This document shows positions 1 through 64,000 of a stretch of 64,000 nt of DNA, in pieces. Below the pieces are notes generated by a model. The model saw only the letters and a list, made by a program, of their open reading frames with translations. It ran no database searches and had not been told where the DNA came from. A program made the position numbers and the translations under genes. The first letter of the stretch is position 1. Each line of letters starts with the position of its first letter. The DNA is taken from positions 166,256 to 230,255 of the forward strand of contig NZ_JARXWI010000006.1 in NCBI RefSeq assembly GCF_029893085.1, given 5' to 3'. The stretch comes from Parabacteroides sp. PFB2-10. GTDB lineage: Bacteria; Bacteroidota; Bacteroidia; Bacteroidales; Tannerellaceae.

Positions 1-391
1 GCACTTGATAATTGGCGCATTGCTCATAATCAAACCCTTTCCCTTTTATAAGCGTAATCGCTTTGTCTATGCAGTAATAGGAAGAATCGCTCTTTCCCAG
101 GTCTTGATATACCTCTGCTATCCGCCTCCAATAGGCCGACTCCCAGTCTAACTGATCTTTCTCCTGCGCATAGGCTACCGCTTCCCGGAAGTAACGATAG
201 GTCTTTCCCATATCAATCGGGCTGCAAAGCGTGATTAAGTCGATGTAATTCTTCAGCATTTTTAGTTCATCCACCTGGCCTTCGGCAATCTCCTTTTCAT
301 AGAGTTGAATGCGTTCGGTTACGCTAAGAGTTGTTTGTGCCTGCAGTTGGTATGCCAGGCAGAAAGAAATGATCGCGATGATGTATTTCAT
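1..391 (-). CDS. Secreted/membrane TPR protein, probable sensor kinase N-terminus (partial)
   Basis: The 5' end of a gene that runs off the left edge of the window. The first codon is the ATG at 391. The visible 130 residues begin with a signal peptide or signal anchor (MKYIIAIISFCLAYQLQAQ). A mostly helical region follows, with TPR-like spacing of aromatic and small residues (AYWRRIAEVYQDLGKSDSSY). The gene starts 14 bp after the stop of the LuxR-type response regulator on the same strand. In Bacteroidetes this arrangement usually means a TPR-containing histidine kinase that pairs with that regulator, but the kinase domain would lie outside the window, so this is inference. A TPR protein without a kinase domain is the alternative. 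Confidence 0.7.
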   Translation of the reverse strand, partial: MKYIIAIISFCLAYQLQAQTTLSVTERIQLYEKEIAEGQVDELKMLKNYIDLITLCSPIDMGKTYRYFREAVAYAQEKDQLDWESAYWRRIAEVYQDLGKSDSSYYCIDKAITLIKGKGFDYEQCANYQV

Positions 392-405
392 ACTATAATA
401 GCTTG

Positions 406-1053
406 TTATTCGATGCGGATAATTCCATGTTTTAAGGCATATTGCACCATCTCCATCGTGTTGTTGATGCCAAGTTTGCGGAAGATGTTATTCTTATGGT
501 TGTCTACCGTGCGCGAACTGATACATAGCCGTTCGGCAATCTGTTTGCTCAATAGGCCGTCGCGGCAAAGCCCGATCACCTCCCTTTCCCGATCGGTAAA
601 TTCCGGGGTGACGTCGGCTGTCCGCTTTTTCGACACGTATATTTTGTAGATGATGGCGGAGATATCATGGCCGAAATACTCATATCCGTTCATAATCGTG
701 CGGATGGCCTCTGCAATTTCATCCACCCCTCCCTGCCGTTTGCTGATAAACCCTTCGATGCCTATTTCGATCATCTCCTGCACCACCTCTGCCGTGTTCT
801 CTGCCGAGATCGCCAGTATCTTTATAGCAGGGTATTCTTTTCGTAGCCGGCGGGCAATAGTTGTTCCAGTCATGTCGGGTAGCAGTATATCCAACAGGAT
901 GATATCCGGCGTCGTAGTTTCGAGCAGACAGAACAAGACCGTTCCGCTATCCGCTTCACCGACAATACCGATGTCGGTATGCCCATTCATAATAGCACTT
1001 TTCACGCCTAATCGAAACAGGGCGTGATCATCGACTAAGATCGTACGTATCAT
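406..1053 (-). CDS. NarL/FixJ-family response regulator (LuxR HTH)
   Basis: A two-component response regulator of about 215 residues. The N-terminal receiver domain begins MIRTILVDDHALFRLG with the acidic pair, has the phospho-acceptor Asp in DIILLDILLPDMTG near residue 55, and the conserved Lys in FISKRQGG. The C-terminal LuxR-type helix-turn-helix is at about 150-210 (TDREREVIGLCRDGLLSKQIAERL and TVDNHKNNIFRKLG). The ATG at 1053 is preferred; the reading frame opens two codons earlier only with TTG. The downstream gene on the same strand starts 14 bp after the stop and probably encodes the partner sensor. The target genes are unknown; the pilus locus 1.6 kb away is a candidate by proximity only. 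Confidence 0.93.
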   Translation of the reverse strand: MIRTILVDDHALFRLGVKSAIMNGHTDIGIVGEADSGTVLFCLLETTTPDIILLDILLPDMTGTTIARRLRKEYPAIKILAISAENTAEVVQEMIEIGIEGFISKRQGGVDEIAEAIRTIMNGYEYFGHDISAIIYKIYVSKKRTADVTPEFTDREREVIGLCRDGLLSKQIAERLCISSRTVDNHKNNIFRKLGINNTMEMVQYALKHGIIRIE

Positions 1054-1239
1054 ACACAAAAACTCAGGGTAGTTTGTTATTATAGCAGCCTAAAGTACTG
1101 TATATCCATTACAATTCAAAATTTGAGAATGATTATCTCTTATAATGAAGAGGGAATATCCGGAACAGGTGAGGATAGCTCCGAAGAATAGGGATTTTTA
1201 TGATAGTTTGAAGAAATCGCTAAGAGGAGAGACCCTCTT

Positions 1240-2208
1240 TCACAGCGTATCTATCACCTGCCGTTGTTTGTTGAAGAAGTACAGGCGTTCTTTTTCGCCG
1301 CTTTCGGAAATCAGAATCGAAGAGGCTTTTTGCGAGTTGATACGGTTTTTCATATCGCGGCACAATTCGGGATCCTGTGTAAACATTGAGCGAACCACAA
1401 ACGCGCTCAGGTAATACACCCAGTTGTCTTCCGAGTGCATATAGGCATGGGAGGTATGAATATTCATAGATGCCGTATAAAACTCAAAGCGGTTGCCCGT
1501 CTCCGGGTATTTGCCGTTCGCCACGCGCTTTTCCAAATCGTCCAACATGACAAACAAATCCTCTTTGATTAATTGCGTTTCTGCCCGGCTTATCAGGCTG
1601 ATGCTTTCATAGTATTTGATATCCCTGACCAAGTTCGGAATGATCTGCACATCCCATATATAAAAGGTTCTTTTGAACTGCATCAGGTTCGTCCGCTCCC
1701 GCTCTTGCAAAGCTTTCAGGGGCTCGGCCACCTGTACCGTCTCGAAGCGGCGGTATTCATCCAAATCGGTATAATAACGCCCCCATTTGAAAAGAAAGAA
1801 ACGCGCCAGGTTATCATAGGAAAGGAAGAATGCCCGGTTCAAAACCCCCAAAGCGGCGCCCAGTTCGGAATCTTCACCGGACAGAAACTTTTCCGAACAG
1901 AACAGATGTTCCTCCAATAAATCATACAGAATACCATCCTGGTCGGTGATATTCGGTAGCTCCAGTTTAACGGTCCGGTAATCCTTCTCCCGGATATTGT
2001 CGGTGATCTCATCCAATGAAAGGCCAAAGTGCCGGGCAATCATACCCACCTCATCGACAGAGAAGCGCACCTCCTCGCGCAGCCGGCGATAAATAGATGT
2101 TTTATCGGTATTGAGCAGGTCGGCCAAACGCTCTGCCAATTCGGACTTATTGGGAAACTTTTTGTTTAGCGTTTCTAAAAATAGCGTATTCAATCCCTTC
2201 ATTTTCAT
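1240..2208 (-). CDS. HTH transcriptional regulator divergent from the pilus locus
   Basis: A 322-residue protein. An N-terminal helix-turn-helix lies at about residues 15-65 (FPNKSELAERLADLLN, then DKTSIYRRLREEVRFSVDEV and GLSLDEI). The following 250 residues are helical and rich in aromatics and charge, with no signal peptide or membrane segment. I do not recognise a named family for the C-terminal part; proteins of this shape are common single-gene regulators in Bacteroidales. It is transcribed away from the DUF3575/fimbrillin genes and shares a 470-bp intergenic region with them, so it may control that locus. That is inference from position. ATG 2208 is used (MKMKGL); 2202 is an alternative. 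Confidence 0.8.
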   Translation of the reverse strand: MKMKGLNTLFLETLNKKFPNKSELAERLADLLNTDKTSIYRRLREEVRFSVDEVGMIARHFGLSLDEITDNIREKDYRTVKLELPNITDQDGILYDLLEEHLFCSEKFLSGEDSELGAALGVLNRAFFLSYDNLARFFLFKWGRYYTDLDEYRRFETVQVAEPLKALQERERTNLMQFKRTFYIWDVQIIPNLVRDIKYYESISLISRAETQLIKEDLFVMLDDLEKRVANGKYPETGNRFEFYTASMNIHTSHAYMHSEDNWVYYLSAFVVRSMFTQDPELCRDMKNRINSQKASSILISESGEKERLYFFNKQRQVIDTL

Positions 2209-2678
2209 AGTAAAGCTTTAAAACGATCTCTCCCTCTTCTGACAAATATACGTATTATCCTTTTGATATGCAAGCTTTTAGGAGCAAATAAATCAAAAAA
2301 TGTTCCGGAAAAAGCAATTAAGACAAAAACTGCCACAATTATAAAAATTAGATTATCGGTTTTTTGATTGTGCGTGAAGTAACCGTTTATACAAGGCATA
2401 TTTTGCTTTTCAAAGACTTCCGGTAATATGTTTATTGTCCTGTCTATTTATTGACTTCCGTTTGGTCTCTTTTTTTGATTCTGAGAAAAGGTGATTTTAG
2501 TATTTTTCATGCTTGACTACTCTCTTCCTTCCTTCTAACTTCGCAAAGAAAAAGAAAAAGTAGTTTTAGAATAACCGAAATAGAAATCGAGCAATACGCA
2601 ACCTCTGGGAGTATACTTCATTGTGTAAAGTATAATTAAATGTCATGCGTTTGAATAATTTTCTAAGGACTGGAACCT
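2209..2678. promoter_or_regulatory. Divergent intergenic region, HTH regulator / pilus operon
   Basis: 470 bp without a gene. On the minus strand a Bacteroidetes-type promoter faces the regulator: a -7 box TATATTTG (complement of 2242-2249) and a CTTG -33 box at 2270-2273, 20 nt apart, giving a leader of about 30 nt. On the plus strand CTTG at 2512-2515 and TAACTTCG at 2536-2543, also 20 nt apart, fit a weaker promoter for the pilus operon with a 5' leader near 130 nt. The centre is AT-rich. No operator palindrome stands out. Confidence 0.5.
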
Positions 2679-3239
2679 GTGAAAAAGAATTGGATCATAT
2701 TATGTATGTTGCCGTTGTTTTTCCTTCCCGGAAAGATAAACGCACAAAAGGTAGCCGAAAAGACTAATCTGTTGTACTGGGCGACTTCCACACCGAATTT
2801 CGGATTGGAGGTCATGTTGCATAACCGGTGGAGCCTTGATTTTTCGGTTGGTCACAATCCCTGGGATTTACCCGATAACCTCAGCCTGCGTCACTGGCTT
2901 GTCAGGATGGAGCCGCGTTTCTGGATGCGGGAAGCGTTTAAGGGTCATTTCTTCGGAGTGAATGGCGTTTATGCCGCCTATAATATAGGTAATATCCCTT
3001 TTATCGACGATTTAAAAGAACATACGTATAAAGGTAACCTCTATGGCGGAGGATTGACCTATGGGTATCATTTTGTACTGAACAAGCGCTGGGGATTGGA
3101 ATTATCGCTCAGCGGCGGTTATCTGCGTATGGAATACGATCAATACTTCTGCTCCGACTGCAGGGAGTTGATCGGCCATACTGCCCGTTCCTATATTGGC
3201 CCTACCCGGGCGGCTGTATCACTGGTTTTCATGTTGTGA
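2679..3239 (+). CDS. DUF3575 family outer-membrane protein
   Basis: A 186-residue protein with a signal peptide (MKKNWIILCMLPLFFLPGKINAQ). The body alternates hydrophobic and polar residues, typical of a small outer-membrane barrel, with the family signatures KTNLLYWATSTPNFGLE near the N-terminus and SGGYLRMEYDQYFCSDC near the C-terminus. It ends in a hydrophobic strand (AAVSLVFML). The start is a GTG: an in-frame TAA lies four codons upstream. DUF3575 proteins often precede fimbrillin genes in Bacteroidales; here the stop is 17 bp from the first pilin ATG, so the genes are almost certainly co-transcribed. A role in pilus assembly or anchoring is inferred from this linkage. Confidence 0.88.
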   Translation: MKKNWIILCMLPLFFLPGKINAQKVAEKTNLLYWATSTPNFGLEVMLHNRWSLDFSVGHNPWDLPDNLSLRHWLVRMEPRFWMREAFKGHFFGVNGVYAAYNIGNIPFIDDLKEHTYKGNLYGGGLTYGYHFVLNKRWGLELSLSGGYLRMEYDQYFCSDCRELIGHTARSYIGPTRAAVSLVFML

Positions 3240-3256
3240 CCGAAGGGAGGCGAAAA

Positions 3257-5704
3257 ATGAAACGACGAATAAACATATTCATATACCTGATAGCGGGACT
3301 CTTATTGACCTCCTGTTATAACGAGACGTGGATCCCCACCGACAAGACGCCGTCTTTAGGCGATGATATGGCCGGATTGGAGATTCGCCTCGCCAGTGTA
3401 CGCACGCGTGCCGACGAACTCTTCCGGATATTGGATGGCGAGACCTCGATTCGTTCGGTTGCCTGCTTCGTGCGCACCCGCGACCAGGGCAAGGTGGGCG
3501 ATCAGCACTACAAAAAGGGCGGATTCTACACCTTCCTGATTACCGACGACAACAACGAGATCACCTTCAACGAAGAGGACGGTACCTATTCGATCTCCCT
3601 GCAGATCAAAAGCCAGAGCTTCGCCGGCAAGAGCGAGGTGGCATTATTGGCCAACTACCGGGAGAACGGACTCACCGACGCAGTGAGCCGGGTAACTCAA
3701 TGGGACGACCTGTTTGATCTCACCTCCGTTCCCCTCACCGATAAAGGCATTCACCCGCCCCTGTTGATGCTGGGGCATAAGGAGGTGGCGCTTACCCAAT
3801 CGACCTATGTGAAGGAAGAGATCCGACTTATCCGTCTGGTGGCACGCATCGACATTGTCAACAAAGCGGCCAACGCACCGGAGAAACCTTTTCTCCTGAA
3901 ATCGGCTACCCTGATCAATCCCAAAACCTATACTTATATAGTAGAAGGAAACGAAGAGGCTTTTAATATTCCTGTCCGGCCAGCGGAAAACGACACGCTC
4001 GTCTGCAACGACGACCTCCGTATCGACGGGCTCTATGCCTACGAGGCGGCCAACGACGGCTCGGTACCCCATACCGCTTTGCAGATCGACGGCCTGTTCG
4101 ACGGAGAACCCTATACGAAACGCATCGAACTGATGCGCGACGGACAGATGATCCCGCTGACACGCAATACCCGTTACCAGCTTCTGCTTCAGCTAACCGA
4201 AGAGGGAACCGATATCGACTGGTCGGTTGCCGTCAGTGAATGGTCGGAAGGCATCACCATCCCCGTTACACCTACCTTCAAACGTCCCGAATACGACGAT
4301 GTAGCCTTTAAGAACGAAGAGGGAGAGACCGAAACGCAAAGCTTCTGGGATGAAGAAACACAAACAGCCCACCTCGACAACCTCGAAGAGGGCTATACGA
4401 TCACCTTTGTGGTGCATAATATACAGGAGACGGAACCCGAAGTGATTCTGCTCAATGGAAACTGGGAAGACCTGGGACTGGCCACCCCCGAAGCGCGTGC
4501 CCGTTTCATCAGTAAGATAGGCATGGTGATCGAAGAAGGCGAAATCATGGAATTATATGAGATCACCTTCCCGCAAAAACCAATCGACGAGTTCGAGATA
4601 GAGATACGCATCGAGAACGCCGCCAAGCCGGAACTCTACAACACACTCCGCCTGCTTTTCGCTCCCGATTACAGTTGTGAGCTCGAAGAGTTGCATTTTG
4701 TCAACGCCGCCGGCGACGATGTCAGCCTCAACACCTGGAATCCGACCGCGCATACCTGCCTGATCGACCATGTGGGTCCCGGTTATGCCATCTGGTTCAG
4801 GGTACGCTCGATCCAGGGCACCGACTACTACCTCAATATCTCCCTCGAAGATATGGCAGGTCTGGGTATCGCCTCGATCGATGAGATGGTCTATAAGTAT
4901 AAGACAGAGAAAGAGGGCATATACACCCTCGAATACTACGCGGTGGTCTTCCGACAGCCGCCCGTCGGCGATATCAAAGCGGAGCTTCGCATGTATAATT
5001 CGGTCAACCCCGATTTCTATACCTATCTCCGCTTAGATGCCAACCATATCGTCTACCCCGGTACCAATACGCGTGCCGTGCGTATCGGCAACCTCTACTG
5101 GGCGCCGGTCAACGTAGGGCAGACCCTGCTCGAGGCCTCAACGCCATCGACCGCCTCCACCGGCCATTACTTCCAGTGGGGTCGCACGAAGGCGTTCACG
5201 CAAAACCCCGAACCGGCGCGTGTCCGGGGACCTGTCAGCCTGTTGGCCGCCCTGTCGGGCACCAACCGCGACCAGTTTGTCTATGGCGTATCGACGGCAT
5301 ACGACTGGCTCAATACAAACAGCAATGAGCAATACGCCCGCAATCTCCTGTGGAGTACGCCGGCTAATACCCCCTGCCCCGAAGGTTGGCGCTTGCCGAC
5401 GGTGGCTGAACTGATCGCATTCCGCGACAGCCGCAACGGCACAGTCACCGGCGAGCATGTCAAATCGCGCCGCTATGTGGCGGGCGACGACGGGCAGTGG
5501 CTCTATTTCCCCTATATGGGCAGTATCCGGCATAACGACGGCCGCGCCAACGCGGCGGCTATCTACCGCGATATCGGCCTCTGGGCCGCCGAAGGCACCG
5601 GGCAGCAAAAAGGGTATGCCCTGCGCGTCAACAGTGACCTCAGCATCACCGTCACCGCCGAATATCCGGCAACGGGGTATGGGGTGCGATGCGTGAGGAA
5701 ATGA
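3257..5704 (+). CDS. Fimbrillin-family lipoprotein with C-terminal FISUMP domain, paralog 1
   Basis: An 815-residue probable pilus tip subunit. It has a lipoprotein signal with lipobox LLTSC (Cys20) and a candidate arginine-protease maturation site RTR/AD at 49-53. A Mfa/FimA-like fimbrillin region spans about 40-340 and ends in DIDWSVAVSEWSEG. Two spacer modules of about 130 residues follow (345-474 and 475-604). The C-terminal FISUMP domain (about 605-815) shows RAVRIGNLYWAPVNVG, YFQWGRTKAF, CPEGWRLPTVAEL and the terminal YGVRCVRK. The ATG at 3257 follows a purine-rich GGGAGG; a GTG seven codons upstream is rejected because the signal peptide fits the ATG. FISUMP resembles lectin-like folds, so ligand binding is plausible but unproven. 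Confidence 0.88.
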   Translation: MKRRINIFIYLIAGLLLTSCYNETWIPTDKTPSLGDDMAGLEIRLASVRTRADELFRILDGETSIRSVACFVRTRDQGKVGDQHYKKGGFYTFLITDDNNEITFNEEDGTYSISLQIKSQSFAGKSEVALLANYRENGLTDAVSRVTQWDDLFDLTSVPLTDKGIHPPLLMLGHKEVALTQSTYVKEEIRLIRLVARIDIVNKAANAPEKPFLLKSATLINPKTYTYIVEGNEEAFNIPVRPAENDTLVCNDDLRIDGLYAYEAANDGSVPHTALQIDGLFDGEPYTKRIELMRDGQMIPLTRNTRYQLLLQLTEEGTDIDWSVAVSEWSEGITIPVTPTFKRPEYDDVAFKNEEGETETQSFWDEETQTAHLDNLEEGYTITFVVHNIQETEPEVILLNGNWEDLGLATPEARARFISKIGMVIEEGEIMELYEITFPQKPIDEFEIEIRIENAAKPELYNTLRLLFAPDYSCELEELHFVNAAGDDVSLNTWNPTAHTCLIDHVGPGYAIWFRVRSIQGTDYYLNISLEDMAGLGIASIDEMVYKYKTEKEGIYTLEYYAVVFRQPPVGDIKAELRMYNSVNPDFYTYLRLDANHIVYPGTNTRAVRIGNLYWAPVNVGQTLLEASTPSTASTGHYFQWGRTKAFTQNPEPARVRGPVSLLAALSGTNRDQFVYGVSTAYDWLNTNSNEQYARNLLWSTPANTPCPEGWRLPTVAELIAFRDSRNGTVTGEHVKSRRYVAGDDGQWLYFPYMGSIRHNDGRANAAAIYRDIGLWAAEGTGQQKGYALRVNSDLSITVTAEYPATGYGVRCVRK

Positions 5705-5735
5705 TGAATGAAGAATGAAGAATGATGAATCGAAG

Positions 5736-6034
5736 ATCGCTTAGCCGAAGGCGTAAAGCAATTTCCCTAATCCAGTTCCCCTCCTTAGCTCCCACCACCC
5801 CGCCCTGCGGGCACCCCTCCTCGGGCAGGAGGGGAATTGGGGGGACCGTTGCTTGCAACGGTGGGGTGGTGGGAGAGAATAGTTGCTCTGAAAACCCTGA
5901 AAGGGGTTGAATGTGGATAACCCCGGGTGCAACCCGGGGTGGAGAAACACTCTCTCAGGCGAGCCCCGTAGGGGTTCAATATAGTATGATATAGATTAAG
6001 TATATAGACAATCATTTAATTAAAAACAAAAAGA
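5736..6034 (+). repeat. Duplicated fimbrial leader, copy A (hairpin-rich)
   Basis: This nearly fills the 336-bp gap between the first two FISUMP genes. It closely matches 12378-12677 over about 300 bp, right up to the next start codon. In order it carries the TTAGCCGAAGGCGTAAAGCAA module, a large CCCACCACCCC...GGGGTGGTGGG dyad enclosing an ACCGTTGCTTGCAACGGT hairpin, a strong CCCCGGGT-GCA-ACCCGGGG hairpin at 5921-5939 and a short GCCCCGTAGGGG hairpin. It ends in an A-rich ribosome-loading segment (AAAAACAAAAAGAAAAG). No clear TAnnTTTG promoter is seen, so it is more likely an intercistronic RNA element than a promoter. Confidence 0.85.
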
Positions 6035-6040
6035 AAAGAG

Positions 6041-8497
6041 ATGAAAAATTATTTAGTATTATTTATGGTACTGATGGGAGTGATCTTGTCCTCCTGCCAG
6101 GAAGATCCGTATGAACGGGGAGGGGTAAACCCATACAACCCGGCCGACGGGGAGGTGGCTGCCCTGACATTGCGTGTCGGATCGCTCCGTACGCGCGCCG
6201 ATCAGGTAGAGGTGTTGCCGGGCGAGGCCGAGATGAAGTCGGTGGCCTGCTTCGTACGCACCAAAGACTTTGGCAAACCGGGCGATGCGGGCTATAAGCA
6301 AGGCGCCTTCCTGGCCTATTTTCTTACCGAAGCCGCTGATATCAAAGAGGTGAGCACAGGCAACTTTGAAGTCAATCTCAAGGTGCAAAGCCCCAGTGTG
6401 GCGGGCAAGACCGATGTGGCGGTGTTTACCAACTACAAAGAGAACGGCTTGGAAACGGCTCTACAAGGCGTTGAGCAATGGGACGACCTCTTTAACCTGG
6501 TGACGACAACCGCCACCGCGACCGGCCTTCGCACGCCGCTTATGATGTTTGGCTATAAAGAGGTGACCCTCTCGTACACCATTCCCGCGACCGAGACCAT
6601 CACCCTGCAACGCGTGGTGGCGCGCTTCGATATCGAAAACAAAGCCGCCGACGCCCCGAAGAAACCCTTCCTGTTGAAGTCGGTCGAGGTGATCAACCCC
6701 AAGAGCTACGCCTACCTGATCCCGGGCAACGAAGAGGCCTTCGATATTCCGGTACTCACGACCGGCTTTAATAAGGTGGATTGCAGCGATAACAAAACAA
6801 TCAAAGGCATCTATACCTACGAAGCCGCCAACGACGGATCGGTGGCGCATACCGCGCTATTGGTGCGGGGCACGCTCGACGGCCAGCCCTATAGTAAACG
6901 GATCGACCTGATGCAAGACGGTGAGATTATCCCGCTGGTACGCAACACCCGTTACCTGATCACCCTCACCCCGACACCCGACGGCAGTGGCATCGATTGG
7001 TCGTTTACGATCGACGACTGGTCGGAAGGCACCCTGATTCCGGTGAACCCCACCTATCAGAAACCGGTGACCAGTAATATGACCTTCGAAGATGCTTCAG
7101 GTAAGGCGATACCCGCCAATAGCTGGAATGACGCCACGAAAGCCTGCCTCTTGGGTGCGATCAGTGCCGGCGATAAGATCAAGTTCACGGTCGAGAACCT
7201 GCAAGACACCCGCGCGGTTCTCTCCTTTGTCAATGGCGATTGGGAAGACCTGGGCATCACTACCGAAGAGGGCAAGGAAGCTTTTATTCAAAAGACCGAC
7301 TCCACCGTTGCCACTCGCGCGATGATCCGGGAGCAATACGAAATCACCTTCCCGGCCATGCCTACCACCCACTTTGATATGGAGGTACGTATCGAAAACA
7401 GAACCAAACCGGGTTATTACGAAAGCTTCCACCTGATCTTCCTGCCCGAGTTCGACTGTATGGTGGAAGAACCGAAGATGATCAATGCCTCGGGCACCCA
7501 TATTGTGGCAGGCTGGAGTCAATCAACCAAATCGTTCCTGTTGGAACACCAGCAGGCGAATACCAAGATCACCTTTAAGGTCAAAACCTTCCATAGCTCG
7601 CAGGCCACCTTAACCGCCGTGACCGGTAGCCTGGCCGACCTGGGCATTACCGAAAAGGATATCAAAAAGACCGACAGCGTTCCGGAAGGCAATTATGTGG
7701 TTGAAACCTATGAGGTGCTCTTCCCAACCATGATTGTTAAAAACGGGAAAGCCAAGGTAACCATTGCCAATACCATTAAACCCGAAAAGGGAGATGAGTT
7801 CTACCTGGATGGCATGGGTATATATCCCGGCGTGAATATACGTGCCGTGCGCATCGGTAATCTCCTTTGGGCACCGGTTAATGTAGGTGCCAGCAGTGTG
7901 GATAATACCAACCCGACTACCGCTTCGACCGGTTACTATTACCAATGGGGACGGAATACCAAGTTTACACAGAATCCGGCGCCGAGTAAAGCACAAGGGG
8001 GACAGCATGGAAATATAGCCTTAAGTACCGCGGATGGGAATTCGATTTTTTACTATGAAGGGGGCTCTGATCAGCCATATTACGACTGGTTACGGAATAA
8101 TGCCTCCGAGCAGGCTACCCGCAATGCCCGTTGGAGTACCCCGGCCAATACCCCTTGTCCCACCGGCTGGCGCCTGCCGACCAAAGCGGAAGCCGATCAG
8201 TTTAAAACGGCAAGGAACGGCTTTGCCGTTCGGGAAGAGAAACAAAAACGCTGGAAGATCACTGGGGATGATGGGCAAGCCTTATACTTTCCACAGACAG
8301 GGGATATTGGTTTTAGTGGCGGATCTGTCTCGGCAGCCGCTTCTAATGCGAATTGTTATCTATGGATCTCGGATAATTATGTGCATGCCTCCCACGGTTA
8401 CGCCTATATGATTCAGATCAACGGTAGCAATGCTGTATCGAGCACCAGTAACTGGAGGGCTTACGGTTATCCTATTCGGTGTGTCAAATCAATCTAA
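6041..8497 (+). CDS. Fimbrillin-family lipoprotein with C-terminal FISUMP domain, paralog 2
   Basis: An 818-residue paralog of the preceding gene with the same architecture. Lipobox VILSSC (Cys19) is followed by the candidate cleavage motif RTR/AD at 50-54. The fimbrillin region ends in GIDWSFTIDDWSEG near 335. Two spacer modules lie at about 344-473 and 474-594, and the FISUMP domain at 595-818 has RAVRIGNLLWAPVNVG, YYQWGRNTKF, CPTGWRLPTKAEA and GYPIRCVKSI. Stretches such as EAANDGSV.HTAL, NGDWEDLGI and MKSVACFVRT are nearly identical to paralog 1, indicating a tandem duplication. The variable loops inside the FISUMP domain differ most, which would fit different ligands. It probably forms the tip of the same type V pilus. 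Confidence 0.88.
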   Translation: MKNYLVLFMVLMGVILSSCQEDPYERGGVNPYNPADGEVAALTLRVGSLRTRADQVEVLPGEAEMKSVACFVRTKDFGKPGDAGYKQGAFLAYFLTEAADIKEVSTGNFEVNLKVQSPSVAGKTDVAVFTNYKENGLETALQGVEQWDDLFNLVTTTATATGLRTPLMMFGYKEVTLSYTIPATETITLQRVVARFDIENKAADAPKKPFLLKSVEVINPKSYAYLIPGNEEAFDIPVLTTGFNKVDCSDNKTIKGIYTYEAANDGSVAHTALLVRGTLDGQPYSKRIDLMQDGEIIPLVRNTRYLITLTPTPDGSGIDWSFTIDDWSEGTLIPVNPTYQKPVTSNMTFEDASGKAIPANSWNDATKACLLGAISAGDKIKFTVENLQDTRAVLSFVNGDWEDLGITTEEGKEAFIQKTDSTVATRAMIREQYEITFPAMPTTHFDMEVRIENRTKPGYYESFHLIFLPEFDCMVEEPKMINASGTHIVAGWSQSTKSFLLEHQQANTKITFKVKTFHSSQATLTAVTGSLADLGITEKDIKKTDSVPEGNYVVETYEVLFPTMIVKNGKAKVTIANTIKPEKGDEFYLDGMGIYPGVNIRAVRIGNLLWAPVNVGASSVDNTNPTTASTGYYYQWGRNTKFTQNPAPSKAQGGQHGNIALSTADGNSIFYYEGGSDQPYYDWLRNNASEQATRNARWSTPANTPCPTGWRLPTKAEADQFKTARNGFAVREEKQKRWKITGDDGQALYFPQTGDIGFSGGSVSAAASNANCYLWISDNYVHASHGYAYMIQINGSNAVSSTSNWRAYGYPIRCVKSI

Positions 8498-8537
8498 ATT
8501 AATTGTTAATTATTAATGGTTAATTATTAATTGAAAT

Positions 8538-8586
8538 AACTATCTAAAGATCCCCTTCTTAGCAAAGAAGGGGAGCCAAGATAGTT
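8538..8586. repeat. CCCCTTCTT-type hairpin repeat (single, degenerate)
   Basis: Intercistronic dyad between FISUMP paralogs 2 and 3. The outer arms AACTATCT/AGATAGTT enclose the perfect hairpin CCCCTTCTT-AGCA-AAGAAGGGG. The inner hairpin is the same as in the four copies at 10.8-11.0 kb and 48.5-48.8 kb, but the second hairpin of those copies is missing here. It could act as an RNA stabiliser or weak terminator; there is no long T run after it. Confidence 0.75.
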
Positions 8587-8632
8587 AAGTAGTATAATAC
8601 AATAAAGAAACAGTAAACAACAATAAAGCAAA

Positions 8633-10768
8633 ATGAAACATTTCATAACATTTACCACCCTCCTGAGCCTGGTGTTCACGCTGTTTTCATGCAGTGAAGT
8701 GATTGACGGGCCGGATGTGATCAAGCCGGCGGGTGAAGGCACCGCCTTACTGACGATGCACGTGGGCGATATCCGCACCCGTGCGGACGGCGACTTTACC
8801 GCCGAAGACTCAGAGAAAGAGATTAAGAGCTTAGCCTGCTTTGTGCAGACCTACGGCGTGGGCAATCCCGATGCGCCGGAGTATAAACCGGGTGCGTTTG
8901 GCAAATACTTCTCCACCGAGGAGTTGCGATCGCCGATGGGTATGGAGGAGGAATTGAAGGCAGTGGGCAACGGCAGCTATAATGTGACCGTGCGCGTACG
9001 TAGCGAAGGCTTTAATACCGAAAAAGGATCGGATGTGATCTTTATCGCCAACTACCAACACAGCGATCCGGCGATCGACCTGACCGACGAGCTCAAAGCG
9101 CTCGAGAGCTGGGAGGCGTTGGAGGCGATGTTGACCAAGAAGGTGACGCAGTCGCCGGGCGCCCCTCTGTTGATGTTCGCCCGGAAAAATATCGTATTGA
9201 CCGAAGGCAAGACGCAGATCTCCACCGCGGAGATGAAACGTATGGCGGTGCGCCTCGATGTGGAATACATCGAAAAATTGTTGGATCCGGACGATACGAA
9301 GAAGTTCAACCTCACCTCGGTGCAGTTGATCCACCCGAAAGGCTACTCCTACCTCTTGCCGCATGACGAAGAGGAGGTGGACCAGATCGAGGTGGTCGAA
9401 TCGTTCCCTGTCGTGGCGCCTGCCACGGCTACGCCCGACGAGATCAAAAAGATCTATCTCTATCCCGCATCGAACCGGGAAGATAGCGAGCCGACGCGCA
9501 TCCGCATCAAAGGAACCTATTACAATACGAACCTGCCGATCGACAAAACGATCGACTTCGTCGCGCCCGACGGCAGCACGCTGCCATTGGTGAACAACAC
9601 ACGCTACTCCCTGCAGCTCTTCCCGCCCGACGATAATATGGAGCTGACCTGGAAGTTTACCGTGGCCGACTGGAGCGACGGTAGCGTGATCGAGGTAGGC
9701 GCGGCACAGGATCCAGTGGAGATCAAAGAGATCGAATTCACACCGGCGCAGACCACGCGCTGGGACGCCGCCAAACGCGCGTTCGACATCACCGGCCTGG
9801 AAGCGGGCGCGGAGATGAAGTTCAGTGTCGAAGGCAATAGCCCGACGACCTACGATGTGATGTGTCTATACAACAAAAACGCTTCGTCGGTCGGCATCAG
9901 CGACCCGGCGGATCTGCGGTCGATCGTGACGCAGGCAGCCGCCGTATCAAACGTAGACCCCGACACGCAGAAGACCACCTTCACCCAGGACTATACCATC
10001 GCCATTCCTTCACAGGAGGGCAACGCACAGGTGCCTGTCGAGATCAAGGTCTATATACGCGACGCGGCCAACTACAACAACGCCGACTCGATTATCTTCA
10101 CCTCCTTGCCCGACTACAACGGCATCGCCGGCCTCAAACCGGTGAAGTTCGCCGGACAATACTGGGCACCGGTCAATGTGGGAGCCACCACCACAACCTC
10201 CGGCGATAACCTCGCCTTTATGGGTTATGTGTTCCAGTGGGGACGAAACGACTACCAGTCGGAAACCCTGACCACCGGAGATCATACGGATATCGAAGAG
10301 GGACCGGTGAGTTATACGGATGCGACAACGACCTATGCGGATAAATTTATTATGAATCCGAAGGCAAACTACGACTGGCTGATTGCCGAAGATGCCTATC
10401 TGCCGACCCGCAACCTGTTGTGGAGCAAAACGGTAAACGATAGCCCCTGTCCGGCAGGATGGCGCGTGCCGCGTGCGGATGAATGGCAAAAGATTATAGA
10501 CGCGGCCACACCGGGCGTATATGACGCTTCGGGAAAACAGTTTACCATCGAAGGCGACGAGACTGGCAAAACACTGCTCTTCCCGCTGGCAGGATTCCGG
10601 AATACCGAAGGCGTTTCGACCAATCGAGGCGGCGCTGGTGGCTACTGGTCGTCGAGCATCACGGCCAATGGCAAGCCCCGCCGGTTCTATGTCGCGTTAA
10701 ACGGCACGGCAAGTGTCAATAATGCCAATCCGGTCACAGGCTTCAGCCTGCGTTGCATACAGGAGTAA
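8633..10768 (+). CDS. Fimbrillin-family lipoprotein with C-terminal FISUMP domain, paralog 3 (short)
   Basis: A 711-residue third paralog. Lipobox TLFSC (Cys20) is followed by RTR/AD at 48-52. The fimbrillin region ends in ELTWKFTVADWSDG near 350. Only one spacer module is present (about 361-499), which accounts for the protein being about 105 residues shorter than its two neighbours. The FISUMP domain (500-711) has YWAPVNVGATTT, YVFQWGRNDY, CPAGWRVPRADEW, a GYWSSS segment and ends FSLRCIQE. It is the most divergent of the three. It probably functions as an alternative or accessory tip subunit; the shorter stem would hold its FISUMP head closer to the shaft. Confidence 0.87.
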   Translation: MKHFITFTTLLSLVFTLFSCSEVIDGPDVIKPAGEGTALLTMHVGDIRTRADGDFTAEDSEKEIKSLACFVQTYGVGNPDAPEYKPGAFGKYFSTEELRSPMGMEEELKAVGNGSYNVTVRVRSEGFNTEKGSDVIFIANYQHSDPAIDLTDELKALESWEALEAMLTKKVTQSPGAPLLMFARKNIVLTEGKTQISTAEMKRMAVRLDVEYIEKLLDPDDTKKFNLTSVQLIHPKGYSYLLPHDEEEVDQIEVVESFPVVAPATATPDEIKKIYLYPASNREDSEPTRIRIKGTYYNTNLPIDKTIDFVAPDGSTLPLVNNTRYSLQLFPPDDNMELTWKFTVADWSDGSVIEVGAAQDPVEIKEIEFTPAQTTRWDAAKRAFDITGLEAGAEMKFSVEGNSPTTYDVMCLYNKNASSVGISDPADLRSIVTQAAAVSNVDPDTQKTTFTQDYTIAIPSQEGNAQVPVEIKVYIRDAANYNNADSIIFTSLPDYNGIAGLKPVKFAGQYWAPVNVGATTTTSGDNLAFMGYVFQWGRNDYQSETLTTGDHTDIEEGPVSYTDATTTYADKFIMNPKANYDWLIAEDAYLPTRNLLWSKTVNDSPCPAGWRVPRADEWQKIIDAATPGVYDASGKQFTIEGDETGKTLLFPLAGFRNTEGVSTNRGGAGGYWSSSITANGKPRRFYVALNGTASVNNANPVTGFSLRCIQE

Positions 10769-10838
10769 CAAGTCATATCTGAAGCTTTTCGCTATACATA
10801 TTTTAGTAACAAATGACGTATATGTTTGTAGAAATAAA

Positions 10839-11046
10839 GTATCTAAAGCTCCCCTTCTTAGAAAAGAAGGGGGGGACCATCGCTTGCGATGGTGGGGTAG
10901 TTTGATCTGCATATATACAATTGATGATAGTTGAAAAGGGGAAGACTGAAGGAAATATAGAGTATTCATCTATAAAGAATTCAAACTACCCCACCGCTGC
11001 GAGCAGCGGTCCCCCCCTTCTTTTCTAAGAAGGGGAGCTTTAGTTA
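10839..11046. repeat. Inverted pair of double-hairpin repeats, pair 1
   Basis: Two units of about 65 bp in opposite orientation separated by about 76 bp. Each unit reads TATCTAAAGCT, hairpin CCCCTTCTT-AGAA-AAGAAGGGG, then GGGACC, a second hairpin, and GGTGGGGTAGTTTG. The second hairpin is ACCATCG-CTTG-CGATGGT in the left unit and, read in the same orientation, ACCGCTG-CTCG-CAGCGGT in the right unit. The stem bases differ but stay paired. The same composite occurs at 48544-48757. Confidence 0.9.
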
Positions 11047-11090
11047 CTCATATCTATCTGTAAACGTGTATTGAGAAGAGCCTGAAGAGA

Positions 11091-11211
11091 GGATTCTCAC
11101 AAATTTCAGCCCCCTGAGAAAAAGTTCTCACCTACGTGAGAAAAAATTCTCACCCCTGAAAAAATCGTGAGAAAAAGTTCTCACCGCTGAAAAAAAGGTG
11201 AGAAAAATTGG
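11091..11211. repeat. GTGAGAA/TTCTCAC palindrome array, 31-bp period
   Basis: Three full palindromes, TGAGAA-AAAG-TTCTCA at 11115-11130, GTGAGAA-AAAA-TTCTCAC at 11136-11153 and GTGAGAA-AAAG-TTCTCAC at 11167-11184, are flanked by a TTCTCAC half-site at 11094 and a GTGAGAA half-site at 11198. The last two full units and the final half-site are spaced exactly 31 bp apart and share a CTGAAAAAA linker. It could be a multi-site operator for a dimeric regulator or a series of RNA hairpins in the anchor gene leader. Confidence 0.85.
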
Positions 11212-11311
11212 TTTAGTTTTTTTATTTGGAGAGAGTTATAAGAGCATTTTTTGGAATACCGAAGGCGGGAGGGCTTACCGGCCCTGACCGCCGGAGGGAT
11301 TCCTTCAGATC

Positions 11312-12328
11312 ATGAAAAGAGTGATATACATAGGTGTATACGTATGGGTAATAGGGCTATTATGGCTTTTGCCCACATCATGTACTATCGACACAGAGGT
11401 GCCGGTCTGCTCTTATAACGTGCAATTGGAATACTGGTACACGCGCGAATGGACCCGCGAAGAGAATATGGTTTCGAACTATATCTACCGGATCACGGAG
11501 TATATATTTGATGAGAACGATATCCTCTATCAGATCGGCGGACTACCCGGTCACGCGGGCAAAGGGGCTTATGTATCGACGATGACGTTGCCGGAGGGTC
11601 ACTATACCGTGGTGGCCTGGGGAAACCTCTCGCGGCTGGATAACGATTGGGAACCGCAGGTGGGCATCACCACCCTGCGTGAGGCACGGATACGGCTTGC
11701 GTCGTCTTACCGGTCGGAACAGCCGGGCTGGACCTCGCGCACCGATGCGGAAGATCCCAATATCGAACCGCTCTATTATGGGTATCAGACCTTCTCGGTC
11801 AAAGGAGATAAGGCGCAAACGATTTGCATCGGCATGACCCACGCCCATCTCTTATTGGAGGTGGTGGTGAAATGGGCGAAGAACGCGCCGGTCAATACGC
11901 GCGACTTCAACCTCCGCTTGCGCGATGTGCCGGCGGTGTACGGATTCCTTCCGGGGTATACCGAACCGCGGAGTGCGACGTCGACCAACCCGGTGGTTCA
12001 CCATGTGCCTGAAGTATTGGAAGAGCGCTTCAAGAAAAACTATCGCTTAGAGGCCAAGATGGATATCGCCCGGTCGCTCAAAGGGGAGTTTATCACCAAC
12101 CGGTTGACGAACGATTCGCACCCCCTGTTGGGAGTCTATGCCGGTGAAACCTTATTGACGAAAGAGATCGACCTGGAGAAGTATTTCCGGACGATGCAGT
12201 TCGGGCTGAGCCGCAACCTCCGACAGGAGTTTCGCATCCAGGTGATGATCTATGAGGATCGGGTGGAGGTGTCACCCTTAGTCTTCTCCGATTGGGAGAA
12301 TGGGGGGACGATTGGGGGGAACCTTTAA
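11312..12328 (+). CDS. Mfa2/FimB-like pilus anchor lipoprotein
   Basis: A 338-residue lipoprotein (lipobox LLPTSC, Cys24). In this position and at this length it fits the FimB/Mfa2 family, which ends the pilus at the cell surface and keeps it attached. Family-like features are the TLPEGHYTVVAWGN segment of the first domain and the C-terminal strand pattern FRIQVMIYEDRVEVSPLVFSDWENGG. Unlike the other four lipoproteins of the locus it has no clear TR-A/G processing site about 32 residues after the lipid Cys; this matches anchors that keep their N-terminus. It lies between the FISUMP genes and the FimA-like gene. Assignment rests on recalled family features. Confidence 0.8.
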   Translation: MKRVIYIGVYVWVIGLLWLLPTSCTIDTEVPVCSYNVQLEYWYTREWTREENMVSNYIYRITEYIFDENDILYQIGGLPGHAGKGAYVSTMTLPEGHYTVVAWGNLSRLDNDWEPQVGITTLREARIRLASSYRSEQPGWTSRTDAEDPNIEPLYYGYQTFSVKGDKAQTICIGMTHAHLLLEVVVKWAKNAPVNTRDFNLRLRDVPAVYGFLPGYTEPRSATSTNPVVHHVPEVLEERFKKNYRLEAKMDIARSLKGEFITNRLTNDSHPLLGVYAGETLLTKEIDLEKYFRTMQFGLSRNLRQEFRIQVMIYEDRVEVSPLVFSDWENGGTIGGNL

Positions 12329-12377
12329 AAAAATGATGAATTATGAATTATGAATGATGAATTGGAGCGAAGCGGAA

Positions 12378-12677
12378 ATCGCTTAGCCGAAGGCGTAAAG
12401 CAATTTCTCTAATCCACTTCCCCTCCTTAGCTCCCACCACCCCGCCCTGCGGGCACCCCTCTTCAGGCAGGATGGGAATTGGGGGGGCGTTGTTTGCAAC
12501 GGTGGGGTGTGGGAGATAATAGTCGCTCTGAGAACCCCGAAAGGGGTTGCATGTGGATAACCCCGGGTGCAACCCGGGGTGGAGAGACACTCTCACAACC
12601 GAGCCCCGTAGGGGTTCAATATAGTATGATATAGATTAAGTATATAGACAACAAATTAATTTAAAAACAAAAAGAAA
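12378..12677 (+). repeat. Duplicated fimbrial leader, copy B
   Basis: Second copy of the 300-bp leader found at 5736-6034, filling most of the 349-bp gap before the FimA-like gene. The CCCCGGGT-GCA-ACCCGGGG hairpin (12560-12578) and the final segment TAGTATGATATAGATTAAGT are unchanged. The inner hairpin loop differs (GTTG-TTTG-CAAC). Both copies end immediately before the start codon of a pilin gene. Confidence 0.85.
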
Positions 12678-14024
12678 ATGAAGCAAAAATTTTTATTGGT
12701 AGCCTTTATGGGCTTGTTATTGGCTGCTTGCAGCGATGACTCAATCGACCAACCGATCGTTTGGCAGGACGGTGAGAAAGAGGTCGTATTTAACTTTCCC
12801 GGCATTGCCAGTGGGCATGTGGTGCCCTACACCCGTGGCATTGCTTCGGAAGAGGAGAACGCACTGACTTCGCTGGATATCTATGTGTTCAAAGGAAACG
12901 ATGATTCGGCGATCCTGGAACGTATCTATCACAGCAAAGAGGGCGAAGACGGAGGTGACAACACCTTCACGATGTCGCAGGCCGGTGATGTGCAGTCGGC
13001 AAAGATCTCTGTACCGATGACCGAAGATAACAAAACAAAGGTATTCTTCTTTGTGGGCAACGGACGCGATATTATCTCGCTGAATACTGCTAAGGCGAAT
13101 GTGACTACGCTGGGCACGTTTAAGGACTTTTCGGTGAATACTCTGGTGTCGAGCACGCATATCAAGACACCGCTGTTGATGACAGAGGTGACAACGGTTG
13201 ACGATATCACAACATTGACTACTGCGCAGACAGTGACGCTGACTCGTCGTATGGCACGTTTCGATGTGCGCAACGTTGCCCGTGACTCTAATTTCGAGAT
13301 CGAAGAGATCCTGATCTTCGGTGCCCGTCCTTCGACTCGTATCTTCAAGAACGCTTCGGCTGTAGACGAAACGCCTACGATCTCGATGAAGGCGATCAAC
13401 TTCAAGGATTTCAAAGATGCAAACACAAAGGATGTACCCAGTGTGTTCTATATCTACCCGACCTTGAACCTGGGAACTGACGGTGAGAGCGAAACGGAAC
13501 TCTCCTTGGTCGGTAAGGTGACCGGTACCGATACGCAACAGGTCTATCCGGTGAAGTTTTCCGTTCCTTCGGAAGACAAACCCGATGAACTCACTCACCT
13601 GAAGATCGAAGCCAACCACCGCTATATTATCGATATCCAGAAATCGGGTATTGCCGATCTGAAAGCGACGCTTCAGGTAGAAGAATGGTTGGACGGCACA
13701 GGCATCACCACACCGGTTGAGCCGGGTACGATCCGTGTGTTGGATGAAAACGGACTGGTGATCACCGACAATAAAGTAGCGGTAGTAGCGGCAGGCAAAA
13801 CGTTGACGTTGAAAGTAGAAGCTACCAGCCGCTGGATTGTCGACGCGGTACCTATCGGGATCGACTGGCTGACGGTATCAGGTGTTAACGCCACCGAAGT
13901 AGGCACCGAATTCACCGTGAAGGTAGAAGAAAACAAAACGGGCAAATCCCGTACCCACATCCTTTATGTACGCAACGCGGCAGAGAAATCAATTCTGCAG
14001 CCGGTGATTATTATGCAGGAATAA
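12678..14024 (+). CDS. FimA-like major fimbrillin lipoprotein with BACON-like C-terminus
   Basis: A 448-residue protein, probably the shaft subunit of the pilus. Lipobox LLLAAC (Cys18) is followed by a candidate arginine cleavage site YTR/GIAS (Arg53). The fimbrillin body contains SLDIYVFKGNDDS, KVFFFVGNGRD, VTLTRRMARFDVRNV and the closing DLKATLQVEEWLDG near 340. The last 100 residues (about 350-448) look like a BACON domain: RWIVDAVPIGIDWLTVSG, then TEFTVKVEENKTGKSR and the terminal VIIMQE. In shaft pilins the C-terminus usually donates or accepts a strand, so an extra domain here is unusual. It is the last gene of the locus; the convergent mnmA follows. Confidence 0.85.
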   Translation: MKQKFLLVAFMGLLLAACSDDSIDQPIVWQDGEKEVVFNFPGIASGHVVPYTRGIASEEENALTSLDIYVFKGNDDSAILERIYHSKEGEDGGDNTFTMSQAGDVQSAKISVPMTEDNKTKVFFFVGNGRDIISLNTAKANVTTLGTFKDFSVNTLVSSTHIKTPLLMTEVTTVDDITTLTTAQTVTLTRRMARFDVRNVARDSNFEIEEILIFGARPSTRIFKNASAVDETPTISMKAINFKDFKDANTKDVPSVFYIYPTLNLGTDGESETELSLVGKVTGTDTQQVYPVKFSVPSEDKPDELTHLKIEANHRYIIDIQKSGIADLKATLQVEEWLDGTGITTPVEPGTIRVLDENGLVITDNKVAVVAAGKTLTLKVEATSRWIVDAVPIGIDWLTVSGVNATEVGTEFTVKVEENKTGKSRTHILYVRNAAEKSILQPVIIMQE

Positions 14025-14066
14025 GGAGATAAATTGACTCACTAACCCTATCTATCTCTCCAGAGG

Positions 14067-14099
14067 ACGGCTGTCCGCGACGTAAGTCCGGACAGCCGT
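14067..14099. terminator. Hairpin between fimbrillin and mnmA (convergent)
   Basis: A perfect 11-bp stem ACGGCTGTCCG / CGGACAGCCGT with a short loop lies in the 74-bp gap between the two convergent genes. There is no long T run on either side, so the efficiency as an intrinsic terminator is uncertain. Confidence 0.65.
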
Positions 14100-15163
14100 T
14101 ATATGATCATGCCACTACCTAAACAAAGATGATGATCTTGGTCGTAGACCACACCAAACTGTCCGGGGGCAATGCCTTGTATCTTTTCCAGCGACTCTAT
14201 GCGGTAGAGGTCGCCGATCCGACGGATCACACCGGGACTAAATTCCGGGGTATGGCGAATCTTGAAGGTGATTTCTTTTTCGTCCGTGAACGCTCCCCAG
14301 GGATCTTCCGTAATGAAGTTAAATCCTTGCAGGTTAATAGTTCGACCATATTGTGTTTCCGGGTCATAGCCGTTGGAGACATAAACGATGTTGCGCTGCG
14401 TATCCTTCTTGATGACGAACCAGGGACCTCCGCTCAATCCTAACCCTTTGCGTTGACCGATGGTGTGAAACCAATATCCATTGTGCTTGCCCAGTATCTT
14501 TCCGGTTTCCAATTCGATGATCTTTCCGGTGCGTTTGCCCAGGTAACGTTCGATAAAGTCGTTGTAGTTGATCTTGCCAAGAAAGCAGATGCCCTGGCTG
14601 TCTTTGCGTTTGGCGCTGGGGAGTTTTTCTCGTTCGGCAATTTCACGTACCTCACTTTTCATCAGATGGCCAATGGGAAACATTAGTTTTTGTATCTGCA
14701 GGCGAGTGATCTGTCCCAGAAAATCAGTCTGATCCTTCAACGGGTCTTTGGCAGTCGATAGCCATACCTTGCCGTCTATTTCTGTTGTCGTGGCATAATG
14801 GCCGGTGGCAATCTTGTCGAAATCTTTTCCCCATTTTTCTTCAAAGCAGCCGAACTTGATATACTTATTGCACATCATGTCCGGGTTGGGTGTTAGTCCC
14901 CGTTTGACCGATTCGATGGTGTAGCTCACCACCTTCTCCCAATATTCATCATGCAGGGAGACCACTTCCATGCGACAGCCATACTTGCGGGCTATGTATG
15001 AAGTGATTTCTATATCCTCTTCGGCCGGACAATCGATATACCCATCTTTGTCTTCCATGCCTATACGGATATAAAAGATGGTCGGGTCGTAACCGGCCTC
15101 TTTCAGCATATGTACGACAACCGAACTGTCTACTCCTCCGGAAACTAATGCAGCTATTTCCAT
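14099..15163 (-). CDS. mnmA: tRNA-specific 2-thiouridylase MnmA
   Basis: A 354-residue enzyme that makes 2-thiouridine at the wobble position of tRNA-Lys, -Glu and -Gln. The PP-loop ATP pyrophosphatase motif LVSGGVDSS is at the N-terminus. The two catalytic cysteines are in [15 protein letters not shown] and DSQGICFLG, and the tRNA-binding and barrel regions are complete ([31 protein letters not shown]). The ATG at 15163 is used; the frame extends further only to TTG codons, and a TAnnTTTG-type -7 box (complement of 15187-15194) lies just upstream. It appears to be a single-gene unit. Confidence 0.96.
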
Positions 15164-15361
15164 ACGTCTATATTTCTTTTTCGTCTGCAAAGGTACTAAA
15201 TAGTTGACGAACCATGTGCATTATAAAACAGTGGATTCGCATTAACGGAAGATCAGAAGAGTGTTAGAAACAATCGGTTTTGCGAAGAAGTTTGCAACCA
15301 ATTTGCCTCTTTTGTTGTTTCATATATAAAGAGAGATAGTATTAACAAATAAATGTGAACA

Positions 15362-15523
15362 ATGAAAAAGTACGAATGTAATGTGTGCGGATATGTATAT
15401 GATCCGGCAGAAGGCGACTCTGAAGCAGGGATAGCGCCAGGTACCCCGTTTGAACAACTACCGGAAGATTGGACGTGTCCGCCCTGTGGTGTAGGCAAAG
15501 AGGAGTTTTCTCCGATTGATTAA
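15362..15523 (+). CDS. Rubredoxin
   Basis: A 53-residue electron carrier that binds one iron with four cysteines. The two CxxC pairs are clear: [12 protein letters not shown] at residues 4-15 and [13 protein letters not shown] near 38-50. The glycine and aromatic residues between them are typical. It serves anaerobic redox reactions such as peroxide or superoxide reduction. It is a single gene between mnmA (divergent) and aqpZ (convergent), with a strong bidirectional terminator 10 bp after its stop. Confidence 0.97.
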
Positions 15524-15532
15524 AAGACATAC

Positions 15533-15565
15533 AAAAAGCCGATGGATCATCTCCATCGGCTTTTT
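15533..15565. terminator. Bidirectional intrinsic terminator, rubredoxin / aqpZ
   Basis: AAAAAGCCGATGGA-TCAT-CTCCATCGGCTTTTT: a perfect stem with an A run on one side and a T run on the other. It can end transcripts from both convergent genes. Confidence 0.95.
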
Positions 15566-15583
15566 AAATGTATCAACTATTAT

Positions 15584-16258
15584 TTATTCAGTGTCGATTG
15601 CTTTCCAGGCAAAAGCGGCTACAGCGGCACCCAATAACGGGGCAACAATAAAGAGCCAAAGCTGAGAAAGGGCAACACCGCCATCAAACAAAGCCGGACC
15701 GATGCTGCGCGCCGGGTTTACGGATGTTCCCGTAATAGGAATACAAACGATGTGGATCAACACCAGGGTAAGACCGATAGCCAGACCGGCGAATTTATTG
15801 TTGGCTCCTTTGGAGGTCACGCCAAGAATGACCAGTACAAAGATAAAGGTAAACACAGCCTCGGCGATGAATGCCTGAAGCATAGCTCCTTCAGCAAAAC
15901 TGTTTGAACCGGTTGCTGTTGGGCCGTTATGCACACCGGTCGATACAAGAGCAAACAGGATAGACGAACCAATGATCGCGCCGATCACCTGAAAGATCAT
16001 ATACATCCCGGCCTCTTTTCCCGACATCCGGTTGGAAAGCCACACACCTAACGTTACCGCCGGATTGATATGGCAACCCGATACCTTACCGATGGAATAG
16101 GCCATCGCTACAATACTAAGGCCAAAAGCCAATGCTACACCTAATGTTCCAACGCCTGCACCAACAGCTCCCGCTGCGTTTCCGGCAAAAACGGCACTAC
16201 CACAACCCATCAGAACCAATACCATTGTTCCGATCATTTCTGCAATATACTTCTTCAT
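15584..16258 (-). CDS. aqpZ: Aquaporin Z-type water channel
   Basis: A 224-residue inner-membrane MIP-family channel with six membrane segments. Both pore motifs are intact: GCHINPAVTLG in the first half and GTSVNPARSIGPAL in the second, the Arg after NPA being the selectivity-filter residue. The length and the IVAMAYSIGKVSGCHINPA context match AqpZ rather than the longer glycerol facilitators (no D residue after the second NPAR). Transcribed alone. Confidence 0.95.
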   Translation of the reverse strand: MKKYIAEMIGTMVLVLMGCGSAVFAGNAAGAVGAGVGTLGVALAFGLSIVAMAYSIGKVSGCHINPAVTLGVWLSNRMSGKEAGMYMIFQVIGAIIGSSILFALVSTGVHNGPTATGSNSFAEGAMLQAFIAEAVFTFIFVLVILGVTSKGANNKFAGLAIGLTLVLIHIVCIPITGTSVNPARSIGPALFDGGVALSQLWLFIVAPLLGAAVAAFAWKAIDTE

Positions 16259-16390
16259 GTTTCTTGTTATTTAATTAAACATTCGTATTAAAAACAGCGG
16301 AAATATACGAATAGTTCTGAATTTGAACGGGCTTCGCGCATTTTTTTTGAATAAAGAAGATGAAAAAGGAACCGTCCCTAAAACAAAGAA

Positions 16391-16407
16391 GCCGCTCTGA
16401 AAGCGGC
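16391..16407 (-). terminator. Hairpin downstream of tRNA-Lys
   Basis: GCCGCT-CTGAA-AGCGGC lies 9 bp beyond the 3' end of the tRNA and is followed on the minus strand by CTTCTTTGTTTT. It probably terminates the tRNA transcript. Confidence 0.75.
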
Positions 16408-16415
16408 TTTTCCTG

Positions 16416-16488
16416 TATCCCGGGAGGGGCTCGAACCCTCGACCCATTGATTAAGAGTCAATTGCTCTACCAACTGAGCTACCGAGAC
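16416..16488 (-). tRNA. tRNA-Lys (CTT)
   Basis: A 73-nt cloverleaf on the minus strand. The acceptor stem GTCTCGG pairs with CCGGGAT (two G-U pairs), the D arm is GCTCAGTTGGTAGAGC, the anticodon stem-loop is ATTGA-CTCTTAA-TCAAT (anticodon CTT) and the T loop is TTCGAGC. CCA is not encoded. Confidence 0.95.
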
Positions 16489-16514
16489 GTTTGCAATTAT
16501 TGTCATTGCGGGTG

Positions 16515-16545
16515 CAAAGATAGGGTTTTAATTAGTACAGACAAA
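16515..16545 (-). promoter_or_regulatory. Promoter of tRNA-Lys
   Basis: On the minus strand TTTG (complement of 16542-16545), 19 nt, then TATCTTTG (complement of 16515-16522). This is a full match to the Bacteroidetes primary sigma consensus, ending about 27 bp before the tRNA. Confidence 0.8.
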
Positions 16546-16584
16546 TAATTTTATTTTTTTTCTTATTTCAAAAAGTAGCTTTTT

Positions 16585-17388
16585 TTAATCGAATTCGAAG
16601 ACTTCAGAAGGAGTTGTCCGTTTCAAAGCTGTCAGATTCACATCTTTTCCTACGCGGATTCCTTCGCGAAACAGGCGAATATCGATTGTTTTATAGGCCA
16701 GTTCGGGATGGTTATTGTCTTTGCTCAGATGGCATAGCCAGATATCCTTCAGGTCGGGCGTATAATGCGTCGCCAGAAATTCAGCCGCTTCCCGGTTGCT
16801 TAAGTGACCGGTCGGGCTGGCTACTCTTTCTTTTAGGAAAGCCGGATAGGAACCGAAGCGAAGCATCTCTTCGTCGTAATTGGCTTCAATGATCAGGTGG
16901 TTGGCCATCGACATATATTTACTTACGGTCTCTGTGATATGACCAACGTCGGTGGCGAAGGTGAAACGGTGGTTACCATATTCAATATGGTAGCCTACAT
17001 TATCGGTGCTATCGTGAGGCACCTCGAAAGAGGTCACCTTAAAGTCTTTGATGAAAAAGGGAACCTCCTTTTCAATGATCCGGCGCGATCCGTAAAGCGT
17101 CTCTTCGACATAGCGGCTTTTGTCGATTCCGTTATGTACTCCTTCCGTTGTATAGACAGGTATATTGTATTTCTCTCCCAGGCAACCCACCGTTTTAATA
17201 TGATCCGCGTGGTCATGGGTTATTAATACAGCCAAAATCTGTTCGAATTCTATACCGAGATCTTTTAATACTTTCTTGATGGTACGAATGCCAATACCTG
17301 CATCTATCAGTATCCCATATTGGGAATTCCCCAGGTAATAGCAGTTGCCACTGCTTCCACTCGCCAAACTAACAAACTTTAGTTTCAT
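16585..17388 (-). CDS. MBL-fold metallo-hydrolase, WalJ/YycJ-like
   Basis: A 267-residue metallo-beta-lactamase-fold protein. It begins MKLKFVSLASGSSGNCYYLG, the typical opening of the YycJ/WalJ group, and has the metal motif LITHDHADH near residue 60, further ligands in FEVPHDSTDNVGYH, FATDVGHIT and a late LCHLSKDNNHPE. Members are proposed 5'-3' DNA exonucleases or hydrolases, so the substrate is uncertain. ATG 17388 is chosen because an upstream extension would run into ansA. It starts 8 bp after the ansA stop and is the last gene of a three-gene minus-strand unit. Confidence 0.88.
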   Translation of the reverse strand: MKLKFVSLASGSSGNCYYLGNSQYGILIDAGIGIRTIKKVLKDLGIEFEQILAVLITHDHADHIKTVGCLGEKYNIPVYTTEGVHNGIDKSRYVEETLYGSRRIIEKEVPFFIKDFKVTSFEVPHDSTDNVGYHIEYGNHRFTFATDVGHITETVSKYMSMANHLIIEANYDEEMLRFGSYPAFLKERVASPTGHLSNREAAEFLATHYTPDLKDIWLCHLSKDNNHPELAYKTIDIRLFREGIRVGKDVNLTALKRTTPSEVFEFD

Positions 17389-17396
17389 TTTCTCTA

Positions 17397-18470
17397 TTAT
17401 CTTACAGACAGATATTCCGGAATGGTTATCTCGCCTATTAATGAACAATTCATACGTTCTTTTACCTCTTCGGGACTCAGGTCATGCCCGAAAAGGAACA
17501 TCAACTTGGTTACGGCACTTTCCGTCGTGCTGTCGTAGCCGCTTATGACACCGACTTCCAATAGTCTATGCCCGGTCTCATAGCGATGCATCTCCACGGT
17601 ACCGGCAATACACTGGCTTACGTTGACAATCAGAATGCCTCTTTCTACCGCTTCTTTCAGCATATCCAGAAACCATTTCTGCATAGGTGCATTTCCACTT
17701 CCGTACGTCTCCATGACTACGCCTTTCAGGTCGGGAATAGTCAGGATGCTTTCGACCACCTGGGGCGATATGCCGGGGAAGAGCTTTAGGATAGCAATGT
17801 TGTTATCCAAACGATAATGTGGCTTCAGTGGCTTGCGCAAGACCGGATGGTAGACCTGCGGCAGATCATATTTAATATGTATACCGGCATGAGCCAGTAC
17901 CGGATAGTTGTAGGAACGGAAGGCATTGAAATTGTCGGCGCTGACTTTACAGGTACGGTTTCCGCGCAATAGGTTGTTTTCAAAGAAGACACATACTTCC
18001 GGAATGAGTGGCATACCGTTTTCTTTGGCGGCGGCAATCTCAATGGCGGTAATCAGGTTCTCTTTTCCATCGGTGCGAAGTATGCCGATCGGCAGTTGAG
18101 ATCCGGTAAGAATCACCGGTTTACTCAGGTTCTCCAACATAAAGCTCAGAGCCGAAGCCGTGTACGACATAGTATCTGTCCCGTGCAGTATCACAAACCC
18201 ATCATAGCGCTGGTAGTTATCCGCAACAATTTCGACCAGTTCTTTCCAACATTCGGGACCCATCTCCGAGGAGTCGATCGGCGGATCGAACTGAATACTG
18301 GAAACCGTATGACCTAATTTCTTTAACTCCGGCATATTGTCTTCGAGGTGTTGGAAATTGAAAGGTTCCAACACGCCGCTTTCCGGATTTTCCATCATGC
18401 CGATGGTTCCGCCGGTGTAAATGAGCAAGATCGATGCTTTTTCGTGTTGATTGTTTTCCTGAATAGTCAT
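17397..18470 (-). CDS. ansA: L-asparaginase, type I
   Basis: A 357-residue cytoplasmic asparaginase that converts asparagine to aspartate and ammonia. It has the nucleophile motif LIYTGGTIGMM near the N-terminus and the second catalytic segment ILHGTDTMSYTASALSFML (Thr-Asp), plus ILTGSQLPIG and the C-terminal GTVEMHRYETG. There is no signal peptide, which fits the type I enzyme. The ATG at 18470 is used; the frame opens three codons earlier only with TTG. It lies between the TRIC-type channel gene (20 bp) and the MBL-fold gene (8 bp), probably one operon. Confidence 0.95.
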   Translation of the reverse strand: MTIQENNQHEKASILLIYTGGTIGMMENPESGVLEPFNFQHLEDNMPELKKLGHTVSSIQFDPPIDSSEMGPECWKELVEIVADNYQRYDGFVILHGTDTMSYTASALSFMLENLSKPVILTGSQLPIGILRTDGKENLITAIEIAAAKENGMPLIPEVCVFFENNLLRGNRTCKVSADNFNAFRSYNYPVLAHAGIHIKYDLPQVYHPVLRKPLKPHYRLDNNIAILKLFPGISPQVVESILTIPDLKGVVMETYGSGNAPMQKWFLDMLKEAVERGILIVNVSQCIAGTVEMHRYETGHRLLEVGVISGYDSTTESAVTKLMFLFGHDLSPEEVKERMNCSLIGEITIPEYLSVR

Positions 18471-18490
18471 AGCGTACAAAGTTAATTATT

Positions 18491-19102
18491 TTATTCGTCC
18501 CCCTTTAATATAGGGACGCTTATATGGTATTTAACGGCGATTAACCGGGCGGCCAATACACTGATGGCTGTGACCACCTGGGTGACTACCGGTGTGACGT
18601 TTAAGCGATGGCAAATATAATAGATACATCCTCCCAAAACGCAGGTAAGCGCATAAATATCTTTTCGGAAGATCAGCGGCACCTCATTGATCAGGATATC
18701 CCGGATCATACCACCGAAGGAACCCGTAATGGTGCCCATGATGATCGCTACCCAGAAGGGATGCCCTAAGGCCAGTGTCCGGTCGAGTCCAGCCACCACG
18801 AAAAGCCCCAGCCCGATGGCGTCGAATATAAAGAATGTATTGTTGAGCTTGATTACATATTTGCGAAACACCAGTACAAACAACAGTGCCAGACCGGAAA
18901 CAATCAGATAGGAGGCATCTTCGAGCCAGAAGAGTGTTTTGTTAAGCATGATATCGCGAATCGTTCCGCCTCCGATAGCCGTCACAACCCCTACGACGTA
19001 AGCACCAAACCAATCAAATTGTTTGGCTGAGGCCAGCCGAATACCACTAATGGCGAAAGCAAACGTCCCGGCATAGTTGCAAAAGGTGATAAAATCTATC
19101 AT
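18491..19102 (-). CDS. TRIC/UPF0126-family cation channel (YicG-like)
   Basis: A 203-residue inner-membrane protein with about seven hydrophobic segments in two repeated halves. Each half has the family glycine motif followed by Arg-Asp: AIGGGTIRDIML near residue 45 and GSFGGMIRDILIN near 130. Bacterial TRIC homologues form trimeric potassium-permeable channels; the physiological role is not settled. It is the first gene of a unit with ansA and the MBL-fold hydrolase. A -7-like TATTTTTG (complement of 19117-19124) lies just upstream. Confidence 0.9.
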   Translation of the reverse strand: MIDFITFCNYAGTFAFAISGIRLASAKQFDWFGAYVVGVVTAIGGGTIRDIMLNKTLFWLEDASYLIVSGLALLFVLVFRKYVIKLNNTFFIFDAIGLGLFVVAGLDRTLALGHPFWVAIIMGTITGSFGGMIRDILINEVPLIFRKDIYALTCVLGGCIYYICHRLNVTPVVTQVVTAISVLAARLIAVKYHISVPILKGDE

Positions 19103-19259
19103 TTTGATTTTTTTTGCAAAAATACATAAATACTTCTCATCTTCTCTCCGAATGTGTAATATTAGCTAAGATTAATTTAAACCAAACCAATGTCGTATTA
19201 GTTATTCTTTATAGGTTTGCATCGTTTTAATGAGTGGTTGGTCTCTTTACATACAGACA

Positions 19260-20735
19260 ATGATGAAAAAAGTAATAATAGGGATGTTGTTTCTTCTGTT
19301 TACACAGGGGATGTGGAGTCAGCATATACCGGAGGCTTCTCCCCGCCATTATGTGAGCGACAGCATCCGTATTCTTCCCTCCCGTCCCTGGAAAGCGGCT
19401 ATGGAAACTTTTGGCATCAATATGATTATTTGGGGATTCGACCGCTTTGTGGCACAGGAAGACTGGGCGCGGATCAATGTCCATACGATGAAGGATAACT
19501 TCCGAACAGGCCCGATATGGGACACTGATAAGTTTTCCACCAACCTGATTGCTCATCCTTATCATGGCTCTCTCTATTTCAATGCCGCGCGCAGCAACGG
19601 CATGAACTTCTGGCAATCCATTCCCTATTCGATCGGTGGCAGCCTGATGTGGGAGTTCTTTATGGAAGCGGAGCCGCCGTCAATCAACGATATACTCGCG
19701 ACCTCTTTTGGAGGATTCGAATTGGGGGAGATTACCTACCGCCTGTCGGATATTTTTCTGGACGACCGTACTTCCGGCAGCGAGCGCGTCTGGCGCGAAA
19801 TCTTAGCCGGGATTGTCTCTCCGGTGCGTGGCTTGAATCGGCTTATCTCCGGTGATGCCTGGCGGAAAGCGCCGAACAAAGGGCGTTCGCTCCCTTCTGT
19901 TCCCATCACTTTCATTGTCAATAGCGGCGTGCGTTTCCTGGCCGAACAGGAGCAATCGAAGTGGGGAACCACCAGTATGCATCTTTCTTTCCTCTTGAAT
20001 TATGGTAATCCTTTCAATGACGACTACTACTTGCCGTACGAATGGTTCCGTCTGCGGGCCGGTGTAGACCTTTTCTCTACACAGCCTCTGCTGAGTCAGG
20101 TGAATGCCGTTGGGGCTTTGTGGGGTAAACAGATATGGTCGAGCGGTAACAAGGTGTTGACGGCCGGTGTTTTCCAGCATTTCGACTATTACGATTCGGA
20201 GCTTCGCGGTCATACTGAAAAGACAGTCGTTCCCTACCGTATCTCGGAGGCAGCAGCAGTAGGAGGGGGGCTTCTTTATTATAAGGAGGGAATAGGTCAT
20301 GACCCGGTTAATATTTTCGGGGAATTGTATATCAACGGGGTGGCTTTAGGTGCCAGTGTGTCTGATTATCTGCAATTGGAAGAGCGCGATTACAACCTGG
20401 GCAGCGGATATAGCATCAAGGCGTACGCCGGATTAAACTATAAGAAAAACTGGAATTTTCTGTTGAACCTGGAGAACTACCATATTTTCACCTGGAAAGG
20501 ATATGATCCCGGATTGGATTTTGAAACGGTAGACCTGGGAAGATTAAATGTGCAGGGAGAAGAGAGCAACGCCCGGTTGACGATCTTCTCTACCCAGTTG
20601 GCTTACGTCTCCGATAAGCGTTGGAACATTGCGCTGTCCAACCGCTACTTTGCCCGCCATACCCGTTACCGCTATTATAACAATGTCCCGACCTCGACGT
20701 ATGATGTGGTGCTAAGCGTAGGATATCGGTTGTAA
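19260..20735 (+). CDS. DUF3943 outer-membrane protein
   Basis: A 491-residue exported protein (MMKKVIIGMLFLLFTQGMWSQ). The middle contains the DUF3943-like block SLYFNAARSNGMNFWQSIPY, then GGSLMWEFFMEAEPPSINDI and a glycine motif FGGFELGE. The second half consists of amphipathic strands and ends with an aromatic strand plus YRL, as in outer-membrane barrels. Function is unknown. The start is the ATG pair at 19260/19263; upstream in-frame codons precede the signal peptide and a TAGGTTTG -7 box (19212-19219) supports a short leader. The stop codon TAA is the first base triplet of the AT-rich repeat that follows. Confidence 0.87.
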   Translation: MMKKVIIGMLFLLFTQGMWSQHIPEASPRHYVSDSIRILPSRPWKAAMETFGINMIIWGFDRFVAQEDWARINVHTMKDNFRTGPIWDTDKFSTNLIAHPYHGSLYFNAARSNGMNFWQSIPYSIGGSLMWEFFMEAEPPSINDILATSFGGFELGEITYRLSDIFLDDRTSGSERVWREILAGIVSPVRGLNRLISGDAWRKAPNKGRSLPSVPITFIVNSGVRFLAEQEQSKWGTTSMHLSFLLNYGNPFNDDYYLPYEWFRLRAGVDLFSTQPLLSQVNAVGALWGKQIWSSGNKVLTAGVFQHFDYYDSELRGHTEKTVVPYRISEAAAVGGGLLYYKEGIGHDPVNIFGELYINGVALGASVSDYLQLEERDYNLGSGYSIKAYAGLNYKKNWNFLLNLENYHIFTWKGYDPGLDFETVDLGRLNVQGEESNARLTIFSTQLAYVSDKRWNIALSNRYFARHTRYRYYNNVPTSTYDVVLSVGYRL

Positions 20736-20819
20736 TTGATAATTGATAATTGATAATTGATAATTGATAATGGATAGGCGGAAACCAATTATCAATTATC
20801 CATTATCCATTATCAATTA
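20734..20819. repeat. 7-nt AATTGAT array forming a convergent dyad
   Basis: Five units of (A)ATTGATA in tandem, a short GGCGGAAACC spacer, then the reverse complement (AATTATCAATTATCC...). The array starts in the stop codon of the DUF3943 gene and ends in the stop codon of the convergent ABC-F gene. The long AT stem with flanking T/A runs could act as a bidirectional terminator. Confidence 0.85.
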
Positions 20820-22448
20820 TCTTTCCAGTTCCCTCAGACTCTCCATCTTTTTGCGTTGCATAAACTCATAGATGCCTTCGAGGTGTTCAACTACTTTCTG
20901 GTTACCGAACTCATATACCTTGGTCACCAATCCGTCTAAGAAGTCGCGGTCGTGGGATACGACAATCAGGGTGCCGTCGAAGTCCAACAGCGCCTGCTTC
21001 AGGATATCCTTTGTTTTCATATCCAGGTGGTTGGTCGGCTCGTCGAGGATCAGTAGGTTGACTGGTTCCAATAACAGGCGGATCATCGCCAACCGCGTAC
21101 GTTCTCCCCCGGACAATATCTTTACCTTCTTGGTGGAATTCTCTCCGCCGAACATAAAGGCACCCAACAGATCTTTTATCTTATTGCGGATCTCCCCTTT
21201 GGCTACGTCATCGATGGTTTGGAACACCGTCAGGTTTTCATCCAAGAGGGAGGCTTGGTTTTGCGCGAAATAGCCAATCATCACATTGTGACCGATCGTC
21301 AATAGCCCATCATGCTCTATCTCCTTCATGATACATTTCACTAAGGTCGATTTCCCTTCCCCGTTTTTGCCGACGAAAGCGATCCGGTCACCGCGCTCGA
21401 TCGTGAGGTGGGCGTTGCGGAATACGGTGTGATCGCCATAGCTTTTCGTTACATTCTCGATGGTCACCGGATAGGAGCCCGAGCGGGGCGATGGAGGGAA
21501 TTTAAGCCGAAGCGCTGAGGTGTCCTCTTCGTCGACCTCCAGGATATCTAATTTTTCAAGCATCTTCACGCGGCTTTGCACCTGCAGGGTCTTGGAATAG
21601 GTCCCTTTGAAACGTTCGATAAACTCTTTGGTCTCGGCAATCATCTTCTGTTGTTCGTCGAATGCCTTCTGCTGTTGTTCGCGCCGTTCTTTGCGCAATT
21701 GCAGGTAGGCGCTGTAGTTTACCTTATAATCATAAATGCGTCCCATGGTCACCTCGATGGTACGCGTCGTAATACGGTCGATAAACGCCCGGTCGTGGCT
21801 GATCACAACCACCGCCTGTCCGTTGTCGATCAGGAAATCCTCCAACCATTGAATAGATTCGATATCTAAGTGGTTGGTCGGCTCGTCGAGCAACAAGACA
21901 TCGGGTTTCTTCAGGAGCAATTTGGCCAACTCGATACGCATACGCCATCCCCCGCTAAACTCACTGGTTTGACGTGTGAAATCGCTGCGCTTGAATCCCA
22001 ACCCCAACAGGGTCTTTTCGATATCCGCGTCGTAGTTGATCTCTTCGATGGAATAGAATTTTTCGCTTAAGGTCGATACCTGTTCTATCAATTGATAATA
22101 TTCTTCCGAATCATAATCCGTCCGTGTTTCCAATTCTTTGTTGATCGCTTCGATCTCTGCCTCCATCGCATGCAAATGTGCAAAAGCCTGTGCGGTCTCT
22201 TCAAATACGGTCCGTCCGTCTTCTGTCATCAGATGCTGTGGCAGATAGGCAATCACGGTATCTTTGGGTGCCGACACCTTGCCACGCGTTGCTTCACGGG
22301 CACCGGCCAGTATTTTTAATAAGGTAGACTTACCCGCTCCGTTTTTTCCCATCAGGGCGATGCGGTCTTTTTCATTGATCACAAAGGAGATGTCCGAAAA
22401 CAAGGCGCTTCCGCCAAATTCTACTGTTAATCCGTCAACTGATATCAT
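20817..22448 (-). CDS. ABC-F family ATPase
   Basis: A 543-residue soluble protein with two ABC domains and no membrane segments. Domain 1 has GKNGAGKST, SEFSGGWRMRIELAK and LLLDEPTNHLD. A charged coiled linker spans about 235-310, and domain 2 has GKNGEGKST, LSGGERTRLAM and LILDEPTNHLD. Both catalytic glutamates are present. ABC-F proteins act on the ribosome, restoring stalled translation or giving antibiotic protection; which applies here cannot be told from sequence. The start MISVDGL (22448) is preferred because a TACCTTTG -7 box (complement of 22479-22486) would place transcription start between it and the longer frame. Confidence 0.93.
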   Translation of the reverse strand: MISVDGLTVEFGGSALFSDISFVINEKDRIALMGKNGAGKSTLLKILAGAREATRGKVSAPKDTVIAYLPQHLMTEDGRTVFEETAQAFAHLHAMEAEIEAINKELETRTDYDSEEYYQLIEQVSTLSEKFYSIEEINYDADIEKTLLGLGFKRSDFTRQTSEFSGGWRMRIELAKLLLKKPDVLLLDEPTNHLDIESIQWLEDFLIDNGQAVVVISHDRAFIDRITTRTIEVTMGRIYDYKVNYSAYLQLRKERREQQQKAFDEQQKMIAETKEFIERFKGTYSKTLQVQSRVKMLEKLDILEVDEEDTSALRLKFPPSPRSGSYPVTIENVTKSYGDHTVFRNAHLTIERGDRIAFVGKNGEGKSTLVKCIMKEIEHDGLLTIGHNVMIGYFAQNQASLLDENLTVFQTIDDVAKGEIRNKIKDLLGAFMFGGENSTKKVKILSGGERTRLAMIRLLLEPVNLLILDEPTNHLDMKTKDILKQALLDFDGTLIVVSHDRDFLDGLVTKVYEFGNQKVVEHLEGIYEFMQRKKMESLRELER

Positions 22449-22934
22449 ACTTGCTTCCTGTTTTTTTATAAAGAACGGCAAAGGTAGTAAAAAGGAAATT
22501 CATCCGGAAAATGCGTGTTTAGAAGTTCTGGTAATGTAAGATGGGAAGGGGGCAGGGGGGAGGTGCTCTTTCTCTCTCAAATGTTAAAATCTCGATTGTA
22601 AGCAAAATGGGCGTTTTGCTTACAAATCCATACGTTAAAAAGTGTTTCTCCCGGGAGTTTGTCTCCGAAGTCCCGCTTTTTTGCGCGCAAAGTCGGGCGG
22701 AAATTACAAATCGTAAATTGGTGGTTTTGTTGGAAATGGATATTTTAACGTTTATTCACGATGTCGTGAGGTGGCTGAATCGTTACATAATGGGTGGATG
22801 TGATTTTACTTAATAAACGAAATACCTGAAGGCGAATAGACGTTAAAAACCGGGCGGTTTATACAAAAAAGGAAGAGTTGTCGTTAGTTTAGTAGGCTTT
22901 ATGTAATTTTGCAGTAAACTTATTCATAAAAAAG
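22449..22934. other. Divergent intergenic region ABC-F / porX with repeat element
   Basis: 486 bp. On the left is the ABC-F -7 box, in the middle the palindromic CTCCCGGGAG element (22579-22759), and on the right a TAATTTTG -7 box (22904-22911) that fits a porX promoter with about 20 nt of leader. No convincing TTTG -33 box is at the right distance. Confidence 0.65.
22579..22759 (+). repeat. CTCCCGGGAG palindromic element, type A copy 1
   Basis: An intergenic repeat of about 181 bp, matching 48285-48468 and 63872-64000 on the opposite strand. In order: AAATGTTAAAAT, a perfect 11-bp palindrome TGTAAGCAAAA-TGGGCG-TTTTGCTTACA (22597-22624), ACGTTAAAAAGTGTTT, the CTCCCGGGAG core (22648-22657), GTTTGTCTCCGAAGTCCCG, TTTTGCGCGCAAAG, and ATTACAAATCGTAAATTGG. 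No reading frame is conserved. Confidence 0.9.
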
Positions 22935-24482
22935 ATGGTAAGAAAAGACAGAATACTTTGGGCGGACGATGAGATCGATCTCTTGAAGCCGCATATTTTA
23001 TTTCTTCAGGATAAAGGGTATGACGTCACGCCGGTTATCAGCGGACAGGATGCCATCGACTGCATCCGGGAAGAGAGCTTCGATATCATCTTCTTAGATG
23101 AAAATATGCCCGGGCTCTCCGGCTTGGAAACGCTGGCGGTGATCAAAGAGATAAACCCCAATATCCCGGTGGTGATGGTAACCAAAAGTGAGGAGGAGAG
23201 CATCATGAACCAGGCGATTGGCAACAAGATAGCCGATTACCTGATCAAGCCGGTGAATCCGAACCAGTTATTGCTTTCCATCAAAAAGAATGTACATAAA
23301 AACGATATTATCAGCGAAACAAAAACGACGGGCTACCAACAGGAGTTTGGGCGTATAGGCATGCAAATCAATGACTCGCTGACGACCGACGACTGGATCG
23401 AGGTCTATAAAAAGATTGTCTACTGGGAGTTGGAACTCGAAGGCGGACAAACGCAGATGGATGATCTGTTGCGCATGCAAAAGACAGAGGCCAATCAATC
23501 GTTTGGGAAATTTATCCGGAAAAACTACGAAGGATGGATCGAACGCCCGGAGAATAGACCGTTGATGAGCCCCGACTTGTTCAAAAAGAAGGTGTTCCCA
23601 CTTCTGGACAATGACGAAAAGGTCTTTTTTATCCTGATCGACAATTTCCGGTTGGACCAATGGCGGGTGGTAAAAGAGCTGTTGGTTGATTATTATACCT
23701 TTGAAGAGGATCTTTATTACAGCATCCTGCCGACAGCCACGCAATACGCCCGGAACGCGATCTTTTCCGGCCTGATGCCGCAACAGATCGAAAAGATGTT
23801 TCCTGAACTATGGATCGATGAGGAGAGCGAAGAGGGAAAAAACCTGAACGAAGCGCCGCTGATCCGCACACAACTGGAGCGTTTCCGTAAGAATTACAGC
23901 TTCTCTTACCATAAAGTGTACGACTCCGCTTACGGCGAAAAGCTGATCCAGCAGGTCTCTTCCCTGACGCGTCATCCGCTGAATGTGATCGTATTGAACT
24001 TTGTCGATATGCTTTCCCATGCCCGCACGGAGAGTAAGATGATCCGTGAGCTGGCACAAAGCGAGGCCGCCTACCGCAGTCTAACGAAGTCCTGGTTTCA
24101 ACATTCCACCGCCCTGGAGCTGTTTCGCAAAATAGGCGAAAAGGGATACAAGGTGATCCTGACCACCGATCACGGGACGATCCGGGTCGACAACGCGATT
24201 AAGGTGATTGGCGATAAGAATACCAATACGAACCTGCGCTATAAACTGGGGAAAAACCTCGGTTACAATCCCAAAGAGGTGTATGATGTGCGCGATCCGT
24301 CGAAGATCGGCCTGCCGTCGCCCAATCTGAGCACGAAATATATATTCGCACTCAACAACGACTTTATTGCTTATCCCAACAATTACAATTACTATGTCTC
24401 TTACTACAAAGACACCTTCCAGCATGGAGGTATCTCGATGGAAGAGATGATGGTGCCTTTTGTGACCATGACACCGAAATAA
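22935..24482 (+). CDS. porX: PorX-type response regulator with PglZ phosphodiesterase domain
   Basis: A 515-residue protein. The receiver domain (1-120) starts RILWADDEIDLLKPHILFL and has the phospho-acceptor Asp55 in DIIFLDENMPG and the Lys in YLIKPVNPNQ. The C-terminal PglZ/alkaline-phosphatase-like domain has metal-site motifs FILIDNFRLDQW (about 232), LPTATQYARNAIFSG, NFVDMLSHART, ILTTDHGT (about 410) and FQHGGISMEE (about 496). This architecture is PorX, which in Porphyromonas gingivalis controls type IX secretion with PorY and SigP and whose PglZ domain hydrolyses oligonucleotides (from memory of published work). No T9SS genes or porY are in the window. It is followed 21 bp later by tsaE. 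Confidence 0.93.
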   Translation: MVRKDRILWADDEIDLLKPHILFLQDKGYDVTPVISGQDAIDCIREESFDIIFLDENMPGLSGLETLAVIKEINPNIPVVMVTKSEEESIMNQAIGNKIADYLIKPVNPNQLLLSIKKNVHKNDIISETKTTGYQQEFGRIGMQINDSLTTDDWIEVYKKIVYWELELEGGQTQMDDLLRMQKTEANQSFGKFIRKNYEGWIERPENRPLMSPDLFKKKVFPLLDNDEKVFFILIDNFRLDQWRVVKELLVDYYTFEEDLYYSILPTATQYARNAIFSGLMPQQIEKMFPELWIDEESEEGKNLNEAPLIRTQLERFRKNYSFSYHKVYDSAYGEKLIQQVSSLTRHPLNVIVLNFVDMLSHARTESKMIRELAQSEAAYRSLTKSWFQHSTALELFRKIGEKGYKVILTTDHGTIRVDNAIKVIGDKNTNTNLRYKLGKNLGYNPKEVYDVRDPSKIGLPSPNLSTKYIFALNNDFIAYPNNYNYYVSYYKDTFQHGGISMEEMMVPFVTMTPK

Positions 24483-24503
24483 AATCAGATTACGAAAAGA
24501 AAT

Positions 24504-24923
24504 ATGAAGACAATTCAGATAACCCATATAGATACGATTCACGAGAGCGCCCAGGCGTTTATCGAGGCGATGGACGACCGCACCGTGTTTGCTTTCCACG
24601 GAGCCATGGGCGCCGGAAAGACCACCCTGATCAAAGCGATCTGTGAGGAGTTGGGCGTTACGGATGTGATCAACAGCCCAACCTTTGCCATTATCAACGA
24701 ATACCGCAGCGAAACAACGGCAGAGTTGATCTATCATTTCGATTTTTATCGTATCAACAAACTAAGTGAAGCGGAGGATATCGGTACGGAAGACTATTTC
24801 TATAGCGGTGCCCTTTGCTTTATCGAATGGCCGGAAAAGATTGAAGAGTTGTTGCCTTCCGATACCGTGCATGTCACGATTCAGGAAAATCCGGATACCA
24901 CCCGCACGGTAACGATAGAATAA
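24504..24923 (+). CDS. tsaE: tRNA threonylcarbamoyladenosine synthesis ATPase TsaE
   Basis: A 139-residue P-loop ATPase needed with TsaB and TsaD to make t6A37 in ANN-decoding tRNAs. Walker A is [16 protein letters not shown] near residue 32, followed by the family blocks [20 protein letters not shown] and [16 protein letters not shown]. Full length. It lies 21 bp after porX and 7 bp before a small membrane-protein gene, probably in one transcript. Confidence 0.96.
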
Positions 24924-24930
24924 ACCGCAT

Positions 24931-25167
24931 ATGACGATCCCCGAATACATCCTGTTAGCCCTGTTTCTCTTGATGGGTGTCTTCACCTGTCTGGCTTCCC
25001 TGTTGAATTTCAACTGGTTTTTTGAAGCTCGAAAAGCCCGTACGGTGGTTGGTACACTGGGGCGTACCGGCGCACGTGTCTTCTATTTCTGCCTCGGCAT
25101 AGCGTTGATCGCCTGCTCTGTTATGGGCTATCTGCAATGGTCGGCAAGCACCGCTATACCATCATAA
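24931..25167 (+). CDS. Small two-TM membrane protein, Imm17-like
   Basis: A 78-residue protein with two predicted membrane helices (about 5-27 and 49-68) around a basic central loop. The segment LLNFNWFFEARKARTVVGTLGRTGARVFYFCLG resembles the Imm17-type small membrane proteins common in Bacteroidetes, recognised from memory; many of these have no toxin partner, and none is visible here. It starts 7 bp after tsaE. Its last 14 bp overlap the 3' end of the convergent rnr gene. Confidence 0.7.
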   Translation: MTIPEYILLALFLLMGVFTCLASLLNFNWFFEARKARTVVGTLGRTGARVFYFCLGIALIACSVMGYLQWSASTAIPS

Positions 25168-27328
25168 AATCTAATTGTTTCCGTTCCAGATTGGCTTGTA
25201 CGACTTTGATGGTGATTGGGTCGCCTAAGCGATACTCACGTCCGCGGCGGCGTCCGACTAAGCTGTAATTCTTTTCATCGAATTCGTAGTAGTCGTCGTC
25301 GAGATCACGGATAGGCACCAGCCCTTCGCATTTGTTTTCGTTGAGTTCCACGTAAAGTCCCCATTCGGTCACGCCGGAAATCACGCCATCGAACACCATA
25401 CCCAGCTTGTCGCTCATAAACTCCACCTGCTTGTATTTGATCGATGCGCGTTCGGCATTGGCGGCGGTTTGTTCCATTTCAGAGCTATGATCGCAAAGCT
25501 CTTCTATCTTATTCTTTGGCACACTGCGCCCTCCCTCTAAGTAACGTTCCAGCAACCGATGCACCATCATGTCGGGATAGCGGCGGATAGGCGAGGTGAA
25601 ATGTGAATAATGCGGGAAAGCCAATCCGTAATGCCCCACGTTTTCCGTGGAGTAACGTGCTTTCTGCATGGCGCGAATGGCCAAAGTCTCGATCAGATTC
25701 TCTTCCGGACGCCCTTGCGCGCTGTCTAATAGCTTGTTGATGCTTTTGGATATCTCGCTTTCGCTGCCTTCGGTCTTGAGCTTATAGCCGAAACGTCGGA
25801 TGAAAGCGGCGAAGTTTTCCATTTTCTCGGGATTGGGCGCGTTGTGGATACGGTAAACAAATGTTTTCTTCGGTTTTCCTTTGGCAGGCAGCCCAACATA
25901 TTCAGCCACCGTGCGATTGGCCAAAAGCATAAACTCTTCGATCAATTTGTTAGACTCTTTGGCCTCTTTGAAGTAGACACGGAGCGGTTTGCCCTGTTCG
26001 TCGATTTCGAATTTTACTTCGTAGCGGTCGAAGTTGATCGCGCCATTCTTGAAGCGGCGATCGCGTATGCGCTGAGCCAATTGGTTGAGCATCAAGATCT
26101 CCTCCTTGTAGTCGCCTTCGCCTGTTTCGATCACCTCCTGCGCCTCTTCGTAGGTGAATCGGCGATCGCTGCAGATCACTGTCCGGACAATCCGTGAGTT
26201 CTTCACGACAGCATTCTCATCCATTTCAAAGATAACCGAGAAGCAAAGTTTTTCTTCATCCGGACGAAGGGAGCAGATCAGGTTGCTCAATCGTTCGGGC
26301 AGCATCGGAATGGTGCGATCGACCAGGTAGACTGAGGTGGCACGCTTCTGCGCCTCTTTCTCAATAATGCTTTCCGGTCGGACATAATAGGTCACATCAG
26401 CAATATGCACGCCGATCTCCCAATTGCCATTCTCCAGGCGGCGCATCGAGAGGGCATCGTCAAAGTCTTTCGCATCCTTCGGGTCGATGGTGAAGGTGGT
26501 GATTTTACGGAAATCCTCCCGCTTCGCGATTTCTTCCTGCGGAATCTCCTCCGGTATGCGGTTGGCCGCCTTTTCTACCGCTTCGGGGTATTTATAAGGC
26601 AAGCCGAACTCCGCCAGAATCGCGTGCATCTCGGTGGTGTTATCGCCGGCTTCGCCCAGGATATCAATCACCTGCCCGATCGGGTTCTTATGTTCGTCGG
26701 GCCATTCCACGATCTTCACAATCGCTTTATCCCCGTTTTTCCCGCCTTTCAGTTTATCTTTCGGAATAAAGATATCGTTCGCCAGGGTTTTATTCTCCGT
26801 CACTAAGAAAGCAAAACCTTTGGCTACCTGCAGTTTTCCAACGTAGGTGGTCTCTTTGCGCTCCAAGACTTCCAATACCTCTGCTTCCGGCTCAGCCCCT
26901 TTGCGTTTGGCAAAGAGTTGCACCTTCACCTTGTCACCGTCCATGGCATGCGCCGAATTGCGCTCGGCCACAAAGACCGCGGCACCTCCGTCTTCCGGCA
27001 TAAAGGAGTTTTTCCCGTTGCTGCGGCGCATAAAAGTGCCTACCGCCTGTGTGCCTAAATTATGTAATTTGTACCGTCCGCGGTCGATCTCCGTGATGAA
27101 ATTATCGGCCGCCAGGTCATACAGGATATCTACCACCTGCAATTTCTGCACCTGATTCTCTACGCCGATCATTTTGCTGATCTGCTTATAATTGAATGGC
27201 TCCTGTGGAGAGGATTGGAAGGCGGCAATAATTGCCGGTATCATCTGCTGCTTTTTCAGGCGTTTACTGCCCTGTTTTTTCTCTTTCTTCTCCGGTTTCT
27301 CTTTTCTTTTATGTCTGTTTTTTGCCAT
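25154..27328 (-). CDS. rnr: Ribonuclease R
   Basis: A 724-residue 3'-5' exoribonuclease that degrades structured RNA. Order of parts: a very basic N-terminal tail (MAKNRHKRKEKPEKKEKK), a winged-helix segment (FNYKQISKMIGV), two cold-shock-like RNA-binding domains, and the RNB catalytic domain with FTIDPKDAKDFDDALS (metal-binding aspartates, about 285-300), HIADVTYYVRP and HYSHFTSPIRRYPD. A C-terminal S1 domain ends in PITIKVVQANLERKQLDF. Full length for the family. It is transcribed 20 bp after namZ, so the two are probably one unit. Confidence 0.96.
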   Translation of the reverse strand: MAKNRHKRKEKPEKKEKKQGSKRLKKQQMIPAIIAAFQSSPQEPFNYKQISKMIGVENQVQKLQVVDILYDLAADNFITEIDRGRYKLHNLGTQAVGTFMRRSNGKNSFMPEDGGAAVFVAERNSAHAMDGDKVKVQLFAKRKGAEPEAEVLEVLERKETTYVGKLQVAKGFAFLVTENKTLANDIFIPKDKLKGGKNGDKAIVKIVEWPDEHKNPIGQVIDILGEAGDNTTEMHAILAEFGLPYKYPEAVEKAANRIPEEIPQEEIAKREDFRKITTFTIDPKDAKDFDDALSMRRLENGNWEIGVHIADVTYYVRPESIIEKEAQKRATSVYLVDRTIPMLPERLSNLICSLRPDEEKLCFSVIFEMDENAVVKNSRIVRTVICSDRRFTYEEAQEVIETGEGDYKEEILMLNQLAQRIRDRRFKNGAINFDRYEVKFEIDEQGKPLRVYFKEAKESNKLIEEFMLLANRTVAEYVGLPAKGKPKKTFVYRIHNAPNPEKMENFAAFIRRFGYKLKTEGSESEISKSINKLLDSAQGRPEENLIETLAIRAMQKARYSTENVGHYGLAFPHYSHFTSPIRRYPDMMVHRLLERYLEGGRSVPKNKIEELCDHSSEMEQTAANAERASIKYKQVEFMSDKLGMVFDGVISGVTEWGLYVELNENKCEGLVPIRDLDDDYYEFDEKNYSLVGRRRGREYRLGDPITIKVVQANLERKQLDFMMV

Positions 27329-27348
27329 AATGTGCTGTTTCTAATCAT

Positions 27349-28530
27349 TTAATACAATAAATATTTCTGTCGCATTTCCCGGTAGGCATCCAGGTCGGCC
27401 TGCCAACTGGCGCGTATCTCCTCTTCGGTCATGCCATTGGTTAGCTGCATACGAAGCTCTTTGGATCCGGCCAATAGGTCGAACCAGTCGGGACGGGTGA
27501 AGAATTTTGCCCGGTCGTCGCCCGCCTTATTCAGGAAGTCGATCAGGAAACGAAGCGTGAAGCCTCCTTCAAAAGCTGTTTGCTGCAGGTCTACCCCATA
27601 ACAAACCTTGTCTTTATGCATGGGGTTGGTGTCGAATCCCGGGAGTGAAACGGGCGTGAACTGGAAGTCGCCATAACTCGGATCGGGATACCCCAACACC
27701 TGGAACGGGAAATAAGTCCCCCGACCCACGCTGATTCCTGTCCCTTCAAAGAGACAGAGGGAGGGATAAAGGCGGATCGATTGGTCGTTCGGCAGGTTAG
27801 GAGAGGGCTTGACCGGCAGCCAATAGGGATCGCCATGCTGCCAGTTTTCCATCTCTATGACCGTGAGTCGGCAGGTGTCGGGCGTCGATTGCAACCATCT
27901 TTCGCCATTGATCATCCGGGCCAGTTCGCCCACTGTCAGCCCGTGCAACAAAGGAATCTTATGCATACCGACAAACGACTCGAATCCGTCCCGGCGCATC
28001 GGTCCGTCCACGAAGTCATTCGGATTCGGGCGGTCGAATACAATCACCTCTTTTCCGTTTTCCGCACAAGCCTCCATTACATAGTGCATCGTGCTGATAT
28101 AGGTATAAAAGCGGGTGCCTACATCCTGAATATCGAAAACAATGACATCCAGATCGGCCAGTTGGGCAGCTGTTGGCTTTCGGTTGCGTCCGTATATCGA
28201 TACGATGGGAATGCCCGTTCGTTGATCACGGCTGTCGTCAATCTCCGCCCCGGCATCTTCCGTCCCCCGGAAGCCGTGTTCAGGTGCAAACACCTTGATT
28301 ATGTTTATCTTTTCAGCCAGCAATGTGTCTAATACATGTACCTGCGTATTCTCCAGAATAGAGGTTTGGTTGACAACCAGCCCAACCCGCTTCCCCTCTA
28401 ATAAGGGCAAAATCACCTCCATCCGCTCAGCACCCAGTTGCAATTTGGGTTGTTGCGCGCAGAGACTGCCTGTCGAATACAAAAAAACAAAGACAATACC
28501 TATTTTGTTTAAATATTCTATTATACGCAT
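27349..28530 (-). CDS. namZ: Exo-beta-N-acetylmuramidase NamZ (DUF1343, GH171)
   Basis: A 393-residue exported enzyme with an N-terminal hydrophobic leader ending LCAQQ. The DUF1343 hallmarks are present: GKRVGLVVNQTSIL, VFAPEHGFRG (the conserved Glu is the proposed catalytic residue), VFDIQDVGTRFYTYISTM, FDRPNP and PVKPSPNLPNDQSIRLYPSLCLFEGT. Characterised members remove terminal MurNAc from peptidoglycan fragments, so a role in wall turnover in the periplasm is likely. The gene heads a minus-strand unit with rnr. A TATGTTTG -7 box (complement of 28555-28562) lies about 25 bp upstream of the ATG. Confidence 0.9.
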   Translation of the reverse strand: MRIIEYLNKIGIVFVFLYSTGSLCAQQPKLQLGAERMEVILPLLEGKRVGLVVNQTSILENTQVHVLDTLLAEKINIIKVFAPEHGFRGTEDAGAEIDDSRDQRTGIPIVSIYGRNRKPTAAQLADLDVIVFDIQDVGTRFYTYISTMHYVMEACAENGKEVIVFDRPNPNDFVDGPMRRDGFESFVGMHKIPLLHGLTVGELARMINGERWLQSTPDTCRLTVIEMENWQHGDPYWLPVKPSPNLPNDQSIRLYPSLCLFEGTGISVGRGTYFPFQVLGYPDPSYGDFQFTPVSLPGFDTNPMHKDKVCYGVDLQQTAFEGGFTLRFLIDFLNKAGDDRAKFFTRPDWFDLLAGSKELRMQLTNGMTEEEIRASWQADLDAYREMRQKYLLY

Positions 28531-28916
28531 AAATACTTTATTCTAAGCCTTATGCAAACATACGGAAAAATTAATCAATTTCGCTTCTATCGCTCTATTT
28601 TCGCTATTTGATATTTTGCTTTGCACTTCGTTTTATTTGCTAAGTGAAATTGACATTTTGTCAAAAGCGCGGGAGAATGTTGGAGAAAACCCGGGACTTT
28701 GAAGACAAACTCCCGGGAGTTAGTATTTGTTAACATTTGAAGTGTAAGCAAACAGGGCTGATTTTAACTAAAAACATCCCCCTTCTGCTTACACCTGTGT
28801 TTTTCGATTTATCTGCCGAATATCGTTTCGCGGATGCATCGTTTTTCTGAAGAATAGATCGTATATTTGTATGTTGTAAATAAAGTGTAACCCCTTCCTC
28901 AACAGTTCTATTGAAG
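28531..28916. other. Divergent intergenic region namZ / cmk with repeat element
   Basis: 386 bp. It has the namZ -7 box on the left, the type B palindromic element (28647-28797) in the middle, and a TATATTTG -7 box at 28862-28869 for cmk on the right. No small gene is seen. Confidence 0.65.
28647..28797 (-). repeat. CTCCCGGGAG palindromic element, type B copy 1
   Basis: About 150 bp, matching 35287-35435 in reverse orientation. It shares the core CTCCCGGGAG (28710-28719) and GTTTGTCTTCAAAGTCCCG with the type A elements, but its end carries the wider palindrome GTGTAAGC (28742-28749) / GCTTACAC (28787-28794) around a TTTTAACTAAAA segment, and TTGACATTTTGTCAA on the other side. Confidence 0.88.
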
Positions 28917-29612
28917 ATGAAAAAGATTACCATTGCGATCGACGGACATTCCTCAAGCGGAAAGAGTACCATGGCCAAAGATTTGGCTAAAACCATTGGT
29001 TATACCTATATAGATACCGGTGCTATGTATCGGGCAGTCACCTTATACGGCCTGCAGCAAGGCCTGTTTTCCGGTGACACGCTGGATGAAGAGAGACTAC
29101 GGGAAGAGATGAAAAACATACATATCTCTTTTCGTCCGAATCCAGAAACCGGACGCCCGGATACCCTTTTGAACGGAGTCGATGTGGAAAAGGATATACG
29201 GGGCATGGAGGTGTCCAACCATGTAAGTCCGGTGGCTGCGTTGGATTTCGTGCGCTATGAGCTGGTAGAACAGCAAAAAAAAATGGGACGTGGCAAAGGT
29301 GTTGTTATGGATGGGCGCGATGTCGGCACGGTGATCTTCCCGGATGCCGAGTTGAAGGTGTTTATAACGGCATCGCCCGAGGTGCGCGCCCGGCGTCGGT
29401 TGGACGAATTGCAGGGGAAAGGGCTTGATGTCTCTTACGAAGAGATCCTCGAGAATGTCAAAAAACGCGATTTTATCGATTCGACCCGTGAGGTAGGCCC
29501 TCTGAAACAGGCGGAGGATGCGATCCTGTTAGACAACTCCAACATGAGTCTGGAGGAGCAAAAGGCATGGCTGCTGGAGCAATACGAGAAAATTATGAAT
29601 TATGAATTATGA
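28917..29612 (+). CDS. cmk: Cytidylate kinase
   Basis: A 231-residue kinase that phosphorylates CMP and dCMP. The P-loop is [20 protein letters not shown], followed by [12 protein letters not shown], the CMP-binding insertion with [18 protein letters not shown], and the catalytic [20 protein letters not shown] and [11 protein letters not shown] 28917 is used (an upstream TTG is less likely). The last five codons (MNYEL) and the stop are part of the AATTATG repeat that fills the following gap. The order cmk-ispH-pfkA is typical of Bacteroidales. Confidence 0.95.
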
Positions 29613-29730
29613 ATTATGTTTTTCATTCTTCACTCTTTATTGCTTTACGCCTTCGGCTAAGCGATTTCCGCTTCGCTCCAATTGCTTTACGCTTCGCTAA
29701 GCGATCTTCGATTCATAATTCATAATTAAA
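29597..29730. repeat. AATTATG array and GCTTTACGC hairpin modules after cmk
   Basis: Three AATTATG heptamers overlap the cmk stop. They are followed by ATTGCTTTACGCCTTCGGCTAAGCGAT and ATTGCTTTACGCTTCGCTAAGCGAT hairpin modules and closed by inverted CATAATT heptamers (29715-29728). The same module occurs in the fimbrial leaders (5736, 12378) and as a tandem triplet at 41143-41229. Confidence 0.85.
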
Positions 29731-29735
29731 CTACG

Positions 29736-30605
29736 GTGGTTCAAGTTGAAATAGATAAAAGTTCCGGTTTTTGTTTTGGTGTCGTAACGGCTATCGAAAG
29801 TGCCGAGCGCGAACTGAAAAAGGAGGCTGTGCTTTACTGCCTGGGGGACATTGTGCATAACAACCTGGAGGTTGAACGCCTCAAAATAGAGGGGTTGCGC
29901 ACCATCGACCATGCAGCGCTTGCCGATCTGCAGGGAGAAAAGGTATTGCTTCGTGCCCATGGTGAACCGCCTTCCACCTATGAACTGGCACGGAAAAACA
30001 ATATTACGATCATCGATGCTACCTGCCCTGTGGTATTGCGGCTGCAACGGAAAATACACAGTTGCTACCTTCAGTCGAAAACCGATCGCAGTCAACTGGT
30101 GATCTACGGTAAAAAAGGACACGCCGAAGTGAACGGACTGGTTGGCCAAACGGAAGGAACGGCCATTGTAATAGAAAGCGTAGAAGACCTGGAAAAACTC
30201 GACTTCGAAAGGGATATCATTCTCTTCTCGCAAACGACCAAATCGTTGGATGGATTTCGTGAGATCATTGAGGAAATAAAACGGCGGATCAGCGGCGGGG
30301 TCAAATTCGATTACCACGACACGATCTGTCGTCAGGTGGCCAACCGCTTACCGAATATCAAGAAGTTTGCAGCAAGCCATGATTGGATCTACTTTGTGGC
30401 AGGGGTGAAGAGTTCCAACGGGCGTGTGTTGTTTGAAGAATGCCTGAAAGCCAATCCAAACACCTTGTTTATCACCGAAGCGCGGGAGATTACCGAAGCC
30501 TTGCCGCCGGAGGTAAAGACCGTCGGTGTATGTGGAGCCACCTCAACACCCAAATGGCTGATGGAAGAGGTGGCAAACAGGATAAATGATCTGAATAATT
30601 TATAG
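29736..30605 (+). CDS. ispH: 4-hydroxy-3-methylbut-2-enyl diphosphate reductase
   Basis: A 289-residue iron-sulfur enzyme, the last step of the MEP isoprenoid pathway, making IPP and DMAPP. The three cluster cysteines are in SGFCFGV, DATCPVV and VCGATSTPK; HNNLEVERL, LRAHGEPPSTY and the catalytic-site Glu region GQTEGT are present. The start is a GTG at 29736, just inside the end of the AT-rich repeat; no ATG fits the conserved N-terminus VEIDKSSGFCFGV. It follows cmk by 123 bp and precedes pfkA by 89 bp. Confidence 0.96.
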   Translation: MVQVEIDKSSGFCFGVVTAIESAERELKKEAVLYCLGDIVHNNLEVERLKIEGLRTIDHAALADLQGEKVLLRAHGEPPSTYELARKNNITIIDATCPVVLRLQRKIHSCYLQSKTDRSQLVIYGKKGHAEVNGLVGQTEGTAIVIESVEDLEKLDFERDIILFSQTTKSLDGFREIIEEIKRRISGGVKFDYHDTICRQVANRLPNIKKFAASHDWIYFVAGVKSSNGRVLFEECLKANPNTLFITEAREITEALPPEVKTVGVCGATSTPKWLMEEVANRINDLNNL

Positions 30606-30694
30606 ATTCAACCGAAACGTGAATTGCAGAATTTTCACGTTTACTATCAATTAAAATCCTTAATTTTGCTGCGAACTAATAAACAAAATACGCT

Positions 30695-31675
30695 ATGTCT
30701 ACAGTGAAGTGTATTGGCATTTTAACCTCCGGAGGTGATGCACCCGGCATGAACGCAGCCATACGTGCCGTAACCCGCACGGCTATTTATCAGGGTATGA
30801 GCGTAAAAGGCATATATCGTGGTTACAAAGGATTGATCACAAATGAGATTGAAGATTTTAAAACACAGAACGTAAGTAATATTATTCAACGGGGTGGTAC
30901 GATTTTGAAGACCGCCCGCTGCGAAGAATTCCGTACACCCGAAGGGCGCAAGCTGGCTTATAAGCGGTTGCAGGAACATGGGATCGAAGCCTTAGTGGCT
31001 ATCGGTGGCGATGGAACGCTGACGGGTGCCCGTATATTTGCGCAAGAGTTTAATTATCCGATTGTCGGATTACCGGGAACAATCGATAATGACCTGTTTG
31101 GAACAGATGTGACCATTGGTTTCGATACGGCTCTCAACACCATTATGGAGTGTGTCGATAAGATCCGCGACACGGCGACTTCGCATGATCGCTTGTTTTT
31201 CATTGAGGTAATGGGGCGCGAAGCCGGGTTCCTGGCGCTCAACGGTGCCATTGCTTCCGGAGCGGAGGCGGCGATCATTCCGGAGATCTCTATCGAGAAA
31301 GACCAATTGTCGGAAATGATCGACAACGGTTTCCGCAAATCGAAGAACAGCAGTATCGTATTGGTGGCGGAAAGTGAGATTACAGGAGGCGCGATGGGCG
31401 TAGCTGAACGTGTAAAGAAAGAGTACCCGCAGTTCGACGTGCGTGTTTCTATCCTGGGTCACTTGCAACGTGGAGGTTCTCCGACAGCACGCGACCGCAT
31501 CCTGGCAACCCGCATGGGCGTGGCTGCGATCGATGCAATCCTTGAAGACCAGCGCAATGTGATGATCGGGATACAAAACGAAGCAATCACCTATATCCCC
31601 TTCTCAAAAGCGATCAAGAACATCAAAGGAATTGACCGCGACCTGGTCAATACCTTGCGAATTTCCTCCATTTAA
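30695..31675 (+). CDS. pfkA: ATP-dependent 6-phosphofructokinase
   Basis: A 326-residue glycolytic kinase. The ATP-binding start is [18 protein letters not shown], then GGDGTLTGA, the catalytic segment [20 protein letters not shown] (Asp of TIDND) and substrate-binding [12 protein letters not shown] and [20 protein letters not shown] at the second ATP site fits ATP-dependent rather than PPi-dependent enzymes. A TAATTTTG -7 box (30661-30668) ends 26 bp before the ATG, so it may have its own promoter in addition to read-through from ispH. Confidence 0.96.
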
Positions 31676-31692
31676 CGAGGGATATATACTAT

Positions 31693-31737
31693 AAAAAAAG
31701 ACCTTAAAGGATGATATACCTTTAAGGTCTTTTTTTA
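31693..31737. terminator. Bidirectional intrinsic terminator, pfkA / rsmD
   Basis: AAAAAAAGACCTTAAAGG, an 8-nt loop, then CCTTTAAGGTCTTTTTTT: a perfect stem with A and T runs, between two convergent genes. Confidence 0.95.
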
Positions 31738-31752
31738 TAAGAGCAAGGCTCC

Positions 31753-32292
31753 TTATTCTTTTATAAAAACACTGAAGTTGACTGATCCATAGACCCTGCG
31801 CTGGTTGTAGTAAGGCAGCTCCGAGAAATCGTATTCTTTGGGATGTTCCATCACAAATATTCCTTCGGGGCGAAGCAGGTTTCTATCGAGTACGATCCGG
31901 GGGATTTCTGCCAAGTCTTCCAATTTATAAGGCGGATCAGCAAAGATTATATCGTAACTCTCCGCCTTGGCACGCTCCAGAAAACGGAAAACATCGCCAC
32001 GGATCAATGAGAGATGCTCCTCTTTTAGCTCCCGGGCCACCTTCTGAATGAAGTTGGCGTGTGCGTTGTTTAGCTCTACTGCCGTTACCCGGCGGCAGCC
32101 ACGCGACAGCATTTCAAACGAAATACTCCCTGTTCCGGCAAAAAGATCAAGGGCTTCCAGGTCATCAAAGTCGACAAGGTTCGACAAAACATTGAATATA
32201 TTCTCCCTGGCAAAATCGGTTGTCGGCCGGGCACTGAAGTTAGACGGAACGGAGAAACGCCGTCTTCCGTATTTTCCACTTATGATTCGCAT
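31753..32292 (-). CDS. rsmD: 16S rRNA (guanine-966-N2)-methyltransferase RsmD
   Basis: A 179-residue SAM-dependent methyltransferase. It begins MRIISGKYGRRRF, has the RPTTDFARENIFNVL segment, the SAM-binding ALDLFAGTGSISFEMLSRG and the catalytic IIFADPPYKL (DPPY), all at family positions. It overlaps the DUF3822 gene upstream by 13 bp and is the last gene of a three-gene minus-strand unit. Confidence 0.94.
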   Translation of the reverse strand: MRIISGKYGRRRFSVPSNFSARPTTDFARENIFNVLSNLVDFDDLEALDLFAGTGSISFEMLSRGCRRVTAVELNNAHANFIQKVARELKEEHLSLIRGDVFRFLERAKAESYDIIFADPPYKLEDLAEIPRIVLDRNLLRPEGIFVMEHPKEYDFSELPYYNQRRVYGSVNFSVFIKE

Positions 32293-33116
32293 GTACTTAA
32301 AGCTATAAGATCGACAGGGGTATGCATTATTTCATCGCCCAATAAATAGGCATCGGCAGGGATTCCGCCCGCTTCTACCCGACGAAGATAAGGGTTGAGG
32401 GCTTCGATAATCTCCTGTTTTGTTTGTCCTTTCCCACCTTCTCCATAGATAAAAAGCTGATCTTTATATTGATCCATGCCTGTCGAGCGCCAGATATACA
32501 AGAGGTAATACAGTATGTCCTCTGTTGTTCCCACGGAAAAGGAGTTGATAAACACCGGTTTATCCTGCCGGTAGCAGAAAACATCAATGCGCTTCGGGGA
32601 GATTACCGCAAACATATTGGCCGAAAAAGAGGCCATACTCTGCTTTTTCCAGAAAGGGATCAATAGAGAAGCCGAATGAACAAACAACGGATCGATAAAG
32701 GAACGGGAACAAAACTCATAGGTGTCGTTGTCCATACCATACACAACGACCATATTCTCCTCTTCAAGCGTGTTATGAAGGCATCGGTTTTCCGGCTGTG
32801 AGAAGTTGAAAGCCAGAAATTCTTCCTGCTGCTTTTCGTCGAAAACCTGGGCGGGAACCATCGTAAACTGCGGGAAATCCACAACGAAATACACCTTTCG
32901 GTAGGACCAGGTCAGGAAATCATGCGCATAAAAGAACTCTTTAAACGCCTCCCCGTACGACAAAGCATGGTCAAACTCCGCCTTTCGGATAAAGAAACTG
33001 CCCGGGACAGATGGCATATAGGCGGAAAAAGAAAGTCCATCCGGTTGGAGCCGGATGGACATTATATATTTATCCGATTGATTAATCGTCAACGTATCAG
33101 GAACGCTGATAAGCAT
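32280..33116 (-). CDS. DUF3822 family protein
   Basis: A 278-residue cytoplasmic protein with an N-terminal SIRLQPDGLSFSAYM strand segment and an ATPase-fold-like arrangement seen in DUF3822 (pairs of beta-rich halves, FFIRKAEFDHAL, SFSANMFAVISPKRIDVF, NSFSVGTTEDILYYLLY). No catalytic motif is visible. In Bacteroidales it is regularly found directly before rsmD, with overlapping genes as here, so a role linked to the methyltransferase or ribosome assembly is possible but unproven. It starts 6 bp after the stop of the upstream gene. Confidence 0.87.
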   Translation of the reverse strand: MLISVPDTLTINQSDKYIMSIRLQPDGLSFSAYMPSVPGSFFIRKAEFDHALSYGEAFKEFFYAHDFLTWSYRKVYFVVDFPQFTMVPAQVFDEKQQEEFLAFNFSQPENRCLHNTLEEENMVVVYGMDNDTYEFCSRSFIDPLFVHSASLLIPFWKKQSMASFSANMFAVISPKRIDVFCYRQDKPVFINSFSVGTTEDILYYLLYIWRSTGMDQYKDQLFIYGEGGKGQTKQEIIEALNPYLRRVEAGGIPADAYLLGDEIMHTPVDLIALSTCES

Positions 33117-33122
33117 AAGAAA

Positions 33123-33764
33123 TTAGAGATTTTCCCAGTTACCTGCGCTGTTATTTACCTCATCCAGTGATCCTACGCGAATACCAGCATATTTGCCTTG
33201 CTTTTCAGCTTTGTCGATCAGGTTATAACGCAACTGCGGATCCATTTCTGTCAGGTAGTCTTTGAATAACACACCACATTCAAACACTTTGATTTCGTAA
33301 CCTGTCGGAGAGGTCAGCGTAGCTGTGTCCATGCTGAACTCAATACGGTTGCCCGGTACAGCAGGCACATAACGCATGTTAGCTACGTCATATCCTCTGC
33401 CCAAAAGCGTGTCTTTTGCAAGCATCCACAGCGTATCACGACGGATCAAACCTTCTTTTACTGCCTGTTGTTCTGTCATCCCTTTTTCCAATTGTTCGTC
33501 AGTCAAAACACCTTCTTTAATAACAAAAGGAAGTTGCTCTTCGTTCAGGAATTTTTCCAAATCTGCAAAAGAGCCGGCATGTGTTTTGTGAATATTCTTG
33601 TACTCAATCTGAACCTTACGGATGTCTACCAAACGAGCAATAATTTCCGTATCGCGCGCTTCTTTTTCCTTATTAAATTCAATTGGCCCAGTAATACTCT
33701 TTACGCACATGTAAACAAGCAGGAATACTGCTACAGTCAGTAAAATCTTTAATGTAACTTTCAT
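33123..33764 (-). CDS. Conserved hypothetical protein with N-terminal membrane anchor
   Basis: A 213-residue protein with one N-terminal hydrophobic helix (VTLKILLTVAVFLLVYMCV, about 3-21) and a polar periplasmic-type remainder. The region after the helix is charged and helical (EFNKEKEARDTEIIARLVDI), followed by a repeat-free alpha/beta part. I recognise no family or motif. The pattern of one TM helix followed by a short helical stretch and a globular end is reminiscent of pseudopilin-like or stalk proteins, but there is no prepilin cleavage site. First gene of the DUF3822-rsmD unit; a TATATTTG -7 box (complement of 33799-33806) gives a leader near 30 nt. Confidence 0.75.
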   Translation of the reverse strand: MKVTLKILLTVAVFLLVYMCVKSITGPIEFNKEKEARDTEIIARLVDIRKVQIEYKNIHKTHAGSFADLEKFLNEEQLPFVIKEGVLTDEQLEKGMTEQQAVKEGLIRRDTLWMLAKDTLLGRGYDVANMRYVPAVPGNRIEFSMDTATLTSPTGYEIKVFECGVLFKDYLTEMDPQLRYNLIDKAEKQGKYAGIRVGSLDEVNNSAGNWENL

Positions 33765-33856
33765 GGTTTGTATTGTTTTTTGAATTTATTTCGTCCGGCA
33801 AATATAAAAAGAATATTTAATACCTTACCTTTATCACGAAAATTATTGCTTGTAAA

Positions 33857-35275
33857 ATGATAAATAGTTACTTAGGAAAACTAATCTCTGTTAATTTCCC
33901 CCATACCCCGACGCCAAACCAGGCTCACGCGATAGAGATAATTGTTGATTTCCTTCAGTCGACCCAGCCCAACACCCTCCTTCTTCTTAAGGGATATGCC
34001 GGGACAGGCAAGACATCCCTGATAGGCGCGCTGGTCAAAACACTGACACAATTAAAGCAAAAAACAGTGCTGTTAGCCCCGACAGGCAGGGCTGCCAAAG
34101 TGTTCTCGGGATATGCCAACCACAAAGCCCTGACCATCCACAAGAAGATATACCGCCAAAAGACATTCTCCCCCGAGATGACAGGCTTCCAACTTAGCCA
34201 AAACCTGCACCGCGACACCCTTTTTATTGTCGACGAAGCCTCAATGATCACCAACGAAGGGATCGACTCACACCTCTTCGGCGAAGGGCGCCTGTTGGAC
34301 GACCTGATCCGGTATGTGTACGAGAATGAAAACGGACGCTTGATTTTGATGGGTGATACCGCCCAGCTTCCGCCGGTAAAGCAAACCGAAAGCCCGGCGC
34401 TCAGTCGTCAGGTGTTGCGGGGGTACGGATTGGAAGTGAGCGAGATACAACTCACCCAGGTGGTGCGCCAGGCCGATGATTCGGGCATACTTTACAACGC
34501 CACCCGCCTGCGTGAAGCCCTTGCTGCACACACCGTGGAGATCTTTCCCCGCCTGCGCCTGGGCTTTGCCGATTTCCGCAAGGTGAACGGAATGGATCTG
34601 ATTGAAGAAATCTCGTCGGCCTACTACCGCAACGGCAGGGAAGAAACCATCGTTATCACGCGCAGCAATAAACGGGCAACAATCTACAACAACGGTATCC
34701 GCAACCGCATCCTCGACCGCGAAGAAGAACTCTCGGCCGGCGATTTCCTGATGATAGCCAAAAACAACTACTACTGGACGGAAAAAGAGAAGATCGAAGC
34801 GATGGATTTCATTGCCAACGGTGATATTGTGGAGGTACGCAGAGTACGCAAAACTTATGAAATGTATGGTTTCCGATTCGCCGACGTCGAGGTGCACTTT
34901 CCCGACTATGACGTAGAAATGGAGATACGGATCCTATTCGACACGCTTCAGTCGGAGACACCGGCTCTCACCCGGGAGGAAAATGATCGCTTGTTTCAGG
35001 CCATATTGGAAGACTACGAAGAGATCACCCGCCAAAGCGATAAGATGAAACAGCTCAAAGCCGATGCCTGGTACAACGCCGTACAGGTGAAATATGCCTA
35101 TGCGATCACCTGCCACAAAGCGCAGGGCGGACAATGGAGCCATGTTTTTCTTGATATCGGCTACGTGACCGAAGAGATGCTGGGCGAAAACTTCTACCGT
35201 TGGCTATACACCGCCTTTACCCGTGCGACCAATAGCCTCTATTTGGTGAACCTACCCAAAGAATTTGAGGAATAA
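33857..35275 (+). CDS. SF1B DNA helicase, RecD2/Dda-like AAA family
   Basis: A 472-residue helicase. Q-motif-like TPTPNQAHAI opens the protein, then Walker A LKGYAGTGKTSLIGAL near residue 45, motif Ia LLAPTGRAAKVFS, motif II LFIVDEASMI, motif III LILMGDTAQLPPV, motif IV-like IVITRSNKRA and the UvrD-type C-terminal motifs YAITCHKAQGGQW and RWLYTAFTRAT. It lacks the N-terminal region of full RecD and has no RecBC/AddAB partner nearby, so it is a stand-alone Dda/RecD2-type enzyme, likely in replication or repair. It is transcribed alone; a type B palindromic element follows its stop. Confidence 0.92.
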   Translation: MINSYLGKLISVNFPHTPTPNQAHAIEIIVDFLQSTQPNTLLLLKGYAGTGKTSLIGALVKTLTQLKQKTVLLAPTGRAAKVFSGYANHKALTIHKKIYRQKTFSPEMTGFQLSQNLHRDTLFIVDEASMITNEGIDSHLFGEGRLLDDLIRYVYENENGRLILMGDTAQLPPVKQTESPALSRQVLRGYGLEVSEIQLTQVVRQADDSGILYNATRLREALAAHTVEIFPRLRLGFADFRKVNGMDLIEEISSAYYRNGREETIVITRSNKRATIYNNGIRNRILDREEELSAGDFLMIAKNNYYWTEKEKIEAMDFIANGDIVEVRRVRKTYEMYGFRFADVEVHFPDYDVEMEIRILFDTLQSETPALTREENDRLFQAILEDYEEITRQSDKMKQLKADAWYNAVQVKYAYAITCHKAQGGQWSHVFLDIGYVTEEMLGENFYRWLYTAFTRATNSLYLVNLPKEFEE

Positions 35276-35286
35276 TCCGAAAACAC

Positions 35287-35435
35287 AAGTGTAAGCTGAA
35301 TAGGTCGTTTTTTAGTTAAAACGACAGGGGTTTGCTTACACTTCAAATGTTAACAAATACTAACTCCCGGGGGTTTGTCTTCAAAGTCCCGGGTTTTTGA
35401 CAAAATTCTCCTGCCGAAATATCATTTTGTCATTT
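35287..35435 (+). repeat. CTCCCGGGAG palindromic element, type B copy 2
   Basis: Matches 28647-28797 in opposite orientation. GTGTAAGC (35289-35296) and GCTTACAC (35334-35341) flank TTTTTTAGTTAAAA; then CTTCAAATGTTAACAAATACTAA, a one-mismatch core CTCCCGGGGG (35364-35373) and TTTGTCTTCAAAGTCCCGGG. It lies between the helicase gene and the ABC exporter operon. Confidence 0.88.
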
Positions 35436-35512
35436 TGCCAAAACAGAAATGATATTTCGTTTTCTTGTCGGAAAAGGCTTGAAATTGATTATTTTTGCCT
35501 GCCCATAGAGCA

Positions 35513-37237
35513 ATGAAGAAATACTGGGACATTCTGAAGAAATACAAGGTCGGACTATTGCTTAGTCCTTTTCTTGTTTTGGCAGGGGTTGTGAGCGAAA
35601 CGATCCAACCTTATTTTATGTCTCAGATCGTAGACCGGGGCGTGATGCAAAACGACCTTTCGGTGATCACCCGAACCGGTACGCTGATGGTCGTCGTCTC
35701 CCTGATCGGCTTATGCGCCAGTATCATCAATATCTATGTCTCTTCCAAAACATCCATCGGGTTCGGGACCGATCTGCGTGGCAAGCTGTTCCATAAAATC
35801 CAGCAACTGGCTTTTCCTGATATCGACTATTTCAGCTCGGCCTCGCTGATTACGCGCCTGACCAACGACGTGACCCGCATTCAGCAAGTCATTATGATGT
35901 CGATGCGCATCATGCTTCGCGCGCCGATGATGCTGGTGATGGCGATCTTTTTCATTATTAATATAAACAAAGAACTGGCGCTTATCCTGACCGCCTCCAT
36001 CCCGCTATTGGCCGTTAGTGTATTCTTTATATTGAAAAAAGGCTTTCCTTTCTTCCTGATCGTGCAACAGAAAATCGACGCATTGAACGGTGTGGTGCGT
36101 GAGAACCTGATCAATATCCGGGTGGTCAAATCCTTCGTCCGGGAAGAATTCGAAACAGAAAAGTTCACCCGCAATAGCGAAGAGTTGCGGGATATTGTGA
36201 TCCGTGCCTCGAATATCATCGTGTCGCTTTTTCCCGCCATGCAACTGATACTCAACCTGTCGGTATTGGCCATCCTCTGGTTCGGAGGCATCAAGGTGAT
36301 GAACAGCGACCTGCAAGTGGGCGAATTGATCTCCTTTGTCAACTACCTGATGCAGGTGTTGATGTCGCTGATGATGCTCTCGATGGTGATTATGACCTAC
36401 GCGCGTGCATCGGCCTCGTCGGACCGCATTGTGGAGGTACTCGACAAAAAGCCTTCCCTCGCCGACACACCCGAAGGAACAACAAACCATCACCGGATCA
36501 CGGAAGGCAAGGTGGCTTTCGATCATGTCAGCTTCCGGTATAGTGGTGGGGAGACGGATGTGCTTCGCGATATCAACTTCGAGATTCAACCGGGAGAGAC
36601 CATTGCCGTGGTCGGCATGACCGGCTCGGGGAAAAGCTCGCTCTTGCAACTGATCCCTCGCCTGTATGACGCCACGGAAGGCCGTGTCCGCATTGACGAT
36701 CGGGATGTAAAAAGCTACTCCCTCGACGAACTGCACCGGAAGATAGGCGTGGTATTGCAGAAAAACGAACTTTTCTCAGGAACGATCATGGAAAACCTCC
36801 GCTGGGGCAATCCCGAAGCGACCGAAGAAGAGGTGGAAGAGGCGGCGCGGGCAGCCGAAGCACACGATTTCATCAATTCTTTCCCGGAAGGATACAACAC
36901 CCAACTGGGAAGAGGCGGCGTCAATGTGTCGGGCGGACAAAAGCAACGCCTCTGCATAGCCCGTGCCCTTTTGCGCAAACCGAAAGTATTGATCTTAGAC
37001 GATAGCACAAGCGCCGTCGACAGCGAAACGGAACTGAAAATACGCTCCAACCTGGCCACCTACCTGCAGGAGACGACATTGTTTGTGATCACACAACGCA
37101 TCCACACCATGCAGTCGGCCGACCGGGTGATCATATTGGAAGACGGTGAAATCGATGCCATCGGCCGACCGGAGGAGCTTATGGAGCAATCGACTATCTA
37201 CCGGGAGATCTATCATTCACAGCAATTGGTAAATTAA
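35513..37237 (+). CDS. ABC exporter subunit 1 (TMD-NBD, degenerate nucleotide site)
   Basis: A 574-residue half-transporter: six membrane helices (about 15-290) and an NBD (about 335-570). Walker A GMTGSGKSSL, Q-loop VVLQKNE and signature VSGGQKQRLC are normal. Walker B ends in LDDSTSAVD, with Asp for the catalytic Glu, and the switch segment is FVITQRIH, with Gln where the His of AHR is expected. This marks the degenerate site of heterodimeric exporters. The ATG at 35513 is used; an upstream start would fall inside the TATTTTTG -7 box (35490-35497). Substrate unknown; multidrug or lipid export is likely. Its stop TAA is joined directly to the next ATG. Confidence 0.93.
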   Translation: MKKYWDILKKYKVGLLLSPFLVLAGVVSETIQPYFMSQIVDRGVMQNDLSVITRTGTLMVVVSLIGLCASIINIYVSSKTSIGFGTDLRGKLFHKIQQLAFPDIDYFSSASLITRLTNDVTRIQQVIMMSMRIMLRAPMMLVMAIFFIININKELALILTASIPLLAVSVFFILKKGFPFFLIVQQKIDALNGVVRENLINIRVVKSFVREEFETEKFTRNSEELRDIVIRASNIIVSLFPAMQLILNLSVLAILWFGGIKVMNSDLQVGELISFVNYLMQVLMSLMMLSMVIMTYARASASSDRIVEVLDKKPSLADTPEGTTNHHRITEGKVAFDHVSFRYSGGETDVLRDINFEIQPGETIAVVGMTGSGKSSLLQLIPRLYDATEGRVRIDDRDVKSYSLDELHRKIGVVLQKNELFSGTIMENLRWGNPEATEEEVEEAARAAEAHDFINSFPEGYNTQLGRGGVNVSGGQKQRLCIARALLRKPKVLILDDSTSAVDSETELKIRSNLATYLQETTLFVITQRIHTMQSADRVIILEDGEIDAIGRPEELMEQSTIYREIYHSQQLVN

Positions 37238-39004
37238 ATGGCAGACAAGAAAAAACATATCAACGAGGGAAAGCCGAAGGAGAGCAAGAAAACGCTTCGC
37301 CGCATGGTCTCCTATCTGCGTGCCGACCGGAAGAGGCTCGTTGGGATTGCCCTGTTGATTGTTGTCGAAGCCGTCTGCAGCCTGATGGGATCCTATATGC
37401 TGAGGCCTATCATTAATAAGTATATTATTCCTGCCGATATGGCCGGACTCATCCGGGCGCTCGCTTTCCTGGGAGGCATCTACCTCGCGGGAGTGGTAGC
37501 GATGTGGGTGCAGTACCGATTGCTCAATGTGATCGGCCAGCAAACCGTCACCCGCATCCGCGCCGATCTGTTCCACAAAATGGAGCGCTTGCCACTCAAC
37601 TATTTCGACACCCACCAGCATGGCGACCTGATGAGCCGCTATACCAACGACATCGACCGTATCAGCGATGCCTTGACCGATAGCCTGGCGGAGATCATGA
37701 CCAGCGTACTCATGCTGACAGGGATCGTGACGATGATGATCTACATTAGCCCGGTATTGACCCTGGTTACGTTTATTACCATTCCGCTTATGATTCTCTT
37801 TGCCCGCTACATTGTGAAGAAAAGCCGCAAATACTTCAAGGCGCAACAGGATGCCCTGGGGGAGATCAACGGATACACGGAAGAGATGATCAGCGGACAG
37901 AAGGTTATCAAACTCTTCGGTCACGAACAAAAGGTAGAGGCCGACTTCGAAAAACTCAACCAGGATCTCAACGCCAAGTCGCAAAAGGCGCAGTTCTATT
38001 CGGGATTGATGATGCCGGTGATGCAAAACCTCAGCACCCTCAATTTTGTTATTATCACCATTGCCGGAGGGCTGTTGGCACTCTTCCGGGGATTCGACAT
38101 CGGCGGACTGGCGGCTTTCCTGCAATATTCCCGTCAGTTCGGACGGCCTATCAACCAGTTGGCCAGCCTCTACAACAGCATACAGGCTGCTTTGGCCGGA
38201 GCCGAACGTATCTTTCAGGTGATCGACGAGGCACCCGAACCGGCAGACGCGCCGGAGGCTGTTGCCCTGACAGAGGTGAAAGGGGATGTCAGGATGCAAG
38301 ATGTTATTTTCGGATATGAGCCCGAACATACCGTACTTAAAGGAATATCCCTACATGCTTCGCCCGGATGTAAGATCGCCTTGGTTGGAGCAACAGGCGC
38401 GGGCAAGACCACCATTATGAACCTCCTGCCCCGCTTCTACGATATCCTCTCGGGCGAAATAACCATCGACAACCATCCGATCGGGCAAATCAAACGGGAG
38501 GATCTGCGCAAATCGATGGCGATTGTGTTGCAGGATACCCATCTGTTTACCGGCACCGTCCGGGAAAATATCCGTTTCGGACGCCTGGAAGCGAGCGACG
38601 AAGAAGTAGTTCGGGCAGCTAAATTAACCGCTGCTCACTCCTTTATCCGCCGCCTACCACACGGCTATGATACCCTACTCGAGAACGACGGTGCCAACCT
38701 GAGCCAGGGACAACGCCAATTGCTCAACATTGCCCGGGCGGCCGTGGCCGATCCCTCTATTCTCCTGCTCGACGAAGCCACCAGCAATATCGATACCCGC
38801 AGCGAATTGTTGATACAAAAGGGACTGGATCAGTTGATGGAAGGGCGTACCAGCCTGATCATCGCACACCGCCTGTCGACCGTTCGCAACGCACACCTGA
38901 TCATGGTGCTCGAAAATGGGGAGATCATCGAACGGGGCAACCACGAACAACTGATGGAACAAAAAGGGAAATACTATACCCTCTACAGGGAACAGTTTAA
39001 ATAA
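37238..39004 (+). CDS. ABC exporter subunit 2 (TMD-NBD, canonical site)
   Basis: A 588-residue partner of the preceding gene, starting on the base after its stop. Six membrane helices (about 30-310) and an NBD with Walker A GATGAGKTTIMN, Walker B ILLLDEATSNID with the catalytic Glu, and LIIAHRLST with the switch His. Its signature motif is altered, LSQGQRQ instead of LSGGQ. Since each site uses one subunit's Walker motifs and the other's signature, the altered signature here meets the degenerate Walker B of subunit 1. The two therefore form one dead and one active site, as in TM287/288-type heterodimers. Confidence 0.94.
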   Translation: MADKKKHINEGKPKESKKTLRRMVSYLRADRKRLVGIALLIVVEAVCSLMGSYMLRPIINKYIIPADMAGLIRALAFLGGIYLAGVVAMWVQYRLLNVIGQQTVTRIRADLFHKMERLPLNYFDTHQHGDLMSRYTNDIDRISDALTDSLAEIMTSVLMLTGIVTMMIYISPVLTLVTFITIPLMILFARYIVKKSRKYFKAQQDALGEINGYTEEMISGQKVIKLFGHEQKVEADFEKLNQDLNAKSQKAQFYSGLMMPVMQNLSTLNFVIITIAGGLLALFRGFDIGGLAAFLQYSRQFGRPINQLASLYNSIQAALAGAERIFQVIDEAPEPADAPEAVALTEVKGDVRMQDVIFGYEPEHTVLKGISLHASPGCKIALVGATGAGKTTIMNLLPRFYDILSGEITIDNHPIGQIKREDLRKSMAIVLQDTHLFTGTVRENIRFGRLEASDEEVVRAAKLTAAHSFIRRLPHGYDTLLENDGANLSQGQRQLLNIARAAVADPSILLLDEATSNIDTRSELLIQKGLDQLMEGRTSLIIAHRLSTVRNAHLIMVLENGEIIERGNHEQLMEQKGKYYTLYREQFK

Positions 39005-39079
39005 ATACAACAAAAAGCAATCTTTCATTCCTGTTTTATTGATATTTGACAGAAAAAGAGGTAAAAATCTTATAATTTC

Positions 39080-39110
39080 TTTGCGCGTTTAGATTATTAT
39101 CCTACATTTG
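39080..39110 (+). promoter_or_regulatory. Promoter of the ilv operon
   Basis: TTTG at 39080-39083, 19 nt, then TACATTTG at 39103-39110: both boxes match the Bacteroidetes consensus at the preferred spacing. Transcription would start near 39117, about 24 nt before the leader peptide. Confidence 0.85.
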
Positions 39111-39140
39111 CATCGTCAAAAGAAAAAATGACGCATAATC

Positions 39141-39200
39141 ATGACAACAAACGTATTGCATATTATTCTCGTGGTCGTCCTTCTAGTCATTAGCAGGTAA
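39141..39200 (+). CDS. ilv operon leader peptide (branched-chain attenuator)
   Basis: A 19-codon reading frame, MTTNVLHIILVVVLLVISR then TAA. Twelve of the 19 residues are Ile, Leu or Val, ten of them in the 12-residue run from Leu6 to Ile17 region. It lies between a perfect promoter and a terminator ahead of ilvD. A ribosome short of charged Ile/Leu/Val tRNA would stall here and leave 39203-39210 free to form the antiterminator; a ribosome that reaches the stop codon covers it. This is the logic of ilv leaders in enteric bacteria. Translation itself is inferred. Confidence 0.85.
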   Translation: MTTNVLHIILVVVLLVISR

Positions 39201-39250
39201 GTGAGAAAGGTATGCATATAGTTATGTAAGTCATAAATGATAGTTGTAGG

Positions 39251-39279
39251 CCTTTCTCCGTAGAGAAGGGTCTTTTTTA
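39251..39279 (+). terminator. ilv attenuator (terminator / antiterminator switch)
   Basis: Stem CCTTTCTC (39251-39258) / GAGAAGGG (39263-39270) with a CGTA loop is followed by TCTTTTTTATTTT. The 5' arm CCTTTCTC is also perfectly complementary to GAGAAAGG at 39203-39210, 3 nt after the leader stop codon; the alternative stem has eight pairs and would prevent the terminator, whose stem has one G-U pair. Confidence 0.85.
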
Positions 39280-39310
39280 TTTTAATGAAACGAAAACAAA
39301 CAACGGTAGG

Positions 39311-41140
39311 ATGAAAATAAAATTGCGCAGTTCACAAAGCACAGAAGGTCGACGGATGGCCGGCGCACGCGCCCTATGGCGGGCCAACGGAATGAAAGAA
39401 GAACAGTTTGGTAAACCGATTATCGCCATCGTAAACTCGTTTACGCAATTTGTACCGGGTCATGTGCATCTGCACGAGATCGGACAACGGGTGAAGGCGG
39501 CCATCGAGGCACAGGGCTGTTTTGCGGCTGAGTTTAATACAATCGCGATCGACGATGGCATTGCTATGGGACACGATGGCATGCTCTATTCGTTGCCCTC
39601 CCGGGATATTATCGCGGACAGCGTGGAATATATGGTCAATGCCCATAAAGCGGATGCGATGGTATGTATCAGCAACTGCGATAAGATCACACCGGGTATG
39701 CTGATGGCCTCTATGCGATTGAATATTCCTACGGTTTTTGTATCCGGAGGGCCGATGGAAGCTGGAGAACTGGATGGACGCTACCTGGATCTGATCGATG
39801 CCATGATCGAAGCGGCCGACGATTCGATCAGTGACGAACAGGTGGAGAAGGTGGAACGCTCGGCTTGTCCTACCTGCGGAAGCTGTTCCGGCATGTTCAC
39901 CGCCAACTCCATGAATTGCCTGAATGAGGCGATCGGACTGGCGCTTCCGGGCAATGGAACGATCGTGGCAACACATGCCAACCGGACATCGCTCTTCGAC
40001 CAAGCCGCCCGGCTGATTGTAGAAAATGCTTACAAATACTACCGCGACGGCGACGAATCGGTATTGCCCCGCAATATTGCCACCCGCCAGGCGTTTCTCA
40101 ACGCTATGTCGCTCGACATCGCGATGGGCGGATCCACCAATACGGTGCTTCATCTACTGGCCGTGGCCCATGAAGCAGAAGTTGATTTCAGCATGCAAGA
40201 CATCGACCGGCTCTCGCGCCAGACACCGGTGCTGTGCAAAGTGGCACCAAGCTGCGCGTATCATGTGCAGGATGTGAACCGCGCAGGCGGTATACTCGGC
40301 ATATTGGCGGAACTCGACAAAGGTGGACTGATTGACGGATCGGTGAAACGGGTAGATGGACTGACCCTGTCGGAAGCGATTGATCAGTACGACTTGCTCT
40401 CGCCCAACCGAACTGAAGAGGCGGTAAAAATATATAAAAGTGCACCGGCGCACCGGTTCAACCTGGTGATGGGATCACAAGAGATGTATTATAAAGAGGT
40501 AGATACCGACCGGGCAACCGGTTGCATCCGCGATATGTCGCATGCCTACGTCAGAGACGGAGGATTGGCTGTATTGTATGGAAACATTGCCGAAGCCGGC
40601 TGCGTGGTGAAAACGGCAGGTGTTGACGAAAGTATCTTCCGCTTCTCAGGTCCGGCAAAGGTGTTCGACTCACAAGAGGCTGCCTGTGAAGGAATACTAC
40701 GGGGCGATGTTGTCTCCGGTGATGTGGTGGTGATTATCTACGAAGGTCCTAAAGGAGGACCGGGTATGCAGGAAATGCTTTATCCCACCTCCTATATCAA
40801 GAGCCGCCACCTGGGCAAAGAATGTGCCCTGATCACCGACGGGCGCTTCAGTGGAGGCACTTCCGGACTCTCCATCGGGCATATCTCGCCCGAAGCGGCT
40901 GCCGGCGGTGCAATCGGGCTGGTCAAAGACCATGATATCATTGAGATAAACATACCGGAACGCACGATCAACGTAAAAGTAAACACGGAGGAACTGGCCG
41001 AACGGCGTGCAGCGGAAGAGGAGAGGGGCGCAAAAGCCTTTACCCCACCAACCCGCCAACGTGAAATAAGTAAGTCGCTGAAAGCCTATGCATCGATGGT
41101 CTCTTCGGCAGATAAGGGAGCGGTTCGTTTGATCGATTAA
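39311..41140 (+). CDS. ilvD: Dihydroxy-acid dehydratase
   Basis: A 609-residue iron-sulfur dehydratase, third common step of Ile and Val synthesis. Cluster and metal-site cysteines are in [14 protein letters not shown] and [20 protein letters not shown]; the active-site region [20 protein letters not shown] and the Mg-binding [20 protein letters not shown] are intact. First structural gene after the attenuator. Its TAA stop is followed at once by an AT-rich repeat and three tandem hairpin modules before ilvB. Confidence 0.97.
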
Positions 41141-41142
41141 TT

Positions 41143-41229
41143 CATAATTGCTTAACGCTTCGCTAAGCGATCATAATTGCTTAACGCTTCGCTAAGCGAT
41201 CATAATTGCTTTACGCTTCGCTAAGCGAT
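41143..41229 (+). repeat. Three tandem 29-bp hairpin repeats between ilvD and ilvB
   Basis: Units at 41143-41171, 41172-41200 and 41201-41229; the first two are identical and the third differs by one base (T for A). Each contains GCTTAACGCTTCGCTAAGC, which folds as a GCTTA/TAAGC hairpin. They are followed by CATAATT/AATTGAT heptamers up to ilvB. The same module, non-tandem, occurs after cmk and in the fimbrial leaders. Confidence 0.95.
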
Positions 41230-41265
41230 CATAATTCATAATTGATAATTCATAATTAAAACAAT

Positions 41266-42963
41266 ATGAGTTCACAAAAAATAACCGGGTCGGAAGCTTT
41301 ATTGAAGACCCTGATAGCAGAGGGAGTAGATACGATATTCGGTTATCCGGGTGGGCAGGCTATTCCAATTTTTGATAGTCTGTATGATTATGAAGACCAG
41401 TTAAAGCTTGTATTGGTGCGTCACGAACAGGGGGCGACCCATGCGGCACAGGGCTATGCCCGCGTGTCGGGCAAGGTAGGGGTGACGCTTGTTACCTCCG
41501 GACCTGGAGCTACTAACACCATCACCGGCATTGCTGACGCGATGATGGATAGCACACCTATTGTTGTTATCACCGGGCAGGTGCCTTCGCCTCTGTTGGG
41601 AACCGATGCTTTTCAGGAGATCGATGTGATCGGCATTACGCAACCTATCACCAAATGGGCCTACCAGGTGCGCAAACCGGAAGAGATTGCCTGGGCTATC
41701 TCACGAGCATTCTATATCGCTTCTACCGGGCGTCCGGGGCCGGTTGTGATCGACCTGGCGAAAGATGCGCAGGTAGGACTGATCGACTATGCCTACGAAA
41801 AGGTGAATACGATACGCAGTTACCAGCCCTATCCGGATATTGATTTTACACAGATCCAGGCGGCTGCCGAGCTGATAAACAATGCCAAGAAGCCATTTGC
41901 GTTGGTAGGGCAGGGGGTAATCCTGGGACATGCGGAAGAGGCATTGAAAGCCATGCTGGAGAAAGCGAATATTCCTGCCGGCTTAACTGTATTGGGTCTT
42001 TCCGCTTTGCCAAGCGATCATCCGTTGAATAAAGGGATGTTAGGTATGCATGGTAATGTGGGTCCTAACCTGAAAACAATGGAATGTGATGTGTTGATCG
42101 CCATCGGTATGCGTTTCGACGACCGGGTAACAGGCAATCTGCAGACCTATGCCAAGCAGGCAAAGGTGATCCATTTCGATATCGACAACAGTGAGATCGG
42201 GAAAAATGTAGCCGTTGATGTGCCGGTTTGTGGCGATGCCAAAGAGACGCTTGCCGCCATAACCGAACTGCTTGATACGACCACCCATACGGAATGGATC
42301 GCTTCGTTCCGACAAGCGGAAGAAGAAGAGGATCAGAAGGTTATTCAAAAGGAGATTCATCCAACGGAAGGCTACCTGAAAATGGGCGAAGTGATCCGTC
42401 GCATATCGGAAGCCACTGGCCATAACGCGGTACTCGTGACCGATGTCGGGCAGAATCAAATGATGGGCGTGCGCTATTTCAAATACAACGAAACGCGAAG
42501 TGTAGTCACCTCAGGTGGCTTAGGCACAATGGGCTTCGGGCTTCCGGCAGCCATCGGCGCGAAGATGGGTGCGCCCGACCGCACGGTTTGCCTCTTTATG
42601 GGCGACGGTGGACTGCAAATGACTATCCAGGAACTGGGTACTATCATGCAGGAAAACCTAAATATCAAAATGGTGGTACTCAACAATAACTTCCTCGGCA
42701 TGGTACGCCAGTGGCAGGAACTCTTCTTCAAAGAGAGGTATTCGGGTACAGTGATGGTCAACCCCGATTTTGTGGCCATCGCAAAAGCCTACGGAATAGG
42801 CAGCCGGTTGGTGGAGAAACGGGAAGAATTGGATGGGGCGATCGCAGAGATGCTCGATCATGACGGCGCCTATCTATTGGTAGCCAACGTAGAATCGCAT
42901 GGTATGGTCTACCCGATGGTACCCGCCGGTGCCAGTATAACCCAGATTCTTTTGGGAGAATAA
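41266..42963 (+). CDS. ilvB: Acetolactate synthase, large catalytic subunit
   Basis: A 565-residue thiamine-diphosphate enzyme that makes acetolactate or acetohydroxybutyrate. The catalytic Glu is in LVRHEQGATHAAQGYAR near residue 50; the FAD-binding middle domain and the C-terminal ThDP motif GDGGLQMTIQEL...VVLNNNFLGMVRQWQ are complete. It is paired with the regulatory subunit gene 32 bp downstream. The 125-bp gap before it contains hairpin repeats, so its expression may depend on transcript stability there. Confidence 0.97.
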   Translation: MSSQKITGSEALLKTLIAEGVDTIFGYPGGQAIPIFDSLYDYEDQLKLVLVRHEQGATHAAQGYARVSGKVGVTLVTSGPGATNTITGIADAMMDSTPIVVITGQVPSPLLGTDAFQEIDVIGITQPITKWAYQVRKPEEIAWAISRAFYIASTGRPGPVVIDLAKDAQVGLIDYAYEKVNTIRSYQPYPDIDFTQIQAAAELINNAKKPFALVGQGVILGHAEEALKAMLEKANIPAGLTVLGLSALPSDHPLNKGMLGMHGNVGPNLKTMECDVLIAIGMRFDDRVTGNLQTYAKQAKVIHFDIDNSEIGKNVAVDVPVCGDAKETLAAITELLDTTTHTEWIASFRQAEEEEDQKVIQKEIHPTEGYLKMGEVIRRISEATGHNAVLVTDVGQNQMMGVRYFKYNETRSVVTSGGLGTMGFGLPAAIGAKMGAPDRTVCLFMGDGGLQMTIQELGTIMQENLNIKMVVLNNNFLGMVRQWQELFFKERYSGTVMVNPDFVAIAKAYGIGSRLVEKREELDGAIAEMLDHDGAYLLVANVESHGMVYPMVPAGASITQILLGE

Positions 42964-42995
42964 CAAACAGGAACGGACAATTAACGCACAGCAAG

Positions 42996-43544
42996 ATGGA
43001 AAAGAAATTATATACGGTGATTATTTTCTCGGAAAATACAGTGGGATTATTGAACCAGATCACCATCATATTTACTCGTCGTCAACTGAATATTGAGACT
43101 TTATCCGTATCTCCTTCGGCTATAAAAGGGGTTCATAAGTTTACAATTACTACTTTTGCAACCGAAGACATGATGGACAAAGTTGTAAAGCAGATCGATA
43201 AACGGGTGGATATCCTGAAAGCCTATTACAATACGGATGAAGATCTGGTGCATCAGGAGATCGCTCTTTACAAACTGAGTACAGATTTGTTTATCAAGAT
43301 GCCCGGCGTGGAAGCCCTTATCCGCAAATACAATGCGCGGGTACTGGAAATCGATGAAGACATTGTCGTATTGGAAAAGAGCGGCCATTACGCGGAGACG
43401 CAGGCTCTCTTCAAGGAACTAAGCGAGACGATTGGTGTCCTGCAGTTTATCCGCTCCGGTCGTATTGCCATCACAAAAAGCAAAGTAGAGCGGTTAAGCG
43501 ATATGCTGGCCACGATGGAACAGAAAGTTAATGATGAATGTTGA
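42996..43544 (+). CDS. ilvN: Acetolactate synthase, small regulatory subunit
   Basis: A 182-residue regulatory subunit. The N-terminal ACT domain is YTVIIFSENTVGLLNQITII then RRQLNIETLSVSPS (about 5-75), the valine-binding type. A second, less conserved ACT-like half follows and ends with FIRSGRIAITKSKVERLSDML. It activates IlvB and gives valine feedback control in the family. The last residues (NDEC) and the stop arise from the ATGAATGTTGAATGATGAATT repeat that begins the next gap. Confidence 0.94.
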   Translation: MEKKLYTVIIFSENTVGLLNQITIIFTRRQLNIETLSVSPSAIKGVHKFTITTFATEDMMDKVVKQIDKRVDILKAYYNTDEDLVHQEIALYKLSTDLFIKMPGVEALIRKYNARVLEIDEDIVVLEKSGHYAETQALFKELSETIGVLQFIRSGRIAITKSKVERLSDMLATMEQKVNDEC

Positions 43545-43606
43545 ATGATGAATTATGATTGAGACGATATCATAATTCATAATTCACAATTCATAATTCG
43601 AAGACA
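43530..43606. repeat. AT-rich ATGAATT repeat and dyad between ilvN and the thioesterase gene
   Basis: ATGAATTATGA (43548-43558) pairs with TCATAATTCAT (43570-43580), and further CATAATT units continue to the next start codon. The repeat begins inside the last codons of ilvN. Confidence 0.8.
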
Positions 43607-44332
43607 ATGAACAAAGTAGGTGAATTTCATTTTGTAACAGAAGAATATCTGTTGGATTTCAGAGGGAGGGTAACGATTCCGATGATCGGGAACTACCTGA
43701 TCCATGCTGCATCCAATCACGCTTCTACCCGTGGGTTCGGTTATGGTGATATGAATGAGAAAAATACCGCCTGGGTATTATCGCGCCTGGCTATCGAGAT
43801 TATGGAGTATCCCGAACGATCCGAAAAGATCACCCTATACACCTGGATCGACGAAGTAGGCAAACTGTTCACCAGCCGCTGCTTCGAACTACAAAACGAA
43901 GCGGGGAAATCGATCGGTTATGCCCGCTCTATCTGGGCGGCTATCGACATGGAGACACGTCGTCCGACCCTGTTGGATATAGAGGCGCTGGGAGTATATA
44001 TTACAGATCGCCCCTGTCCTATTGAAAAACCGGGCAAGATTGCTCCCGTAGAGGGGAAAACGGAAGGCATTCCTTACGAGGTCAAGTATAGCGATATCGA
44101 TATCAACGGCCACCTCAACAGCATCAAATACATGGAGCACCTATTGGATCTGTTCGATCTGGCGCTTTTCCGCGAGCATGAGATCCGCCGTTTTGAGATT
44201 GCTTACCAAGCGGAAGGTAAGTACGGCATGCCACTCACCCTACACAAAGGGGAACCGGAAAACGACAAATACGACATGGCTATCTGTCATGAAGGCAAAG
44301 CCATTTGCCGGGCAGCGGCAATATGGGAGTAA
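43607..44332 (+). CDS. Acyl-ACP thioesterase
   Basis: A 241-residue double hot-dog protein of the acyl-ACP thioesterase family. Family blocks are VTIPMIGNYLIHAASNHA, the first-half TAWVLSRLAIEIMEYPERSE and the second-half YSDIDINGHLNSIKYMEHLLD, where the Asn and His of NGHLNS belong to the catalytic site. It should release fatty acids from acyl carrier protein. It sits between ilvN and ilvC in a same-strand operon; a link between branched-chain precursors and branched fatty acids would be a reason for this but is inference. Confidence 0.92.
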   Translation: MNKVGEFHFVTEEYLLDFRGRVTIPMIGNYLIHAASNHASTRGFGYGDMNEKNTAWVLSRLAIEIMEYPERSEKITLYTWIDEVGKLFTSRCFELQNEAGKSIGYARSIWAAIDMETRRPTLLDIEALGVYITDRPCPIEKPGKIAPVEGKTEGIPYEVKYSDIDINGHLNSIKYMEHLLDLFDLALFREHEIRRFEIAYQAEGKYGMPLTLHKGEPENDKYDMAICHEGKAICRAAAIWE

Positions 44333-44430
44333 TACACCTCTCCCCCTGCCCCCTCCCCACAAGGGAGGGGGGTAAGAAAGCAAAGAGATTATAATTTACA
44401 ATTAACAATTAATAATTAACAATTCACAAA
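44333..44430 (+). repeat. Hairpin and AT-rich spacer before ilvC
   Basis: CCCCTCCC-CACAA-GGGAGGGG (about 44351-44371) is a strong GC hairpin in the 98-bp gap, followed by AATTTACAATTAACAATTAATAATT repeats up to ilvC. It may stabilise the upstream mRNA or partly terminate. Confidence 0.75.
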
Positions 44431-45477
44431 ATGGCAATTATGAATTTTGGCGGGGTTCAGGAGAACGTAGTAACCCGCGAAGAGTTTCCGTTGGAAAAGG
44501 CAAGAGAAGTATTAAAAGACGAGACCATCGCCATCATTGGTTATGGCGTGCAAGGCCCTGGCCAGAGCCTGAACCTGCGCGACAACGGATTCAACGTGAT
44601 CATTGGTCAGCGTAAAGGAGGTAAAACATGGGACAAGGCAGTAGCCGACGGTTGGGTGCCGGGTGAAACCCTGTTTGAAATAGAAGAGGCATGCGAACGC
44701 GCAACCATCATACAATACCTGTTGTCTGACGCGGCACAGATCGAAGTATGGCCACGCATCAAGCCATACCTAACCCCCGGGAAAGCACTTTATTTCTCGC
44801 ACGGATTCGGTATCACCTACAAAGAACGTACCCACATCATCCCTCCGGCAGATGTGGATGTGATCTTAGTTGCACCGAAAGGTTCGGGTACTTCGCTTCG
44901 TCGTATGTTCCTCGAAGGACGTGGTTTGAACTCCAGCTACGCTATTTTCCAGGACGCGACCGGCAAAGCTTGGGATCGCGTAGTAGCATTGGGTATCGGT
45001 GTAGGTTCGGGTTATCTGTTTGAAACTACCTTCCAGAAAGAGGTGTATTCAGACCTGACCGGCGAACGTGGCACCCTGATGGGCGCTATCCAGGGTATTC
45101 TATTGGCACAATACGAGGTATTGCGCGCCAACGGACACACACCTTCCGAAGCATTCAACGAAACCGTGGAAGAACTGACCCAGTCGTTGATGCCTCTCTT
45201 TGCGGAAAACGGTATGGACTGGATGTATGCCAACTGCTCTACCACCGCTCAGCGCGGCGCGTTAGACTGGATGGGACCGTTCCACGATGCCTCTAAACCG
45301 GTTTTCGAAAAGCTGTACGCTGAAGTAGCCAACGGCAATGAAGCACAACGCTCCATCGACACCAACAGCAAGCCCGACTACCGCGAAGGATTGGAAAGAG
45401 AACTGAAGGCTCTGCGCGAAAGCGAAATGTGGCAGGCAGGCGCGGTGGTGCGCAAATTGCGTCCGGAGAACAACTAA
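44431..45477 (+). CDS. ilvC: Ketol-acid reductoisomerase
   Basis: A 348-residue enzyme for the second step of Ile-Val synthesis. The Rossmann motif is AIIGYGVQGPGQSLNLRDNG, the cofactor-specificity loop VIIGQRKGGKTWDKA, and the knotted C-terminal domain contains LRRMFLEGRG, SDLTGERGTLMGAIQGI and CSTTAQRGALDW with metal ligands. The Arg-Lys in the loop would suit NADP, but some related enzymes prefer NADH, so the cofactor is not certain. Last gene of the operon; a terminator follows 25 bp after the stop. Confidence 0.96.
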   Translation: MAIMNFGGVQENVVTREEFPLEKAREVLKDETIAIIGYGVQGPGQSLNLRDNGFNVIIGQRKGGKTWDKAVADGWVPGETLFEIEEACERATIIQYLLSDAAQIEVWPRIKPYLTPGKALYFSHGFGITYKERTHIIPPADVDVILVAPKGSGTSLRRMFLEGRGLNSSYAIFQDATGKAWDRVVALGIGVGSGYLFETTFQKEVYSDLTGERGTLMGAIQGILLAQYEVLRANGHTPSEAFNETVEELTQSLMPLFAENGMDWMYANCSTTAQRGALDWMGPFHDASKPVFEKLYAEVANGNEAQRSIDTNSKPDYREGLERELKALRESEMWQAGAVVRKLRPENN

Positions 45478-45501
45478 GAAGACAAATGGATAATTGATAA
45501 T

Positions 45502-45540
45502 GGGTAATTGATAGTGTGTCAATTACCCATTTCTTTTTTA
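45502..45540. terminator. Terminator between ilvC and the BF3164-like gene
   Basis: GGGTAATTGA / TCAATTACCC with a short loop, then ATTTCTTTTTTA. It is built from the AATTGAT heptamer family, whose other units on both sides also flank it, and serves the two convergent genes. Confidence 0.85.
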
Positions 45541-46692
45541 TCAATTATCAATTGTCAATTTGTATACAAACAGCGGATCATCATACAGATAAGACAATTG
45601 ATAGATCCGTTGATTCTTTTCGTCGACAACAGTCGGCCCCCAATGATCCAGTTTGTATTTCCGAACGGGGTTTCCATGCCAGTCGAATTGCTCTACAAAG
45701 ATATATCCATCCCCCTCACTATTCTCTTTGGTCACCTGAATAGGCGTCCGTCCGCTATAGGTTAGGTAAATATAATCTGCCGAACAAGAGGCGCCCCAGT
45801 AGAAGGTCACATTGTCGGGACCTAAAGTCACAATATCATTAGCCGCAACCACTCCCTCTTTGTTGAAATCAACCGCTTTGGTCACCCCCGTTTCCGTATC
45901 ATAGAAAAGAATACGTTTGAAATACTTATAGGCATACACCAAGCGCTTGCCTTCGGGATGTGCTAAGAAATCGCCAATATAAGCCGACCAGCTCTTATGT
46001 TTTTCACTAAAGGAGATATTATACAACTGCTCCGTCTGCAACGAGTCGCCCACCATCTTAGCCCGAAAGAAGGCTCTTCCGCGCGGCACAATCTCGGTGT
46101 AATAATAGGTGTCGTCGTCGGTGGCAAACCCATAAATATCGCTACGAACCGCTTTCGGCACCTTCTCGAACTCCACACCCACAGATGTCAGCTCTCCGGC
46201 AAAATTGGCTTCGTAAAGTTCTTTCCGCGATGATTCATACACGTACGACAAGGCATCCTCTTTTCCTGTCGGGAATATGTGCGGATACAGAAACTCATTC
46301 GGCCCGTTTCCCCGTATGCCGAAGCTCGTGATATACTGAAAATCAGGCAAACGGAAAAGCATATACATGCCCGGATTCTCTCCACTCACATTCAAATTCT
46401 GCATCAGGAAGTAATCGTCTTTGACCAGCATCTCCGGTTCGGATACCTTGAAGGGTTCCGTATCCAACACCAATTGCGAGCCGGTCAGTTCAATGACCGC
46501 CCCAAAATCTTTCTCGTCGACCGTAACCATCCCCTCTTCCAGCGACTGCCATGTAGCCTTTTCCACTACGGGCTCTTGCGTCTCCACAACGGTTTCCGCC
46601 GATTTGCTGCCTGTTGTTTTATTCTTGTTCGACGTGCAACCTGCCGACAGAACGACCAAATAAAGAACAGCCACTACATAGATCCGTTTCAT
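45541..46692 (-). CDS. BF3164-family beta-propeller lipoprotein
   Basis: A 383-residue lipoprotein (lipobox LSAGC, Cys19) with a Thr/Ser/Glu-rich linker followed by a TolB-like six-bladed propeller. BF3164-type features are the GIRGNGPNEFLYPHI motif near residue 125, KHKSWSAYIGDFLAHPEGKRLVYAYKY and the terminal blade IYQLSYLYDDPLFVYKL. Members are cell-surface or periplasmic proteins of unknown function. The last residues (TIDN) and the TAA are encoded by AATTGATAA repeat units. It follows the M28 peptidase gene by 18 bp. Confidence 0.88.
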   Translation of the reverse strand: MKRIYVVAVLYLVVLSAGCTSNKNKTTGSKSAETVVETQEPVVEKATWQSLEEGMVTVDEKDFGAVIELTGSQLVLDTEPFKVSEPEMLVKDDYFLMQNLNVSGENPGMYMLFRLPDFQYITSFGIRGNGPNEFLYPHIFPTGKEDALSYVYESSRKELYEANFAGELTSVGVEFEKVPKAVRSDIYGFATDDDTYYYTEIVPRGRAFFRAKMVGDSLQTEQLYNISFSEKHKSWSAYIGDFLAHPEGKRLVYAYKYFKRILFYDTETGVTKAVDFNKEGVVAANDIVTLGPDNVTFYWGASCSADYIYLTYSGRTPIQVTKENSEGDGYIFVEQFDWHGNPVRKYKLDHWGPTVVDEKNQRIYQLSYLYDDPLFVYKLTIDN

Positions 46693-46710
46693 ATTTCTTC
46701 TTTATTTTTT

Positions 46711-48171
46711 TTAATTTTCCTGTATTTGTTGAAGCAACTCAAGTACCAACCCGATCTGGCGCACCCGACTTTCTAATAGGCGGTAGTTTATCTTATCTGC
46801 CGTATCGGTCGTTTTATGATAATCCGGATGCAATCCCGAAGTAAAGAATAATGCCGGAACGCCTTTCTGTACAAAATTATAACTATCAGTCATACTATAC
46901 AATGAAAACATGCCTCCTGTTTGGTTCAATGAATAGTCGATAAAGCAGTCGTCGTAAAGACTATCGGCCTTCAACAATACATCATGCAATTGCGGAAAAC
47001 GATCCGATCCCAGGCAATAGATATAATTCTCTGCCGTCTCATGCTCGGCATCAACCCGGGAGATCATATCCATATTCAGATTGCAGAACACATTTTCTGC
47101 CTTGAAATCCGGATGATTGACATGCCATTTGGAACCAACCAACCCTTCTTCTTCCGCGGCAAACGCCAGAAATAAAAGCGTATAGGGCAAATCCTTCCTT
47201 CCGGCAAAGGCCTCGGCCAGTTCCAACATACCGGCCACACCGGAGGCATTATCGTCCGCTCCCGGATAATAATGCGCCTCTTTCTTTCCCAAGTGATCGT
47301 AATGGGCGGAAACAACAATCGTTTCTTCGCTCTTTCCGGGAAGCAGACCGACCACATTCGCTGTTGTGACCTCCTTTTGCGCTCTTTCGAACTTGATTTT
47401 CACCGGAACAACCGGAACATCCGTTATCTTATTCGTTTTGATATACTGCTCCAACTTGTTCTCCGGCATACCCATCAGCTCTTTTACTACAGCCACCCGA
47501 AGCACGTAGCTATTCAGGAACCGCATCGTATCTAACGCGATGGGTTGAACAAATGCATTCGGATCATTCGGCATAAAAAAGCGGTGGCGCAACGTATACT
47601 CTTTCATTCTGTCCCTCTCCGCATCAAAACGTGCCGGGCGATCGACCGGCACAACGATAAGCCCTTCCGCCTCTGTCTTCCGCAATAAAGAATATGCTTC
47701 TACACCGGTTTTATGATCAACGGAAAAGATCAGAACTATACGCCCTTTCAGATCAATGGATTCCAGCTCTTCCGGTCTGCCATATCCTCCGAAAACGACC
47801 TCCTTTTCCACCTCTTCATTATAATAGTTTGTCCCTTGAAACATAATCTCTTCATAGTCTTTGAAGCGTTTTCCGGACGCCGTTTCCAGATAGGTCTCGC
47901 CCCGGTAACTCTCCGTCAGGGAAAACTCCTCCAAACGGGTCTCTAGCCCTAAGCGCCTGAACTGTTCAGCTATATATTCAGCGGCAAGTCTTTTCCCTTC
48001 CGACCCGGTTCGCCGCCCTTCCAAAGCAGGCGATGCCAGTTTGGAAACATATTGCTTCAGATCCTTACGATCGATCTTTTTCGACAGGGTTTGTCCTTGT
48101 ATGGAGAAAAGCAAGGAAAATAGAAAAAAGAACAAAAAAATAATCGGAGAATAGTTTGTTTTACGCATCAT
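46711..48171 (-). CDS. M28 family zinc metallopeptidase
   Basis: A 486-residue exported peptidase with a hydrophobic signal (IIFLFFFLFSLLFSIQGQ). An N-terminal region and PA-like insert (about 100-230, FGGYGRPEELESIDLKGR) precede the catalytic domain. Zinc ligands and catalytic Glu follow the M28 pattern: VVSAHYDHLG, GADDNASGVAGMLELAEAF, AFAAEEEGLVGS and CNLNMDMISR, with a final His in GLHPDYHKTTDTADKI. It is probably an aminopeptidase in the periplasm or outside the cell. First gene of a unit with the BF3164-like lipoprotein. Confidence 0.92.
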   Translation of the reverse strand: MMRKTNYSPIIFLFFFLFSLLFSIQGQTLSKKIDRKDLKQYVSKLASPALEGRRTGSEGKRLAAEYIAEQFRRLGLETRLEEFSLTESYRGETYLETASGKRFKDYEEIMFQGTNYYNEEVEKEVVFGGYGRPEELESIDLKGRIVLIFSVDHKTGVEAYSLLRKTEAEGLIVVPVDRPARFDAERDRMKEYTLRHRFFMPNDPNAFVQPIALDTMRFLNSYVLRVAVVKELMGMPENKLEQYIKTNKITDVPVVPVKIKFERAQKEVTTANVVGLLPGKSEETIVVSAHYDHLGKKEAHYYPGADDNASGVAGMLELAEAFAGRKDLPYTLLFLAFAAEEEGLVGSKWHVNHPDFKAENVFCNLNMDMISRVDAEHETAENYIYCLGSDRFPQLHDVLLKADSLYDDCFIDYSLNQTGGMFSLYSMTDSYNFVQKGVPALFFTSGLHPDYHKTTDTADKINYRLLESRVRQIGLVLELLQQIQEN

Positions 48172-48284
48172 TTTGTTGGTTTACTTGATCACCCTACAAT
48201 ATTATGGAGAAATTCGCACAACGCATAATGTTTACCCAGCAAATCGGCGGATTTTTTGGATATGATTCGGATATTTAATGGAGG

Positions 48285-48468
48285 TGTGAATAAATGTTAA
48301 ACTGGCTATTTCCGCCAAAACCCCCAATTTACGATTTGTAATTTCAGCGGGACTTTGCGCGCAAAAAAACGGGACTTCGGAGACAAACTCCCGGGAGAAA
48401 CACTTTTTAACGTATGGGATTGTAAGTAAAAAGGGCGTTTTGCTTACAGTCCGTATTTTAACATTTCG
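48285..48468 (-). repeat. CTCCCGGGAG palindromic element, type A copy 2
   Basis: About 184 bp in the reverse orientation to 22579-22759. All modules are present: CCCAATTTACGATTTGTAATTTC, ACTTTGCGCGCAAAA, GGGACTTCGGAGACAAA, core CTCCCGGGAG (48388-48397), AAACACTTTTTAACGT and TGTAAGTAAAA/TTTTGCTTACA, where one stem base has become a G-U pair. Confidence 0.9.
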
Positions 48469-48543
48469 AGAGTTAGGAGTGTGAAAATAGGTGGTGAGAT
48501 CTTCAGATCGGAAAGAAATTGAAGATACAAGGTATATCAGATC

Positions 48544-48757
48544 AGTATCTAAAAGCTCCCCTTCTTAGAAAAGAAGGGGGGGACCGCTGCTTGCAGCGGT
48601 GGGGTAATTTGAATTCTTTATAAATGTTTTTCCTATTTCTTTGATAGTCACAAATACACAAAACAGAACAAATGTGTGATTTTAAATACAGCAAACTACC
48701 CCACCATCGCAAGCGATGGTCCCCCCCCTTCTTTTCTAAGAAGGGGAGCTTTGGATA
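48544..48757. repeat. Inverted pair of double-hairpin repeats, pair 2
   Basis: Same composite as 10839-11046: a left unit (hairpins CCCCTTCTT/AAGAAGGGG and ACCGCTG-CTTG-CAGCGGT), a spacer of about 80 bp that starts TTGAATTCTTTATA, and a right unit in reverse orientation (ACCATCG-CTTG-CGATGGT when read in the same sense). The spacer start also matches the inner edge of pair 1. Confidence 0.9.
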
Positions 48758-48967
48758 GTGATTCCTATAATCTTCACATATTACATAATTTGAATATCCC
48801 TTTCTCCTATTTCCTTCCTCCTTCACATTTTACCCTATTCGACACTCTCCGTAGGCATTCCCAAGGGATACAATCTTTGCAGGCGTCGCGCTACGGCCTT
48901 CAGACTTGAAAACAAATTGCAAGATCACGCATCTAAATAGGATTGGCCGTAAAATAGTGAACAAAAG

Positions 48968-48999
48968 TTTGGTAAGATTAAAAACAATGCGTAATTTTG
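48968..48999 (+). promoter_or_regulatory. Promoter of rpsU-xerC-hpf
   Basis: TTTG at 48968-48971, 20 nt, then TAATTTTG at 48992-48999: a full match to the Bacteroidetes consensus. The leader to rpsU is about 45 nt. Confidence 0.85.
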
Positions 49000-49051
49000 C
49001 TGCCCGTTTTATGGACGTAACTCATTATTAAAATAACATACAAATTTCATT

Positions 49052-49243
49052 ATGATTGTAGTACCATTAAAAGAAGGCGAAAACATCGAAAAAGCGCTTA
49101 AGAAGTTTAAAAGAAAGTTCGAAAAGACTGGTATCGTAAAAGAACTGAGAAGTCGCCAGGCCTTTATTAAGCCCTCTGTAACAAAGAGAAAGCAGAACGC
49201 ACGTGCTGCTTACGTTCAGAAGTTGCAGCAGATGGAAGACTAA
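49052..49243 (+). CDS. rpsU: Ribosomal protein bS21
   Basis: A 63-residue basic protein beginning MIVVPLKEGENIEKALKKFK and ending with the KRKQNARAAYVQKLQ tail, typical of bS21. In Bacteroidota it contacts the 16S 3' end and hides the anti-Shine-Dalgarno sequence, which helps explain the A-rich leaders used across this window (known for the phylum). First gene of rpsU-xerC-hpf. Confidence 0.97.
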   Translation: MIVVPLKEGENIEKALKKFKRKFEKTGIVKELRSRQAFIKPSVTKRKQNARAAYVQKLQQMED

Positions 49244-49317
49244 AATTCTTCACCAAAACTTGCTTAATATAAATCTTATTGGTATATTCGTTGCATATTA
49301 AAGGATGCAACGAATAT

Positions 49318-50226
49318 ATGTTTATTGATGATTTTCTTGACTATCTCCAGTATGAACGGAGCTATTCCGAACACACACTTTTGGCATACAGGAAAGACCT
49401 GAGTCAATTCAGAGAATACGCGGAAATTCATCAGGAAGGTGTTTTTTCTCCTTCTACCATTGACAAGGATTTGGTGCGAAACTGGATCGTTTACCTATTG
49501 GACTCCGGCTTTTCACCTACTACCGTCAATAGGAAGTTAAGTTCTTTGAAATCCTTTTTCAAATACCTCATCAAGCAAAACGTCCTGTCAAGTAATCCGC
49601 TACGCTTATTAAACGGTCCGAAAACAAAAAAAGGGCTTCCGTATTTCGTAAAAGAAAAAGAGATGGAATTGTTGCTCGACAGCGATCATTTCGATGAGGA
49701 CTTTGAAGGAGTAAGAGATCGGTTGATCCTTGAATTATTCTACGATACAGGTGTTCGCCTGTCGGAATTGACCTACCTGAAAGACAGCGACATTGATTTT
49801 GGTGCTATGTTGGTGAAGGTAAAAGGTAAACGAAATAAGGAAAGACTTATCCCTTTTGCCGAAGGTTTGAAAAGCTTATTACAGACATATATCGCATTAC
49901 GCAATAGAGAGATCGGCATTGCTTCTCCGTCGCTTTTTGTAAAAAAGAATGGAGAGCCGGCAAGTACTTCCACTATATATAATATAGTAAAGAGGAATCT
50001 GAAGCAGATCCCGGCGTTGGGCAAATGCAGCCCGCACGTATTGCGTCATTCGTTTGCGACAAGCATGTTAAATAATGGAGCAGAGCTAAATGCCGTCAAA
50101 GAGATACTTGGTCACAGCAGTTTAGCCTCTACCAGTGTTTATACGCATACTACCTTTGAGGAATTAAAAAAAGTGTATCATGCTCACCCAAGAGCAAAAA
50201 AAGAAGGAGGTTCTTATGGAAATTAG
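49318..50226 (+). CDS. xerC: Tyrosine recombinase XerC-type
   Basis: A 302-residue site-specific recombinase. The N-terminal SAM-like domain (MFIDDFLDYLQYERSYSEHT) is followed by the catalytic domain with all active residues: Arg in TGVRLSEL, Lys in VKGKRNKERLIPF, His-x-x-Arg in SPHVLRHSFATSML, His in ILGHSSLAST and the nucleophile Tyr in SVYTHTTFEEL. The ATG at 49318 is used. Its position between rpsU and hpf is conserved in Bacteroidales, which marks it as the chromosome-dimer resolvase and not a mobile integrase. The last 11 bp overlap hpf. Confidence 0.93.
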   Translation: MFIDDFLDYLQYERSYSEHTLLAYRKDLSQFREYAEIHQEGVFSPSTIDKDLVRNWIVYLLDSGFSPTTVNRKLSSLKSFFKYLIKQNVLSSNPLRLLNGPKTKKGLPYFVKEKEMELLLDSDHFDEDFEGVRDRLILELFYDTGVRLSELTYLKDSDIDFGAMLVKVKGKRNKERLIPFAEGLKSLLQTYIALRNREIGIASPSLFVKKNGEPASTSTIYNIVKRNLKQIPALGKCSPHVLRHSFATSMLNNGAELNAVKEILGHSSLASTSVYTHTTFEELKKVYHAHPRAKKEGGSYGN

Positions 50227-50515
50227 AATTCAAGCGATTCATTTCGATGCTTCAGAACAACTGGAAGCATTTATCCAGAAAAAAGTATCTAAGTTACAGA
50301 AGTTCTACGATGACATACCATCGGCAGAGGTTAATCTGAAAGTCATTAAACCGGAAACAGCCAACAACAAACAGGCCGGTATATTGCTTAAGATCAAACA
50401 TGGAGACTGCTTTGCCGAGAAAACAGCGGACTCGTTTGAAGAGGCTGTCGACGAATGCATTGTAGCGCTGGAAAAGCAATTAGCTAAAATAAAAGAAAAA
50501 ATCCGGGCCAAATAA
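50216..50515 (+). CDS. hpf: Ribosome hibernation promoting factor (short type)
   Basis: A 99-residue HPF/YfiA-type protein: MEIRIQAIHFDASEQLEAFI, then KVSKLQKFYDDIPSAEVNLKV and the acidic-basic C-terminal helix FEEAVDECIVALEKQLAKIKEK. It lacks the dimerisation tail of long HPF. The start lies inside the last codons of xerC after GGAGG, so translation is probably coupled; other genes in the window rarely show such a Shine-Dalgarno-like site. Confidence 0.95.
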   Translation: MEIRIQAIHFDASEQLEAFIQKKVSKLQKFYDDIPSAEVNLKVIKPETANNKQAGILLKIKHGDCFAEKTADSFEEAVDECIVALEKQLAKIKEKIRAK

Positions 50516-50532
50516 AAAAAAACAAATAGAAG

Positions 50533-50563
50533 TTTGGTATTAAAGAAATAATAGCTAAATTTG
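50533..50563 (+). promoter_or_regulatory. Promoter of the tRNA-tuf cluster
   Basis: TTTG at 50533-50536, 19 nt, then TAAATTTG at 50556-50563. It lies about 54 bp before the first tRNA; a GCCGTTTCG/CGAAGCGGC hairpin follows directly in the leader. Confidence 0.85.
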
Positions 50564-50616
50564 CAGCCGTTTCGCCCCAATGACGAAGCGGCTTCTCTTT
50601 TGGGGAGAGCGGTATC

Positions 50617-50690
50617 GCCTCTTTAGCTCAGTTGGCCAGAGCACGTGATTTGTAATCTCGGGGTCGTTGGTTCGAATCCGACAAGAGGCT
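50617..50690 (+). tRNA. tRNA-Thr (TGT)
   Basis: 74 nt. Acceptor GCCTCTT/AAGAGGC, anticodon loop TTTGTAA (TGT), T loop TTCGAAT. The anticodon stem CGTGA/TCTCG contains one U-U mismatch. First of four tRNAs before tuf. Confidence 0.95.
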
Positions 50691-50868
50691 CGAAGGCAAA
50701 CAAGGTTTGCTAATTGATAATGGAGAATTGATAATTGATAATTAGAAGCTCTCCACTTGCATAGAAAACAAGGTAAAGCATATAAATGTTGACAGAGGTC
50801 AACGTTTTTCTTGAAATACTGATATAAACAACGATTAATTATCGATCGTTAATGATCAATTAGAAAAA

Positions 50869-50951
50869 GGGCAGTTACCAGAGTGGCCAAATGGGGCTGA
50901 CTGTAACTCAGCTGTCTTTCGACTTCGGTGGTTCGAATCCATCACTGCCCA
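50869..50951 (+). tRNA. tRNA-Tyr (GTA)
   Basis: 83 nt with the long variable arm of bacterial tRNA-Tyr. Acceptor GGGCAGT/ACTGCCC, anticodon loop CTGTAAC (GTA), T loop TTCGAAT. The gap of 178 bp from the previous tRNA contains AATTGAT heptamers (50711-50746). Confidence 0.96.
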
Positions 50952-51024
50952 CGTAAACAAATGGATAATTAACAATTGATAATGGATAATTCATTATTAA
51001 TTTTTGATTATCAATTGTTACTTT

Positions 51025-51097
51025 GCGGAAGTAGCTCAGTTGATAGAGCATTAGCCTTCCAAGCTGAGGGTCGCGGGTTTGAGCCCCGTCTTCCGCT
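51025..51097 (+). tRNA. tRNA-Gly (TCC)
   Basis: 73 nt. Acceptor GCGGAAG/CTTCCGC, anticodon loop CTTCCAA (TCC), T loop TTTGAGC. AATTGAT-type repeats lie just upstream (50961-51018). Confidence 0.96.
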
Positions 51098-51104
51098 CTA
51101 AATT

Positions 51105-51176
<72 letters not shown>

Positions 51177-51233
51177 CAAAAAGAGATTATAGAAAAAACA
51201 TGATCATTCATCAAATAAAGAACAATTAAAGTT

Positions 51234-52421
51234 ATGGCAAAAGAAAAATTTGAAAGATCGAAACCGCATGTTAACATCGGTACGATTGGTCACGTTGACC
51301 ATGGTAAAACTACTTTGACAGCTGCTATCACAACAGTATTGGCAAAGAGAGGTCTTTCTGAATTGCGTTCATTCGATTCTATCGACAACGCTCCGGAAGA
51401 AAAGGAAAGAGGTATCACTATCAACACTTCACACGTTGAGTACGAGACTGCAAATCGTCACTATGCTCACGTTGACTGTCCGGGTCACGCCGACTATGTA
51501 AAGAACATGGTTACGGGTGCTGCTCAGATGGACGGTGCAATCATCGTAGTTGCTGCAACTGATGGTCCTATGCCTCAGACTCGCGAGCACATCCTGTTAG
51601 CTCGTCAGGTAAACGTTCCGAGACTGGTTGTATTTATGAACAAATGCGACTCTGTTGACGACGAAGAGATGTTGGAACTGGTAGAAATGGAAATGAGAGA
51701 ACTTCTTTCTTTCTATAACTTCGACGGTGACGCTACTCCGGTTATCCGTGGATCTGCCTTAGGTGGATTGAACGGTGACGCTCAGTGGGAAGAAAAAATC
51801 ATGGAGCTGATGGAAGCTTGCGATACTTGGATTCCGCTGCCTCCGCGTGAAGTGGACAAACCTTTCTTGATGCCGGTTGAAGACGTGTTCTCTATCACAG
51901 GTCGTGGTACAGTAGCAACAGGTCGTATCGAAACAGGTATCATCAAAGTAGGTGAAGAAGTTCAGATCATCGGTCTGGGAGCTGAAGGCATGAAATCTGT
52001 AGTAACAGGTGTTGAAATGTTCCGTAAGCTGTTGGACGAAGGCCAGGCTGGTGACAACGTAGGTTTGTTGCTGCGTGGTATCGACAAAAACGAAATCAAA
52101 CGTGGTATGGTAATCACCCACCCGAACAAGGTAAAACCGCACTCTAAAGTAAGAGCTGAGGTATATATCCTGAAGAAAGAAGAAGGTGGTCGTCACACGC
52201 CGTTCCACAACAAATACCGTCCTCAGTTCTACATCCGTACATTGGACGTAACTGGTGAAATCACTTTGCCGGAAGGAACTGAAATGGTAATGCCTGGTGA
52301 TAACGTATCTATCACTGTAGAATTGATCTACCCGGTAGCTTGTAGCGAAGGTTTGCGTTTCGCTATCCGTGAAGGTGGACGTACAGTAGGTGCAGGCCAG
52401 ATCACAGAACTGTTAGACTAA
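51234..52421 (+). CDS. tuf: Elongation factor Tu
   Basis: A 395-residue GTPase that delivers aminoacyl-tRNA to the ribosome. G motifs are [38 protein letters not shown] and IRGSALGG; domains II and III are complete. Codon use is more biased than in the surrounding accessory genes (few rare codons), as expected for high expression. It lies in the tRNA-tuf-tRNA block, probably co-transcribed. Confidence 0.98.
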
Positions 52422-52440
52422 TAATTAGTTCAAAAATAAA

Positions 52441-52460
52441 GCCAGCCTTCGGGCTGGCTT
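52441..52460 (+). terminator. Hairpin after tuf
   Basis: GCCAGCC-TTC-GGGCTGGC directly before tRNA-Trp, followed by TTAT only. It may be a partial terminator or an RNA processing and stability hairpin. Confidence 0.65.
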
Positions 52461-52464
52461 ATCT

Positions 52465-52537
52465 ACGGAAGTAGCTCAGTCGGTAGAGCACTGGTCTCCA
52501 AAACCAGGTGTCGGGAGTTCGAGCCTCTCCTTCCGTG
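52465..52537 (+). tRNA. tRNA-Trp (CCA)
   Basis: 73 nt. Acceptor ACGGAAG/CTTCCGT, anticodon loop CTCCAAA (CCA) in a CTGGT/ACCAG stem, T loop TTCGAGC. The tuf-tRNA-Trp-secE order is common across bacteria. Confidence 0.97.
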
Positions 52538-52558
52538 CAAAAAAAATCTATAGATTCG

Positions 52559-52753
52559 ATGAAAAAGATAATCAACAATATTAAGGAATCTTATAACGAA
52601 CTTGTTTATAAAGTTTCTTGGCCAACAAAAACAGAGCTCTCCAATAGTGCGGTAGTGGTATTAGTCGCTTCCCTTATCATTGCAGCACTTATCTTTGTTA
52701 TTGACCTGGCTTTTGAAGGCGTGATGCGTATCGTCTACGAAAGAATCTTTTAA
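52559..52753 (+). CDS. secE: Preprotein translocase subunit SecE
   Basis: A 64-residue single-helix subunit of the SecYEG channel. It starts MKKIINNIKESYNELVYKVSWPTKTEL, with the conserved amphipathic VSWPT segment, and has one membrane helix (about 29-52). The ATG at 52559 is used since the frame upstream runs through tRNA-Trp. nusG follows 12 bp later. Confidence 0.96.
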   Translation: MKKIINNIKESYNELVYKVSWPTKTELSNSAVVVLVASLIIAALIFVIDLAFEGVMRIVYERIF

Positions 52754-52765
52754 TCGGTTTTAAGT

Positions 52766-53308
52766 ATGTCTGATATCCAGAAAAAATTTTATGTTCTTCG
52801 CGCCATTAGTGGCAAAGAGAATAAGGTTAGGGAATACTTGGAATCCGAGATGAAAAATTCGGACTTGGGTGAATATGTGTCACAAGTTCTTATTCCCACT
52901 GAGAAGACTTTTACAGTACGTAACGGCAAGAAAGTAATGAAAGAAAGAGCTTACTTGCCGGGATATGTATTGGTAGAGGCCGCCTTGGTTGGGGAAGTCG
53001 CTCATCAATTACGCAACATCCCGAATGTGATTGGTTTCTTGGGGGGATCTGAAAACCCCATTCCTTTGCGCCCTGCTGAAGTAGCCCGTATCTTAGGTAC
53101 GGTAGATGAACTGCAGGAACAACAGGAAGAGATGGACATCCAATTCTATGTTGGGGAAACCGTGAAAGTGACCTATGGTCCTTTCAATGGTTTTAGTGGC
53201 ATAATCGAAGAGGTCAATGCCGAGAAAAAGAAACTCAAAGTGATGGTTAAAATCTTCGGACGTAAGACCCCGCTTGAGTTAGGTTATTTACAAGTAGAGA
53301 AAGAATAG
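52766..53308 (+). CDS. nusG: Transcription termination/antitermination factor NusG
   Basis: A 180-residue factor. The NGN domain ([20 protein letters not shown] to VLVEAAL) binds RNA polymerase; the C-terminal KOW domain is [21 protein letters not shown], which contacts Rho or S10. Normal length. It is co-transcribed with secE and the ribosomal protein genes. Confidence 0.97.
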
Positions 53309-53379
53309 TACTTTATTGTTACAAAAGTACTCCCCCTCTTTCTTAAAGTTATTGATGTTATATATTAAATTTAAGAAAA

Positions 53380-53823
53380 ATGGCTAAAGAAGTTGCTGGA
53401 CAAATCAAATTGCAGATTAAAGGAGGAGCAGCAAACCCTTCTCCCCCAGTAGGACCGGCTTTAGGTTCTAAGGGTATTAATATTATGGAGTTTTGCAAGC
53501 AATTCAATGCCAGGACTCAGGACAAGGCTGGAAAAGTATTACCTGTGGTAATTACTTACTATGCCGATAAGTCATTCGACTTTGTTGTTAAAACACCTCC
53601 TGTGGCAATCCAATTACTGGAAGTGTCCAAACAGAAGAGTGGCTCTGCAGAACCAAATCGTAAAAAGATTTCGGAAATTACCTGGGAACAGGTAAAAACG
53701 ATAGCAGAAGACAAAATGGTCGATTTGAACTGCTTTACTGTTGAGTCAGCCATGAGAATGGTTGCCGGAACAGCCAGAAGTATGGGTATCACAGTAAAAG
53801 GAGAATTCCCGGGTAATAATTAA
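53380..53823 (+). CDS. rplK: Ribosomal protein uL11
   Basis: A 147-residue protein of the GTPase-associated centre. [25 protein letters not shown] and [14 protein letters not shown] are the L11 N-domain, and [23 protein letters not shown] plus [14 protein letters not shown] the rRNA-binding C-domain. The 71-bp gap before it has an AGTACTTT/AAAGTACT hairpin of uncertain use. Confidence 0.98.
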
Positions 53824-53837
53824 AAAAATCAATTGAG

Positions 53838-54536
53838 ATGAGTAAACTTACAAAAAATCAAAAGTTGGCTTTAAGCAAGATTGAACCTGGGAAAATGTAT
53901 ACATTAAAGGAAGCATCTGCCTTAGTAAAAGAAATTACTACGACAAAATTCGATGCCTCAGTTGATGTGGACGTTCGCTTAGGTGTTGACCCCCGTAAAG
54001 CAAACCAGATGGTGAGAGGCGTTGTCTCTTTGCCGCACGGAACGGGCAAGCAGATCAGAGTTCTTGCATTATGTACACCTGACAAAGAAGCCGAAGCTAC
54101 TGCAGCCGGTGCGGAATATGTTGGGTTGGATGAGTATATCGATAAGATCAAAGGCGGTTGGACCGACATTGATGTTATCATTACCATGCCGTCTATCATG
54201 GGTAAAATCGGTGCTTTAGGTAGAGTGTTAGGGCCTCGTGGCTTGATGCCTAACCCCAAGAGCGGTACGGTTACCAATGAGATCGGAAACGCTGTTAGAG
54301 AGGTTAAACAAGGTAAGATCGACTTTAAAGTAGACAAAACAGGTATTGTACATACATCTGTGGGTAAAGTTTCCTTTACTCCGGATCAGATCCGTGACAA
54401 TGCCAAAGAGTTTATCGCAACGTTGATCAAACTGAAACCGGTAGCAGCAAAAGGTACATACGTTAAGAGCATTTATCTTTCAAGTACAATGAGTCCGGGT
54501 ATTAAAATTGACCCTAAATCAGTTGAAGAGAACTAA
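53838..54536 (+). CDS. rplA: Ribosomal protein uL1
   Basis: A 232-residue two-domain protein of the L1 stalk. The family motif is [25 protein letters not shown] near 125-150, with [18 protein letters not shown] in the outer part. It lies 14 bp after rplK. In many bacteria L1 represses the rplKA mRNA; no obvious L1-site mimic was identified here. Confidence 0.98.
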
Positions 54537-54550
54537 AAAACAATTGAGCA

Positions 54551-55081
54551 ATGAGAAAGGAAGATAAATACGCTATTATAGAGAAGCTTACGGCAACCGT
54601 AAAGGAATATCCTCATTTCTATTTGACTGATATCGAAGCATTGAATGCGGAGAAAACCAGCCAATTAAGAAAAGCTTGCTTCAAACAGGAAATCAAACTG
54701 ATTGTTGTTAAGAATACGTTGCTGAAAAAAGCATTGGAAAACGTTGAAGGAGACTTCTCTCCGTTAGACGAATCACTGAAGGGTAATACAGCCATTATGT
54801 TCTCGCAGCAGGCTAATACCCCGGCCAAACTGATTAAGGATTTTACGAAAGGTGCAAAAAAAGGTGAAGTAGCTAAACCACAATTGAAAGCCGCATACGT
54901 GCAGGAAAGCTTCTATATTGGTGCTGAAAACCTCGATGCCCTGGTAAACATCAAGAGCAAGAACGAGCTTATTGCAGATGTTATCGCTCTGTTGGAATCT
55001 CCGGTGAAGAATGTTATTTCTTCTCTGCAATCAGGAGGTCAAACTCTTACCGGTATTTTGAAAACACTGGAAGAGAGATAA
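54551..55081 (+). CDS. rplJ: Ribosomal protein uL10
   Basis: A 176-residue stalk base protein: MRKEDKYAIIEKLTATVKEYP, the rRNA-binding LRKACFKQEIKLIVVKNTLLKKAL, and the C-terminal helix ISSLQSGGQTLTGILKTLEER that binds L7/L12 dimers. It lies 14 bp after rplA. Confidence 0.97.
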   Translation: MRKEDKYAIIEKLTATVKEYPHFYLTDIEALNAEKTSQLRKACFKQEIKLIVVKNTLLKKALENVEGDFSPLDESLKGNTAIMFSQQANTPAKLIKDFTKGAKKGEVAKPQLKAAYVQESFYIGAENLDALVNIKSKNELIADVIALLESPVKNVISSLQSGGQTLTGILKTLEER

Positions 55082-55129
55082 ATTTCATATAACTTATTAC
55101 TGATAAATAAACATTTAAATTATACAAAA

Positions 55130-55504
55130 ATGGCAGATTTGAAAGCTTTTGCTGAACAATTAGTAAACTTGACTGTAAAAGAAGTGAGCGAACTCGCTAC
55201 TATCCTGAAAGAAGAGTACGGAATCGAACCTGCTGCTGCAGCTGTTGCTGTTGCAGGTCCTGCAGCTGCTGCTGCACCGGCTGAAGAAGAAAAAACTTCT
55301 TTCGACGTAGTATTGAAAGCTGCGGGTGCTAACAAATTAGCAATCGTAAAATTAGTAAAAGAACTGACTGGTCTTGGCTTGAAAGAAGCAAAAGACTTAG
55401 TTGACGGTGCTCCAAGCCCTATCAAAGAAGGTATGGCGAAAGCAGACGCAGAAGGATTAAAGAAGAGCTTAGAAGAAGCAGGAGCAGAAGTTGAGCTTAA
55501 ATAA
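55130..55504 (+). CDS. rplL: Ribosomal protein bL12
   Basis: A 124-residue stalk protein. The N-terminal dimer domain ([19 protein letters not shown]) is joined by an Ala-rich hinge (about 37-54) to the C-terminal factor-binding domain with [20 protein letters not shown] and [15 protein letters not shown]. It lies 48 bp after rplJ. Confidence 0.98.
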
Positions 55505-55531
55505 AATTCATAGCCTGTTAAGCAGGTAGGT

Positions 55532-55572
55532 GGTTAAGAGTCTGCGATCAAAAGGAGACTCTTAACCTTTTT
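55532..55572 (+). terminator. Attenuator-like terminator between rplL and rpoB
   Basis: A perfect 11-bp stem GGTTAAGAGTC (55532-55542) / GACTCTTAACC (55557-55567) followed by TTTTTGCG, with a smaller CCTG-TTAAG-CAGG hairpin just upstream. It is in the 107-bp gap between ribosomal protein and RNA polymerase genes and would lower rpoBC transcription relative to rplJL. Confidence 0.85.
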
Positions 55573-55611
55573 GCGTCTATATTTTCATTAAGTTCAATAA
55601 AATCCTTACAG

Positions 55612-58600
55612 ATGTCTTCAACAACTGACAAACAAAGAGTTAACTTCGCTTCGATCAAGAATCCACTGCCTTATCCGGATTTTCTCGAAGTACAATTGAA
55701 GTCATTCCAAGACTTTCTACAACTTGACACAGCTCCCGAAAAACGTAAGAAGGAGGGATTATATAAAGTATTTGCAGAGAATTTCCCGATCGCAGATACA
55801 CGCAATAATTTCGTGTTAGAGTTTTTAGACTACTACATTGATCCGCCCCGTTATACGATCGAAGAGTGTATTGCGAGAGGATTAACCTATAGTGTTCCCT
55901 TAAAAGCTAAGTTAAAGCTGTATTGTACAGACCCGGATCACGAAGATTTCGATACCGTTATCCAGGATGTATATCTGGGACCTATCCCATACATGACCGA
56001 AAGAGGAACCTTTGTTATCAATGGAGCTGAACGCGTCGTTGTTTCTCAGTTGCACCGTTCGCCCGGTGTATTCTTCGGACAAAGCACGCATGCAAACGGA
56101 ACAAAACTCTACTCAGCCCGTATTATCCCGTTTAAAGGATCCTGGATCGAATTTGCTACAGACATCAACAATGTCATGTATGCCTATATCGACCGTAAAA
56201 AGAAATTGCCAGTAACTACCCTTTTGAGAGCGATCGGCTTTGAAAGCGATAAAGATATTCTCGAAATATTCAATCTGGCGGAAGAGGTTAAAGTAACGAA
56301 GACAAACCTGAAAAAGCTTATCGGACGTAAGTTGGCTGCTCGTGTACTGAAGACCTGGGTAGAAGACTTTGTGGATGAAGATACCGGTGAGGTGGTTTCT
56401 ATTGAACGTAATGATGTTATCATCGATCGTGAGTCTATTCTGGATCAGGATAACATCGAAGAAATTCTCGAATCGGGAACTCAACATATCTTATTGCATC
56501 GGGAAGATCAGAATCTCTCCGACTATGCTATTATATATAACACACTACAAAAAGACCCGAGTAACTCGGAAAAAGAAGCCGTCCTGTACATTTACAGACA
56601 GCTGCGTAATGCAGACCCGGCTGATGACGCCAGTGCTCGTGAAGTAATCACAAACCTCTTCTTCTCAGAAAAGCGTTATGACCTGGGAGAAGTTGGGCGT
56701 TACAGAATCAATAAAAAATTAGGCCTTTCTACCAGCGACGACGTAAAGGTATTGACTAAGGAGGATATCATCGAGATCATCAAATACTTGATTGAATTGA
56801 TCAATTCAAAAGCGATTGTGGATGATATCGACCACCTTAGTAACCGTCGTGTGCGTACGGTAGGGGAGCAGTTATATAATCAATTCGGTATCGGATTGGC
56901 ACGTATGTCCCGTACGGTTCGTGAACGTATGAACGTACGCGATAATGAGGTATTTACACCGATCGATTTGATCAATGCGAAGACAATTTCTTCCGTTGTC
57001 AACTCTTTCTTCGGAACAAACGCCTTGTCGCAGTTTATGGATCAGACCAATCCGCTGGCTGAGATCACTCACAAACGTCGTCTGTCGGCATTAGGCCCGG
57101 GTGGTCTTTCCCGTGAACGTGCCGGTTTCGAGGTGCGTGACGTACACTATACACATTATGGTCGTCTTTGTCCGATTGAAACACCTGAAGGACCGAATAT
57201 CGGTTTGATCTCCTCGCTTTGTGTGTATGCCAAGATAAATGACCTCGGCTTTATATCTACGCCTTATCGTAATGTAACCGATGGAAAGGTAGACTTCTCA
57301 GAAGAAGGATTACAATATTATACGGCTGAAGAGGAAGAGAAACTGACTATTGCCCAAGGGAATGCTCCTCTGGATGCGAAAGGCCGCTTTATCCGCGACA
57401 AGGTGAAATCACGTTTGGAAGCTGACTTCCCGGTTGTGTCACCGGCAGAAGTGGATCTGATGGACGTCTCGCCGACGCAGATTGCCTCTATTGCCGCCTC
57501 TTTGATTCCGTTCTTGGAACATGACGATGCCAACCGTGCGTTGATGGGATCTAACATGATGCGCCAGGCAGTTCCTTTGTTGCATGCCGACGCTCCTATT
57601 GTTGGTACCGGTATTGAGAAACAAGTTGCACGCGACTCACGTACTCAAATCGTTGCCGAACGTGAAGGAGAGGTGGTTTATGTAGATGCAACGACTATTA
57701 AGATTAAATATGATCGTACGGAAGATGAAGACTTCGTGAGCTTCGACGATGCGGTTAAATCTTATATTATTCCTAAGTGGAGAAAGACAAACCAAAGCAC
57801 CACTGTTGACTTGCATCCTATTTGCAAAGTCGGTCAACGGGTTGTTGCCGGAGATGTGCTCACCGAAGGGTATTCTACTCAAAACGGCGAATTGGCACTT
57901 GGACGTAATGTCATGGTGGCTTACATGCCTTGGAAAGGGTACAACTATGAGGATGCGATCGTATTGAACGAACGCATGGTACGTGAAGATTTCTTTACCT
58001 CTGTGCATGTAGACGAATACATCCTCGAGGTACGTGAAACCAAACGCGGTATGGAAGAATTGACTTCCGATATCCCGAATGTGAGCGAAGAAGCAACAAA
58101 AGACCTGGATGAAAGAGGTATTGTTCGCATCGGAGCGCGTATCGAACCCGGAGATATCCTGATTGGTAAGATCACTCCGAAAGGGGAGTCCGATCCTTCT
58201 CCGGAAGAAAAACTGCTTCGTGCTATCTTCGGAGACAAAGCAGGAGATGTGAAAGATGCTTCTTTAAAAGCAACTCCTTCTCTGCGAGGAGTGGTGATCG
58301 ATACAGCTCTCTTCTCAAAAGCGGTTAAGAAACGCAAGTCTCGTTTGACAGACAAAGCGATTCTTCCCAAATTGGATGAAGAGTATGATACCAAACTGGC
58401 TGAACTGAAAGCCAAATTGGTTGAAAAGTTAGTTGTTCTTACCAATGGTAAAACCTCTCAGGGAGTGAAAGACTTTATGAATGTGGAAGTTGTTACCAAA
58501 GGGAATAAATTCACCCGTAAAGTATTGGAAGACCTTGACTACAGTGCCGTACAAGTAAGCAAATGGACAGCTGACGAACAAAAGAACGAACTGATCAAAC

Positions 58601-59424
58601 AGGTTATTCTTAACTATTTGAAAAAGTTCAAAGAGTTGGATGCCGAGTTGCGTCGTAAGAAATTCGACCTTACGATCGGTGATGAGCTTCCGACAGGTAT
58701 TGTTCAGATGGCTAAAGTATATATCGCTAAGAAACGTAAGATCCAGGTGGGAGATAAAATGGCAGGACGCCACGGAAACAAAGGTATTGTTTCTAAAATC
58801 GTTCGCCAGGAAGATATGCCGTTCCTCGAAGATGGAACACCGGTTGATATCTGTTTGAACCCGCTGGGTGTACCTTCCCGTATGAACCTCGGACAGATTT
58901 TTGAAGCTGTACTGGGTTGGGCCGGACGTAAGCTGGATGCCAAATTCGCTACGCCGATCTTCGACGGTGCCTCATTAGACGATTTGAATGACTGGACTGA
59001 CAAAGCAGGTATTCCTCGTTACGGAAAGACCTATCTGTATGATGGTGGAACCGGAGAACGATTCGACCAACCGGCAACCGTAGGTGTTACCTACTTCCTG
59101 AAACTGGGTCACATGGTTGATGACAAGATGCACGCACGTTCAATCGGTCCGTACTCTTTGATTACTCAGCAGCCATTAGGTGGTAAAGCTCAATTCGGGG
59201 GACAACGTTTCGGAGAAATGGAAGTTTGGGCGCTCGAAGCATTCGGCGCTGCTCATATCCTGCAAGAAATTCTTACCATTAAGTCGGACGACGTTGTCGG
59301 CCGTTCCAAAGCATACGAAGCCATTGTGAAGGGAGATCCCATGCCACAGCCGGGCATCCCTGAATCATTGAACGTATTGCTCCACGAACTTCGTGGTCTT
59401 GGTCTGAGTTTTACGCTGGACTAA
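55612..59424 (+). CDS. rpoB: RNA polymerase beta subunit
   Basis: A 1270-residue subunit, the usual size in Bacteroidales. The rifampicin-region segment [25 protein letters not shown] is wild-type-like, and later blocks include [33 protein letters not shown] and [19 protein letters not shown]. The stop TAA overlaps an AATTATCAATTATC repeat that fills the 38-bp gap before rpoC. Confidence 0.98.
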
Positions 59425-59462
59425 TTATCAATTATCAACTCTCAATTCTCAATTAGAAGAAT

Positions 59463-62400
59463 ATGGCTTTTAGAAAAGAAAATAAAATAAAGAGTAGCTT
59501 TTCAAAGATTACAATCGGTTTAGCTTCCCCGGAAGAGATTCTTGAGAACTCAAGCGGTGAAGTATTGAAACCGGAAACGATCAACTATCGTACCTATAAG
59601 CCTGAACGTGATGGTTTGTTCTGCGAGCGCATTTTTGGTCCGATCAAGGACTACGAATGCCATTGTGGTAAATACAAACGTATCCGTTACAAAGGAATTG
59701 TCTGCGATCGTTGTGGTGTGGAAGTTACGGAAAAGAAAGTGCGTCGTGAACGTATGGGACATATCCATTTGGTTGTGCCGGTGGCACACATCTGGTATTT
59801 CCGTTCACTGCCCAATAAGATCGGTTATCTGTTAGGTGTACCTACCAAAAAGCTCGATTCTATTATCTACTACGAACGCTATGTCGTTATCCAGCCGGGA
59901 AGTGTTGACTCCGTAGCCGAATTGGATCTCTTGTCGGAAGAAGAATATCTGGATATCCTGGATAGTCTGCCAAAAGAAAACCAACTGCTCGACGATACCG
60001 ATCCCAATAAGTTCATTGCCAAAATCGGTGCTGAAGCGGTATACGACCTGTTGCAACGTCTTGATCTGGATGCTCTTTCTTATGACCTGCGTCACCGTGC
60101 CAGCACGGACTCTTCGCAGCAGCGTAAGAACGAAGCCCTGAAACGTCTTCAGGTGGTTGAGTCATTCCGTGCGTCACGCAACCGGAACAAACCGGAATGG
60201 ATGATTGTAAAGGTGGTACCGGTTATTCCGCCCGAACTGCGTCCGTTGGTGCCGCTGGATGGTGGACGTTTTGCTACCTCCGACCTGAACGACCTCTACC
60301 GTCGTGTGATTATCCGTAACAACCGTCTGAAACGACTGATCGATATCAAAGCGCCGGAAGTGATCCTGCGTAATGAAAAACGTATGTTGCAGGAAGCTGT
60401 CGACTCGTTGTTCGACAACTCACGCAAATCGAGCGCTGTGAAAACAGATGCCAACCGTCCGTTGAAATCACTCTCCGACAGTTTGAAAGGGAAACAGGGA
60501 CGTTTCCGTCAGAACCTACTCGGTAAACGTGTTGACTACTCAGCCCGTTCGGTAATCGTGGTAGGTCCGGAATTAAAAATGCATGAATGCGGTTTGCCTA
60601 AAAACATGGCAGCCGAACTTTATAAACCATTCGTTATCCGTAAACTGATCGAACGCGGCATCGTGAAAACGGTGAAATCCGCTAAGAAGATCGTCGACCG
60701 GAAAGAACCAGTGGTATGGGATATTCTGGAATATGTAATGAAAGGACATCCGGTGCTTCTGAACCGTGCCCCGACATTGCACCGTTTGGGTATCCAGGCT
60801 TTCCAACCCAAATTGATCGAAGGAAAAGCTATTCAGCTACACCCGTTGGCGTGTACGGCGTTCAATGCCGACTTCGACGGTGACCAGATGGCTGTTCACT
60901 TGCCATTAGGCAACGAAGCTGTTCTGGAAGCGCAAATGCTGATGCTTGCATCGCATAATATCCTTAACCCGGCCAATGGGGCGCCTATTACCGTACCTTC
61001 TCAGGATATGGTTTTGGGACTCTATTATATCACCAAACTGCGTAAAGGAGCTAAAGGTGAAGGCCTTACTTTCTACGGACCGGAAGAGGCAACCATTGCT
61101 TACAATGAAGGCAAGGTAGCTATCCATGCCCCGATCAAGGTATATGTACAGAACGTAGACAGCGAAGGTAACCCCGTTCGCGAAATGATCGAAACTTCTG
61201 TAGGACGCTTGATGGTGAATGAGTTTGTTCCTGAAGAGGTAGGTTATGTCAACGAGATCCTGGGTAAGAAATCACTGCGTGATATCATTGGTAAAGTGAT
61301 CAAGACATGTGGTGTGGCTCGTACGGCTCAGTTCCTTGACGATATCAAGAACCTGGGTTACCAGATGGCTTTCAAGGGAGGTTTGTCGTTCAACCTGGCC
61401 GACGTATTGATCCCCGAAGAAAAAGAAACATTGGTTGCCGAAGGCGACGAGGAAGTGGCACAGATCCTGGCCAACTACAATATGGGATTCATCACCTTCA
61501 ACGAACGTTACAACCAGATCATCGATACCTGGACCCACGTTAACAGCAAGCTCTCTAATATCCTTATTAAGAAGCTGGCCGACGACAACGATGGTTTCAA
61601 CTCGGTTTACATGATGATGGACTCCGGTGCCCGTGGATCGAAAGAACAGATCCGTCAGCTGTCCGGTATGCGTGGATTGATGGCGAAACCGCAAAAGAGT
61701 GGTTCTGACGGCGGACAGATCATTGAGAATCCGATTCTTTCTAACTTTAAAGAAGGATTGTCGGTGCTCGAGTACTTTATCTCTACCCACGGTGCCCGTA
61801 AAGGGTTGGCCGATACGGCTTTGAAAACGGCTGACGCCGGTTATCTGACCCGTCGTCTGGTGGACGTATCACACGATGTGATCATCAACGAAGAGGACTG
61901 CGGTACGCTGCGTGGCCTGGTTTGCACAGAACTGAAAAACAATGAAGAGGTGATCGCCTCTTTATACGAACGTATACTCGGACGTGTCTCTGTACACGAC
62001 ATTCAACATCCGCTGACTGGCGAGATCATTGTCAATGCCGGAGAAGAGATCCGCGAAGATGCGGCCGATAAGATCCAGAACTCTCCGATCGAGAGTGTTG
62101 AGATCCGTTCGGTACTTACCTGTGAATCGAAGAAAGGGGTATGTGCCAAATGTTACGGACGTAACCTGGCAACCGGTCAAATGGTTCAGAAAGGTGAAGT
62201 GGTTGGTGTTATTGCCGCCCAGTCTATCGGTGAACCGGGAACCCAGTTGACACTGCGTACGTTCCACGTTGGGGGTATTGCCTCCAACATCGCAACGGAA
62301 AACAGTATCGTATCCAAATACGACGGTATCCTTGAAATTGAAGAACTTCGTGCCGTTGACGCAGAAGATGCTACCAATAAGAAACATCAGGTAGTCGTTA

Positions 62401-63749
62401 GCCGTCTGGCTGAAATGCGTATCGTCGATCCGAATACCAACATTGTCCTGTTGACCCACAACATTCCTTACGGTTCTAAACTCTTCTTCAAGAGTGGAGA
62501 TAAGGTAAAGAAGGGCGACACAATCATCGAATGGGACCCGTTCAATGCCGTTATCGTATCGGAAGTTTCCGGTAAGGTAGAATTTGAAAACGTGATTGAG
62601 GGTAACACCTATAAGGTGGAAAGCGATGAGACGACCGGTTTGAAAGAAAAGATCATCATCGAATCGAAAGATAAAACAAAGGCTCCTGCTGCCCACATTG
62701 TGGACGAAAACGGCAACCATCTGAAGAATTATTCTTTGCCGCTGGGATCTCACGTAATCATCGAAGAAGGCGATATGATCAAGGCCGGTGAAGTATTGGT
62801 GAAAATACCTCGTGCTGTTGGTAAGACTGGTGACATCACCGGAGGTCTTCCGCGTGTAACCGAGTTGTTCGAAGCACGTAACCCGTCTAACCCGGCTGTC
62901 GTATCTGAAATCGACGGTGAAGTTGGATTCGGTAAGATCAAACGTGGTAATCGTGAAATCACCGTAACCTCTAAGCTGGGTGAAGTGAAGAAATACATGG
63001 TGCCGCTGTCTAAGCAGTTGCTTGTTCAGGAAAACGACTATATCCGTGCGGGTATGCCGTTGTCCGATGGAGCTATCACTCCTTCCGACATTCTGGCAAT
63101 CAAAGGTCCGACGGCTGTTCAGGAATACATCGTGAACGAAGTTCAGGACGTATATCGCCTGCAGGGTGTGAAGATCAACGACAAACACTTCGAAGTAATT
63201 GTACGTCAGATGATGCGCAAGGTAGAAGTTGTCGATCCGGGAGATACCCGCTTCCTCGAACAACAGGTGGTTGACAAACTGGAAGTTATGGAAGAAAACG
63301 ACCGTATCTGGGGCAAGAAAGTGGTGCTCGACGCGGGCGATTCACAGACCATGCACGCCGGACAGATCGTTACCGCCCGTAAGCTGCGCGATGAAAACAG
63401 TATGTTGAAACGCCGTGACCTGAAACTGGTAGATGTGCGCGATGCTGTTCCGGCAACCGCCAACCAGATCCTGCAGGGTATCACCCGTGCCGCACTGCAA
63501 ACCACCAGCTTTATGTCGGCTGCTTCCTTCCAGGAGACAACGAAAGTATTGAATGAAGCAGCTATCAACGGTAAAGTAGACCGCTTGGAAGGCCTGAAAG
63601 AAAACGTAATCTGTGGTCACCTGATCCCGGCAGGAACCGGACAGCGTGAATTCGACAAATTAGTTGTCGGAGCCAAAGACGAATTCGATCGCATCTTTGC
63701 CAACCGCAAAAATGTCGTAGACTTCAGCGCAATCGAAGACGAAGACTAA
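59463..63749 (+). CDS. rpoC: RNA polymerase beta' subunit
   Basis: A 1428-residue subunit. The N-terminal zinc site is [20 protein letters not shown], the catalytic Mg motif [12 protein letters not shown] near residue 470, the second zinc site uses CGTLRGLVC and [16 protein letters not shown], and bridge/trigger regions ([37 protein letters not shown]) are intact. It ends with an acidic [10 protein letters not shown] tail and is followed by a strong terminator. Confidence 0.98.
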
Positions 63750-63779
63750 TCATACGAAGCGAATCCTATCTTATATAAA

Positions 63780-63814
63780 AGCTACCGGAAGTTTTTCCGG
63801 TAGCTCTTTTTTTG
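63780..63814 (+). terminator. Intrinsic terminator after rpoC
   Basis: AGCTACCGGAA-GTTT-TTCCGGTAGCT followed by CTTTTTTTT, 31 bp after the stop. It ends the long transcript from the secE/rplK region. Confidence 0.95.
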
Positions 63815-63871
63815 TTTAAAAGAGGAGATATCTTGCGTATCCGGTGAATCCTGATTCAGACACCTACGAAA

Positions 63872-64000
63872 ACGTAAACAAACGTTAATTTACCAGTTTT
63901 CGACAAAACCCCCAATTTACGATTTGTAATTTCCGCCCGACTTTGCGCGCAAAAAAGCGGGACTTCGGAGACAAACTCCCGGGAGAAACACTTTTTAACG
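63872..64000 (-). repeat. CTCCCGGGAG palindromic element, type A copy 3 (cut by window edge)
   Basis: Same module order as 48285-48468: CCCAATTTACGATTTGTAATTTC, ACTTTGCGCGCAAAAA, GGGACTTCGGAGACAAA, core CTCCCGGGAG (63976-63985) and AAACACTTTTTAACG at the last base of the window. The TGTAAGC palindrome would lie beyond the edge. It follows the rpoC terminator. Confidence 0.9.

Follow-up and report, generated by a model that had tools for sequence, protein, structure and literature searches.

The locus described here lies in a 64,000-nucleotide stretch of DNA from Parabacteroides sp. PFB2-10, which we call the window, and it comprises an ilv operon and the leader in front of it, both on the forward strand. 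The first gene under the control proposed below is ilvD, encoding dihydroxy-acid dehydratase (39311..41140; PF00920, PF24877), and it is followed by ilvB and ilvN for the large (41266..42963; three TPP-enzyme domains) and small (42996..43544; PF10369, PF22629) subunits of acetolactate synthase, by an acyl-ACP thioesterase gene (43607..44332; PF01643, PF20791) and by ilvC for ketol-acid reductoisomerase (44431..45477; PF07991, PF01450). A terminator-like hairpin, judged by sequence and predicted fold, marks the 3' end of the operon (45499..45531). The thioesterase gene thus interrupts the run of ilv genes, separating ilvN from ilvC. The ilvD-ilvB-ilvN-thioesterase-ilvC operon makes the very amino acids to which the leader would respond.

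Upstream of ilvD, a promoter-like sequence of the Bacteroidota consensus type (39080..39110) consists of TTTG (39080-39083), a 19-nt spacer and TACATTTG (39103-39110), and places the predicted transcription start at about 39114-39118. The leader peptide frame MTTNVLHIILVVVLLVISR follows (39141..39200, with ATG at 39141 and TAA at 39198-39200), 12 of whose 19 codons specify Ile, Leu or Val, and after it a predicted intrinsic terminator (39248..39278) with an 11-pair stem (39248-39273), a 4-nt loop and a U-tract (39273-39278). A preliminary description of this DNA had reported the succession of promoter, 19-codon peptide with 12 branched-chain codons and U-tract terminator, and both its letters and its coordinates proved right. 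An upstream ATG in another frame (39128-39193; MTHNHDNKRIAYYSRGRPSSH) overlaps the leader; the leader frame at 39141 recurs in relatives.

Four segments can be recognized in the leader RNA. Segment 1 (39157..39171), which spans codons Leu6 to Val11, is predicted to form a protector hairpin with 39202-39216 (14 pairs, one mismatch, duplex -14.9 kcal/mol, p = 0.007 against leader shuffles). Segment 2, GAGAAAGGT (39203..39211), begins 14 nt past the first base of the last Ile codon and would be the 5' arm of the antiterminator, whereas segment 3, GCCTTTCTC (39250..39258), is common to the antiterminator, with segment 2, and to the terminator, with segment 4, GAGAAGGG (39263-39270); segment 3 can also pair with GAGAAGGGT (39263-39271). 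The claimed perfect complementarity between the terminator's 5' arm and the bases behind the peptide is borne out base for base, GAGAAAGG (39203-39210) being the exact complement of CCTTTCTC (39251-39258), and segment 2 sits where it had been placed, except that two bases (39201-39202) rather than three intervene after the stop codon. The eight-pair core of the terminator contains a single G-U pair (39253-39268), and a second one (39250-39271) outside the core brings the full stem to two. The 1:2 pairing goes beyond the preliminary description; with the predicted 1:2, 2:3 and 3:4 pairings all present, the four-segment anatomy of a classical attenuator is complete. The pattern CCTTTCTC...GAGAA...TTTTT occurs once in the organism's own genome, at this ilv leader.

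The leader feature is real and beyond chance. The two strands of the window contain 559 ATG frames that are 10-40 codons long, and the leader frame scores highest of them all for Ile/Leu/Val; among 5000 dinucleotide-shuffled versions of the intergenic region, 3 matched its score. A chance origin of the frame was rejected on these two counts. The antiterminator helix in the window reaches p = 0.01 against shuffles, and the fold of 39120-39290 has z = -3.84. When segment 2 is free and the RNA ends at 39259, the minimum-energy fold is the antiterminator (-18.1 kcal/mol); once the RNA extends to 39275, the terminator state is lower (-20.1 kcal/mol versus -18.1 kcal/mol for the antiterminator). Masking segment 2 yields the terminator as predicted fold, and without a ribosome the 1:2 hairpin and the terminator are predicted together. 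Because the terminator state is thus predicted to be slightly more stable, the switch would be kinetic, with the antiterminator forming first. The earlier view of the antiterminator as the better helix, free of mismatch where the terminator has a G-U pair, is correct letter for letter for the eight pairs but fails for the folded states.

Recurrence among ilvD relatives

From a scan with IlvD, the best 80 of 596 matches were kept as loci, and more were added from the genomes of relatives. An ATG frame with a score of at least 4 is present in 79 of 126 ilvD upstream regions (window counted), as against 102 of 1260 shuffles. In all, 130 ilvD loci were screened, with two copies skipped (L001, L133), 33 falling under the leader cut-off, four lacking a U-tract and one being a duplicate, which left 90. 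Eight of these, doubtful by eye, were set aside (L037, L042, L046, L053, L062, L068, L076, L077; L046 and L077 later matched the covariance model described below), as were L082, nearly identical to the window, and L110, a fragment that ends early, leaving 80 loci including the window. A terminator-like hairpin with U-tract is found in 61 of 65 leader-bearing loci, and a strong antiterminator helix is absent in 13 of 80. The 1:2 pairing reaches p < 0.05 in 29 of 67 loci (window counted), which are not independent events because many are close kin. A promoter-like TTTG-N17-21-TAnnTTTG lies within 90 nt 5' of the leader in 55 of 77 loci (window counted), compared with 6 of 1540 shuffles.

Within the window's own family, 19 further loci (L111-L129), its closest matches rather than the whole family, carry a leader of the MNNVLHIILVVVLLVISR type or a near variant, cut by the contig start in L111 and L121, and then GGAGAAAGG or a near variant followed by an arm of the CCTTTCTCC type. 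In the same family, L102 has a leader of a different kind, and no leader was seen in the sequence upstream of ilvD in L103 and L107. Since the leader region of L001 is that of family member L086, the family takes in a MAG labelled Tannerellaceae. Farther afield the two antiterminator arms change together, GAGAATGG with CCATTCTC in L047, GGAAGGGCT with GGCCCTTCC (one G-U) in L054, GAAGAAAGGT with ACCTTTCTTC in L024 and AATCGGTAT with ATGCCGATT in L110. In L017 the contig ends within the leader, and the covariance model still matches the element there. Two Ile/Val-rich leader frames stand in tandem 5' of ilvD in L070 and L073, where the model gives weak matches at the upstream position of both loci and at the downstream position of L070.

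The element has limits within and around the order. None of the nine Prevotella-type ilvD loci (L045, L049, L050, L053, L058, L061, L062, L072, L076) matches the model; eight of them carry a Prevotella or Prevotellaceae label, and Marseilla is counted with them. Two further loci with a Prevotellaceae label, L010 and L026, do have a leader. Most loci bearing the label of another phylum fall under the leader cut-off. A phylum-wide IlvD search of 148 genomes at E <= 1e-150 proved too strict and returned the window's own gene only, while a repeat over 99 genomes yielded ilvD loci of other classes, of which 29 were read. Several of these ilvD loci from other Bacteroidota classes have Ile/Leu/Val-rich frames and no similar terminator, and we therefore make no claim beyond Bacteroidales. 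In four ilvD loci of another class (L189, L194, L198, L200) the Ile/Leu/Val-rich frames are followed by a common CCCAAGTCC motif and by no similar intrinsic terminator, perhaps reflecting another mode of control.

Spacing between the regulatory codons and segment 2

Of the 80 loci, 67 (window counted) have a strong helix, and the position of segment 2 was analysed in these. Segment 2 starts 13.2 +/- 2.5 nt past the first base of the nearest preceding Ile, Leu or Val codon; relative to the stop codon its start lies at 0.8 +/- 7.4 nt, the stop ranging from 7 nt before to 26 nt after, and in some species (L013, L025, L039, L093) the frame reads through into segment 2 and extends the peptide. Because the nearest Ile/Leu/Val codon is close by construction, offsets were permuted among loci: distances of 12-16 nt make up 84% of the real values versus a permuted mean of 54%, and the corresponding figures are 80% versus 46% when each distinct peptide is represented by a single locus (n = 54) and 65% versus 31% outside the window's family as listed (n = 31), with 0 of 1000 permutations as tight in each case. 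A ribosome's footprint extends about 12-15 nt beyond the A site. What these sequences conserve is how far the switch lies from the regulatory codons, in keeping with a requirement that a ribosome stalled there just clear segment 2.

Covariation of the alternative stems

Both stems were examined in an alignment of 52 leaders hand-picked from the 90 (A2). This alignment is biased towards pairing because eight leaders whose helices are weak or differ (L007, L028, L032, L070, L073, L079, L102, L104) were omitted by hand; adding them back gives a 60-row alignment (A3) with weaker figures. For the terminator, 95.9% of cells in A2 are paired, both sides vary in seven of nine pairs, and the covariation score of 0.320 compares with 0.192 in shuffles, none of 500 reaching it and no slid version equalling the real stem on any measure; in A3, 95.0% of cells are paired and the score is 0.394 versus 0.231, again with 0 of 500 shuffles. 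For the antiterminator, the window's pairs hold in 93.8% of A2 cells, compared with 89.2 in shuffles and 44-66 in slid versions, five of its eight pairs change on both sides, and the score of 0.176 versus 0.109 is reached by 0 of 500 shuffles, although a three-column slide exceeds the real helix on two of five measures (double-change pairs and further pair types). With A3, 87.5% of cells are paired (shuffles 82.5) at a score of 0.212 versus 0.137; on three of the five measures none of the 500 shuffles comes up to the real helix, on the remaining two 6 and 85 of them do, and on three of the five a slid structure does as well or better. These alignments lend strong comparative support to the putative terminator stem, and support for the proposed antiterminator, drawn from the share of paired cells and the covariation score, is good but falls short of decisive.

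The preliminary description had looked to aligned Bacteroidales for conservation of the peptide composition and both stems, and the Ile/Leu/Val-rich leader and both stems do recur, and covary, in many of them. It had also held that relatives lacking either would tell against its reading. Here the outcome is divided: many relatives carry leader and stems, but the nine Prevotella-type loci and L103 and L107 do not.

A covariance model (R1), built from A2 with the terminator pairs, was run on 148 Bacteroidales genomes including the window's own, and gave 58 matches in 40 genomes at E <= 0.001. Judged by the best downstream tblastn match, 51 of the 58 lie on ilv or leu operons (30 ilvD, 20 leuA, 1 ilvB); for one leuA case (L233) that match is partial only and starts 842 bases downstream, and for the ilvB case (L264) it starts 334 bases downstream. 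The remaining seven comprise four before gltB and three that resemble plain terminators at gene ends (L268, L270, L271). The window's own 3.69-Mb assembly contains two matches only, at ilvD and leuA. At the same threshold 108 of the 148 genomes have no match. Some were missed through the stricter filters applied to more than 40 genomes and through the model's fixed arm sequence, for example G027 (leader L108) and G031 (leader L104), and ilvD was not found in 7 of 40 genomes checked. The leader by itself suffices for the model to find ilv and leu operons, and the model might be made into a library family.

Leaders before other operons

In the window's own genome, leuA (L130, G000:C1) is preceded by an Ile/Leu-rich leader, MRNLVNNIINISIIILLWPQDRK, which spans the stretch between 208 and 136 nt 5' of the frame start, with a promoter-like sequence of the same type as that of the ilv leader and a predicted antiterminator that pairs GGAAGTGAG, lying across the stop codon, with CTCACTTCC in the terminator. 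Twelve leuA loci were read: in the seven with a leader the antiterminators reach p 0.003 to 0.03, no leader was found in L157, L159, L160 and L166, and L162, read out of frame, has the same terminator sequence about 250 bases upstream of the gene. The hisG gene of the same genome (L141, G000:C2) follows a six-His leader, MKYSILHHHHHHCNEQ, with the same layout and CGGTGGGCTT against AGGCTTGCCG, and relatives have poly-His leaders with alternative hairpins before hisG (L134-L140). The layout is present in all eight his leaders tested, with antiterminator p-values from 0.003 to 0.086, below 0.05 in four and 0.056 in the own genome's.

Leaders of other kinds were seen as well. Before thrA, five of eight genomes (L180, L181, L182, L185, L186) have a leader frame that keeps its amino-acid sequence (A-Y-Y/H-T-W-A-L, followed by T-P and mostly W-G-V) and is not rich in a single residue, a sixth case (L183) having the TTTPWGV end only; the thrA leaders have no Rfam match, and their conserved peptide could possibly be an attenuator or an arrest peptide of another kind. 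An attenuator-like terminator and antiterminator lie 5' of gltB, encoding the large subunit of glutamate synthase, in L231, L247, L260 and L266, where the short frames have no obvious amino-acid bias and two have HSNTV in common. At trpE of G030 (L147), the leader frame MTEIRTNWWWHHYSRQTGA with three Trp codons is followed by a hairpin-like stretch and a U-tract, and a search of the window's own genome with the trpE N-terminal domain family returned none.

Discussion

Our analysis points to a leader in which a short peptide rich in Ile, Leu and Val is followed by two mutually exclusive predicted hairpins, and on this sequence evidence 39080-39279 is very probably a classical ribosome-mediated transcription attenuator. 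The basis of this reading is anatomy, recurrence, covariation, spacing and genomic specificity; from it we infer translation of the leader, termination, coupling and the response to tRNA charging. We suggest that RNA polymerase would start near 39116 and a ribosome at 39141. When Ile, Leu and Val are plentiful, the ribosome would reach the stop codon at 39198 and its footprint would cover segment 2 (39203-39211), leaving segment 3 (39250-39258) to pair with segment 4, and transcription would end at 39273-39278. When any of the three is scarce, the ribosome would stall at the codons between 39153 and 39191, on or past segment 1, with segment 2 free; pairing of segments 2 and 3 before segment 4 is made would then preclude the terminator, and ilvD-ilvB-ilvN-thioesterase-ilvC would be transcribed. 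In the absence of a ribosome, segments 1 and 2 would pair and termination would be the default.

Other readings of the leader have to be weighed against attenuation. A small hydrophobic membrane protein, functional as such and unrelated to the terminator, would agree with the resemblance of Ile/Leu/Val-rich peptides to membrane helices and with the conservation of the leader frame within the window's family. Across the order, however, the peptides differ greatly in length, in where they stop and in the residues that separate leucines and valines, yet their spacing to segment 2 is preserved, and this preserved spacing speaks against the peptide working as a protein; as further points against it, the read-through variants (L013, L025, L039, L093) extend the peptide into segment 2 and the same layout occurs with a poly-His peptide before hisG, and we regard a membrane protein as very improbable indeed. 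The peptide might instead be translated and the control exerted at translation, or via Rho or general coupling, rather than by the choice of an intrinsic terminator, a notion to which the Ile/Leu/Val leaders of L189, L194 and L217, outside the order and without a recognizable intrinsic terminator, lend some colour; we hold it to be very unlikely, given the terminator-like hairpin and U-tract in 61 of 65 leader loci and the strong covariation of that stem.

Control by a T-box or metabolite riboswitch, with the frame arising by chance, would be unremarkable in that both are common controls of amino-acid operons. Yet there is no Rfam match in the window at gathering, nor in 12 ilv, leu, his and trp leader loci at E <= 0.5, and the leader frame is far beyond chance, which makes such a switch extremely unlikely; the Rfam leader families (His, Leu, Thr, Trp and Bacteroid-trp) likewise have no match in the window or the loci tested. 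We find it just as hard to credit that the hairpin is the terminator of the upstream ABC-transporter gene, whose stop (39004) it follows by 244 bases: a promoter-like sequence and the leader intervene, and a homologue of that gene lies in the available flank of 2 of 82 leader loci, whereas the hairpin follows 61 of 65 leaders, so the terminator hardly belongs to the ABC gene.

Returning to attenuation by a translating ribosome, a single genome has such leaders before ilv, leu and his, and further variants precede thrA and gltB, which inclines us to think that Bacteroidales run their amino-acid operons on widespread classical attenuation. Bacteroidales are a dominant gut order, and in Bacteroidota translation mostly starts without a Shine-Dalgarno sequence. 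With a well-defined attenuator one could study directly how Bacteroidales control amino-acid synthesis, and it would put transcription-translation coupling in Bacteroidota to the test, since the ribosome must closely trail RNA polymerase; if our reading is true, the first ribosome and RNA polymerase would move in step in a phylum that mostly begins translation without Shine-Dalgarno pairing.

Familiar precedents are the ilvGMEDA, leu and his leaders of E. coli, with the same four-segment logic, a leader rich in the operon's own amino acids and a terminator before the first gene; they differ from the Bacteroidales ilv leader in that first gene and in peptide and arm sequences. Comparative predictions of attenuators by Vitreschak et al. 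(2004) reportedly include some in Bacteroidetes/Chlorobi among other groups, and Lopatovskaya et al. (2010) are said to have surveyed such predictions of classical attenuators. Bacteroid-trp RNA precedes trp genes. Like the element described here, that RNA (RF01692) is a predicted cis-regulatory RNA of Bacteroidetes (PMC2864571), but it concerns trp and is unmatched in the loci tested here. In the same phylum, a study of Flavobacterium psychrophilum reports strong indications that leader peptides attenuate amino-acid operons, and lists structured 5' elements before pheA and hisG, but its main text does not mention ilv and its section 19 gives neither alternative pairing nor covariation (PMC9723704). 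For B. thetaiotaomicron, short frames in long 5' UTRs are called reminiscent of leader peptides (PMC7366714). Naville and Gautheret (2010) stated that, as far as they knew, no leader-peptide system outside Proteobacteria and Actinobacteria had been demonstrated until their own case in Firmicutes (PMC2965389).

The literature searched, outside which most subscription journals fall, holds no description of the Bacteroidales ilv element. The preliminary description, aware of no case described at this locus, is nonetheless contradicted at the level of the gene by ilvD attenuators described in Listeria and S. aureus (PMC5864092, PMC5794164). Rli60, the ilv-leu leader of Listeria monocytogenes, was shown to be a ribosome-mediated attenuator and resembles the present leader in its place before ilvD, its branched-chain-rich peptide, its segments 1-4 and the order of its stem energies, the 3:4 terminator (-17.1 kcal/mol) being more stable than the 2:3 antiterminator (-10.3); Rli60 differs in belonging to another phylum, in its 13-residue peptide and in transcription under CodY (PMC5864092). 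The S. aureus attenuator likewise has an Ile/Leu-rich leader, of 26 residues, before ilvD and then a terminator, and mutations in it raise expression, but its predicted antiterminator pairs with the U-tract rather than with the 5' arm of the terminator (PMC5794164). What is new here is therefore the element and its breadth across Bacteroidales, the type of mechanism being already known.
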